A DNA stretch of 36,282 nt from Fibrobacter intestinalis (GTDB lineage Bacteria > Fibrobacterota > Fibrobacteria > Fibrobacterales > Fibrobacteraceae): contig NZ_FUWU01000032.1 of the NCBI RefSeq assembly GCF_900167415.1, positions 1 to 36,282 of the forward strand. Reading direction: 5' to 3'. Position 1 is the stretch's first letter. Each line of letters opens with the position of its first letter. Below are positions 1 to 36,282 of the stretch, one piece after another. The notes below the pieces were generated by a model. That model was not told the DNA's origin. It did no database searches and saw nothing but the letters and a program-made list of their open reading frames with translations. The translations under genes were made by a program, and so were the position numbers.

Positions 1-213
1 GTCGGAATTTCGTTCGGCGACAAGAGGAAAAGGGATTTGGACAACGCCTTGACTTCCGTAATGGACCTTCTGAAAGATTCCGGGCTTATAGCCGACGACG
101 ACTGGAGACGCGTCTGCCGGGTCGTTTCCGAGGTTCTGGACATAAGGGAACATTACGCCATTGTGACGATAGATCCGGCGGATATTCCCAATTCTTGCAA
201 AAGTGGTCTTTAA
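1..213 (+). CDS. RusA-like crossover junction endodeoxyribonuclease, C-terminal part
   Basis: Frame 1 is open from the window edge to TAA at 211-213, giving the last 70 residues of a protein whose start lies outside. Residues 8-18 read DKRKRDLDNAL, followed by an LIADDD turn, which matches the RusA pattern R-R-D-L-D-N ... L-D-D that holds the metal-binding Asp residues. RusA-family enzymes resolve Holliday junctions and are usually carried by prophages. By alignment to E. coli RusA, the Lys four residues after the second Asp (K76) is Thr here, so activity is uncertain. No phage genes are visible downstream. The identification rests on one motif region. Confidence 0.6.
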   Translation, partial: VGISFGDKRKRDLDNALTSVMDLLKDSGLIADDDWRRVCRVVSEVLDIREHYAIVTIDPADIPNSCKSGL

Positions 214-445
214 AGTGAGCATTTTATTTTTGAAAACAATGGAAATTGGGTGTAAAACCAGCTATCACATTGGAAAGCGTAGGACAACAAAGGAAAGTCG
301 CGAAGCCTTTAATTTAATGGCGTTCCGGCTTGTTTTTGCATTTATGTTTAGTTTTCGGCAAAAGTTGTTGTTATTCTATAAGGAAATGGTGAAGACCGTT
401 AGGGCTGAACAAATCCGATTGTTAAAATTCATATTGGAGAATACT

Positions 446-589
446 ATGCAACATTTAAAAATGCAAACGATGAACAAGGCCTTTTTTGCTCCAATTCCCG
501 CTTCGTCAAATCGAACAAAGCCATTTTTGCGCAAATTCTCCGTTCGTCAAACCGAATTTAGGAGTTGGGAGGTGGGAATTAGTGATTAG
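446..589 (+). CDS. possible small protein, 47 aa, unrecognised
   Basis: An ATG at 446 follows a GGAGA ribosome-binding-like sequence at 436-440. The reading is rich in Phe, Arg and Lys and ends at a TAG that belongs to the GATTAG repeat. No family is recognised and no clear promoter is seen. The same frame is open further upstream, but without a convincing start. It may be a remnant or a chance reading. Apart from this candidate, nothing recognisable lies between 214 and 572. Confidence 0.15.
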   Translation: MQHLKMQTMNKAFFAPIPASSNRTKPFLRKFSVRQTEFRSWEVGISD

Positions 590-768
590 GGATTAGGGAT
601 TAGTGGTTAGGAATTAGTAATTGAGAGTGGTGCGTGGAATTAGAAGCTGCGAGCGGACATTTGAAGCTCGTTTTGCGGACTCTAAAAACTAAATTCTAAG
701 CTCTAAGTTCCGACAACCGGCGACCGGCAACCGCCTACTGGCAACCAATCCCTAATCCCTATCCCCTG
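573..768 (+). repeat. modular GATTAG / CCGGCAACC extragenic repeat, copy 1
   Basis: Degenerate units of GGATTAG/GAATTAG run from 573 to about 642. A non-repetitive core follows at 659-687 (TTTGAAGCTCG ... TTTGCGGAC), then CTAA-type units at 681-708, then CCGACAACC / CCGGCAACC units at 709-747, and finally CCCTAATCCC units. The order of modules is the same as in the copy at 5602-5788 read on the other strand. Arms of opposite sense allow a long imperfect fold. No coding content is convincing. Confidence 0.75.
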
Positions 769-835
769 CTTGCCGGGCTCTAACAAATTTTTCTATCTTT
801 CCCCGCCGAATATGTTCCTCTTCCCGGAGATTGGC

Positions 836-1624
836 TTGAAAAAAACGAACGTTTTCCGTGCTTGCGCCTTGTTGTGCGCCGCCGTGCTTGTTTCCTGTTC
901 CGATAGTGGAACGAGCGCCAAAGGCTTTGACATGTCGGACATCTGTTGGGATGGCGGGTTGCCGTCCAATTGCGGATTGCCGGATTCATCGTCGAATTTT
1001 GACGCGGGCGCGGTTTGCCCGGAGAGCGGGCGGGGAACGTTCATCGACGAACGGGACGGATAGGAATACAAGTACACGACCATCGGGAACCAGGTATGGA
1101 TGGCGCGGAACCTGAACTACGCCATGCCGGACACAAGCCTTCCGGATCCCGTGTCGGGCGACTTGAGGGGGGCCTCCACAAGTTGCCTGTATGACGATGA
1201 CTGCAAGGAAAAGGGGCGGCTTTACACCTGGACGGCGGCTTATTACGGGTGTCCTGCCGGTTGGCGCTTGCCTAGTGACGAGGATTGGGAGGTGCTGATT
1301 AACGCGATGGGTGGAAGGGGTAAAGCGGGGTTCCGGCTGAAAGCACCCCTCGGATGGGAGATGCTGAATCCGGGCGATGACCAAAAATGGCTGAACGAGT
1401 GCGGGTTTTCCGCATTGCCGACAAAGACTTTGAGTGTTCCTCAAAACGATAGTGCGTATGCCCGATGGTGGTGGATTGACAATGAAATAAAAAAGGATGA
1501 TTTAGGAAATTCTCGTTATGATTTTTTTGCGCTGCAATTTGATGGTTATTATTCGTTTTATTCGTTTAAGGTAGATGGCCTCAGTCTGTATTCCGCTTAT
1601 TCCGTTCGCTGCATAAAAGATTGA
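836..1624 (+). pseudogene. FISUMP-domain lipoprotein interrupted by an in-frame TAG
   Basis: The TTG at 836 is preceded by GGAGA (826-830) and starts a lipoprotein signal peptide ending in the lipobox LVSC. The frame reaches TAG at 1061-1063 and then continues in the same frame to TGA at 1622-1624. The two pieces together (262 codons counting the TAG) align along the whole length with the paralog at 4235-4960: a fertile ERDG-x-EYKYTTIG segment, then WMARNLNY, CPAGWRLPSDEDW and a final RCIKD. The paralog has CAG (Gln) exactly where this gene has TAG, so one C-to-T change explains the break. FISUMP proteins are abundant, poorly characterised surface lipoproteins of Fibrobacter. The 3' piece could restart at 1100, but it would have no signal peptide. 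It is first in a four-gene operon. Confidence 0.8.
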
Positions 1625-1641
1625 GAATGCTGGATTGCAGC

Positions 1642-2490
1642 GTGAAAAAATTCCTGGCCCTTGCGAGCGTAGTCGCCCTGTTTGTCTCTCGGGTTTTCGG
1701 ATTCGTGGAGCCAAGTCGGAACATTGTTTTCATTTTTCTTTCGGATTGGACAAACGTTGCCGACCCATACAAAAGTTCCGGGATTCTCGACTACATTTCC
1801 TCCCAAGTCGCCCCCGATGCCGGGTATGTCTATGCATATCCCTTGGACGTGTCGTCCCGAAGTGCCGCCGACCTGTCCGCAATTTTGGCGGATCACGGGG
1901 AAAATTCCCCGTATGCGAAAGCTATCGAAAATTGGTTCGCAAACAGTTCTGACAAACTTCTCGCCGTTTGGAAAGAAAATTGCGGGGGAAAATGCGACTT
2001 GAAAGATTTGAAGAAATTCCGCCCGGACATTTTGCCGAGTCGCTTTGTCGTTCTGGCGGAAGGCGTTAGCGGTCTTGTCGCCCGCGAATACATCCAAGGA
2101 AAGGACTACGCCGGGGATTATTCCAAGGTTCTGTTTTTCGACACGCCCCATGAAGGGACGGGTTTTGCCGATCAGGCGCTGTTTCAAGGCTCCAAAGACC
2201 GTTTTTTCAAAAAGCCCGATGCCAAAGCACTTGCCGCCGTAGTCCCGTTGGCCCTTTCCGCGTATGTCTTCGGTGGGTCGGGAGCCTTGCAGGACATTGT
2301 CATATCCATCGCGAAAAGCGTCGTTCTCGGAATGGCGCAAAATGCGGGCGACATATCGGAATCTTTTTCGAATGCGGATTTTTTGACAAATATTCGACGG
2401 GTTCCGATGCATTGTGGTATTTGGCTCAAGACGCCAGCTTTGACGACAAAAAGTATGGGAATCTTATTTCCTCGGTGGGCGCGGACGTGA
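1642..2490 (+). CDS. secreted alpha/beta-hydrolase-like protein, 5' reading frame (frameshifted gene)
   Basis: The GTG at 1642 gives a textbook signal peptide (MKKFLALASVVALF...); an ATG at 1627 is the alternative start. The mature part has an alpha/beta-hydrolase look: a hydrophobic strand NIVFIFLSDW, a strand-turn-helix FVVLAEGVSGLVAREYI, and VLFFDTPHEGTGFAD, matching the lipase pattern GHSMGGLVAR ... GTPHxGS. In that alignment the nucleophile Ser is Gly, so hydrolysis is doubtful. From about codon 247 the frame departs from the natural continuation and ends at 2490 with an unrelated tail. The real continuation is in the next-but-one frame from 2385 (entry 2412-4226). It starts 17 bases after the FISUMP gene stop, as part of the same operon. 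Confidence 0.7.
   Translation: MKKFLALASVVALFVSRVFGFVEPSRNIVFIFLSDWTNVADPYKSSGILDYISSQVAPDAGYVYAYPLDVSSRSAADLSAILADHGENSPYAKAIENWFANSSDKLLAVWKENCGGKCDLKDLKKFRPDILPSRFVVLAEGVSGLVAREYIQGKDYAGDYSKVLFFDTPHEGTGFADQALFQGSKDRFFKKPDAKALAAVVPLALSAYVFGGSGALQDIVISIAKSVVLGMAQNAGDISESFSNADFLTNIRRVPMHCGIWLKTPALTTKSMGILFPRWART
2379..2385 (+). other. T TTT TTG slippery heptamer, -1 frameshift point
   Basis: The upstream frame reads GAT TTT TTG across six T residues. Slipping back one base gives GAT TTT TTT GAC, and the protein then continues NADFFDKYSTGSDALWYLAQ without any break in sense. The heptamer fits X XXY YYZ in the correct phase for programmed -1 frameshifting. A single lost T in a T7 run, real or from sequencing, explains it equally well. 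No obvious downstream stem-loop was identified by eye. Confidence 0.6.
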
Positions 2491-4226
2491 AAAACGATAT
2501 CGGGGCGGTCCAGTGGCTCAATGCCACAGGCTTGCAAACGGGGTTTGACAATCCATCCTACGGCATCGTCTATTCTTATGGACTTCCGACGATTGGAAAC
2601 GGTCGGCGGACTTTCGGGGATTTTGTCGAACAATCGAAAAATCACATTTCGCAAGAAAGATTGAAACGCGTTTTGACGGATTCCTTGACGAACGCTTTGT
2701 CCGCCGTCGGTGTCGACGCAAACGAAGTGAAAGGAAACATTTCCCAAATGGCCGAGGAGCTGTTGACGGGAAACCTTACGGAAGAGTGCCGAAAAATCGC
2801 GGGGGAACTTGTCGAAAAATACGGCGCGTTGGCGACCGTTTTAAGCGACTCCAAATTGGGAACTTACATTCACGGGCTTTCCGAATTGAGGTCGTTGAAA
2901 ATCAATATGGACGACTTGCCGGGAACGGCCCTCAAAATCCTTCGCGTTTTGGACAGGTTCATTCCCGAAACATACAAGTCGGAACTGTATTCCGCATTCA
3001 TCGAAAACTTTTCGCCGGAGGTCGTGGAAATATTGGCGAATGCAACCAAGTGCTCCATTTCGGGAGGCTCCGCTAGGAACTGCGTCGTTGCGGGACTTGC
3101 CGCCAGCGCAAAGAACCTTTCCAATTACGGTCTGAATTTTTTTGATGAGGGAACGTTCGACGTTCCCGTTTACAGCGCGTTCGGGGCGAATGTCTCCGCA
3201 TTCAGGAACGCAAATGTCTCGCGGATGGGCTACGATTTGGGCGATTACATCGAAAATGATGCTCGACTGAAAGATTACAGGGAACTTCTTTTGACGGAGG
3301 CCATTCCCGCTTACGGTGCGCCCTATTACGGCAATGGTCCGCAAATAGGCCTGCATCGTACGGATTACTATTTCCCTTGGGATGCGAGCGACGACCCGAG
3401 TTTTTCGGAAGGGGCAAATCATGATTTTGTGGATGCGAACGGCATTGCCTTATTGGATTCCGAAGGATTCCTTTTGAATGATTGGAACTGTTACGATGCG
3501 GACGGTCCTATGGAGCAAAAACGAAAAAGTGCCCAGATTCTCGCAAAGGATTCCAAGGTGGCTTCCGATCTGTCGAGCCTTGTGACAATGCTTGTGGAAA
3601 ATACGGGTGAAGCTCCTTTGGACGGCTTTGAAGTTCGCTATTACTACCGGGACGATGACGGAGATAAGGACGTCGACTTCTACAGCAGTCCGTTTGCGTC
3701 GGGAACAAAAATCGGTGCGGGTGGAAACTTGTATTATGTATCGTTCCTTTATTCGACCACTGTCCTCAACCCCGGCGAAAAATCGGATTTCGGTAACGGC
3801 GTAAATTTCGAAATTCATAATTCCGGGTGGACGGCGGGATATGATGCGTCAGAAGATCCTTCGCATTATGGATTGAATGGTACGGAACTCGTTGCGGCGG
3901 ATTCGGCGATCGTTTTGGATTTGAACGGCAATTTGTTGTGGGGACACGCGCCCCAGCCGAAATTCGGCGAGGAATACAAAACGAAGGATGTTTACGAAAA
4001 CTTGATAGATGTCGAGAACGGCGCGGTTTACGTGAATGTCGCCGAAAGGGGAACGTATACGCTGGAAACCGTGAATGCCGCGGGCATGCCCCTTGTCTCC
4101 CTGTTCAACGGAATATGGGGTGAGGGCGTACATTCCGTTTCCCTGGCAAATCACACGTTCGCGCCGGGCAGCTATCTTGTACTCCGGCGAGGGAATGAAA
4201 TTTTGTCCTGGAGAATTTTCAAATAG
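2412..4226 (+). CDS. hydrolase-like protein, 3' frame: helical region, CBM3-like module, possible C-terminal sorting domain
   Basis: This frame is open before 2412 and continues the protein begun at 1642. A TTG at 2412 is the first formal start, but no signal peptide precedes it, so independent translation is unlikely. After a helical region of about 280 residues there is a beta-rich segment with VENTGEAPLDGFEVRYYYRD, an aromatic run and LNPGEKSDFGNG ... DPSHYG. This resembles family 3 carbohydrate-binding modules (NxGxxPxxxxxxRYYY). The last 60 residues (ETVNAAGMPLVSLFNGIW, then GVHSVSLA, SYLVLRRG, SWRIFK) resemble type A C-terminal sorting domains of T9SS cargo. The full protein would be about 860 residues, secreted and possibly cellulose-associated. 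Next gene: 8 bases downstream. Confidence 0.65.
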   Translation: MWYLAQDASFDDKKYGNLISSVGADVKNDIGAVQWLNATGLQTGFDNPSYGIVYSYGLPTIGNGRRTFGDFVEQSKNHISQERLKRVLTDSLTNALSAVGVDANEVKGNISQMAEELLTGNLTEECRKIAGELVEKYGALATVLSDSKLGTYIHGLSELRSLKINMDDLPGTALKILRVLDRFIPETYKSELYSAFIENFSPEVVEILANATKCSISGGSARNCVVAGLAASAKNLSNYGLNFFDEGTFDVPVYSAFGANVSAFRNANVSRMGYDLGDYIENDARLKDYRELLLTEAIPAYGAPYYGNGPQIGLHRTDYYFPWDASDDPSFSEGANHDFVDANGIALLDSEGFLLNDWNCYDADGPMEQKRKSAQILAKDSKVASDLSSLVTMLVENTGEAPLDGFEVRYYYRDDDGDKDVDFYSSPFASGTKIGAGGNLYYVSFLYSTTVLNPGEKSDFGNGVNFEIHNSGWTAGYDASEDPSHYGLNGTELVAADSAIVLDLNGNLLWGHAPQPKFGEEYKTKDVYENLIDVENGAVYVNVAERGTYTLETVNAAGMPLVSLFNGIWGEGVHSVSLANHTFAPGSYLVLRRGNEILSWRIFK

Positions 4227-4234
4227 GAGCCATT

Positions 4235-4960
4235 ATGGAAATGAAGATAAAAACGATTTTTGGCTTGGTGTCTGTCTTGAGCCTTTTCGCCTTGTGCGCC
4301 TGCGCGACCGATGCCGACGGCGACGACGGTTTTGATGCGGGAACGGTCTGCCCCGTGGAGGGGATGAACGCCTACGGGATGCCGAACCGGGGAACGTTCG
4401 TCGACGAACGGGACGGACAGGAATACAAATACACGACCATCGGGGATCAGGTATGGATGGCGCAAAACTTGAATTATGAAACCTATTACTCGAGAATCCG
4501 TGAGGAGGAATGCGCCGAGTGTGGGCGTTGGTACAATTTGGGGATAAATCTTCCGAACCGTGATATTATGGATTCCGTTTGCCCTGCGGGGTGGAGGATC
4601 CCCTCAACCGAGGATTGGAGTACTTTGCTGATGACCGTTGGAAGCATCTCCATGGCTTTAAAAGTACTTCTTTCCGAGTCATATAACGAACATTTTCAAG
4701 GAACAAATGTATGTGGTTTTAACGGAGTGGAAACGGGTTTTATTCAAATGACGAAGGGGAATGATTTGCTAAACGATTGGAATAGTATATGGTGGTGGAC
4801 TCGAACCATGGTTAGTGCTTATGATATAATGCTCATTAATTTTTGGGCGGATAAGAGTACAAACGGCGTTGAAATTACGACAAAATATTATTATTCCCCC
4901 AACAACACTTATGGTAGTTCTTACTCTTACCATACCCTCCGCTGCATAAAGGATTTGTAA
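4235..4960 (+). CDS. FISUMP-domain lipoprotein
   Basis: The ATG at 4235 follows AGGAG at 4225-4229, which overlaps the previous stop. The first 20 or so residues form a lipoprotein signal peptide with lipobox-type Cys residues (LFALCAC). The FISUMP domain follows: GTFVDERDGQEYKYTTIGDQ, WMAQNLNYE, then CPAGWRIPSTEDW, a WWW-TRT aromatic stretch and the terminal LRCIKDL. It is 241 residues and intact, and it provides the reference for the broken paralog at 836-1624. The family is a large paralog set typical of Fibrobacter; its function is unknown, with a surface or carbohydrate-related role often assumed. The stop codon overlaps the next start by one base. Confidence 0.9.
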   Translation: MEMKIKTIFGLVSVLSLFALCACATDADGDDGFDAGTVCPVEGMNAYGMPNRGTFVDERDGQEYKYTTIGDQVWMAQNLNYETYYSRIREEECAECGRWYNLGINLPNRDIMDSVCPAGWRIPSTEDWSTLLMTVGSISMALKVLLSESYNEHFQGTNVCGFNGVETGFIQMTKGNDLLNDWNSIWWWTRTMVSAYDIMLINFWADKSTNGVEITTKYYYSPNNTYGSSYSYHTLRCIKDL

Positions 4961-5601
4961 TGCGGATTTTTTTGTCGCTCGTTTTCCTCTCCGTTTCCTT
5001 CGGCTGCGCCCTTACTTTGGAGGAGGTCCGCTCCGATTTAAGGAAAAACGTCCTGGCGTCCGATTCCATCGAATTGGGAATCAGGACGACGGTGTCCTCC
5101 CCGTCGATGTCCGCGCCCCAGGTCATCGGCGTCCATCTTGTCCGGAAAGGTTCGGGCAAAGTTTTTGCCGAAATCAAAATGCCCATGTCCCGTCAAAGAA
5201 TGATAGTCAACGGCAATCGGATGAAAACGATAGACTTGGACACGCGCAAGTCCCGGATTGTCCCATACGACGGGAAATCCTTGGGCGCGTCTGCGTTCGC
5301 GGATTTCAACCCGCTCGATTCCGGGGAATGGGCCGAACCGGAATACGTCTCGGAAAATCTTTATTCCATAAGGGGCACTGCGGGAACGCTTTATTACAAC
5401 CCGAGGAAAAAACGCATCGAAAGAATGGAAACGTTCGATGCGGAAAAGTCCGTCGTGACCGAATTCGCCTACGGCGCCGCGAACAATCCCCAAAAAATGA
5501 CCGTCCGAGTCTCTGTTCAAGGCGTGGAAACGACCATGGTCACGGAAATCCTGAAATTGGGACATTCCAAGGATTTTCCCGACAAGTTGTTCGAATTTTG
5601 A
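4960..5601 (+). CDS. LolA-like outer-membrane lipoprotein-sorting family protein
   Basis: The start overlaps the preceding stop (TAATG), so translation is probably coupled. A signal peptide (MRIFLSLVFLSVSFGCALT) precedes a mature protein of about 195 residues with alternating beta strands: VFAEIKMPMSRQRMIVNGNRMKT, then TLYYNPRKKRIERMETFD and TMVTEILKLG. This is the curved-sheet pattern of LolA/LolB/MlaC-like periplasmic carriers that bind acyl chains or lipoproteins. The Cys near the signal-peptide end (FGC) leaves open that it is itself lipidated. Being the last gene of an operon of surface lipoproteins fits a role in lipid or lipoprotein handling. It could instead be a DUF with only the same fold. 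It ends directly against the repeat at 5602. Confidence 0.6.
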   Translation: MRIFLSLVFLSVSFGCALTLEEVRSDLRKNVLASDSIELGIRTTVSSPSMSAPQVIGVHLVRKGSGKVFAEIKMPMSRQRMIVNGNRMKTIDLDTRKSRIVPYDGKSLGASAFADFNPLDSGEWAEPEYVSENLYSIRGTAGTLYYNPRKKRIERMETFDAEKSVVTEFAYGAANNPQKMTVRVSVQGVETTMVTEILKLGHSKDFPDKLFEF

Positions 5602-5788
5602 AGCTGGTGGGCGGTTGTCGGCGGTCAGTAGTCAGTGACCGGTTGTCGGTTATCAGTGATTAGTAGTTGGTGATTAGGTGTTAGTGTCGCAAAGCGAACA
5701 TCAAACGTTTGCAATTCCAACTCCACTATTCAACCTCCTAACTTCTAATTCCTAATCACTGATCACTGCCCGCTAATCACTGATTCCC
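5602..5788 (+). repeat. modular GATTAG / CCGGCAACC extragenic repeat, copy 2, inverted
   Basis: On the plus strand the order is GGTTGTCGG/GGTCAG units (5613-5649), GATTAG/GTTAG units (5650-5685), a core at 5681-5707, and then CTAATC/CACTGATCACTG units to 5785. Its reverse complement has the module order of copy 1 (573-768), including the core TTTGATGTTCG ... TTTGCGACA. It lies between two convergent genes and supplies the last codons and the TAG stop of the minus-strand glycosyltransferase. It could act as a two-way terminator. Confidence 0.75.
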
Positions 5789-6876
5789 TCAATGACGTGG
5801 CGCATTTTTTCCGCCATCGCGTCCCAGCTCATTCCGAGAGCGCGTTTTCTCGCGTTTTCCTCGAGCGTTCGCAAGCGTTCCCCGTTATGCAGAATTTCCG
5901 CGGCCTTTTCGCAGAATCCTTCCGGGTCGTCGTTTTCGTATAGGATGCCGGTGACGCCGTCGATGACGGAATCCTTCAATCCGGCGACGTTGTTCGAAAT
6001 GGAAATCGTTCCGCAGAGGTTCGCTTCGATGTTGTTGATGCCCCACCCTTCCTTGAAGGACGGGTTGATGAAGAGGGAGGAACGGCTGAGCAGGTCGCGT
6101 TTTTCCGACTCGGAGATTCGTCCGAGGAACCTGACCGATTCGCTTACCCCCAATTCGCTTGCGAGCTTTTCGAGTTCCCCGCGGTAGTCGCCGCTTCCTG
6201 CGATTTCGAGGGAAATGCCCGGGACGAGTTCCTTGAGCCGCGGCAGCGCGCGGATGGCGAACTGGGCGTTTTTGTATTTCATCAGCCGTCCGATGTAGGA
6301 GATGACGGGCGGATTCGCCTTGGGCATTGTCGGGTGAAAGTATTCCGTGTCGATGCCCGGTTCCACGATGGACATTTGGGAATAGCGAATTCCCATGTCG
6401 TCGATTTCGTCCTTGGTGCTTTCGGAAATCGCGAGAAAATTTTCGCCCTTGTAAAAAAGCGCGACCGCGCGTTCCATCAAGTAGACATACAGGGCGAACG
6501 GAAACGCCGTTTCGCGGAAAATGGATTTCCGGAAAAAGTGCATCACCATGTGAAGCCGTTTCGTTTTTGTGCAAAGCGGCGTGAAAAACGGAATTTTGTT
6601 CAGGTCCTCGACGATGAGGTCGTATTCCTTTTGGTGTTTGTGCGCATAGAGGAACGCGGAATAGTTGAACAGGAACTTGTTTCCGATGCGGACCGTGCGC
6701 ATACCGTCGACGATTTCCTCGTCGGGGAGGCCTTTGACGCGGTGGGCGAGAACCGTCACCTCGTATCCGTTTCCGTTCAGGCGCTTGAAAATTTCGTGAA
6801 AATAGAGCTCTGCTCCGCCCGCTTCCGGGTTTTTGATGTCCCGCCAGTTGATGAGTAGGATTTTTTTGTTTGACAC
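5773..6876 (-). CDS. GT4-family glycosyltransferase (GT-B fold)
   Basis: The protein is 367 residues from a GTG at 6876, chosen because GAGG lies at the right distance (6885-6888) and the protein then begins MSNKKILLINWRD, the first beta strand of the fold. An upstream ATG at 6939 would overlap the nrnA-like gene. The N-terminal half holds the acceptor-side motif NPEAGGAELYFHEI. The C-terminal half has PPVISYIGRLMKYKN and the EGWGINNIE motif (E-x7-E) that binds the nucleotide sugar in GT4 retaining enzymes. It probably transfers a sugar to a cell-surface glycan; donor and acceptor cannot be read. The last residues, GISD, and the stop are made of the GATTAG repeat, so the original C-terminus may have been altered. 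A promoter-like box lies at 6900-6913. Confidence 0.85.
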   Translation of the reverse strand: MSNKKILLINWRDIKNPEAGGAELYFHEIFKRLNGNGYEVTVLAHRVKGLPDEEIVDGMRTVRIGNKFLFNYSAFLYAHKHQKEYDLIVEDLNKIPFFTPLCTKTKRLHMVMHFFRKSIFRETAFPFALYVYLMERAVALFYKGENFLAISESTKDEIDDMGIRYSQMSIVEPGIDTEYFHPTMPKANPPVISYIGRLMKYKNAQFAIRALPRLKELVPGISLEIAGSGDYRGELEKLASELGVSESVRFLGRISESEKRDLLSRSSLFINPSFKEGWGINNIEANLCGTISISNNVAGLKDSVIDGVTGILYENDDPEGFCEKAAEILHNGERLRTLEENARKRALGMSWDAMAEKMRHVIEGISD

Positions 6877-6899
6877 GGAAAACCTCGATTGAACTTTGG

Positions 6900-6913
6900 G
6901 CAAAATAGAAAAA
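6900..6913 (-). promoter_or_regulatory. promoter-like box TTTTTCTATTTTGC before the GT4 gene
   Basis: Read on the minus strand, the box ends 23 bases before the GTG start. It belongs to a set of similar boxes at 28241-28253, 28273-28287 and 31979-31992. TATTTTG resembles the Bacteroidota -7 element TAnnTTTG. No -33 element is clear. Confidence 0.4.
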
Positions 6914-6932
6914 GAACGATTCTTGAAGACGG

Positions 6933-7880
6933 TCAGCACAGCTGTTCCCGAATCATTTCGAGCAGTTGGGGAATCACGCTTTCGGGTGTTCCGGAAATGC
7001 TTGCGCCTGCTGCTTTTTGATGGCCGCCTCCGCCGAATGCCGCTGCAATTTTATTCACATCGACGATATAGTTGGAACGAAAACTGATTTTGTATTGCCC
7101 ATTTGCCGGGTAAATGAAAAACGCGACTTCTGTTCCGCCGACTTCCCGTAAAACGTCTATGGTGGAGCTCAGATCGATGGGGGTTGCGTCAAAATGTTGC
7201 AGGTCTTCGGGAGTGACGAAGGAGTAGATGACTTTCCCTTCCAAAGCGAGCTTGCTGTTTTCCATGGCGAAACCGGTAATGCGAGTGGCTTTATAGGTTC
7301 GGGTGTAATACGTTTCGTTGATGATGCGGGAAAATTCGCAGTTTTTGCCAATCAGGTCGCCTACGATATTCATGGTGCGTTTTCCTGTGGAACTGAATTT
7401 GAACGCTCCCGTGTCGTGTACAATTCCCAGATAAATGCAATTTGCCGTATTTTTGCTTACTTTGTCTGCAATCATTTGGGTGTAGAGAACTTCGCTGGCG
7501 GAACTCGCTTGGTGTTCCACAATGTTTTTGTCGCACAGATTGAGAGGATTGCTTATATGGTGGTCGATGTTGCACGTCCGTTTTGCGCGCACGAGGGCTT
7601 CGGCGGCGCAAGCTCCGCAGCGATCTAAGGAAGAGGTGTCCAACAAAAAAGCCAGATCTATTTCCCGCCCGTCATATTGGGGAAGGATTTTGTCTGCTCC
7701 GTTCAAAAGGCGGTAGCTTTCCGGAAAGGGTTCTGCAAAAACCTGCACGTCGATTTCGGGATAATTTTCAATAATGTAATTGTACAGCCCGAGACAGGAG
7801 CCGATGCAATCGCCGTCGGGACGAACGTGTCCAAAAATGGCGATGTTTTTTGCGGTGGAAATCATATTATCGAGAATCAT
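6933..7880 (-). CDS. nrnA: DHH/DHHA1 phosphoesterase, NrnA-like (oligoribonuclease / pAp phosphatase)
   Basis: The protein is 315 residues. The ATG at 7880 is preferred over one at 7922, because AAGG precedes it and residues 14-24 (IFGHVRPDGDC) then sit at the usual distance from the start. Metal ligands seen: H18, D22 and D24 of H-x-x-P-D-x-D, D81 of LLDTSS, and DHH at 106-108. The DHHA1 substrate motif GGGGHQKAAG is near the C-terminus. NrnA enzymes degrade 2-5-nt RNAs to mononucleotides and dephosphorylate 3'-phosphoadenosine 5'-phosphate in the cytoplasm. The gene is divergent from ddl and 56 bases upstream of the glycosyltransferase on the same strand. A weaker TATGTTTC box lies at 7913-7930. 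Confidence 0.85.
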   Translation of the reverse strand: MILDNMISTAKNIAIFGHVRPDGDCIGSCLGLYNYIIENYPEIDVQVFAEPFPESYRLLNGADKILPQYDGREIDLAFLLDTSSLDRCGACAAEALVRAKRTCNIDHHISNPLNLCDKNIVEHQASSASEVLYTQMIADKVSKNTANCIYLGIVHDTGAFKFSSTGKRTMNIVGDLIGKNCEFSRIINETYYTRTYKATRITGFAMENSKLALEGKVIYSFVTPEDLQHFDATPIDLSSTIDVLREVGGTEVAFFIYPANGQYKISFRSNYIVDVNKIAAAFGGGGHQKAAGASISGTPESVIPQLLEMIREQLC

Positions 7881-8071
7881 GGCAAAAACCTTTTTCGCTG
7901 AAAATGGAATGTGCAGAAACATAGCAAAAGAATTTCAAGGCGTTGTCGCTGAAATACTTGAAATAGAGAAGTGGCGGAATGCTTACAGGAGCGCATACTT
8001 AGGAATACCGAGAAAATTTCATCTTGTTTTTTGTTACATTTTGAAACGAAAATTTTCAAGAAGGTTTTTGT

Positions 8072-9109
8072 ATGTCGCGTTTGCGTGTATTGGTCTTGAT
8101 GGGCGGTTATTCTACGGAACATGATGTTTCTGTAACCAGCGGCACCGGAGTGATTCGGGCGATGGATTCCACAAAATACAACGTTCATCCGGTTTTGATT
8201 CAAAAGGACGGAACTTGGATTTGGTCTTCCAGAGAACTTTCCCCTTACCAGAAAGACAATTTCTCGGAAAATTATTTCTACAGCTTGGAAGGAACTAGCG
8301 CTCGTTCTGAAAAAAATCCATCGCTTGCGGAACTCCCCAGCGCGGATATTGCTTTTTTGGCACTTCACGGAAAATGGGGAGAAGACGGGCATGTCCAGGC
8401 TCTGCTGGAAAACTGGGGAATTCCCTATACGGGTTGCGGCCTTTTGGCGAGCGCTCTTGCCATGGACAAAGTGCTTTGCAAAGCGGCATATCTTTCGGCG
8501 GGGATTGCAACTCCGCCTTATCGGGTTCTTTTCCGCGACGGTTTTTGTGGCGACGATCTGGTCAATGCCGCCGATGCTTTGGGCTTTCCGCTGGTCATTA
8601 AAGATCCTGTCGGGGGGTCGAGCATCGGGATGGGAATCGCCAAGAATATGGATGAAGCCGGCGAAATCGTCAATCGGCTTTTCCAGCAGTCCTCTCGGCT
8701 TCTTTGTGAAAAATTTATTGCCGGCGGTGAAGCGAGCTGCGGTTATATGGACGGCCTCGAAAAACCGCTCCCGCCCACGGAAATGCGGATGACAACTCGC
8801 GAATATTTTGATTACGATGCCAAATATAATGGGGAATGTCGGGAAGTGACTCCGGCGGAATTCCCCGAGGAATTGACACGACGCATTCAGCAACTGGTCA
8901 AAAAAGCGCATTTGGCTATCGGTGGCGCGGGGTATAGCCGCACGGACGTGCGCATTGATTCGGAAGGGAATTTGTGGGCTTTGGAAACGAACACGCTGCC
9001 GGGAATGACGCCCAGTTCCATTCTTCCTGCGGAAGCGGCTGCGGTGGGCATCGGATACTCGGCTCTCATCGATCACATCATCGCCACCAGCCTTAAAATC
9101 AGTCGGTAA
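8072..9109 (+). CDS. ddl: D-alanine--D-alanine ligase
   Basis: An ATP-grasp enzyme of 345 residues that joins two D-Ala for the peptidoglycan stem peptide in the cytoplasm. Visible motifs in order: MGGYSTEHDVSVTSG (N-terminal D-Ala site), FLALHGKWGEDGH, DKVLCK, the ATP-binding loop KDPVGGSSIGMG, EKFIAGGEASCGY, YFDYDAKY (omega loop) and the metal-binding ALETNTLPGMTPSS. The ATG at 8072 follows AAGG at a good distance. It is the first gene of a ten-gene run with gaps of 0-17 bases. A box TTACATTTTG at 8034-8043 may be its promoter. It is intact, with the usual family length. Confidence 0.96.
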   Translation: MSRLRVLVLMGGYSTEHDVSVTSGTGVIRAMDSTKYNVHPVLIQKDGTWIWSSRELSPYQKDNFSENYFYSLEGTSARSEKNPSLAELPSADIAFLALHGKWGEDGHVQALLENWGIPYTGCGLLASALAMDKVLCKAAYLSAGIATPPYRVLFRDGFCGDDLVNAADALGFPLVIKDPVGGSSIGMGIAKNMDEAGEIVNRLFQQSSRLLCEKFIAGGEASCGYMDGLEKPLPPTEMRMTTREYFDYDAKYNGECREVTPAEFPEELTRRIQQLVKKAHLAIGGAGYSRTDVRIDSEGNLWALETNTLPGMTPSSILPAEAAAVGIGYSALIDHIIATSLKISR

Positions 9110-9110
9110 A

Positions 9111-9755
9111 ATGAATCTGGATCTTGTCTTGGATACTTCGCGCAAAGGAATCGCTCTCGGCATTTACGATTCGGGCAAGCCGCTTTGCGAACGGTTTGAA
9201 CCGGAATCTCGAGGTGAAAATCTCGGGCGTTTTTTGGACGGGATTCTGCAAAATGCGGCGTTCACTTTGGACGACATCAAGCGCGTTCTGGTGACTCTCG
9301 GTCCCGGCTCGTTTACCGGCTTGCGGACGGGAATCGCCTTTTGCGAAGGGCTTTGCTTTTCCCAAAAGCGAAGTCTGTTCGGCGTTTCGACATTGCGCGC
9401 TCTGCGTTCTTTGGGCGCAAAAGATTGCGTTGTCGTTTTGTTTGCCCGGTCGGGATTTTTTTATGTCGGCACTTCAGAGGCTGAACTGTTTATCTCTGTA
9501 GAAGATGCCGTTCAGAAATTTGCCGAAGAGAAACGGGTGCATTTTGTGGTGGACAGCCGTTCGGCGGAAGAGGAAATTTTTCAAAAATATATCCGGGAGG
9601 CAAAAGCTGAAGTCGTTGTTTCCGCAGGTGATGAAATCGCTCCGTTCTGCCGTTTTTTTGCGGAATTGGAACCGAGCGCTCTATTGAGTGCCAATTATAT
9701 TCAGCCTTCGTATTATGAACGTCGGGGAGCGATGGGGGTAAATGCTCATGTCTGA
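9111..9755 (+). CDS. tsaB: tRNA threonylcarbamoyladenosine biosynthesis protein TsaB
   Basis: The protein is 214 residues with N-terminal ASKHA-type strand LDLVLDTSRKGIALGIYD and the signature TLGPGSFTGLRTG at about residues 63-75. TsaB is the non-catalytic partner that holds TsaD (and TsaE) in making N6-threonylcarbamoyladenosine at position 37 of ANN-decoding tRNAs. Only one base separates it from ddl, and it overlaps rimI by eight bases, so translation is probably coupled. The tsaB-rimI pairing is common in bacteria and supports both calls. Confidence 0.93.
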   Translation: MNLDLVLDTSRKGIALGIYDSGKPLCERFEPESRGENLGRFLDGILQNAAFTLDDIKRVLVTLGPGSFTGLRTGIAFCEGLCFSQKRSLFGVSTLRALRSLGAKDCVVVLFARSGFFYVGTSEAELFISVEDAVQKFAEEKRVHFVVDSRSAEEEIFQKYIREAKAEVVVSAGDEIAPFCRFFAELEPSALLSANYIQPSYYERRGAMGVNAHV

Positions 9756-10209
9756 TTTTGCCATGACTATTCGGGAAATGGAAGAAAAGGATTTTGCTGC
9801 GGTTCTTGAAATCCAGAATGCAACGCATTTTGAAAATTGGGACGAAAAGGCTTTGCGAAATCTTTGGATGAAAACCTATACATTTGCATTTGTGGCGGAA
9901 GCTCCGGATGCGCAGGGCGAGTGGAAAGTCGCGGGATATGCGTTGTTCGCTTTGGCGGCGGACGAAGCGGAACTTCTGGCGATTTCGACTGCGCCCGAAT
10001 TTCTCCGAAAGGGAATCGCTTCGGAAATTTTTGCCGAGGGCGAAGAAGCTCTTGCCGATGCGGGCGCACGAAATTTTTATTTGGAAGTCCGTGAAAAAAA
10101 TCGGGCGGCTATTGCATTTTATCAAAGTTTGGGATTTGATAAATGCGGAGAACGTCGGGAATATTATTCGGATGGTGAAAATGCCGTTCTAATGTCGCGT
10201 CCTCTGTGA
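9748..10209 (+). CDS. rimI: ribosomal-protein-alanine N-acetyltransferase RimI (GNAT)
   Basis: A GNAT acetyltransferase of 153 residues. The acetyl-CoA loop is FLRKGIASEIF (R-x-x-G-x-A), preceded by the strand ELLAISTAPE and followed by NFYLEVREKNRAAIAFYQSLGFDKCG, the typical RimI C-terminal motif with N-x-x-A-x-x-F-Y. RimI acetylates the N-terminal Ala of ribosomal protein S18. The ATG at 9748 has GGGGG nine bases upstream; an ATG at 9742 is too close to it. It overlaps the end of tsaB. Confidence 0.88.
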   Translation: MSDFAMTIREMEEKDFAAVLEIQNATHFENWDEKALRNLWMKTYTFAFVAEAPDAQGEWKVAGYALFALAADEAELLAISTAPEFLRKGIASEIFAEGEEALADAGARNFYLEVREKNRAAIAFYQSLGFDKCGERREYYSDGENAVLMSRPL

Positions 10210-10222
10210 AAAGGAATTGCCC

Positions 10223-11092
10223 ATGAGTCGAATTTTTAAGCCTATCTCCGACTTGCGAAAAGAAAAACGCCGTGCGCGTTCTTTGTTCCGAATAAAAATT
10301 GCTGTCTCTCTGCTTGTTTGCCTGATTCTTTTTTACGTTCTGATTTCTTACAGCGGCCACTGGCTTGTGAAAGACGATTCTTTTGAACACGTGACATGGG
10401 CGGTGATTTTAGACGGGCAGGGCGGGGATTTGGAACGCTCCGATTTTGCTGCGGATTTGGTTCGGAATGGCAAAGTGGATTCCATTCTGGTCTTGGGTCG
10501 CCGGGTTTTTCGCGACAAGAGCAATGCGGATTTTTATGCTGAAGACTTGGAGAATGTCGCCGGGATGGATCCGGGAATTCTTTACGTCTTTCGCCATGAC
10601 GATCCGAGTACAGTCGAAGAAGCGGTTTCCGTGGTGCCTTGGTTTAAAAGAAAGAATGTGCGGGATACGGTTTTGCTGCTGACTTCGGCTCCGGCGACTC
10701 GGCGGGCGGCGTTCCTCTTCAATAAATTATCAGGCGGAAGCCCTGTATTTATTACGGCGGATTTGCACAGCTGGCGCTTTAATGCGGACGGCTGGATTTT
10801 TGAACGGGAGGCACGCAAGAGTTGGCTTCGCGAATGGTTGGCGTATTTAAATGCCAAATGGGAAATGCTGGGCGTGGATTCGTTGAGCGCCACAAGCAGA
10901 CCCGTGCGCTCTCCGGAACCTTGGAAAACACCAGAAGTCAGTGTCCCTCGTGTGAAAGTCAAGACCGAAAAGCTGATGTCCATCAAGGAAACGATTGCTT
11001 TGCAGGATTCGGCGGCAAAAGCCGAAGTTGCTGAATCCCAAAAAGAATTTCCCGCGGACAGGATGGATTCAAGTTCAAAAAAACAGGAATAA
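10223..11092 (+). CDS. DUF218 / YdcF-SanA-like membrane protein
   Basis: The protein is 289 residues. The ATG at 10223 has AAGGA seven bases upstream (10211-10215). A basic N-terminus (KEKRRARSLFRIK) precedes a single membrane segment at about residues 25-47, so the DUF218 domain is predicted outside the cytoplasmic membrane. The domain shows WAVILDGQGGDLERSDFAADLV, VDSILVLG, STVEEAVSVVPW, and VLLLTSAPATRRAAFLF, matching the SanA/ElyC/YdcF layout. SanA and ElyC affect envelope barrier and polymer precursor use; the reaction is unknown. A Lys/Glu/Ser-rich tail of about 60 residues is extra relative to small family members. The operon context with ddl fits an envelope role. Confidence 0.75.
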   Translation: MSRIFKPISDLRKEKRRARSLFRIKIAVSLLVCLILFYVLISYSGHWLVKDDSFEHVTWAVILDGQGGDLERSDFAADLVRNGKVDSILVLGRRVFRDKSNADFYAEDLENVAGMDPGILYVFRHDDPSTVEEAVSVVPWFKRKNVRDTVLLLTSAPATRRAAFLFNKLSGGSPVFITADLHSWRFNADGWIFEREARKSWLREWLAYLNAKWEMLGVDSLSATSRPVRSPEPWKTPEVSVPRVKVKTEKLMSIKETIALQDSAAKAEVAESQKEFPADRMDSSSKKQE

Positions 11093-11095
11093 CGA

Positions 11096-12247
11096 ATGAA
11101 AAAACTGGCATTACTCGCTTTCGTTTTTTTGGCGTCGTGCTATAGCCCGGAGCAATATGAAGGAAAAATGGCTTCGGGAAATATCGCGGCAGATTCAGAA
11201 TTTGGCACCGTGTATGAAGTCAATGGAGGAAAGCAGATTTGCAATCCGTCGGTGACGATGGATGCCGAGCGTTATCCAGGAGCCATGCTCTGGCTGAATT
11301 TTTCGGGGACGCTGAATGTAAATGAAACCGAGGGCTTTACGACGACGAAAGTCGGGGAACACGACCGCCTGACGATTTCGGATACGGCGGGGAATGTTCT
11401 GTGGTTTATCATGCTGGATTCCGTTGGTGCGGAATGCGAATTTCAGGATCCGGAATGGAGTACCGATTCGGATTATATTGTGGCTTTGGCCGGTTCCAAT
11501 GCCAAAGGATCTCGGGGCTGCGATGAAGTGGAGTATAAAATCGTCGCCATTCGTCTTTCGGATAAAGCGTTCATCACTCTTTCGGACAGCGTCGTGGATG
11601 AAGCGGCGAATCCGCATCTTTGGCTGGGGGAACGTTCGGCCAAGGTGGATTCGACCGATAAAGTCGCCAATTTTTTTGGAACTTCGCAAATTAAATTCGT
11701 CTATAAAAATCCGGCAGGATCGCTTGTCTATGTAGATTATGCAAAATCTCCCAAGCCTAAAAAGTTAAAGGCTCCGGCGAATGCTTCGGGCAATATGCTG
11801 GACTCGCCCTTGATTTCTCCGGACGGCAATTTTATCGTGTACGACAAACTCAATTCCTCGTATTCATGGAATTCGTATATACAGGAATTGTCGGAATCGT
11901 CCTCGCCGATAGAGATGGAGCGGACGGCGGACATGCTTTCCAATCCCGTATTTCCGCATTGGTGGCAATTCGGTTCTAAACTTTTTGTGGTCTGGACGGA
12001 ATTTGTCGACGGAAATTCATATTTGAACAAAAGCGATTTAACAAACGAAAGCACTTGGAATCGCTCTTTGGGCAGAACGTCCATGCGCGAAATTTCTGTA
12101 ACGGCGGGCGCGCCGAATGATGTCGCTTTGGCTTGGAATGGCGACGTACGTGAAATTGCGCCGATACCGCTGATAGGCGGTCGTTCTCCGGATGGGCATT
12201 TTATCGCTTCCGGTACAAATAACGGTTATTTGCTTTATATCCCGTGA
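11096..12247 (+). CDS. lipoprotein with probable TolB-type beta-propeller repeats
   Basis: The protein is 383 residues. The signal peptide MKKLALLAFVFLASC ends in the lipobox LASC, so it is lipid-anchored. The mature part has repeated blade-like strands such as PEWSTDSDYIVALAG, SPLISPDGNFIVYDKL and GGRSPDGHFIASG. These follow the S-P-D-G-x-x-I-v pattern of WD40-like/PD40 (TolB) propeller repeats. No enzymatic motif is seen, and binding or scaffolding on the envelope is the likely role. It starts three bases after the DUF218 stop and ends ten bases before the next gene. Confidence 0.7.
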   Translation: MKKLALLAFVFLASCYSPEQYEGKMASGNIAADSEFGTVYEVNGGKQICNPSVTMDAERYPGAMLWLNFSGTLNVNETEGFTTTKVGEHDRLTISDTAGNVLWFIMLDSVGAECEFQDPEWSTDSDYIVALAGSNAKGSRGCDEVEYKIVAIRLSDKAFITLSDSVVDEAANPHLWLGERSAKVDSTDKVANFFGTSQIKFVYKNPAGSLVYVDYAKSPKPKKLKAPANASGNMLDSPLISPDGNFIVYDKLNSSYSWNSYIQELSESSSPIEMERTADMLSNPVFPHWWQFGSKLFVVWTEFVDGNSYLNKSDLTNESTWNRSLGRTSMREISVTAGAPNDVALAWNGDVREIAPIPLIGGRSPDGHFIASGTNNGYLLYIP

Positions 12248-12257
12248 GGTCGCCAGA

Positions 12258-13364
12258 ATGAAAAAGAAAACCTCGGTTATTTTTGCAGCGTTTCTCGGTC
12301 TTTCGATGGCTTTTCTCGTTCCGCAAGCCCCGACAACTCCTTGGGAATCCATTGGCGGATGTGGAGCCGGCGGCAGCGGCGGCGGAGCTTCGGATGGTAT
12401 CAAGTGGATTGGGCAAGGGGTAAACGGCGGACTTGTGGAAGCGGAAATTTTTGCGAAGGAAAATGTCGGAGAAAATTATTCGGCGTTCACGCTCACACCC
12501 CGCTTTTCTTTTAAACCGTCTTGGTCCACTTCGGTAGGCGTTACGCTTCCGTTTATGTCTCATCGGGGAGAAGTGCAATATCGCACCAACCAGGCTCCTG
12601 TGGATCGGACGACTGGCGGTTTCGGCGACATTTCATTTGATGTTTCTCAAATCGTGGGAAGCGGAGGCGCGGCCAATATTTCTTTGGCTCTTACGATTCC
12701 GACGGGGCAGTATGACATCAAGCGCGGAACGGATGCTTCGCAGGAATTTTTACCGGCGGGATTTCAGAAAGGTTCGGGCGTTTATTCGCTGGCCTTGGGC
12801 TGGAATTACACCCGGGACACAGAAAATGGAATGTGGCTTTACTCCCTGACCTATACGCATCCGTTCAACGTGAGCTTCAGCGGGGAAAACGCTTTTAACG
12901 ATTCCTACTGGAAAAATTACGATACGGACGGCGACGATCGTTTTGATTATCATTTCAAATGGTATGGTGAAAACGATTTGGGCGGATTTACGCCGTCGAG
13001 CATTTCGGCAAGCGTCGCTTACGCTTATCGCGGGCAGGAAAATTTTGTGCATTCCTTTGGACTTACTTTTTCGACTCCATTCGGAGTCGCTTGGATTCCG
13101 TCCGAAAAAGTCGGCGTTTATGACCCTCGCCCGGACCCCGATCATCAGGCTTGGTCTGCGGCATTTGTTTACGGTTTGGAATTTTCTCGCTCGGATTATC
13201 CGATTTTTGTTGCGTTCTCGCTCCCGTTGCACGACAAGGCGAATGCGGCGGATCCCGATGACGAATACGACGAAAGTCCCATGCGCAAGTGGAATTTGCC
13301 CGATTGGGATTCTTTCCTTCAAGAATGGACTTTAGCGATTGGCATTAAAGCCAGTTTCCTCTAA
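12258..13364 (+). CDS. predicted outer-membrane beta-barrel protein
   Basis: The protein is 368 residues from the ATG at 12258, with GAGG overlapping the previous stop. The signal peptide is MKKKTSVIFAAFLGLSMAFL. A Gly-rich stretch (GGCGAGGSGGG) follows. The rest alternates amphipathic strands ending in aromatic residues: TLTPRFSFKPSWSTSVGVTLPF, ISLALTIPTGQYD, YSLALGWNYT, SVAYAYRGQ, SFGLTFSTPF, and finally WTLAIGIKASFL with a terminal hydrophobic strand. This resembles the MetA/phenol-degradation or transporter-like barrels. Substrate is unknown. Its partner may be the lipoprotein immediately upstream. Confidence 0.65.
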   Translation: MKKKTSVIFAAFLGLSMAFLVPQAPTTPWESIGGCGAGGSGGGASDGIKWIGQGVNGGLVEAEIFAKENVGENYSAFTLTPRFSFKPSWSTSVGVTLPFMSHRGEVQYRTNQAPVDRTTGGFGDISFDVSQIVGSGGAANISLALTIPTGQYDIKRGTDASQEFLPAGFQKGSGVYSLALGWNYTRDTENGMWLYSLTYTHPFNVSFSGENAFNDSYWKNYDTDGDDRFDYHFKWYGENDLGGFTPSSISASVAYAYRGQENFVHSFGLTFSTPFGVAWIPSEKVGVYDPRPDPDHQAWSAAFVYGLEFSRSDYPIFVAFSLPLHDKANAADPDDEYDESPMRKWNLPDWDSFLQEWTLAIGIKASFL

Positions 13365-13381
13365 TTACACAGGAGAATATC

Positions 13382-13846
13382 ATGAAAAAAATGGCTCTTT
13401 CTTCTCTTTTTGCCGCCGGACTTTTGGTCGCTTGCGGCAGTTCCAGCTCCAGTTCTGATGACGACGCTTCGTCCAGCAGCCAAGAAACTCCGAGCTCTTC
13501 TAGCTCTCTCGCAGACTGCACCTTGAAAGAAGAGGGCGTAAAAATCCTTTTGCCGGAGTCCAATTCGGAATGGAAAATCGGCGATTCGATTACGGTTCAA
13601 TTTGTCGCCAACTATGTGAATGCGGGAGGCTTCCGTGTGATTTACAAAGTGGACGAAAATGATAAGGGAACGGATCTTTTCAGTGGCTCTGTCGGCGAGG
13701 AAGCTCCGGATGGTACATCTTGCACGACGGTTTCGGCATTTCTGGATGCGGATGTGGTACAGCCTTCGGACAATGCCGTTTTGCGGGTTCAGTCTTATAA
13801 TGCCCCGAAAATTCGCAATGACGTCCAGATTGTCGTAAAGGAATAA
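13382..13846 (+). CDS. small Ser-rich lipoprotein with Ig-like domain
   Basis: The protein is 154 residues; AGGAGA lies just before the ATG. The signal peptide ends at LLVAC, and the lipid-anchored Cys is followed by a linker rich in Ser and Asp (residues about 20-42), a hallmark of Fibrobacter lipoproteins that spaces the domain from the membrane. The folded part begins VKILLPESNSEWKIGDSITVQF and resembles the Ser-Thr-rich KRE9/KNH-type Ig-like domain found in surface proteins. Two Cys residues in the domain may pair. No catalytic feature is seen. Confidence 0.7.
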   Translation: MKKMALSSLFAAGLLVACGSSSSSSDDDASSSSQETPSSSSSLADCTLKEEGVKILLPESNSEWKIGDSITVQFVANYVNAGGFRVIYKVDENDKGTDLFSGSVGEEAPDGTSCTTVSAFLDADVVQPSDNAVLRVQSYNAPKIRNDVQIVVKE

Positions 13847-13847
13847 A

Positions 13848-14876
13848 TTGTCGAACTCCATCGCTTTGGTCGGTGCGGGCGGTTTTATAGGCTCGCACTG
13901 GATTCGTGCGCTGCTTGCGCGAACGGACTATCGTATTTTGGCTGTGGATTTGGATTTCCATCGGATTGACGATTTGCGGAAAGCGAAAATCGATCGTGTG
14001 GATTTCTTGGAAAACGACATCGCGGACTCTGAGGTCATTCAAAAAGTGGCGCAGTGCGATATTGTCGTCAATTTAGCGGCGATTTGTACGCCTAGTCGCT
14101 ATATGGGCGAATCGCTTGCGGTAATCGAAAGCAATTTTACGCATCCGGCGGCACTTGCAAAAGCCTGTGCGGAATCTGGCGCTTGGCTGATTTATTTTTC
14201 CACTTCCGAAGTTTATGGAAAGACTTCTGCCCAGGCAAAGCCTTTAGATGAAGATGCGTCCGATTTTGTGCAAGGAGCTGTCGGGGCTTCCCGCTGGTCG
14301 TATGCTGTCGCCAAACAGCTTTCGGAACGGTACATTGCTGCATTGCCAAATTTGCGCTGGTCTGTTGTTCGTCCGTTTAATTTTGTCGGCCCGTGGATGG
14401 ATTTTATGCCCGGTGTCGATGGGGAAGGCATTCCGCGTGTACTGGCGAATTTTTCTAGTGCCCTTTTAAAAAATGAACCGATGATTTTGGTGAATGGCGG
14501 CGTCGCTCGGCGTTCTTTTACGGCGATAGATGATGCGGTTGAATTTATGTTTTGCCTTTTGAATCATCCGGAAGCGGCTTATGCGCAGGCTTTTAATGTC
14601 GGCAATTTGCAAAATGAATTGTCGATAAGGGGTCTCGCCGAATGGATGCGGGAAATTTACGCACAAATGAAAGGATGCTCGGTAGAGTCCTTGCCAGCGA
14701 TGCGGGAAATGTCTGGGGAAGAGTATTACGGCAAGGGATATGAAGATTCTTTGCGCCGCGTTCCGTCCGTTGTCAAAGCGGAACGTCTATTGGGATTTAA
14801 AGCACGGAAACCATTGCGTTCGGCACTGGAAGAATCCTTGAAATGGTTTGCGGAGTTTTATGGAATACCGTCGTGA
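13848..14876 (+). CDS. extended SDR, ArnA-like UDP-glucuronate decarboxylase / epimerase
   Basis: The protein is 342 residues from a TTG at 13848, with AAAGGA five bases upstream. Rossmann motif GAGGFIGS at 9-16; STSEVYG around residue 120; catalytic Y152-x-x-x-K156. Later it has RRSFTAIDD (about 221-229) and YYGKGYEDSLRRVPS, which match the dehydrogenase/decarboxylase domain of E. coli ArnA closely. The ArnA residues needed for decarboxylation (Ser-Glu of S-T-S-E and an Arg before S/C-F-T) are conserved at S120, E121 and R222 by alignment. The likely reaction is oxidative decarboxylation of UDP-glucuronate to a UDP-4-keto-pentose. The formyltransferase half of ArnA is absent and no ArnB aminotransferase lies nearby, so the product may differ (for example UDP-xylose). 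Confidence 0.8.
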   Translation: MSNSIALVGAGGFIGSHWIRALLARTDYRILAVDLDFHRIDDLRKAKIDRVDFLENDIADSEVIQKVAQCDIVVNLAAICTPSRYMGESLAVIESNFTHPAALAKACAESGAWLIYFSTSEVYGKTSAQAKPLDEDASDFVQGAVGASRWSYAVAKQLSERYIAALPNLRWSVVRPFNFVGPWMDFMPGVDGEGIPRVLANFSSALLKNEPMILVNGGVARRSFTAIDDAVEFMFCLLNHPEAAYAQAFNVGNLQNELSIRGLAEWMREIYAQMKGCSVESLPAMREMSGEEYYGKGYEDSLRRVPSVVKAERLLGFKARKPLRSALEESLKWFAEFYGIPS

Positions 14877-15603
14877 TCTTTTTATTTTCATTCCCGCTTA
14901 CAATGTGGAAAAAGAACTGGCGGAACTTTTGGAGTCCATTCCTGCACAGGTACTTTCCCGAACTGCGGAAGTCTGCATTATCGATGATGGGAGTAGTGAC
15001 GCTACTCTTCAAATCGCTCAAAAATTTTCGCGGGAAGAATTTCGCACTTCGGTACATATCAAATCTTTTGCAGAAAATAGAGGCTATGGGGCGGTTGTTC
15101 AATGCGGACTTTCGCGCGCCAAGGAACTGGCTGAACTGCTTCACGTCAAATATGCGATTTGCCTACATGGAGACGGGCAATATGCGTCGAGTGCCATTCC
15201 CGAGATGCTTCGGGTTTTGGAAAATTCGGATGAGGTCATTTGCCAAGGCTCCCGGATGCTGGGCAATGCGCGTCAGGGAAAAATGCCGTTTTATAAATTC
15301 TGGGGTGGGAAATTTTTAACGTTCATTGAAAATTTGGCATTTGCGAACAAATTAACGGATAGGCATAGCGGATTGATTGCGTACAAAATCAGTTTTTTGA
15401 AAACGGTGAATTTGGAAAAATTGAGTTCGTCGTTTGATATCGATTTTGAATTGCTTGCCCTTGCAGATTCGCGGCATTTTCGCATTGCCGAAGTTCCTAT
15501 TCCCACGCGCTATGCGGGCGAAAAATCCCACTTGCGGGTAATTCCCTACGGTTTGCGGGTTTTAAAACACGTGTTCCGAAAATGGAAAGGCGAATATGGC
15601 TGA
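14860..15603 (+). CDS. GT2 family glycosyltransferase, dolichyl-phosphate-mannose-synthase/ArnC-like
   Basis: The protein is 247 residues from the ATG at 14860 with GGAG upstream; it overlaps the previous gene. GT-A features: FIFIPAYNVEKELAELL, VCIIDDGSSDAT (nucleotide-sugar Asp), RGYGAVVQCGLSRAK, and LHGDGQYASS (D-x-D-like metal site). DRHSGLIAYK and FDIDFELLALA follow, with EVPIPTRYAGEKSHLRV, typical of polyprenyl-phosphate glycosyltransferases. No clear C-terminal membrane helices are present. It probably loads a sugar on a polyprenyl carrier. Neighbouring the ArnA-like enzyme, it may use that product, by analogy with the ArnA-ArnC pair. Confidence 0.8.
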   Translation: MEYRRDLFIFIPAYNVEKELAELLESIPAQVLSRTAEVCIIDDGSSDATLQIAQKFSREEFRTSVHIKSFAENRGYGAVVQCGLSRAKELAELLHVKYAICLHGDGQYASSAIPEMLRVLENSDEVICQGSRMLGNARQGKMPFYKFWGGKFLTFIENLAFANKLTDRHSGLIAYKISFLKTVNLEKLSSSFDIDFELLALADSRHFRIAEVPIPTRYAGEKSHLRVIPYGLRVLKHVFRKWKGEYG

Positions 15604-16465
15604 CATCTTGATTACGGGCGGTGCAGGCGTTGTCGGAAGCAAATTGTGCCGACTGTTTTTGCAACAAGGATTTTCCGTCCGGGTTTTGACTTTGCCGGGG
15701 CAAAATAACGCGTCGATTCTTCCGCAAGAAGTCGAAGTCTTTGAAGGGGATGTCGCCAAGCCCGAAACTCTTGGTGCCGCTTTTCAAAATGTGAACACGG
15801 TTTGTCACCTTGCGGCGGTAATCCTTGCGAAACAAAGTTCCGTTTTTGAAAAAGTCAATGTGGAGGGCACTCGCCATGTTCTTGCCGCTTGTCAAAAATC
15901 CGGTGTTAAAAGGCTGCTATTTGTTTCCAGTATTTCGGTGACATATCCGATTCTGACGGATTATGGAAAAAGCAAATGGGAATGCGAACGTCTGGTAAAA
16001 AATAGCGGGATTCCGTTTACGATTGTGCGCCCGACTTTGGTTGTTGAAAAGAACGGCGCCGCAGAGTATATGCTTTTTTGCCGGTATTTGAAAAAAACGC
16101 CCCTCGTTTTTTTGCCCGCTGGCGGCAAATGCCTAAAGCGTCCGGTTCGCACAGAGGATTTGGTCTGGGGAATTGTTCGGGCGGCAACTGCGGAAAAGGC
16201 GATTGGAAAAACGTATGCGCTGGCAGGAAACAAAGTCCTTTCAATGGCAGAGATGGCGCGCATTTCTTTACATCGAATGGGAATGCAAAAAAGAATTGTC
16301 GGCGTTCCGCTATGGCTCTGTTGGGTTCTGGCAACCTTAAAGCAGATTTTGATTCCGGGCAGCGTTTCTGCGCGGCAGGCTCTTGCCGGATTTCGTTACG
16401 ATGCGTCACCGGATATTGCAGAATCCGAAAAAGATTTGGATTATAGACCCGGAACACCGTTTTAA
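15596..16465 (+). CDS. NAD(P)-dependent SDR / 3-beta-HSD-like sugar or lipid dehydrogenase
   Basis: The protein is 289 residues; it overlaps the GT2 gene by eight bases. The N-terminal Rossmann motif is TGGAGVVGSK, followed by FEGDVAKPETL, HLAAV, VNVEGTRHVLAAC, and VSSISVTYP with the Y-G-K-S-K active site. IPFTIVRPTLVVE is the usual strand after the catalytic helix. The C-terminal third includes a hydrophobic stretch, VPLWLCWVLATLKQIL, that may contact the membrane. The family includes epimerases, dehydratases and hydroxysteroid-type dehydrogenases; the substrate cannot be read. As the last gene of the operon it probably acts on a nucleotide sugar or carrier-linked glycan. Confidence 0.75.
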   Translation: MADILITGGAGVVGSKLCRLFLQQGFSVRVLTLPGQNNASILPQEVEVFEGDVAKPETLGAAFQNVNTVCHLAAVILAKQSSVFEKVNVEGTRHVLAACQKSGVKRLLFVSSISVTYPILTDYGKSKWECERLVKNSGIPFTIVRPTLVVEKNGAAEYMLFCRYLKKTPLVFLPAGGKCLKRPVRTEDLVWGIVRAATAEKAIGKTYALAGNKVLSMAEMARISLHRMGMQKRIVGVPLWLCWVLATLKQILIPGSVSARQALAGFRYDASPDIAESEKDLDYRPGTPF

Positions 16466-16467
16466 AA

Positions 16468-16496
16468 TTGCCATTTTTCTTCAAATAGAATAGATT
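16468..16496 (+). promoter_or_regulatory. candidate promoter TTGCCA-17-TAGATT
   Basis: A -35-like TTGCCA (16468-16473) is spaced 17 bases from TAGATT (16491-16496). It lies in the 60-bp gap between the SDR operon and the lipoprotein gene at 16526, 29 bases before its start. The downstream gene otherwise has no operon partner, which supports a promoter here. Confidence 0.4.
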
Positions 16497-16525
16497 AGGA
16501 AAAGATTTAGCATCAAGAGGTTTTT

Positions 16526-17692
16526 ATGATTTTGAAAAATTTTTCCGTTTTCTCTTTGGCTTCGGTGATGATGTTCGCCGCTTGCAGTAGTGATAGTTCA
16601 AGCAGCGCGAATTCGGAAATCGATTCGTCTTCTTCGGTTTCGGAGAAAGAATCGTCATCTTCTCAGGCTTCCGAAAGTGCGGGGCCTATTTGGGAAATGA
16701 TGCAGGAAATGCCGAATATGGATTTAGGCGAACGCTACGGGGCAAAGCTCTGGCTTTCTGCGGGCAAAAACGGATTCTATTCTCTTTGGATTGTCGATAC
16801 GGCGAATTCGGAAACCACTTATGGTACGGTTGCTAAAAAGGCCGGCATTTCTTCGGGAGAACTTCAATTTTCTTCTGCCGATGGTTTTGTCTTTGCCAAA
16901 GGATTCCAGCCTGGCGATAGCTTCTTGAAAGAATTGGATAAGGGAATTTCTCTTCGCTTTTCTGTAGAAGATTCGTCGCTGATGGTTTCCATCAATGGCG
17001 AAGATGATTTTGAAGTGGGCAAGGCGACGCGCAAAATCGATAAAGACTATCTTTCCCGTTCGGATTCCCTAGTGGGTAAAACGCTGGAATGGAATTCCGG
17101 AGACGGCGAATCGGTCTATCGCTTTTATAAAAACGGTGAATATGTACGTCTTTTTGGAGACGACTCGGATGAAAATCAATTTGAGGCGGGATACTACGAC
17201 ATTCATCGTCAGCATTTGTTGACGACTCCGGTCCATTCTGCCGGCAAGGTTTTGACATTGGGTAATTTTGCTCTTAAAATCGGTTCGGGCGAATATACTT
17301 TTGAAAGCTCCGATAATTCTGAAACTTATACGGTATCGTCGATGAAAGTGTCGTATCCGGATGCTGCGCTCTTAACGCAGAACGCTTGGGAAGCGGAAAG
17401 CAACGACTCTCTCAAATGGACGCTGGAAATGAAAGAAAACTCTTATGTGATTGCGGGGAAAACGGGATTGAATGACAATACGACAAAGATTCGCCGCGTC
17501 GGCGATTGGAGCGTTTTCGGGGACTATCTTGTTTTGACGGTGGACACTTGTCAAGCGGCGAAGCAAGTGAATTGCTATATGGAACGCGGGCAAATTCTCC
17601 AGCTGAAGGAGTCCGGATTTGAATTCGATAACTTTGACACGAAGAGCGAATACGCTACCCCGCGGGAATGGACGGCTGTTGAAATGGAATAA
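16526..17692 (+). CDS. Ser-rich lipoprotein, unknown function
   Basis: The protein is 388 residues. AAGAGG precedes the ATG. The signal peptide ends at MFAAC, and residues about 21-50 are a Ser/Glu linker with several SSSS runs. The remainder is beta-rich without a recognised domain: AKLWLSAGKNGFYSLWIVD, SLRFSVEDSSLMVSING, then KTLEWNSGDGESVYRFYKNGEYVRLFG. Two later blocks share the shape WxW/xxNxYxxxG...GDWS (for example YVIAGKTGLNDN ... VGDWSVFGDYLVLTVDTC), reminiscent of small lipocalin-like or copper-resistance-type beta barrels, but this is only a resemblance. It is a single-gene unit with its own candidate promoter and terminator. Confidence 0.65.
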   Translation: MILKNFSVFSLASVMMFAACSSDSSSSANSEIDSSSSVSEKESSSSQASESAGPIWEMMQEMPNMDLGERYGAKLWLSAGKNGFYSLWIVDTANSETTYGTVAKKAGISSGELQFSSADGFVFAKGFQPGDSFLKELDKGISLRFSVEDSSLMVSINGEDDFEVGKATRKIDKDYLSRSDSLVGKTLEWNSGDGESVYRFYKNGEYVRLFGDDSDENQFEAGYYDIHRQHLLTTPVHSAGKVLTLGNFALKIGSGEYTFESSDNSETYTVSSMKVSYPDAALLTQNAWEAESNDSLKWTLEMKENSYVIAGKTGLNDNTTKIRRVGDWSVFGDYLVLTVDTCQAAKQVNCYMERGQILQLKESGFEFDNFDTKSEYATPREWTAVEME

Positions 17693-17727
17693 TTTCTAAT
17701 GCGGGCTTGACTCCCTAGGGCTTAGCA

Positions 17728-17759
17728 AGCTCCGAACGAAATAAGTTCGGGGCTTTTTG
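17728..17759 (+). terminator. rho-independent terminator of the lipoprotein gene
   Basis: AGCTCCGAAC (17728-17737) pairs with GTTCGGGGCT (17745-17754) around a 7-base loop, with one G-T pair. A run of T follows. It sits 36 bases after the stop at 17692. Confidence 0.85.
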
Positions 17760-17776
17760 TTACGGCTCGTGAGCCG

Positions 17777-17809
17777 GTGAAAATATGGAGCCTTGCGGAA
17801 TATTTTCAC
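17777..17809 (+). repeat. perfect 10-bp inverted repeat beside the IS left end
   Basis: GTGAAAATAT (17777-17786) and ATATTTTCAC (17800-17809) are exact reverse complements around a 13-base loop. It lies between the terminator and the IS200 left hairpin. It may be a subterminal IS structure or a second barrier to read-through. Confidence 0.6.
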
Positions 17810-17812
17810 AAG

Positions 17813-17834
17813 AAACCACCCGTTTTACGGGTGG
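17813..17834 (+). repeat. IS200 left-end hairpin
   Basis: 7-bp stem CCACCCG/CGGGTGG with loop TTTTA, identical to the right-end hairpin. Confidence 0.75.
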
Positions 17835-17905
17835 AGACAAAAGCTTTTAGCAAAAACTATTCCCGCAAATGTTACAATGTGATTGTTCAAGTCAATTGCC
17901 AACAT

Positions 17906-18369
17906 TTGGAGAATAGTATAAAGGCCAATATACGAGACTCGCTGAGTCATACGAAGTGGTTGTGTAAATACCACATAGTTTTCACGCCGAAATATAGAAG
18001 AAAAGCGATATATGGTCAATACAAGGAAAGTATTGGTAAAATATTGCGACAACTCTGCAATTACAAAGGAGTGGAAATCATCGAGGGGCACCTGATGGTG
18101 GATCATATCCATATGCTGGTGAGCATCCCGCCGAAATACAGCGTCTCAAATTGAAAGGCAAGAGCAGCCTGATGATATTTGATAAGCATGCAAATTTGAA
18201 ATACAAGTTTGGCAACCGCCATTTCTGGGCGGAAGGCTACTATGTCAGTACGGTCGGCTTGAACGAGGCTACCATAAAAAAGTATATCGCAGAGCAAGAG
18301 GCCCATGACATTGCAATGGATAAACTGACAACAAAGGAATACGAAGACCCTTTTAAGGGTGGCAAGTAA
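17906..18369 (+). pseudogene. tnpA: IS200/IS605 family TnpA (Y1 HUH transposase), frame broken by an internal deletion
   Basis: The first part (to 18154) reads SLSHTKWLCKYHIVFTPKYRRK ... KGVEIIEGHLM-DHIHMLVSIPPKYSVS, where HIH is the HUH metal motif. The second part, in another frame from about 18150, reads LKGKSSLMIFDKHANLKYKFGNRHFW, then GYYVSTVG and KKYIAEQ, whose Tyr matches the single-strand-cleaving nucleophile. Family members have five residues (Q-F-M-G-Y type) between SVS and LKGKSS; here only two bases remain, so about 13 bases are lost and the frame shifts. The first start in this frame is a TTG at 17906. The transposase is therefore inactive as written. Confidence 0.88.
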
Positions 18370-18481
18370 TACAAGCGCACATTTATGTGCGGCAACGTGT
18401 CAAACAGCGATAGACTTGAACGAACGTTCAAGCAGGGACTTAAGTCTCCGCTTGGGAACCTTGGCCTTATAGGCTTAGAGC

Positions 18482-18503
18482 AAACCACCCGTTTTACGGG
18501 TGG
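18482..18503 (+). repeat. IS200 right-end hairpin
   Basis: Same 22 bp as the left end; with flanking AA/TT the stem extends to 9 bp (18483-18505). Just upstream, CTTGAAC-GAAC-GTTCAAG near 18416 forms another small hairpin. Confidence 0.75.
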
Positions 18504-18505
18504 TT

Positions 18506-18844
18506 CTGATTGGGGAAATTTTTTAGGACGAACATCTGGCGAACCAAAGAATCTTTCAAGAAAAGAGTGGTTCCCGAGCGTCATGGCGAAAAGTCAAACT
18601 CGACTCGTCATAGCGATCTCTAAACGCCGTTTGCCATCGCAAAAAGCGGAAGCCAAAGTTATCAATGCGGCATGCGAATGTAGGAGCAGTCTTTGTGTGC
18701 GGCAAGGATGAGAAAAATAAGCGTAAAGTTGCTTTTCTCGGCAATGCCATGTGTGGTTTTTGAGAATTTTTGCAAAATGTGGTGTGTGCTTTTCGCACAA
18801 AACAAGCTGAGTTTATTATTATTGACGTAGTTTTTGGGCATGCT
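18506..18844 (+). other. stretch without a recognisable gene
   Basis: Between the IS right end and the next gene no reading frame resembles a protein. A frame open from 18770 into the downstream gene lacks a signal peptide at its start and is treated as an upstream extension. TTGACG occurs at 18822-18827 but has no good -10 at the usual spacing. The IS may have landed in the upstream region of the following locus. Confidence 0.4.
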
Positions 18845-19339
18845 GTGCTAAAATGGATGCTTTTATTCTTGCTTCTTTCCTGTTCATTTGGCTTTTCCCA
18901 AGAAAATGATCATTTAGGAAAAAACAATGTGGATAGTTTAGCAATTTATTACGATCTGATTGCCGAAGAAAATTATGACTCTCATTATGGACCCAATGTA
19001 GCAGGCATGGTTGTCGGGGGGATTTTGGTGGGAAGCGGAACATTTTTTTTGTGTGTGGCCATTAATGACGTTTCAAAAAATGATTTTGCATCGGCAGTTT
19101 CTGTAGGCTTCTTTTCTGCAATTTCTATTCCATTTTATCTAGTTGGTCTTCCTGTTTTTTTATACAACACGTATAAATTTGTCGTGCGCAAAGGCCATGC
19201 GAACCGGCGTGACGAATATATCGACGCCCTCAAGCGTTACAAGGAACGGCAGAGTGAAAGTTCCGTGGAATGGATGCTCGTGCCGTCTGTGGATTTGGCA
19301 AATGCGGGCGGTGGGCTGAATTTGCTCGTGTCGTTTTGA
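18845..19339 (+). CDS. small membrane protein, paralog 1 of 3
   Basis: The protein is 164 residues from the GTG at 18845; an ATG at 18857 is also possible, and neither has a clear ribosome-binding site. The start was chosen so that the signal peptide (MLLFLLLSCSFGFSQE) is N-terminal, as in the paralogs at 24141 and 24694. All three share an ...EENxxxxYxPNVxG motif, then two hydrophobic segments (here GMVVGGILVGSGTFFLCVAI and ISIPFYLVGLPVFLYNTYKF) and the basic, highly conserved tail RKGHANRRDEYIDALKRYKE ... VDLANAGGGLNLLVSF. The terminal G-G-G-L-N-L-L-V-x-F is like an outer-membrane strand ending in Phe. Function is unknown. It precedes the PLAT/TIG giant gene. Confidence 0.65.
   Translation: MLKWMLLFLLLSCSFGFSQENDHLGKNNVDSLAIYYDLIAEENYDSHYGPNVAGMVVGGILVGSGTFFLCVAINDVSKNDFASAVSVGFFSAISIPFYLVGLPVFLYNTYKFVVRKGHANRRDEYIDALKRYKERQSESSVEWMLVPSVDLANAGGGLNLLVSF
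19187..19339 (+). repeat. 153-bp 3' cassette, copy 1
   Basis: Starts CGCAAAGGCCATGCG and ends at the TGA stop. It is nearly identical to 24534-24686 and 25093-25245, whereas the 5' parts of the three genes differ much more. Confidence 0.85.
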
Positions 19340-19392
19340 AAAAGAAATTGTAAAATAATTGAAGATGTTTTTTTAGGGATAAGTAAAATTTG

Positions 19393-19421
19393 TTGACGAA
19401 AAAAACTGGTTTTATTATATT
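19393..19421 (+). promoter_or_regulatory. candidate sigma70-type promoter TTGACG-17-TATATT
   Basis: TTGACG (19393-19398) and TATATT (19416-19421) are spaced by 17 bases. The transcription start would fall at about 19428, which coincides with the ATG at 19429, so the mRNA would be nearly leaderless. It argues against a start at the TTG at 19390. Confidence 0.45.
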
Positions 19422-19428
19422 ATATTTT

Positions 19429-22400
19429 ATGTTTTTAATAAAAAATATTGTTTTAATCTTGTGCTTAGTTTCGTTGTCTTTGGCTGAATTTTCGCCCAAT
19501 TCGGATGCGGGAATGGTTTCAGTCTCTATGGATGGGGAAAGCCTGCAAAATTTGCTTTCGGTTTATGAAAATGCTGGCTATCATGATTTCGGTACAACGG
19601 ACATGTTGAAAAATGTTAAGGAAATTAAACGTGTGAATAAGTATTATTTTTACAATTTTAAAATGGATTTGAACGATAATGATCTAGGGTTTAGTATGGA
19701 TGGGACTTTGGATGCAAATGCTAGGAAAAAAAATTTTGGCGTACCTTGGCATCCTCATGTTAAAACAAGCGGAATAGATGCTTCTGCTAATGTATTTTTT
19801 AAAGATTTTGGAATTTCTGAGGACGGAAAGGTCCATTTGAACGTATGCTTTTCCGACGTTAATGTTGATATATCCGACATCTCTTATGGCTATGGTGCTA
19901 TATTTGATCATTTTGTTGTGGATGGTATTTTTGACGCAGATGAAATAATTAACTCTCAGGTGCAGGCAGAGTTGGATGCAGTTAAGGCAAATTTCAGTGA
20001 TGCTTTTAGCTGCATCGATATCACAAATCATGTGACCGTCAGTTATCCGGAGTTTCTTTCTCCTGTAGGCATTCAACATGCTGGTACGAAAGTGGCGGAT
20101 AATAAAATTTCCGCCTATGGTTGCCCCGTCGCTAAAATCAAGGTTGGCGATGCCGTTGTTATCGGTGACGGCTCGTGCGAAACGGTCGCTTATAATATTG
20201 CTGTATATACGGCAGATGACGTGGGGAATGCGGGGACGGAATCTAAAATAAGCGTTTCCTTGTGTGGAGACGACGCTTTCGGTGGCAGACGGTGCATTGA
20301 CGGTGTATTAAACGACTGGACTAAAAAAGGTCAAATATCGCATTTGCTTTTGGAAAGTTCCGCACTCTTGGTGGATAATTTGTCATTGTCCTTGACCAGC
20401 GATAATTCGGGGAGCAAACCCGGCTGGTATGTGGATTCTGTTTCTGTGGATATGACGATACCCAATAATAGCACATTCCATTATTGGTTTCCAATACACC
20501 GTTGGATAGGCGGCTCCAATAGGCCTACGTCTTTTACATTTCATCAAGCGGACAATCCTCAAGTTTATTCATTCACTGTAACGACAGGGAGCGGTTCCCG
20601 GTTTGAAACGGCAGGGACCGATTCGCATATTTTAGCGGATGCCTGCGATGTAAACGGCAAATGCCTGACATTTTTGTTGGACAAAGACGATCACGACGAT
20701 TTTGAAAAAGGCAGCACCTCCACATACTCAATTGTCACGAACGAAAAATTGGCGAATTTGAAAAGCCTGACGTTGCATAATGTTTATGACGAAAGTAGGC
20801 CTGGCTGGTACGTGCAGGATGTCATGTACAGCCACTATTCCTTTCCTGAAAGTAAAGACCATTCCTTAAAGGACGGCCAGGGGTTTATGTTCCGGCAATG
20901 GCTTGCCGAGGGGGAAAATCAAGGAGCTTATTATACAACGGACCGTTGGAATTATCCAGTCCAAACCTCCGATGAATTTTACCTTTATCCGGTAAATGCC
21001 GATCCGATTTTTTTCATTCGCGATATTTCCGCAACGCGTTATGTGAATGATAATTTTGGCTATAATGTAAGAATAAAGACCAAAAGCGGCGGTGCGTCGG
21101 GAACGGATGCCGATATTGCATTGACGCTGGAGGGCTGTTCCGGAGTAGTAGAAACTTTTGATTTGAATGACGATAAAGACAATTTTGAAAAGGGCGATGA
21201 AGATGTTTTTCTGCTTTCGGGCATTAAAGATTTAAAAGGGATAAAGAAAGTCTCTTTGCATAATGACGGTTCGGGCGATGGTGCCGGATGGTCTCCGGAG
21301 TCCTTGTCGGTAATTCCTGTTGTTTACGGTGGCATTTATGCGCTTCCGTACAATGCGGAATATCGGCATGAATTTACTCGAGGCTTGAATAAGAATGACG
21401 GTTGGGATTGGGAATCGGAAGAGTTGTCATGCCCGGATATGGCTCCTCAATTTATTCCATATGTTTATGAAGTTCATCCTGGTGAGTATTTGAATATTTT
21501 GGGAAAAAATTTGAAAGAGGCGCAAAACATTTCACTTGTTTTGAATAAAACGATAAATCCTGTTTCTGTGGATAGCCGGAACGCTACTTTTTACATTCCG
21601 GAAGACACTCCGCTTGGCGAATATAATTTGGGTTCTGTTTTGATTGACGGACTTTCCCAACAGGTCTTTGTTCATGTTCGAGGTGAAAAACCTGTTCTGG
21701 ACGGCATCGCCGTCTTTCAGGCCAAACCGGGCGACGGCTTTGAAGTATCAATGCGTAATGTAGATTCTTCTTCTCGCTTTTATTTGGGAAATCGCCCGCT
21801 GCAATTTTTGGCGATGTCAAAAAAAGGCGTCTATTTGCAAATCCCGAATGACATGGAAAACGGTATCTACAAATTTAGAACGCAATCCAACGGTTGGGAT
21901 ATTACGTTCGATGCTTCTATTGAAATTGTCGAATCCTCTGTTCCGCATATTTCAGGCATTTCGGGTACCATTGTTTACTCCGGTCAAATCATTGAAATTT
22001 TCGGGAAAAATTTTGGAGATTCAATTAATGCTATAGAAGTGAAATTTGGTGAAAAAACGGGTGGAATCCGGGCTGTTGAAAACGAAAGGATTCAAGTACG
22101 AATTCCTTATGGCGTGTCGGGCGATAGCATTTTGGTAAGGGTATCTCGTGAGGGGATTTGGGCGGGAGAAATCATCAAAATAAAAATTCAGAGCTTGCCC
22201 TGGTTTATGACTTTTGACGATGAACAAAATCTTTGGACTGGCGAAAATGCGAATCTTTCTTTGGATAAAGATATAAAATATGGCGATGTAGGCTACTCCT
22301 TAAAAATACATGGAGCGGGCTATATGCCGATTATTTCGCCTGTATTTAATACATACGAGTTGGGAGCGTTCTCCGACACTCTCCTTCTGGATATCTGGAT

Positions 22401-23205
22401 CCCGGAAAATCAAGCGAACCCCTATTGGTGGGGAGATGTTCAAATGAGCGTGAACATCCCTGCTGCGGGACTTTATAATGCCTGGATTGGGCAAAAGCCA
22501 TTGACAGGCCTGCATTCCGGGTGGAATACGCTTACTTTTGCATTGAATCCGACGATATACTCTGCCTTTGCCGGCGATTATCCAAATGCGACGATTTCTG
22601 TTATATTAAACGCTAATCAAAATGCGGAAGATTTCCGCATAGACAATTTGCGATTTGGCGGTGATATCAAAATTCGTAGGACGGAACATATCGAGGCCAG
22701 TCCCGTATTGAATGTGTATGCCGTGGATTTCATGTCTTTCGATAATATCAACGACTGGTCGTCTAGCGGCACGGAACTTCTTTTTGTGGATTCTCCCAAA
22801 ATGCAAGGTCTAGGCGCAACAGGCATCATGGCGTCCGGTTATACGGAAATAGAAAGCCGCCGTTTTTTACTTTCTGAATTGCAATATGTTTCCGATGTCA
22901 TTTCTCTGGATGTCTATGTGCCGAATCCTCAGCCGAACGATTATTGGGTGGGGAATTTAGGTCTGGGGCTTCGTTGTCCTGATTCCGGAATTTCTATGTA
23001 TCTGGGAAATGTGGATTTGACGCATTTGTTTCGCGAGGAATTCAACAATGTGCGGTTCACGTTGCCGCCGGATGCGCTACAGGCGTTGAAATCCGACGCT
23101 GGGGGATGTAGTTTTTCCGTGTATCTGAATGTGAATAACGGTGCGGGACTTTTCCTGTTGGATAATATGGGCTTTGTCAAAAAAATTGAAGTGGCGGGCA
23201 GGTAG
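19429..23205 (+). CDS. giant exported multidomain protein: three PLAT/LH2, three TIG-like and two jelly-roll domains
   Basis: The protein is 1258 residues. The ATG at 19429 opens a signal peptide (MFLIKNIVLILCLVSLSLAEF). Residues about 20-235: beta-rich region of TULIP/BPI-like appearance, ending IINSQVQAELDAVKANF. Residues 253-345, 379-468 and 544-630: three PLAT/LH2 domains, each with an A-G-T-[DE] strand, a D-x-F-E-K-G-type turn (clear in the last two), and P-G-W-Y/A-G-W before the last strand, then a PLAT-type F-x-x-x-W-L tail. Residues about 673-750, 754-834 and 839-920: TIG/IPT-like Ig folds (LNILGKNL, IEIFGKNFGD). Residues 924-1078 and 1099-1255: two homologous jelly-roll domains sharing M-[ST]-F-D-x-x-x-x-W, P-x-x-x-x-x-x-YW and a terminal D-N-[LM]-x-F. 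PLAT domains bind lipids or protein partners; jelly rolls often bind sugars. No catalytic domain is seen. The next gene starts three bases downstream. Confidence 0.75.
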   Translation: MFLIKNIVLILCLVSLSLAEFSPNSDAGMVSVSMDGESLQNLLSVYENAGYHDFGTTDMLKNVKEIKRVNKYYFYNFKMDLNDNDLGFSMDGTLDANARKKNFGVPWHPHVKTSGIDASANVFFKDFGISEDGKVHLNVCFSDVNVDISDISYGYGAIFDHFVVDGIFDADEIINSQVQAELDAVKANFSDAFSCIDITNHVTVSYPEFLSPVGIQHAGTKVADNKISAYGCPVAKIKVGDAVVIGDGSCETVAYNIAVYTADDVGNAGTESKISVSLCGDDAFGGRRCIDGVLNDWTKKGQISHLLLESSALLVDNLSLSLTSDNSGSKPGWYVDSVSVDMTIPNNSTFHYWFPIHRWIGGSNRPTSFTFHQADNPQVYSFTVTTGSGSRFETAGTDSHILADACDVNGKCLTFLLDKDDHDDFEKGSTSTYSIVTNEKLANLKSLTLHNVYDESRPGWYVQDVMYSHYSFPESKDHSLKDGQGFMFRQWLAEGENQGAYYTTDRWNYPVQTSDEFYLYPVNADPIFFIRDISATRYVNDNFGYNVRIKTKSGGASGTDADIALTLEGCSGVVETFDLNDDKDNFEKGDEDVFLLSGIKDLKGIKKVSLHNDGSGDGAGWSPESLSVIPVVYGGIYALPYNAEYRHEFTRGLNKNDGWDWESEELSCPDMAPQFIPYVYEVHPGEYLNILGKNLKEAQNISLVLNKTINPVSVDSRNATFYIPEDTPLGEYNLGSVLIDGLSQQVFVHVRGEKPVLDGIAVFQAKPGDGFEVSMRNVDSSSRFYLGNRPLQFLAMSKKGVYLQIPNDMENGIYKFRTQSNGWDITFDASIEIVESSVPHISGISGTIVYSGQIIEIFGKNFGDSINAIEVKFGEKTGGIRAVENERIQVRIPYGVSGDSILVRVSREGIWAGEIIKIKIQSLPWFMTFDDEQNLWTGENANLSLDKDIKYGDVGYSLKIHGAGYMPIISPVFNTYELGAFSDTLLLDIWIPENQANPYWWGDVQMSVNIPAAGLYNAWIGQKPLTGLHSGWNTLTFALNPTIYSAFAGDYPNATISVILNANQNAEDFRIDNLRFGGDIKIRRTEHIEASPVLNVYAVDFMSFDNINDWSSSGTELLFVDSPKMQGLGATGIMASGYTEIESRRFLLSELQYVSDVISLDVYVPNPQPNDYWVGNLGLGLRCPDSGISMYLGNVDLTHLFREEFNNVRFTLPPDALQALKSDAGGCSFSVYLNVNNGAGLFLLDNMGFVKKIEVAGR

Positions 23206-23208
23206 AAC

Positions 23209-24144
23209 GTGAAACGGATTTTGTGCATACTCTTGATTTGTTCCCATTTTCTTTTCGGGGCGGATTATTTCAAACCGGAAAGGATTTCTCTTCCGATCAA
23301 AATGCAAACTTTGGTCGGAGAAACGGCGATAAACAACGTACTGATGTCCTATTTTTCGGGAACGCATGAAATTGACGTGGATAATATTGGAACCATCGTT
23401 TTGACTGTAAATAATATAGGAATTGACATTCGTGGAAAAGACGATGTGTTTTTGGGCTATGATTTGATACTCGCTCCGAATTTTCTGTCGGAATTGTCAG
23501 ATATCGCTGGTGGCGCGATTCGTGGTGAAATACCGATTCAGGGAGCTGTTTCGCTGCGGGAGCTGCAAGATGCCTACGTCATCGTAATGAATTTAGGCGA
23601 AGTTGTTGATAAAATTTTGGAACACTATCACGTAACAAATGTTTCGATTGTTTCGTCATTAAAGAATTTCTTTTCGCAAACAAATGGGGCGGTAGAACTG
23701 TGGAAACAAAAATACAGCACACTTTTGGATGCCGATGTGAACAAATTGGAAAAGCCTCTGGACTTGGTAATAGCTGAAAAGGAACTTACGTTGTCCATTG
23801 GAGAGGTTGAGGACAATATCTCCCTTGATTTGAAGTTGCTGCTGGAATCGGAGAAACAGTATTTTTGGATTGAAAAAAATGATGTGGATAAATTGGATGT
23901 GACTATTAATTCTAATAAAAATTTTCAGGGATTGACATTGTTTTTAATCTATAACGATTACTCCCCAACTAATTTTACTGGTTTCATTGAATGTCCCAGA
24001 CTCTCCGAAAAAAGTATCCGAACGGTAAATTTAAAAGATGTCTGCGATGATTTCTCGAATATCTCTGCAAAAACCATCAAGATGTTTTTTAAATTAAAAA
24101 GCAAACACGGAGGAATTCTTCAACTGGAGAAAACTTTGAAATGA
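23209..24144 (+). CDS. exported protein of unknown function, partner of the PLAT/TIG protein
   Basis: The protein is 311 residues from a GTG at 23209, three bases after the preceding stop, with AGG at 23200-23202. The signal peptide is MKRILCILLICSHFLFGADY. The mature part has long amphipathic strands (IGTIVLTVNNIGIDIRGKD, LSLDLKLLLES-type) and a helical middle (RELQDAYVIVMNLGEVVDKI ... NVSIVSSLKNFFSQ). No family is recognised. The opening (VGETAINNVLMSYF ... HEIDVDNIG) is weakly like the N-terminal region of the giant protein (GESLQNLLSVYENAG), so both may carry a related lipid-binding-like fold, but this is an impression only. The stop overlaps the next start (ATGA). Confidence 0.65.
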   Translation: MKRILCILLICSHFLFGADYFKPERISLPIKMQTLVGETAINNVLMSYFSGTHEIDVDNIGTIVLTVNNIGIDIRGKDDVFLGYDLILAPNFLSELSDIAGGAIRGEIPIQGAVSLRELQDAYVIVMNLGEVVDKILEHYHVTNVSIVSSLKNFFSQTNGAVELWKQKYSTLLDADVNKLEKPLDLVIAEKELTLSIGEVEDNISLDLKLLLESEKQYFWIEKNDVDKLDVTINSNKNFQGLTLFLIYNDYSPTNFTGFIECPRLSEKSIRTVNLKDVCDDFSNISAKTIKMFFKLKSKHGGILQLEKTLK

Positions 24145-24686
24145 TGCGATATCAATGTTTCTTATTGTTTCTGTTGCTGAATTTACTTTTGGGGCATGCT
24201 AGTGCGGCGGAAAATAAGATTTTCTTGGCGGAAAGTCCGTTGGAACAAAATGCGGAAACTGCCATTGAATGGAATGGCGACAGCGTTCAAATTTACAACA
24301 ATTTAATTGCCGAAGAAAATGATGATTCCCATTATGGTCCAAACGTAGCAGGCATGGTTATCGGTGGGCTTTTGGTGGGAGGCGGAACATTTTTTAGTGT
24401 GGTCGCAGTAAATGCCGCTTCAGATGCCGATTGGCTGTCGGCGGTAGGTGCCGGCTTATTTACGGCAGCTTCCGTTCCTTTTTATCTGGTCGGCCTTCCC
24501 GTTTTCCTATACAATACATATAAATTTGCTGTTCGCAAAGGCCATGCGAATCGGCGAGACGAATACATCGATGCCCTCAAGCGTTACAAGGAACGGCAGC
24601 GCGAAAGTTCCGTGGAATGGATGCTTGTGCCGTCGGTGGATTTGGCGAATGCGGGCGGTGGGCTGAATTTGCTCGTGGCGTTTTGA
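24141..24686 (+). CDS. small membrane protein, paralog 2 of 3
   Basis: The protein is 181 residues; ATG overlaps the previous TGA by four bases, so translation is coupled. Signal peptide MMRYQCFLLFLLLNLLLGHASAAE. NLIAEENDDSHYGPNVAGMV and two hydrophobic segments (VIGGLLVGGGTFFSVVAVNA; SVPFYLVGLPVFLYNTYKF) match paralog 1 nearly residue for residue, and the last 50 residues are almost identical. The first 50 residues of the mature part differ between copies. The role is unknown; the co-transcription with the PLAT/TIG gene suggests an envelope assembly or anchoring function. Confidence 0.7.
   Translation: MMRYQCFLLFLLLNLLLGHASAAENKIFLAESPLEQNAETAIEWNGDSVQIYNNLIAEENDDSHYGPNVAGMVIGGLLVGGGTFFSVVAVNAASDADWLSAVGAGLFTAASVPFYLVGLPVFLYNTYKFAVRKGHANRRDEYIDALKRYKERQRESSVEWMLVPSVDLANAGGGLNLLVAF
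24534..24686 (+). repeat. 153-bp 3' cassette, copy 2
   Basis: Same 153-bp 3' end as 19187-19339 and 25093-25245, differing by scattered single bases. Confidence 0.85.
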
Positions 24687-24693
24687 GGAATGA

Positions 24694-25245
24694 ATGATGC
24701 GGAATAAAGTGCTATTCTTTTTGCTGCTGAATTTGCTTTGGGGAACCGCTTATGCGGAGGATATCTCTTTGGCGAATGGGGAGCTTCCATTGACGTCGAA
24801 TAGAAAATTTTCGGCTGTCGTAAAAGATGACAGTTTGGCTATTTACCATGCTTTAATTACCGAAGAAAATTTGAATGCCGATTACCGTCCAAATGTGACC
24901 GGCATTGTTTTCGGAAGCGTTTATGTTGGGCTTGGGACTGGATTTTTGGGGGGAGGAATCGGCGTACTTAATGCCTCTTTCGCCAACAAGAGCGTTCATC
25001 GTGTTCTTGGAACGACATTTATCGTCGTCGCCATTCCGTTTTATCTGGTCGGCCTTCCTATCCTGATTTCTAACATCTATGAGTATAGCGTACGCAAAGG
25101 CCATGCGAACCGCCGTGACGAATACATCGACGCCCTCAAGCGTTACAAGGAACGGCAGCGCGAAAGTTCTGTGGAATGGATACTTATGCCGTCGGTGGAT
25201 TTGGCGAATGCGGGCGGCGGGCTGAATTTGCTCGTGGCGTTTTGA
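24694..25245 (+). CDS. small membrane protein, paralog 3 of 3
   Basis: The protein is 183 residues; GAGGA (24685-24689) overlaps the previous stop. Either of two consecutive ATG codons (24694 or 24697) may be used. Signal peptide MRNKVLFFLLLNLLWGTAYAED. This is the most diverged copy in the middle: LITEENLNADYRPNVTGIVF, GLGTGFLGGGIGVLNASF and VVAIPFYLVGLPILISNIYEY, but the tail from RKGHANRR onward is the same as in the others. It ends the locus and faces hrpB, which is convergent 21 bases away. Confidence 0.7.
   Translation: MMRNKVLFFLLLNLLWGTAYAEDISLANGELPLTSNRKFSAVVKDDSLAIYHALITEENLNADYRPNVTGIVFGSVYVGLGTGFLGGGIGVLNASFANKSVHRVLGTTFIVVAIPFYLVGLPILISNIYEYSVRKGHANRRDEYIDALKRYKERQRESSVEWILMPSVDLANAGGGLNLLVAF
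25093..25245 (+). repeat. 153-bp 3' cassette, copy 3
   Basis: Third copy of the 3' cassette, directly 3' of copy 2 by one gene length. The identity contrasts with strong divergence just upstream of 25093. Confidence 0.85.
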
Positions 25246-25252
25246 GGAGGAA

Positions 25253-25265
25253 AAGCCGCCGGCTT
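25253..25265 (+). terminator. weak hairpin between convergent genes
   Basis: AAGCC-GCC-GGCTT forms a 5-bp stem between the stops of paralog 3 (25245) and hrpB (25267). AT-rich bases follow, but there is no long T run. It may serve as a two-way terminator. Confidence 0.3.
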
Positions 25266-25266
25266 A

Positions 25267-27735
25267 TTAAAGAACGTTTTCCGGCCAAGGATGCTTCGGG
25301 TAGCGGCCCCGGAGTTCTTTTCGCAATTGCGGGTAGGTGTTTTGCCAAAAGCCGGTGAGGTCCCAGGTTTTTTGCGCCGTGCGAAAATTCGGAGCTAGAA
25401 TGTCGTAGCGCACTTTGACTTTGCCTTGCGCAATCGTGTGTTCTCCGCGAAAAGGAAGAAAGTCCTCGATGCGGGCGGATAGTTCGACCGGTGAATTTTC
25501 CGCATAATGGTAATGCGCTCGCTTTCCATTGGGGAGAGTCAGAGAATTGGGAAACATTTTTTCAAGCCATCCCATCATGTTTTCACCAAAGTATTCTTTC
25601 ATTTTTTTGCGGAAGCGTTCTGCGGAAAGATCCCGCATAAGAAAAATACCGTCGAAAAAATCTTCGGTGACGATTTCCACATCTTCGTCATTCCAACTCG
25701 GCAAATCAAATTCCGGAAAATTTTCGGCGGCGAGTTTCATTTTGCAGAGCAGCGTCTTGTTTTCATCGTCCATCCACAAGTGAGAAAGGTTTTCCCTTTT
25801 GTGCCTTTCCATCCAAGTGCTTGCCGTCAAATCCTTGAGCTTTTTCAGAATCTCGGGACCGGCTTCTTGCGGCTGGATTTCTTTGCGGGAAATTTCCACT
25901 CCATTCCGAATGCGAATTTCAACGCCGATATAACGCTCTTGCCCAGAACGCCATAAAAGTTCATATCGCAACTCGGCGTTTTCGGTTTCTAAAAAGCGGG
26001 ACGGCACGGGAATGTAAAGGCTCGCGCGCATTTCGGATTTTTGCGCAGAATTTGTACGTAAAAGATGGAAGACGAGAATAGCGTCGGCATTTTCTACTTG
26101 AGATGGCGGCAAAGGAAAAATGTCGCTGGGCGTTTTGTAGGCGTTGCCGCTTTTTATAGCGAGGGACCCGGGAAACGCTTTCAGGAGCATTTGAGTGGTA
26201 TCGTCTTGGGAATCGGGCTGTAAGCGGTGAGCGTCTTTGCTCTGGGCGTATTCTTGCAACCGTTTAAATGCCAGTCGGATTTCACGCGGAAGGCTGTTTT
26301 CTTTGGCGAGCAAGGATTGCGCCAGCTCCATGGCGTTGCGGGGAAAATGCTCTTTGGCCGAAACCTCTTCGGAATCCAGAACGGCGAACAGCGCGAGGGT
26401 GAGCGGAGAAAGCTTCTGCGCTTCGGAATAGGCTTTTGCGAGAGACAAATCGTTTAAGGGAATGTCCAGAACTTTTTCGCCCAGCGGGGAAATGTTGCCG
26501 TCGGCATCGATAAATCTGTTGTTCTGCAATTCGGCGAATGCTTTTTCGGCGAGTACTTTTTCGGGCTTTGTCGGAAGCGGCAACTCGGAAAAATGGCAAG
26601 AAGAATGCTTGGCTAGAGCGGCGACTTTTAAAAGGATAGGCTTCAAATCGCTCTTGAGAATTTCGGGAACGATGCCTTTGGGAAAAGTGCTTTCTTCCCG
26701 TTCGCTCCACAGGCGGATGCACACGCCTTGCTGTGTACGGCCCGCGCGTCCCGTACGTTGAACGGCGTTTTGCAGGCTGATTCTGCCGAGTTTTAAAATG
26801 TTTTTGTTTTGTGTGGGCAAAAATTCGGTCGCCCGTTCCAAGCCGGAATCGATAACGCCGGAAACGTTTGGAATGGTCAGGCTCGTTTCGGCGATGTTGG
26901 TCGAAAGTACGATTCTCGGGGTGTCCGAGTGAACAAAAATTTTGCGTTCCTCGTTTTTATTTTGGCCGCCGAAGAGTTCCAGAATCGGAACTTTTCCATA
27001 TCCGAACGCTTCGTTCAAATGGCGATGTACGGAAGAAATTTCTCCTTTTCCCGGCAAAAAAACGAGTGTCGTTTTCCAGACTCCGTTCCGCTCCAGCGTG
27101 CGCAACGCTTTTTCCACATTCTTTCCCAGCGGTGTGCCGAAGGGGGATTCCTGATGGAGAATTTGTACGGGAAAACCCGGTCGCCCGACTTGTAGGCACG
27201 GCACTTGGAGAATTTCTTCGAGTTCTTTCCGGTTCAATTCGGCGGAAAGTACGGCGATTCGCGGAGCTAGTTCCGGCTTTGCTTTTTGCAATGCCAAAAA
27301 ATAGGCGAGTAGTAGGTCCATTTCCGCGCGCCTTTCGTGAAATTCGTCAAAGACGATCCAGTCGAATTTTTCGTTCTGGTGCAAGACGGATTGCAAAAAA
27401 CTGCCGTAGGTCGTGTAGAGGATTTTTGTCTTGTCGGAGAGTTTGCTTTCAAAACGGATTTTGTATCCGACGGTTGTGCCTTCTGGCGTTTCAGTCAATT
27501 GGGCAAGGAACCCGGAAAGACTCGTCGCTGCTAAACGTCTCGGCTCCAGAACGACGATTTTGGATTTTGTCGCTTCTGAATTTTCTTTTCCATCGGCAAG
27601 AAGCCAGGGGATTAAAGTGGATTTTCCTGAACCGGTCGGCGCGGTTAGCAAGAGATTTTTCCCTTTGGCTATTTCGGAACGAATAACTTCGGCACTTTCG
27701 TAAAGAGGAAGCGTGCGGAATGTGGAGATACCCAT
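25267..27735 (-). CDS. hrpB: ATP-dependent helicase HrpB (DEAH/RHA family)
   Basis: The protein is 822 residues, the usual HrpB length. Walker A PTGSGKST at 33-40; DEFH at 130-133 within IVFDEFHERRAEMD; motif III LSAELN; motif V LSTNIAETSLTIPNVSGVID; motif VI QRTGRAGR. The C-terminal HrpB-specific region ends with DLTGFWQNTYPQLRKELRGR-YPKHPWPE, diagnostic for this family. HrpB is a DEAH-box RNA helicase-like ATPase whose cellular role is poorly defined in most bacteria. It starts nine bases after the stop of the small membrane-protein gene on the same strand, so the two are probably co-transcribed. Confidence 0.93.
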   Translation of the reverse strand: MGISTFRTLPLYESAEVIRSEIAKGKNLLLTAPTGSGKSTLIPWLLADGKENSEATKSKIVVLEPRRLAATSLSGFLAQLTETPEGTTVGYKIRFESKLSDKTKILYTTYGSFLQSVLHQNEKFDWIVFDEFHERRAEMDLLLAYFLALQKAKPELAPRIAVLSAELNRKELEEILQVPCLQVGRPGFPVQILHQESPFGTPLGKNVEKALRTLERNGVWKTTLVFLPGKGEISSVHRHLNEAFGYGKVPILELFGGQNKNEERKIFVHSDTPRIVLSTNIAETSLTIPNVSGVIDSGLERATEFLPTQNKNILKLGRISLQNAVQRTGRAGRTQQGVCIRLWSEREESTFPKGIVPEILKSDLKPILLKVAALAKHSSCHFSELPLPTKPEKVLAEKAFAELQNNRFIDADGNISPLGEKVLDIPLNDLSLAKAYSEAQKLSPLTLALFAVLDSEEVSAKEHFPRNAMELAQSLLAKENSLPREIRLAFKRLQEYAQSKDAHRLQPDSQDDTTQMLLKAFPGSLAIKSGNAYKTPSDIFPLPPSQVENADAILVFHLLRTNSAQKSEMRASLYIPVPSRFLETENAELRYELLWRSGQERYIGVEIRIRNGVEISRKEIQPQEAGPEILKKLKDLTASTWMERHKRENLSHLWMDDENKTLLCKMKLAAENFPEFDLPSWNDEDVEIVTEDFFDGIFLMRDLSAERFRKKMKEYFGENMMGWLEKMFPNSLTLPNGKRAHYHYAENSPVELSARIEDFLPFRGEHTIAQGKVKVRYDILAPNFRTAQKTWDLTGFWQNTYPQLRKELRGRYPKHPWPENVL

Positions 27736-27744
27736 GAATTAAGA

Positions 27745-28212
27745 TCAGCGGGGGTAGCGCAAATGTTCGGCGGTCGCCTTGTCTTTGTAAGGCCAGTGGG
27801 CGTTTTTCTTGTCCTTGTCCAGCATCAGATTTGTCAAGCGCCGTTGAAGCCCCGCTTCCGTTTTGCAGAAAAAGTAAACGACCTTGTTTTCTTTGGCGAT
27901 GTAGAAAGAGGCGGCCTTGTATTTCATCTTGTAAACGTTCCGGAATGTCATGATATTTTCCCGCTTGGGAATGACTCGCCCGTTTTTGATTTCGCAGACG
28001 ACGTCGGCATCGGCAAGCATCGCTTTTCCGGCATGAAGCACGAATTCCAGATTGGGAGCCGTATTCTTTTTAATGGTTTCCAAATCAAAAGCTCCACCGC
28101 CTTCTTTGATGACTCTGCGCACGGCTCGAATGGCGGCGAAAATCACGACAAGGACGACCAAAATGAGAAGAACCCACCAGTAATTGGCAAAAAAATCGGC
28201 AACTTGGGACAT
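27745..28212 (-). CDS. small membrane-anchored protein, unknown function
   Basis: The protein is 155 residues from an ATG at 28212, preceded by GAGG. One membrane segment spans about residues 13-29 (WVLLILVVLVVIFAAIR). A soluble, basic domain follows with FVLHAGKAMLADADVVCEIK, RENIMTFRNVYKMKYKAASFYIAKENKVVYFFCKTEAGLQ and a Lys-rich C-terminus ending RYPR. The domain is not recognised. An upstream extension to 28305 is unlikely because it would run through the shared promoter region. Divergent from speA, with its own box at 28241-28253. Confidence 0.65.
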   Translation of the reverse strand: MSQVADFFANYWWVLLILVVLVVIFAAIRAVRRVIKEGGGAFDLETIKKNTAPNLEFVLHAGKAMLADADVVCEIKNGRVIPKRENIMTFRNVYKMKYKAASFYIAKENKVVYFFCKTEAGLQRRLTNLMLDKDKKNAHWPYKDKATAEHLRYPR

Positions 28213-28240
28213 AAGACCTCGTAAAGTAAAATTCTCGCCG

Positions 28241-28253
28241 TAAAATAGAAAAA
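28241..28253 (-). promoter_or_regulatory. promoter-like box TTTTTCTATTTTA, minus strand
   Basis: Ends 28 bases before the start at 28212. It is head-to-head with the speA box, with 19 bases between them. Confidence 0.4.
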
Positions 28254-28272
28254 TAACTCGGATTGTTTTTAC

Positions 28273-28287
28273 TTTTTCTATTTTTGC
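28273..28287 (+). promoter_or_regulatory. promoter-like box TTTTTCTATTTTTGC before speA
   Basis: TATTTTTG is an exact match to the Bacteroidota -7 pattern TAnnTTTG. It ends 35 bases before the speA ATG, and GAGG occurs between them. Confidence 0.45.
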
Positions 28288-28322
28288 TTGCAATTTCATA
28301 ACCAAAGAGGTGCTCTTACGAA

Positions 28323-30224
28323 ATGAAAACTTGGCGTATCGACGATTCTCGCGATTTGTATAATATCCGCGGATGGGGAATCAATTATTTCGACATCAAC
28401 GAAGAGGGACACGCTACGGTTTGTCCACTTCGCACGAAAGGTCCTTCGATAGATCTTTTCAAGTTGGTTCAGGAATTGGATCTTTTGGATATGCCCGCTC
28501 CGATTCTTTTGCGTTTCCCGGACATTCTCGATATGCGCATTGAAAAAATCAACGAGTGCTTCAACAAGTCGATTCAGGAATACGGATTCAAAGGCTCGTT
28601 TTACGATGTGTTTCCCATCAAGGTGAATCAGCAGCGAGCGGTTTTAGAAGAAGTCGTGCGCCACGGTAAAAAGTTCAACATCGGACTGGAAGCGGGATCC
28701 AAACCGGAACTTCATGCGGTTCTGGCGAATATGGACAATCCGAATGCGCTGATTATATGCAACGGCTATAAGGACGAAGATTTTATCGAATTGGCGTTGC
28801 TCGCGCAAAAGATGGGAAAGAACATCTACGTCGTTGTGGAAAAAATAACCGAACTCCCGATGATTATTGAAATTTCCCGGCGCATCGGCGTCAAGCCGAA
28901 TATCGGGCTTCGCATTAAGCTGGCGTCTAGCGGTCAAGGGAAATGGGAGGAGTCCGGCGGATACAACAGCAAGTTTGGGCTGAGCAGTTCGGAACTTCTC
29001 AATGCGATGGACTTGATTCGCCAAGAGAATATGTGCGACTGCGTCAAGCTTATCCATTGTCATCTCGGCAGCCAGATTACGAACATCCGAAAAATCAAAT
29101 CCGGCTTGCGGGAAATTTCGGAATTTTATGTGCAGCTGAAACAGCTTGGAATGGGAGTCGAATTTGTGGATGTCGGCGGGGGACTTGGTGTCGATTATGA
29201 TGGCAGCCGCAGTGCGGCGACAGGCTCCGTAAATTACTCCATTCAGGAATACGCTAACGACATTGTCTATTCCATTTTTGAATCCAGCGAAAAATTTTCG
29301 TTGCCGCATCCGAATGTGATTGCGGAAACGGGGCGTGCCCTTTCGGCGCACCATTCCGTTCTGGTGTTCAATGTACTGGAAACCGCTGGACCCGAATTTT
29401 TTGAAGACGGCAATTACGATATTCCCGAAGGTGCCGCCGATTCCATAAAAGATCTTTACGCCATTTTGAAAAATCTGAACGTTCGGAACCTGCTGGAAAA
29501 CTGGCATGACGCTTTGCAGATCAACGACGATATTCTTTCGGGTTTCCGGGTGGGCGGGGCGGTGGATTTGAAAACGCGAGCGCTGGCGGAACGTCTTTTT
29601 TGGAGCATCGCCCGGCGCGTGCACGAATTGTCCCGGGAGTTGCGCCACTCTCCGATGGAACTTGCCGAATTGCCGCGGCTTTTGGCCCGAAAATACTTCT
29701 GCAATTTTTCGCTGTTCCAGAGCTTACCGGACAGCTGGGCGATAGATCAGATTTTTCCGATTATGCCCATTCAGCGTTTGAACGAGGCTCCGACAGTCGA
29801 TGCGACTCTTCAGGATATCACCTGCGATTCCGATGGGAAAATCGATATGTTCGTCAGTGGCGACGGGGTCTCGCGAACTCTTCCCGTGCACAATTTAAAA
29901 CCCGGAGAGCCTTATTATCTGGCGGTTTATTTGGTGGGCGCTTACCAGGAAATTCTGGGCGATTTGCACAATCTTTTTGGGGATACGAATGCGGTGCATG
30001 TCGTCTGCGATGGCGACGGCTATCGCTTTGACCAGATGATTGACGGGGAATCCGTTGAAGATGTTTTGGACTATGTGAATTTTAGCGACAAGGCGTTGGT
30101 TCGCACCATGGAAAACTGGGTTTCTACTTCCGTCAAGGAAGGAAAAATCTCTCTTCAGGAAGGCAAGGAATTTTTGAACATCTATCGTTCAGGTCTTTAC
30201 GGCTACACCTATTTGGAAGAGTAG
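28323..30224 (+). CDS. speA: biosynthetic arginine decarboxylase
   Basis: The protein is 633 residues, the family's normal length. It is a PLP enzyme converting arginine to agmatine, the first step of the agmatine route to putrescine. It opens MKTWRIDDSRDLYNIRGWG as in other SpeA proteins. The PLP Lys is K100 in VFPIKVNQQR; HCHLGSQ and DVGGGLGVDYDG are alanine-racemase-fold barrel motifs, followed by ETGRALSAHHSVL. ITCDSDGKID (Cys501) is the C-terminal-domain active-site motif that completes the partner subunit's site. Intact. It is divergent from the 27745-28212 gene across a shared promoter region. Confidence 0.96.
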   Translation: MKTWRIDDSRDLYNIRGWGINYFDINEEGHATVCPLRTKGPSIDLFKLVQELDLLDMPAPILLRFPDILDMRIEKINECFNKSIQEYGFKGSFYDVFPIKVNQQRAVLEEVVRHGKKFNIGLEAGSKPELHAVLANMDNPNALIICNGYKDEDFIELALLAQKMGKNIYVVVEKITELPMIIEISRRIGVKPNIGLRIKLASSGQGKWEESGGYNSKFGLSSSELLNAMDLIRQENMCDCVKLIHCHLGSQITNIRKIKSGLREISEFYVQLKQLGMGVEFVDVGGGLGVDYDGSRSAATGSVNYSIQEYANDIVYSIFESSEKFSLPHPNVIAETGRALSAHHSVLVFNVLETAGPEFFEDGNYDIPEGAADSIKDLYAILKNLNVRNLLENWHDALQINDDILSGFRVGGAVDLKTRALAERLFWSIARRVHELSRELRHSPMELAELPRLLARKYFCNFSLFQSLPDSWAIDQIFPIMPIQRLNEAPTVDATLQDITCDSDGKIDMFVSGDGVSRTLPVHNLKPGEPYYLAVYLVGAYQEILGDLHNLFGDTNAVHVVCDGDGYRFDQMIDGESVEDVLDYVNFSDKALVRTMENWVSTSVKEGKISLQEGKEFLNIYRSGLYGYTYLEE

Positions 30225-30372
30225 GTGTTTGTTCGAATTGCCGAACCGCTGCAAATTTTGGAAAGTTTTTTTCGTCGCTCATTTTGATGGGCGAAAAGCG
30301 TTTTGCTTTTTTGCCCGTTCTTCGATTTTTATAAAATCGACGGCTCGAAATTTATCTATTTTCCCGCTCGGC

Positions 30373-31476
30373 ATGCCGTTTTTCAAAAAAATAATCGCTC
30401 TCTGTTTTTTCTGGATGTCGTTGGCGTCTGCGGACGTGGCAATTTTTTCGCAGGACACCATTTCTATGGACACCAGTCGGCAGCAAAAATTCCAGCGTTA
30501 TTCGACGGTTCCTGTTATTGGCTACACCGAAGAAACCCGGATGCAGCTGGGCGCGATGATTCTTTTCTTTTTAAAGCCCGACGAGATCGATGGAAAGGTT
30601 CCGGAAATCGGCGTAACCGCTTATGGGTCTTCCCGCGGGCAATTTCAGTTTACGCTAGAACCCTATTTTTATTTCTGCCGCGACAAAATAAGCCTCTGGT
30701 TCGATTTGGAATACCAGGACTGGTTCGCGAGCTATTTCGGGCGGGGAAACTCTCCCGACATTGACGAGTTTACCAATTACAATCGCAAGAAACTCTATTT
30801 CGGAGCCAAGGTAGAATCTCGGCTAGGTCTTCCCGATTATTTGAAATACGGCTTGGAATTGCATATCGAAAGTTCGGAAATCGATTTTAAAAAGAGCAGC
30901 TCCATGCCGCTTCCGGATCCGCATTCGGGAAATCGCAATGGCGTGGGCTACCTGTTAGGCTTGGATACGCGGGACAATACGAATTGGACGCAGCACGGCT
31001 ATTTAATCGAGTGGAAACAGATTTTTTTCAGCGATCAGCTGGGCGATTATTCCTTTGACAAGATGACTTTGGATATGCGGGCCTATACGATTTTGCCGTT
31101 TAGGACGACGGCGGCTTTTGGTTTCCTGTGGCAACGGGCGAATGGGGACGTCCCCTTTGATATGCTTGCCGGTTCCGATGGAATCAAGCGTTTTCGCGGA
31201 GTGGAAAGCCTGTATTTTGGCGATAACCAGGCGGTGATTTTGCAATCGGAAATCCGAAAGTATTTCGGCTGGCTTTTGGGCGGACACGTGTTTGTGGAAA
31301 GCGGAAAGGCGGGTGCCTATTTCAGCGAACTCATGCGGAATGAATGGCATCGTTCTGTAGGAGCCGGGGCGCTTCTCGCCTTGAATAAGAATGAACGCCT
31401 CTTTGCCCGCGCAGATGTTTCGTGGATTGATTTTGACCATATCGGGCTTTCTTTCTACGTTCGACAAGCCTTTTAA
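30373..31476 (+). CDS. Omp85/BamA-type surface antigen (D15) beta-barrel without POTRA domains
   Basis: The protein is 367 residues from the ATG at 30373, which places a signal peptide (MPFFKKIIALCFFWMSLASA) at the N-terminus. The frame is open back to 30229, but that extension is not signal-like. Strand pairs run throughout. GYLLGLDTRDNTNWTQHGYLIEW and IKRFRGVESLYFGDNQAVILQSEIRKYF match the bacterial surface antigen barrel, the latter containing the [VR]-R-G loop motif of Omp85 proteins. It ends in a Phe (FYVRQAF) as outer-membrane barrels do. No POTRA repeats precede it. It sits 148 bases after speA and 12 bases before the thioesterase. Confidence 0.75.
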   Translation: MPFFKKIIALCFFWMSLASADVAIFSQDTISMDTSRQQKFQRYSTVPVIGYTEETRMQLGAMILFFLKPDEIDGKVPEIGVTAYGSSRGQFQFTLEPYFYFCRDKISLWFDLEYQDWFASYFGRGNSPDIDEFTNYNRKKLYFGAKVESRLGLPDYLKYGLELHIESSEIDFKKSSSMPLPDPHSGNRNGVGYLLGLDTRDNTNWTQHGYLIEWKQIFFSDQLGDYSFDKMTLDMRAYTILPFRTTAAFGFLWQRANGDVPFDMLAGSDGIKRFRGVESLYFGDNQAVILQSEIRKYFGWLLGGHVFVESGKAGAYFSELMRNEWHRSVGAGALLALNKNERLFARADVSWIDFDHIGLSFYVRQAF

Positions 31477-31488
31477 TCGGGAGGAAAT

Positions 31489-31902
31489 GTGGAAATTTGT
31501 CGCTATCGTTCCACCAGCCAAATCGAAGTTCGCTATGCGGAAACGGACCAGATGGGCGTCGTGCACCATTCGGTTTATGCCGTCTGGTTTGAAAAGGCGC
31601 GGACGGATTTTTTCAAGCAGATCGGTTCGACTTATGCGGATGTCGAAAAGGAGGGCTTTGTGTGTCCCGTTCTGGAATTGAACGTCCGGTATCGGAACCC
31701 AACGCATTACGGGGACGTGGTGAATATTGAAACGACTTTGGAACGCATTGGGCATCTGCATTTTCGTTTTCGCTATCGGATTGATGTTGCTGGCAATTTG
31801 TGCACTACCGGCACGACTTTGCACTGCTTTTTGAAAGACGGCAAGCCGACTTGTGAATTGCCCGTTCAGGTTTCCCTGTTCTTTCCGCCCAACGACAAGT
31901 AG
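31489..31902 (+). CDS. hotdog-fold acyl-CoA/ACP thioesterase (YbgC / 4-hydroxybenzoyl-CoA thioesterase family)
   Basis: The protein is 137 residues from a GTG at 31489, with GGGAGG at 31479-31484. The ATG two bases earlier is in another frame. Signature RYAETDQMGVVHHSVYAVWFEKAR, where D20 matches the catalytic Asp of the family. It then has YADVEKEGFVCPVLELNVRY and the strand HLHFRFRYRID. The likely reaction is hydrolysis of an acyl or aryl thioester from CoA or ACP. With an ACP, ketosynthases, FabG and FabZ next to it, it probably releases or edits intermediates of that pathway, as thioesterases do in aryl-polyene clusters. Confidence 0.85.
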   Translation: MEICRYRSTSQIEVRYAETDQMGVVHHSVYAVWFEKARTDFFKQIGSTYADVEKEGFVCPVLELNVRYRNPTHYGDVVNIETTLERIGHLHFRFRYRIDVAGNLCTTGTTLHCFLKDGKPTCELPVQVSLFFPPNDK

Positions 31903-31978
31903 CGTTGTTATGGCTTTATCGTTATTTGTTGCCGATTATCGCTTAATATTTGGGCGAAATACCTTTTTATCTTTAAAA

Positions 31979-31992
31979 TTTTCTATCCTTGC
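31979..31992 (+). promoter_or_regulatory. promoter-like box TTTTCTATCCTTGC before the ACP gene
   Basis: Ends 24 bases before the ACP ATG, in the 114-bp gap after the thioesterase. It has the same T-run plus TAnn(T/C)TTG layout as the other boxes. Confidence 0.4.
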
Positions 31993-32016
31993 AAAAATTC
32001 TAAAATGAGGTAAAAA

Positions 32017-32262
32017 ATGAACCAAGAAGAAGTCAAAAGCAAGCTCAAGGCGTTTTTCATGTCGGATCTCGGTGTCGATGGTTCCGTGCTGAAGTACGAT
32101 ACGCCGCTTTTTGGCGAAGAAATCGGTCTGGATTCTGTGGATTCTTTGGAAATCATTTCTTTTGTGGATAGCAATTTTGGCGTTTCCATGACGGGTGCTG
32201 GCAAAGAGCCGTTCCAGAGCATCGATACAATTGCCGACTTTATTGAAAAGCATCAGGCTTAA
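32017..32262 (+). CDS. acyl carrier protein
   Basis: The protein is 81 residues; GAGG precedes the ATG. The phosphopantetheine attachment motif is GLDSVDSLEI with Ser40, where D-S-V-D replaces the D-S-L-D of the primary fatty-acid ACP. Helix 1 (EEVKSKLKAFFMSDLG) and the C-terminal IDTIADFIEKH fit the four-helix fold. The variant motif and its position before a double ketosynthase suggest a specialised ACP rather than the housekeeping AcpP. Confidence 0.9.
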   Translation: MNQEEVKSKLKAFFMSDLGVDGSVLKYDTPLFGEEIGLDSVDSLEIISFVDSNFGVSMTGAGKEPFQSIDTIADFIEKHQA

Positions 32263-32294
32263 GTAAAAAATTATTGTTTTAAACTGGGTATGCC

Positions 32295-34691
32295 ATGACA
32301 TCGAATGATTGCCGTTGTGTTGTTACAGGACTGGGCGTGATTTGCGCCGTCGGAAACAACGTGGAAGAAACGTGGAAAAATGCTTTGAACTCGGTTTCGG
32401 GCATCCATAAAACGACCTCGGTCGATACGGAAAAGTGCTATGCGGATTTGGCGGCGGAGGTTCATTGCGACTCGCTGGACGAGATAGCCGCTCCCGAAGA
32501 AAAGGACAGGGCTTCCAAACTTTGCATCAAGGCGGCCAACGAAGCTCTTGCCGATGCCAATCTTTCGGACTTTGCCGACGATCAGCGTGTTAGCGTGATT
32601 ATCGGTAGCTGTGTCGGTGGCGTTCTCAGTGTAGAACATTATAATCGCCATGGCAGAAACGCTGGCGACATTCCCAAGATGCCCATTGCGTCGATTGCGT
32701 CTCAGGTGGCGGAAACGTGCCGCGCCGGAGGCATTGTGACGAATGTGGCAAACGCCTGCGCAGCTGGAACGATTTCGATAGCCCTCGCTTGCGATTTGAT
32801 TCGGGCGGGCAAAGCGGACGTGGTGATTGCGGGCGGAGCGGACTCTTTTGCGTCCGTCCCATATTCCGGTTTTCTTTCGTTGCACGCTTTGGATGAAAAC
32901 GGCTGCTCTCCTTTTAACCATTGCAACGGCATTACTTTGGGCGAAGGCGCGGGCATTGTCATTGTCGAATCGTTTGAACACGCGCAGAAGCGCGGAGCTA
33001 AAACGTATTGCGAAGTTTTGGGATCCGGAGTTACGAGCGATGCTCACCACATTACGGCTCCTCGGGAAGACGCCCTCTGCTTGACCGAAGCGATGGAACG
33101 CGCCGTCCGAAATTCGGGAATCCGGAAAAACGAAATCGGCTATGTAAATGCGCATGGCACGGGCACGGGCAAGAACGACGAAGCGGAAATCACCGCTTTC
33201 CAGAAATTCTTTGCCGAAGAAAATCCGACGGTAAGCGTCAGTTCGACTAAAGTGATGACCGGTCACTGCCTGGGAGCCGCCGGTGCCATTGAAGCGGTCT
33301 TCAGCATTAAGGCCTTGACGACGGATACGGTTCTCCCGACTTTGCATTATTCCGAAGAGGACTCCGTCGCTTTGCGGGAAAAAGTGGGCTCTCTGGATTT
33401 TGTGCAGAACGTCCCGCGCCAAAAAGAACTCCGGTGCGTCATGAGCAATAACGTGGCTTTTGGCGGAACCAATGCGAGCATCGTATTTTCCAAGGATGCC
33501 GGCGATGTCTCTGCTTTGACGGCGAAGAATTCTAAAATCGCCGTAACGGGACTCGGAATTGTAAGTCCTCTTGGCAACAGCAAGGCTGCCTATCTTGCCG
33601 CTGTCGAAAAAGATGCAAAGCCCGAAAGCGCGTCCATCCATTCGACTATCGTTCTGGACGACTATAAAGAACTGGGCATCAAAATGGCATTCTACCGCAA
33701 ACTTGATAATCTCGGACAGTTGCAGACCGTATCGGGAATGCGAGCCTTGCAGGACGCCGGGTTCAAAGTCACCGAGGAAAATGCAAAAAATATCGGTATT
33801 ATCGTCGGAACGAGCGAAGGCGGCCTTGGCGCCACTTACGATTTTGAAGAACTGATTGCGAAGCTGGGCAATGCGCAGGGGAGCGCTTTCAAGTTCCCGC
33901 ATACGGTTTACAATGCGGCTGGCGGCTATCTTTCGATTTGTTCCGGAATCAAGGGCTACGGCGTGACGATTACGACAGGTCCGCTTTCTGGACTGGACAG
34001 CATCGGATACTCCATGAATGTCATTCACGACGGTCAGGAGCAAGCGATGATGGCGACAGGTTCGGATGAAAATCTGCCGATTATTACGGAATTTGCCCAA
34101 AAGATGCAAGTCGCTTCGGATTCCGTTACCGCTCCTTATTCTGGTTCGTCGGGTTGTGTCATGGGCGACGGCAGCGTTTCGATTCTCTTGGAAACGGAAG
34201 ATTCCGCACAGGCTCGTGGCGCAAAAATTTATTGCTATGCGCTCGGTTATGGGCATGGCCGTAAGAACGTGAAGTTCGGGCACATCTCCGGCTCGGGCGA
34301 GGCTCTGGATCTGGCAATTCGTTCCGCAGTAGTGGATGCGGGAGTTTCCCTTGACGAAATCGATGCGGTTTGCGGATTTGCGAACGGCTGCAAAAAATTG
34401 GACGATATCGAAAAAGCGTCCCTTTCCCGCGTGTTCGGCGACCGTTTGGAAACGCTTCCGCTGGTGGAAGTGAAGGATCGCGTCGGCGAAGGCCGTGCGG
34501 GTGCAGCGGCTCTTGCTGCTGCGGAAGCGGCACTTCTTTTGAGTGGGGAACTGCAACGCGAAAACGCTTACTTTATCGGTAAAGACGGCGCGGTTCAAAA
34601 GAAAAGCATCGAATCGGTCGGACTGAAAAAAGTTTTGGTGATTTCATTTGCCACCGGCGGCTCTTACAGTGCTGTCGTTCTGGGAAAATAA
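32295..34691 (+). CDS. fused double 3-oxoacyl-ACP synthase: active KS plus degenerate KS (KS-alpha / chain-length-factor-like)
   Basis: The protein is 798 residues, twice a FabF. Domain 1 (about 7-405) is a complete KAS: Cys155 in VANACAAGT, His287 in NAHGTGTG, Lys319 and His324 in TKVMTGHCLGAAG, and NNVAFGGTN near its end. Domain 2 (about 413-798) begins SKIAVTGLGIVSPLG and keeps the thiolase fold, but the nucleophile region reads TTGPLSGLDS (Pro563 where Cys is expected), the first His region is CGFANGCKK, and the second is VKDRVGEGRAG. All three catalytic residues are thus gone. In type II polyketide and aryl-polyene systems an active KS pairs with an inactive KS-beta/CLF that sets chain length, normally on separate chains. 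Here they are covalently joined. Downstream are FabG and FabZ. Confidence 0.88.
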   Translation: MTSNDCRCVVTGLGVICAVGNNVEETWKNALNSVSGIHKTTSVDTEKCYADLAAEVHCDSLDEIAAPEEKDRASKLCIKAANEALADANLSDFADDQRVSVIIGSCVGGVLSVEHYNRHGRNAGDIPKMPIASIASQVAETCRAGGIVTNVANACAAGTISIALACDLIRAGKADVVIAGGADSFASVPYSGFLSLHALDENGCSPFNHCNGITLGEGAGIVIVESFEHAQKRGAKTYCEVLGSGVTSDAHHITAPREDALCLTEAMERAVRNSGIRKNEIGYVNAHGTGTGKNDEAEITAFQKFFAEENPTVSVSSTKVMTGHCLGAAGAIEAVFSIKALTTDTVLPTLHYSEEDSVALREKVGSLDFVQNVPRQKELRCVMSNNVAFGGTNASIVFSKDAGDVSALTAKNSKIAVTGLGIVSPLGNSKAAYLAAVEKDAKPESASIHSTIVLDDYKELGIKMAFYRKLDNLGQLQTVSGMRALQDAGFKVTEENAKNIGIIVGTSEGGLGATYDFEELIAKLGNAQGSAFKFPHTVYNAAGGYLSICSGIKGYGVTITTGPLSGLDSIGYSMNVIHDGQEQAMMATGSDENLPIITEFAQKMQVASDSVTAPYSGSSGCVMGDGSVSILLETEDSAQARGAKIYCYALGYGHGRKNVKFGHISGSGEALDLAIRSAVVDAGVSLDEIDAVCGFANGCKKLDDIEKASLSRVFGDRLETLPLVEVKDRVGEGRAGAAALAAAEAALLLSGELQRENAYFIGKDGAVQKKSIESVGLKKVLVISFATGGSYSAVVLGK

Positions 34692-34706
34692 TTGAGTGAG
34701 GGTCAG

Positions 34707-35438
34707 ATGAAAGTTGCGCTGGTCACAGGAGCTTCTAAAGGCATAGGCAAGGCTTGCGCCCTGCGTCTTGCTCAAGACGGCTATACGGTCGTCGTGAATT
34801 ATTCCAGTTCGGACGCTGCGGCTCAAGAAACGCTTTCGCAAATCCAGGCGGCGGGCGGAAACGGAATGCTTTACAAAGCGGATGTTTCCAAACTCGACCA
34901 GGTGAAATTAATGGTTCGCGAGGTCTTCAAGGCTTACGGCAGAATTGACGTGCTGGTAAACAATGCGGGCATCGTCCGGGACGAATATCTGCTGATGATC
35001 AATCCGGATACTCTTGACAAGTGCATGGATTTGAACGTTAAAGGCTACATCTATTGCGCACAGCAAGTCGCTCTCAAAATGTTCAAACAGAAGTCCGGCG
35101 TCATCATCAATATGTCGTCGGTCAGCTCCAAATTTGCGCTCGCTGGCCAGAGCGTTTACAGCGCGACCAAGGGTGCGGTCAATTCGCTGACGCAGACGCT
35201 CGCCAAGGAACTCGGCGGTTACGGCATCCGCGTGAACGCTGTTGCTCCGGGATTTATCCAGACCGAAATGATCGATGCGATTCCCGAAGACAAGCGCAAG
35301 GAATATGTGGAGAAAATTCCGCTGAAACGTTTCGGTTCTCCAGAAGACGTGGCAAATATGGTTTCTGCTCTCGCTTCGGACCAATTTGCGTATGTCACGG
35401 GACAGGTTTTTGTTCTCGACGGAGGACTTTCCCTGTGA
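34707..35438 (+). CDS. fabG: 3-oxoacyl-ACP reductase (FabG family)
   Basis: The protein is 243 residues. The ATG at 34707 has GAGGG just upstream; a TTG at 34692 would add five residues. Classical SDR: NADP loop TGASKGIGKA (7-16), NNAG (85-88), Asn110, Ser138 of INMSSV, Tyr151 and Lys155 of YSATK, and PGFIQTEM. It ends VTGQVFVLDGGLSL, typical of FabG. It reduces the 3-keto group of acyl-ACP with NADPH after each condensation. It may belong to the specialised KS pathway rather than to primary fatty-acid synthesis. The stop overlaps the FabZ start (GTGA). Confidence 0.92.
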   Translation: MKVALVTGASKGIGKACALRLAQDGYTVVVNYSSSDAAAQETLSQIQAAGGNGMLYKADVSKLDQVKLMVREVFKAYGRIDVLVNNAGIVRDEYLLMINPDTLDKCMDLNVKGYIYCAQQVALKMFKQKSGVIINMSSVSSKFALAGQSVYSATKGAVNSLTQTLAKELGGYGIRVNAVAPGFIQTEMIDAIPEDKRKEYVEKIPLKRFGSPEDVANMVSALASDQFAYVTGQVFVLDGGLSL

Positions 35439-35884
35439 GCATGAACATCTATGAAATCAGCCAGCGCATTGCACAGCGTCCGCCGTTCCAGATGGTGGAA
35501 AAAGTCATCGAACTCGTTCCGAACGAATCGGCGACGGGCATTAAAAATGTGAGCGTGAACGAGCCTTATTTTATGGGGCATTTTCCGGGCGCTCCCATTA
35601 TGCCGGGCGTTCTGATTGTAGAAAGTTGCGCCCAGTTGTGCTCGCTTGTCATTGAGAAGAAGCCCGAAGATCTGGACGACAAGCTTTACGTCCTTCTGAA
35701 AATCGACGGATTCAAATTTGTAAAGCCTGTTATTCCTGGCGATCAATTGGAAATGACCGTCACCAAAACGAAGGGCGGCGGCGTTCTTGTCGGGTTCAGC
35801 TGCGTTGTTAAAGTGAACGGCAATGTTCACGCCAAGGGTGAACTGACCTTTACGACGATTCCCAAGGAAAGTCTGGGAAAGTGA
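35435..35884 (+). CDS. fabZ: 3-hydroxyacyl-ACP dehydratase (FabZ family)
   Basis: The protein is 149 residues. The GTG at 35435 is chosen because GGAGGA (35421-35426) lies eight bases upstream and the GTGA overlaps the fabG stop; an ATG at 35441 is the alternative. Hotdog fold with the signature YFMGHFPGAPIMPGVLIVES: His49 and Glu63 are the catalytic pair. RPPFQMVEKV at the start is the usual FabZ N-terminal strand. It dehydrates 3-hydroxyacyl-ACP to the trans-2-enoyl form. No enoyl reductase follows in this window, which would leave double bonds in the chain. Confidence 0.92.
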   Translation: MSMNIYEISQRIAQRPPFQMVEKVIELVPNESATGIKNVSVNEPYFMGHFPGAPIMPGVLIVESCAQLCSLVIEKKPEDLDDKLYVLLKIDGFKFVKPVIPGDQLEMTVTKTKGGGVLVGFSCVVKVNGNVHAKGELTFTTIPKESLGK

Positions 35885-35928
35885 TGACTTTTCCGGCAAA
35901 GTTCACCGCCTTGTCGGAAAACGTATAG
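35884..35928 (+). other. 14-codon frame coupled to the fabZ stop, possible truncated gene start
   Basis: An ATG at 35884 overlaps the fabZ TGA (TGATG), the typical arrangement for a coupled next gene, but its frame (MTFPAKFTALSENV) ends at TAG 35926-35928. The dispersed repeats begin shortly afterwards. It may be the 5' remnant of an operon gene or a chance start. Confidence 0.25.
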
Positions 35929-35987
35929 TGCACTTCCTCATTGTCAAGAACGATGAGTCTTGCTATTGCGAGAATACCGCCTTTCTT

Positions 35988-36077
35988 CGCCATCGCGAGG
36001 AGCGACAGCGATATGGCAATCTTGGCTATCAAAAAAGATTGCTTCGTCATTCACTTCGCTCATTCCCCGCAATGACG
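35988..36077 (+). repeat. dispersed GTCATTGCGAGG repeat, copy A
   Basis: Begins GCCATCGCGAGG (degenerate CGTCATTGCGAGG) and ends CCCCGCAATGACG, with internal GGCAATCTT ... AAGATTGC facing each other. It is the same layout as copy B, with more mismatches. Confidence 0.7.
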
Positions 36078-36134
36078 TTTTAGCGATCGGATGCAGAGTT
36101 CATTGAAACATTCCCCACAATGATGTAGAACATT

Positions 36135-36224
36135 CGTCATTGCGAGGATCGACTGCAACGCGGCAATCTCGTCCGTCAAAGAAGATTGCTTCGTCAATCG
36201 TTTCGCTCATTCCTCGCAATGACG
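36135..36224 (+). repeat. dispersed GTCATTGCGAGG repeat, copy B, 13-bp inverted ends
   Basis: CGTCATTGCGAGG (36135-36147) and CCTCGCAATGACG (36212-36224) are exact inverted ends of a 90-bp unit with an inner GGCAATCT / AGATTGC pair. Further partial ends lie at 36108-36123 and 36260-36275. Similar GTCATTGCGAG palindromic repeats occur in many bacterial phyla. No gene is seen from 35929 to 36282. Confidence 0.8.
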
Positions 36225-36282
36225 GTTTGTATATCAGGTGCAAATTCCGACAAAACTTTCCCCGCAATGACGTTTTAGCGAT

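What the first reader, a model, noticed from the sequence alone, without database searches (positions are those of the whole stretch)
19429..23205. Exported giant with three PLAT, three TIG-like and two tandem jelly-roll domains
The domain order can be read directly: three repeats ending in P-G-W/A-G-W with PLAT-type F-x-x-x-W-L tails, three Ig/TIG folds and two clearly homologous C-terminal modules. PLAT domains (polycystin-1, lipoxygenase, alpha-toxin) are best known as lipid- or partner-binding units. Three in one bacterial exported protein joined to sugar-binding-like modules, without an enzyme, suggests a surface adhesin or scaffold bridging membrane lipid and carbohydrate. I do not know of a described system with this architecture.
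Basis: partly seen in the sequence, partly recalled or inferred. Interest (0 to 1): 0.75.

Follow-up and report, generated by a model that had tools for sequence, protein, structure and literature searches.

The report
Exported lipid-and-sugar-binding bridge protein
A relative of the fibre-degrading gut bacterium Fibrobacter carries a large exported protein with no recognisable enzyme; it joins three lipid-binding-type (PLAT) domains to an arm resembling the sugar-capturing surface proteins of Bacteroides, a real and conserved but apparently undescribed combination whose function is still inferred.

Summary
ORF 19429-23205 (1258 aa, signal peptide) has three PLAT domains (Pfam E 2.8e-24; PDB profile hits to lipoxygenases, alpha-toxin, polycystin-1), three TIG domains and two homologous C-terminal beta-sandwich modules (32% identity, E 2e-20). 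The order PLAT x3-TIG x3-C-C is a conserved family: the window gene and three close orthologues (two genera), plus two collinear 1903/1933-aa relatives in a third genus. The TIG-C half resembles Bacteroides SGBP-B (PDB profile top hit 5e7g, E 4.7e-6; 11 of the top 12 Foldseek hits), but lacks a lipobox, SusCD neighbours and a thresholded SGBP-B match: it works like SGBP-B without being a proven member. Elsewhere in the phylum the C modules end phospholipase C, esterase, C25/S8 protease and VWA proteins; I found no glycoside hydrolase, which weakens a purely plant-fibre reading. The gene lies in a low-GC accessory cassette with ORF2; a second copy in the genome is a deletion remnant, and the same-genus allele is a mosaic with switch points near domain borders. 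Best explanation: a non-enzymatic lipid-plus-glycan bridging surface protein, moderate confidence. New variant of a known kind; interest 0.45.

The parts
19429..19485 (+). signal peptide, residues 1-19; cleavage by signal peptidase I suggested by SLA|EF, no lipobox
   Evidence: sequence; only hydrophobic segment of the protein
19489..20175 (+). N-terminal domain, residues 21-249, fold unknown; most divergent part between alleles
   Evidence: conserved in four orthologues, found only in these genomes plus a remnant (two further hits are marginal, E 0.004); model pLDDT about 33, so unresolved
20191..20535 (+). PLAT domain 1
   Evidence: Pfam PF01477 over cut-off; PDB profile
20566..20826 (+). 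PLAT domain 2
   Evidence: Pfam PF01477 over cut-off
21061..21351 (+). PLAT domain 3
   Evidence: Pfam PF01477 over cut-off; phmmer to coral 8R-LOX 1.6e-4
21445..21678 (+). TIG/Ig-like domain 1, residues 673-750
   Evidence: model, pLDDT blocks 71-89; alignment to 5e7g
21679..21936 (+). TIG/Ig-like domain 2, residues 751-836
   Evidence: model, pLDDT blocks 75-91; alignment to 5e7g
21943..22155 (+). TIG domain 3, residues 839-909
   Evidence: Pfam PF01833 E 7.5e-8, over cut-off
22198..22722 (+). C-terminal module 1 (C1), beta-sandwich, SGBP-B-like
   Evidence: homology to C2; family alignment; model and fold search
22723..23202 (+). C-terminal module 2 (C2), homologous to C1
   Evidence: 32% identity, E 2e-20
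23209..24144 (+). ORF2, 311-aa exported protein of unknown family, 3 bases after the giant's stop
   Evidence: follows the giant in all four loci with an orthologue, in two frames in G098; no Pfam or NCBIfam match
18770..19339 (+). small exported two-TM protein, upstream of the giant
   Evidence: family alignment A7; widespread family
24141..24686 (+). small exported two-TM protein, start overlaps the end of ORF2
24694..25245 (+). small exported protein of the same family
17777..18154 (+). truncated IS200-like transposase beside the cassette
   Evidence: Pfam PF01797 9.1e-21, matches profile positions 2-66 of 121

Best explanation
The gene encodes an exported, probably surface-exposed bridging protein without a recognised enzyme. 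Its C-terminal half (three TIG domains as a stalk, two beta-sandwich modules at the tip) works like the Bacteroides SGBP-B surface glycan-binding proteins and binds a glycan. Its three PLAT domains bind a membrane lipid or a membrane partner, in place of the lipid anchor that SGBP-B has. The N-terminal domain carries the variable specificity. Shown: the architecture, its conservation across genera, the export signal, the SGBP-B resemblance and the turnover of the cassette. Inferred: surface location, lipid binding, glycan binding, the role of the N-domain and the bridging itself.
For: PLAT x3 by Pfam, PDB profile and fold search. TIG1-3 plus C1 profile: PDB top hit is SGBP-B 5e7g, E 4.7e-6, aligned through all three TIGs. 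Foldseek of the C-half: 11 of the top 12 hits are SGBP-B from Bacteroides or Prevotella, best E 3.1e-10. A sister C module (L037) matches PF18329 SGBP_B_XBD end to end, E 0.0076, below its cut-off. Collinear order kept over more than 1000 aa at 30-31% identity in another genus. Signal peptide without lipobox, so another means of retention is needed. A described SGBP-B-like protein with two tandem CBM-like domains (CHU_1279) binds cellulose (PMC12016534).
Against: No binding data. Models are low confidence (mean pLDDT 48 and 58), and the fold search depends partly on Ig-like repeats, which also match plexins at weaker E. The window's own C modules match no Pfam CBM or SGBP_B family. C modules elsewhere sit on PLC, esterase, proteases and VWA heads; no glycoside hydrolase was found among the heads scanned. 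PLAT domains can be protein-protein modules. No SusC/SusD or CAZyme genes among the flanking genes annotated.
Confidence: 0.42

Rival explanations
1. Membrane-targeting scaffold of a secreted lipid- and protein-degrading set: the PLATs hold onto foreign or shed membranes, and the C modules are a shared attachment tail also used by secreted PLC, esterase and protease partners (a split counterpart of PLC-plus-PLAT proteins).
For: In genus g3 a zinc PLC-like protein and the PLAT giants carry the same C1-C2-tail (44-50% identity). Other C-module heads are PLC, PGAP1-like esterase, C25 and S8 proteases.
Against: The window's genome has C modules only in this protein, so no enzyme partner with the same tail was found there; ORF2 is not a recognisable enzyme.
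Confidence: 0.17
2. Plant-glycan capture protein (SGBP-like) in which the PLAT domains act only as protein-protein or spacer domains.
For: SGBP-B resemblance of the C-half; close relatives are Fibrobacter succinogenes MAGs, a species known for fibre degradation; the g3 relative has an extra C-terminal tail with a weak CBM64 match (E 0.0067, below cut-off).
Against: No glycoside hydrolase found among C-module proteins; cassette absent from most genomes of the family; two of three PLATs keep the GTD, (D/N)FE and GW positions that the lipoxygenase PLATs show in the alignments.
Confidence: 0.22
3. C modules are a secretion or sorting signal (T9SS-like C-terminal domain) and the protein's binding functions lie only in PLAT and TIG.
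For: The module lies at or near the C-terminus of unrelated exported heads; the T9SS translocon SprA is present in the genome (1231.7 bits).
Against: 145 of 168 genomes in the phylum lack the module and the window's genome uses it in one protein only; no TIGR04183 or TIGR04131 match; about 155 aa with an SGBP-like fold.
Confidence: 0.1

Closest known systems
Bacteroides SGBP-B (BACOVA_02650, PDB 5e7g; PF18329)
   Same: three TIG/Ig-like stalk domains followed by a C-terminal beta-sandwich; best PDB sequence and fold match
   Different: the window protein has two tandem C modules, three PLATs and a unique N-domain; no lipobox, no SusCD neighbours; SGBP_B_XBD profile not matched by the window's modules
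CHU_1279 of Cytophaga hutchinsonii (PMC12016534)
   Same: two tandem CBM-like beta-sandwich domains, described as SGBP-B-like, in an exported protein of a cellulose degrader
   Different: no PLAT or TIG domains reported in the sections read; homology to the window protein not tested here
PLAT/LH2 domain proteins: lipoxygenases, clostridial alpha-toxin, polycystin-1 (PF01477)
   Same: three domains over the Pfam cut-off and matching solved PLATs
   Different: those carry an enzyme or channel; here the PLATs are in series, exported and joined to a glycan-binding-like arm
G002 1903- and 1933-aa proteins (L033, L095), genus g3 of the same family
   Same: collinear PLATs, TIGs and C1-C2 over more than 1000 aa, 30-31% identity
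   Different: extra PLAT-type repeat, different 600-aa N-terminus, extra C-terminal tail, no ORF2

Membership tests
PLAT/LH2 (PF01477) | profile match over curated cut-off | tested here: met
   86.5 bits vs 23, three stretches; each domain over cut-off in the genome search
PLAT/LH2 (PF01477) | PLAT/C2-like beta-sandwich fold | tested here: met
   Foldseek best hits are lipoxygenase PLATs at probability 1.00, although E is about 0.01 and model confidence is modest
PLAT/LH2 (PF01477) | lipid or membrane binding, calcium ligands | not testable with these tools
   needs assay or ligand-level structure; PLAT calcium dependence is variable (PMC7436259)
SGBP-B | TIG/Ig stalk followed by C-terminal beta-sandwich | tested here: met
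SGBP-B | PF18329 XBD match over cut-off | tested here: not met
   no hit in the window protein; sister module L037 16.8 bits vs cut-off 26.4
SGBP-B | lipoprotein signal peptide | tested here: not met
   SLA|EF signal, no lipobox (sequence); no signal-peptide predictor was run
SGBP-B | encoded in a PUL with SusC/SusD | tested here: not met
   flanking genes are epimerase, a serine-rich lipoprotein-like protein, IS200 fragment, ORF2, small proteins, hrpB, speA; window genes further away were not annotated
SGBP-B | glycan binding | not testable with these tools
   needs binding assay
T9SS cargo | TIGR04183/TIGR04131 C-terminal domain | tested here: not met
   NCBIfam scan; SprA present in genome
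alpha-toxin-like phospholipase C | Zn_dep_PLPC catalytic domain | tested here: not met
   no match in P0001; seen only in C-module proteins of G002 and G165

The most novel reading that the evidence does not exclude
A new class of enzyme-free surface system in which tandem PLAT domains replace a lipid anchor, docking an SGBP-B-like glycan arm onto membranes, with alleles reassorted domain by domain and, in some relatives, secreted phospholipases sharing the same C-terminal arm.
Probability: 0.15. Interest if true: 0.75.

Novelty: new variant of a known kind. Interest (0 to 1): 0.45.

Why it matters
How Fibrobacter-type bacteria hold onto fibre and membranes without cellulosomes or SusCD systems is poorly understood (general knowledge). 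A protein family that joins lipid-binding-type domains to a Bacteroides-like glycan arm gives a concrete, testable candidate, and the C module links it to secreted phospholipases and proteases across the phylum. The near domain-border mosaic suggests a surface protein under exchange.

Tried and rejected
N-domain and ORF2 as homologues: profile comparison 2% probability, HMM and blastp not significant, best pair E 0.066. A TULIP-like lipid-binding fold was considered for the N-domain from its pattern of long strands and helices, but the model is unresolved (pLDDT about 33), so it is not claimed. C module as plant CBM: no Pfam CBM, no PDB sequence hit for the module alone and no glycoside hydrolase heads found. 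C module as T9SS signal: made unlikely by its distribution. Small two-TM proteins as dedicated partners: rejected, found in 45 of 111 genomes mostly without the giant. No match to the giant in plasmids or phages; no Rfam RNA in the window. PHROG matches weak and uninformative. Promoter- and terminator-like matches near the operon are about as many as shuffles give. BoSGBP-B contact residues could not be checked because that paper is not held; the invariant module Trp (W936) aligns with a Trp of 5e7g, but its role as a sugar contact is from memory only.

Full report
Observation. The ORF at 19429-23205 (+) is real: 1258 aa, no internal stop, signal peptide and no other hydrophobic segment. Pfam gives PLAT x3 (86.5 bits, E 2.8e-24) and TIG. 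A profile of the PLATs (window, L031, L032, L033) finds solved PLATs of 11R-LOX (4.9e-15), 5-LOX, 8R-LOX, clostridial alpha-toxin and polycystin-1. AlphaFold of residues 20-660 is weak overall (mean pLDDT 48, three sequences only), but its 21 best Foldseek hits are all lipoxygenase PLATs with probability 1.00. The two C-terminal modules are homologous (32%, E 2e-20).

Residues 21-250 form a conserved domain of unknown fold, found only in the four orthologues and one remnant. ORF2 (23209-24144) starts 3 bases after the giant's stop and follows it in all four loci, lying in two frames in G098. The stretch 18-24 kb has 41-43% GC against about 45-53% in the rest of the window and lies beside a truncated IS200-like transposase, so it looks like an accessory cassette.

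It is a family. Full orthologues of the window protein: G098 (same genus, 87%), L031 (57%) and L032 (58%), the last two being Fibrobacter succinogenes MAGs; L032 lacks C2. In genus g3 two proteins of 1903 and 1933 aa align collinearly with residues 255-1255 at 30-31% and carry an extra PLAT-type repeat and an extra C-terminal tail. Only 11 of 168 genomes of the phylum have any PLAT.

The C-half is SGBP-B-like. A profile of TIG1-3 plus C1 has BACOVA_02650 (5e7g, xyloglucan SGBP-B) as its top PDB hit, E 4.7e-6, aligned through all three TIGs into the start of the glycan-binding domain. Foldseek of the C-half model (TIG1-2 pLDDT blocks 71-91; C modules lower, at best about 76) gives SGBP-Bs as 11 of the first 12 hits, best E 3.1e-10; global TM is low because inter-domain placement is unreliable. 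A sister module in L037 matches SGBP_B_XBD end to end at E 0.0076, below its cut-off. Tandem CBM-like, SGBP-B-like proteins that bind cellulose are described (CHU_1279; PMC12016534). But the window protein has no lipobox, no SusCD neighbours and no XBD match: it works like SGBP-B but is not filed as one.

A complication. The C module occurs in 23 of 168 genomes, at or near the C-terminus of proteins whose heads are zinc PLC (G002, G165), PGAP1/thioesterase-type esterase (G154), C25 proteases (G088, G130 x2), an S8 protease (G125), VWA proteins, beta-helix proteins and the PLAT giants. Not every C-module head was scanned. No glycoside hydrolase head was seen. It is not a general T9SS signal: most genomes lack it and the window's genome uses it in one protein, although SprA is present. 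The module is therefore best seen as a binding or attachment module whose ligand, plant or self glycan, is open.

Evolution. In the same genome a second locus (G000:C103, L002) keeps only about the first 105 residues of the giant followed by the last part of ORF2; its flanks are 96-97% identical to the intact G098 locus, so it is a deletion remnant. In G102 ORF2 is split by a transposase gene next to speA, the same gene that lies near the window cassette, and no giant is found. Window and G098 alleles form a mosaic: third-position difference 0.46 (res 2-235), 0.14 (236-533), 0.41 (534-834), 0.10 (835-1257), permutation p <= 2e-4. The switch points lie close to the starts of PLAT1, PLAT3 and TIG3. 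The permutation test used one statistic and one 60-codon window, and the segmentation threshold was my choice, so the exact break points are approximate. Recombination is the simplest reading; regional differences in constraint on synonymous sites were not modelled.

Mechanism. Most likely (0.42): an exported bridging protein, glycan at the C-terminal tip, membrane lipid or partner at the PLATs, variable N-domain. Surface location and both bindings are inferred. Rivals and refuting tests are listed in their sections.

Limits. Structure models rest on three sequences. The held library is open-licence papers only, so 'undescribed' means not found there.

Noticed in passing
18770-19339, 24141-24686, 24694-25245; L002, L031, L076, L077: Small exported two-TM proteins with near-identical C-termini within each genome but divergent N-terminal halves, suggesting gene conversion; family present in 45 of 111 genomes, often in tandem.
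   Followed up: partly
L002 (G000:C103): Deletion remnant of the giant plus ORF2 cassette in the same genome, at the locus that is intact for the giant in G098.
   Followed up: yes
L077 6892-9211 (G102), L076: ORF2 split by a transposase gene next to speA; elsewhere in G102 further ORF2 tail fragments and small-protein copies near two identical transposase genes.
   Followed up: partly
L094 164-4156 (G002); L114 252-4478 (G165): Zinc PLC-like proteins ending in two C modules plus a tail ending SWASWSWWP or SWASITFW; no family name for the tail passes threshold.
   Followed up: partly
L041 801-7451, L040 2113-9000; L038, L039: A different PLAT type: about 10 PLATs in ORFs of 2217-2498 aa (G055, G094), and pairs of PLATs at the N-terminus of about 550-aa proteins without evident signal peptide (G060, G018).
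   Followed up: no
L110-L119: C module at the C-terminus of C25, S8, VWA, esterase and beta-helix proteins across the phylum, with no curated Pfam family for it.
   Followed up: partly
18001-24000: GC falls to 41-43% across the cassette against about 45-53% elsewhere in the window.
   Followed up: no

Follow-up and report, generated by a model that had tools for sequence, protein, structure and literature searches.

The open reading frame at positions 32295-34691 (+ strand) of the window, by which we mean the whole 36,282-nucleotide stretch of Fibrobacter intestinalis DNA analysed here, encodes two full ketosynthase (KS) folds within a single chain, of which the N-terminal half is predicted from its residues to be an active KS and the C-terminal half to be an inactive one. 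The best reading of this protein is as an intramolecular pair of a KS and a chain-length factor (CLF, or KS-beta) that serves a small, stand-alone, type-II-like reducing pathway without an enoyl reductase, the product of which is passed to membrane lipid. In most descriptions of type II KS-CLF pairs the two subunits are separate polypeptides.

Results

Architecture and catalytic residues

The frame is free of stops over 798 aa, and Pfam recognises in its product two ketoacyl-synt N/C domain pairs and no further catalytic domains (Table 1). In the N half the motifs NACAAG (at 153), HGTGTG (at 287) and TKVMTGH (at 318) supply Cys155, His287, and Lys319 with His324, respectively, which bears out the active site that an earlier note on this DNA had assigned to the first domain; the C-H-K-H set occurs without exception in 12 family members, and all four residues are invariant in 32 aligned fusions. 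The columns of E. coli FabF C164/H304/K336/H341 are occupied in the C half by P563, F695, K727 and E732, such that the Cys and both His are lost and the catalytic Lys, which the earlier note does not mention for this domain, is kept, and a BLASTP comparison of one half with the other (23% identity over 337 aa) returned the same pairing of residues. The proline that the earlier note had seen in place of the Cys, and the Glu-Gly that it had seen in place of the second His, are accordingly found at P563 and E732, but the Asn/Gly it had put at the site of the first His lies two to three residues downstream of the true column, which holds Phe695. Across the 12 family members the catalytic columns of the C half contain Cys or His in none and Lys in 11, with Glu in the second-His column of all 12 and Phe or Ala in the first-His column.

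The replacement of the Cys by Gln is usual in aromatic-polyketide CLFs. Gln is absent from this column in the C half, where Pro stands instead; Pro is limited to Fibrobacter, and the Clostridial relatives carry A, V, I, F or Y. Pro was considered as a signature of the CLF lineage and was rejected owing to this restriction among the aligned relatives. Since the sampled CLFs have Gln in one case (Str94_CLF) and Lys in another (Aku_CLF), Gln is not universal among CLFs and was not used to recognise a KS-CLF pair. What is found in this protein is an active KS with Cys-His-His and Lys, joined to a partner that has the KS fold and neither Cys nor His. The whole protein scores 479.9 bits against the FabF equivalog model TIGR03150, below its cut-off of 493.75. 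Purifying selection is strong on both halves and somewhat less so on the C half (omega for the closest pairs of about 0.01-0.05 and 0.04-0.09, respectively).

Table 1. Positions of the fused gene, its catalytic codons and the neighbouring features in the window.
Feature	Position	Strand	Remark
Omp85-family outer-membrane protein, upstream	30229..31476	+	conserved beside the module in some Fibrobacter genomes; membership uncertain
4HBT (YbgC/FadM/MenI-like) thioesterase	31489..31902	+	adjoins the module in one Fibrobacter subgroup only
ACP, GLDSVD phosphopantetheine site	32017..32262	+	59% identical to L. eligens operon ACP
N-terminal KS half, FabF-like, residues 1-401	32295..33497	+	
Cys155 codon; His287 codon	32757-32759; 33153-33155	+	N half
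Lys319 codon; His324 codon	33249-33251; 33264-33266	+	N half
Short linker, about residues 402-413, around DAGDVSALTAKN	33498..33533	+	from sequence; helix/strand gap in model
C-terminal KS-beta/CLF-like half, residues 414-798	33534..34688	+	
Pro563 codon; Phe695 codon	33981-33983; 34377-34379	+	C half catalytic columns
Lys727 codon; Glu732 codon	34473-34475; 34488-34490	+	C half catalytic columns
FabG-like KR, start codon uncertain	34692..35438	+	76% identical to L. eligens operon KR
FabZ-like DH	35438..35884	+	69% identical to L. eligens operon DH
Intergenic repeat at contig end	35986..36282		

Recurrence of the fusion

The window corresponds to a single contig in a draft assembly, and an assembly or sequencing error that joined two genes, a danger the earlier note had itself raised, has to be weighed. 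When the C half was searched in 167 Fibrobacterota genomes of 40 genera it was present in 58, confined to two genera (g1 and g2); an open frame of at least 799 aa holds it in 57 of these, the 58th being cut by a contig edge, and the fusion is intact in the single-contig genome G003. In the relatives searched first the full fusion is conserved at 79-88% identity, and another 30 Fibrobacter loci also carry it. With the C half as query against plasmids, the megaplasmid of Lachnospira eligens ATCC 27750 was hit (54% identity, E 3e-119), a match far stronger than any other among those listed; there the fusion is annotated as a single 797-aa CDS (WP_041688922.1), with 60% identity along its full length, and fused CDSs stand in two complete L. 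eligens plasmid records, a second strain included. Of 391 and 148 Clostridial genomes in two samples, four in each carried the fusion, every time as a single open frame (748-796 aa). Such recurrence across Fibrobacterota and L. eligens refutes an artefact, to which we assign a negligible probability.

Phylogeny and origin

A maximum-likelihood tree was built from 61 sequences, KS halves and single KSs (PfaC not among them), and in it the 12 N halves and the 12 C halves each formed one group, supported at 100/100 and far apart, and the result was repeated with other sampling. The inner branching of the two clades is closely similar, and in N and C clades alike Fibrobacter falls inside the Clostridial members, beside L. 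eligens and G520; the trees show the two halves to have been inherited together as one chain. The earlier note had named a recent internal duplication of a FabF gene as the finding that would overturn its view, and a decaying second copy would explain both the KS fold common to the two halves and their place in a single ORF. The halves are only 23% identical, however, the C half is under purifying selection, and placing both halves in one clade is rejected (p-AU 0.00012), by which the tree refutes a recent duplication under the model used; we regard it as extremely improbable.

A branch supported at 99/97 has on one side the C halves of the fused proteins and two unfused KS-beta from other Fibrobacterota (L033 and L035), and on its other side, yet adjoining it, the sampled aromatic-polyketide CLFs; a second branch, supported at 87/84, has every sampled full-size CLF on the same side. 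By this placement the C halves are a CLF lineage apart from the aromatic-polyketide CLFs, so that the suggestion of a distinct lineage in the earlier note holds in its main part, if not in its choice of Pro as the mark. In L033 (2745-5183) and L035 (8495-10996) the KS-alpha and KS-beta genes of this lineage are adjacent, unfused and in the same order, and these gene pairs are possibly the state that preceded fusion. Further fused KS-CLFs of the same broad group occur in Streptomyces (L095, 788 aa), on Priestia megaterium pBM500 (L101, 809 aa) and in the Fibrobacterota G011, G048 and G055, and a single origin for all fused KS-CLFs was not rejected (p-AU 0.22 for the N halves and 0.14 for the C halves).

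Since Fibrobacter nests among the Clostridia in both halves, the sequences fit an old fusion that was passed, along with its operon, from Clostridia to the Fibrobacter ancestor, a direction that we infer from the nesting together with the patchy distribution. The presence of the fusion in Fibrobacter and in gut Lachnospiraceae is apparently due to gene transfer.

The more distant fusions have clusters of their own. The Streptomyces protein (L095:10012-12378, on a plasmid of Streptomyces sp. NBC_01420) has His at the Cys column of its C half and is encoded in a reducing type II cluster that contains two KS genes besides; relatives are found on 16 Streptomyces plasmids. The clusters of P. megaterium (L101:6865-10388) and of Fibrobacteraceae G011 (L036:4065-9957) each combine a fused KS-CLF with FabG, FabZ, ACP and a GcvT-like protein (aminomethyltransferase fold). 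In G055 (L034:6588-12709) a 1263-aa protein consists of a radical-SAM-like N-terminal part and a KS-CLF, and a second KS-CLF fusion of 777 aa follows immediately.

Predicted structure

An AlphaFold2 model of the full-length protein, built from 32 fused homologues, is of middling confidence (mean pLDDT 75, pTM 0.86). Its top Foldseek match among solved structures is 6riw, the KS-CLF didomain of PfaC (924 columns, TM 0.73 by query length), as was likewise the case for a first, poorer model; single KS chains reach a TM by query length of 0.43-0.45. A value of 0.73 is well above this one-domain level, which argues that the halves are arranged much as in 6riw, and the mutual placement of the halves in the model would accordingly resemble that of PfaC, whose didomain structure was reportedly determined by Santin et al. 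in 2020. The rmsd between model and 6riw is 8.8 Å over both domains, and details of the interface are not to be trusted. The VIA-align rows cover the N half only. The covalent KS-alpha/KS-beta pair described in the earlier note is supported by composition, by co-inheritance and by the predicted fold; two chains could nevertheless pair crosswise in place of forming an intramolecular dimer.

Gene neighbourhood

The gene order in Fibrobacter is ACP, KS-CLF, reductase (KR), dehydratase (DH), lysophospholipid acyltransferase (LPLAT) and patatin, with a flavoprotein downstream in two loci; the first four genes are found in almost all Fibrobacter loci and LPLAT-patatin in most. The L. eligens operon reads TetR, hydrolase, ACP, KS-CLF, FabG, FabZ, FabD, AccD, AccA, FMN-reductase-like flavoprotein and PlsX, and the recurring Clostridial order is LPLAT, ACP, KS-CLF, KR, DH and flavoprotein (patatin first in one case), the flavoprotein being present in every Clostridial operon whose downstream side is intact. 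The KR of the window, so close to its L. eligens counterpart, is 37% identical to E. coli FabG and 37-42% identical to the housekeeping FabGs sampled. No enoyl reductase was recognised within the module in any lineage looked at, and no starter-loading gene is visible in it. In three Clostridia the module adjoins a FAS operon that has a FabK-type reductase. When FabK was sought across the genome of the present strain only a 22-bit fragment came up, and the ordinary enoyl reductase of the strain must therefore be of another type.

In this genome LPLAT and patatin are encoded on contig C107, about 9 kb from the contig start, with a 494-aa ORF after them, as is also seen in the relative L027. The first bases of C107 (L111:6-115) carry the repeat found at the end of C21, the contig of the window; this shared repeat is an imperfect 141-nt tandem intergenic repeat at which the assembly breaks, and if C21 and C107 adjoin, about 9 kb of other genes seem to divide the operon of this strain ahead of LPLAT. 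Elsewhere in the window, 19390-23205 encodes a 1271-aa protein with PLAT/LH2 and IPT/TIG domains.

Discussion

Proposed function and alternatives

We consider it likely that the fused protein is an elongating KS with a built-in partner subunit, acting in a module for unsaturated-acyl lipid, and the fused gene and its helper genes probably make an unusual acyl chain for membrane lipids. The halves would pack as an intramolecular KS-CLF pseudo-dimer, in which the N half, judging by its family, would condense malonyl units on the neighbouring ACP, while the C half would complete the dimer, line and shape the acyl pocket and limit chain length without performing chemistry. The neighbouring KR and DH would respectively reduce and dehydrate each unit. 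Because no enoyl reductase is recognised in the module, the chain most likely retains some or all of its double bonds, in the polyene-like manner of highly reducing type II PKS products; the polyene nature of the product, argued by analogy, is the weakest step, and taken alone we hold it to be slightly short of an even chance. Reduction in trans by the enoyl reductase of ordinary fatty acid synthesis is conceivable, and the FMN-reductase-like flavoprotein of the Clostridial operons could reduce the chain. The conserved LPLAT (PlsX in L. eligens) may then move the chain onto membrane lipid, and patatin may remodel the resulting lipid. Fusion would hold the subunits at 1:1 and prevent pairing with the housekeeping FabF.

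The module might instead supply unsaturated fatty acids, in that, as with FabN/FabO, the DH would also isomerise a double bond and the KS pair extend the cis intermediate, with an ordinary enoyl reductase finishing the chain and the C half tuning selectivity for unsaturated chains. The FabG/FabZ-like KR and DH are in keeping with this, as are the FabD, AccD, AccA and PlsX that the L. eligens operon adds, which are what bulk fatty acid supply needs, and the position of the module beside the FAS operon in three Clostridia. However, the DH is FabZ-like by HMM (a FabN-type isomerase is not distinguishable by sequence here), and the known FabN/FabO-type systems use an ordinary homodimeric KS, not a KS-CLF, and we therefore judge this alternative unlikely. 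Still less probable, in our estimation, is a C half that acts as a decarboxylating or starter-making partner, akin to a priming KS, and prepares or retains the starter that the N half uses; the lack of a starter-loading gene and the active-site Lys retained in nearly all C halves speak for such a role, whereas the two His that support malonyl decarboxylation are replaced in every one of the 12 C halves and the Cys column lacks Gln.

Returning to the elongating KS with its built-in partner, a wider picture may be offered tentatively, and with more doubt than conviction: a previously undescribed lipid-modifying pathway, spread horizontally among anaerobic gut bacteria, in which a self-contained KS-CLF with its own ACP, KR, DH and LPLAT would furnish polyene or otherwise unsaturated membrane lipids, and whose KS-CLF lineage extends to Streptomyces, Priestia and other Fibrobacterota. 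From the operon an unknown acyl lipid is predicted for anaerobes abundant in the rumen and the human gut (Fibrobacter, Lachnospira eligens), for which no report of polyenes was found in the literature covered, most subscription journals lying outside it. Within the same coverage, a type II PKS catalogue and review included, no description was found of a natural stand-alone KS-CLF fusion outside PUFA synthases. Such a protein is a ready single-chain tool for studies of chain-length control and for engineering, and annotation pipelines label the fused gene only as 'beta-ketoacyl-ACP synthase'.

Comparison with known systems

The covalent KS-CLF is not new in itself, as PfaC sets the precedent. 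It is known from PfaC of the gammaproteobacterial PUFA synthase, solved as 6riw (PMC12895367), and an intramolecular dimer has been proposed for the PfaC KS-CLF (PMC13311796); both sources cite Santin et al. (2020). Like the fusion, PfaC places an active KS and then a CLF on one chain; the two are only 16% identical in structural alignment, however, and whereas PfaC belongs to a large multidomain synthase of type I-like build, the fusion stands alone with separate ACP, KR and DH genes. With its 798 aa and two KS domains alone it falls outside the Pfa synthases, whose KS-CLF lies within a multidomain protein with additional catalytic domains and PfaA-type partners. The PfaC sequence matches the distant fusion L037 over the KS part only.

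The N half is about 37% identical to B. subtilis FabF in structural alignment, with all catalytic residues present, whereas the C half lacks the Cys and both His. The NCBIfam model of PigJ (prodigiosin), which we take to be a two-KS protein, matches the N half only, at 58 bits against a cut-off of 900, and belongs to a different pathway. The aryl polyene (APE) clusters with ApeO-ApeC/ApeR (E. coli CFT073, L098; Fibrobacter's own, L038) share with the module a KS-CLF, FabG-like KR, dehydratase, ACP, thioesterase and lysophospholipid acyltransferase, but there ApeO is separate from ApeC, which is of half size, the APE KSs fall in other branches of the tree than the fusion halves, and the module is without acyl-CoA ligase, methyltransferase, glycosyltransferase, MMPL and LolA. 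The aryl starter genes and the ApeR/MMPL/glycosyltransferase set are absent from the module in Fibrobacter and Clostridia, and it is not an aryl polyene cluster. The APE-type cluster L038 is a separate locus (contig C58, 6001-26000) with unfused KSs and a gene order like that of E. coli CFT073.

A further likeness is to the polyene-making, highly reducing type II PKSs, which are defined by KS-CLF, KR and DH (PMC10698177). That gene set, with ACP, is present at 32017-35884 and in the orthologous loci without being joined into a type I protein, save that KS and CLF are themselves fused, and it is shared with the actinomycete ishigamide system, in which the KS and CLF (Iga11-Iga12, 6KXD) are, unlike the fusion, separate subunits. 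The Streptomyces plasmid cluster L095 does contain a KS-CLF fusion, which is of the same broad lineage as the present one.
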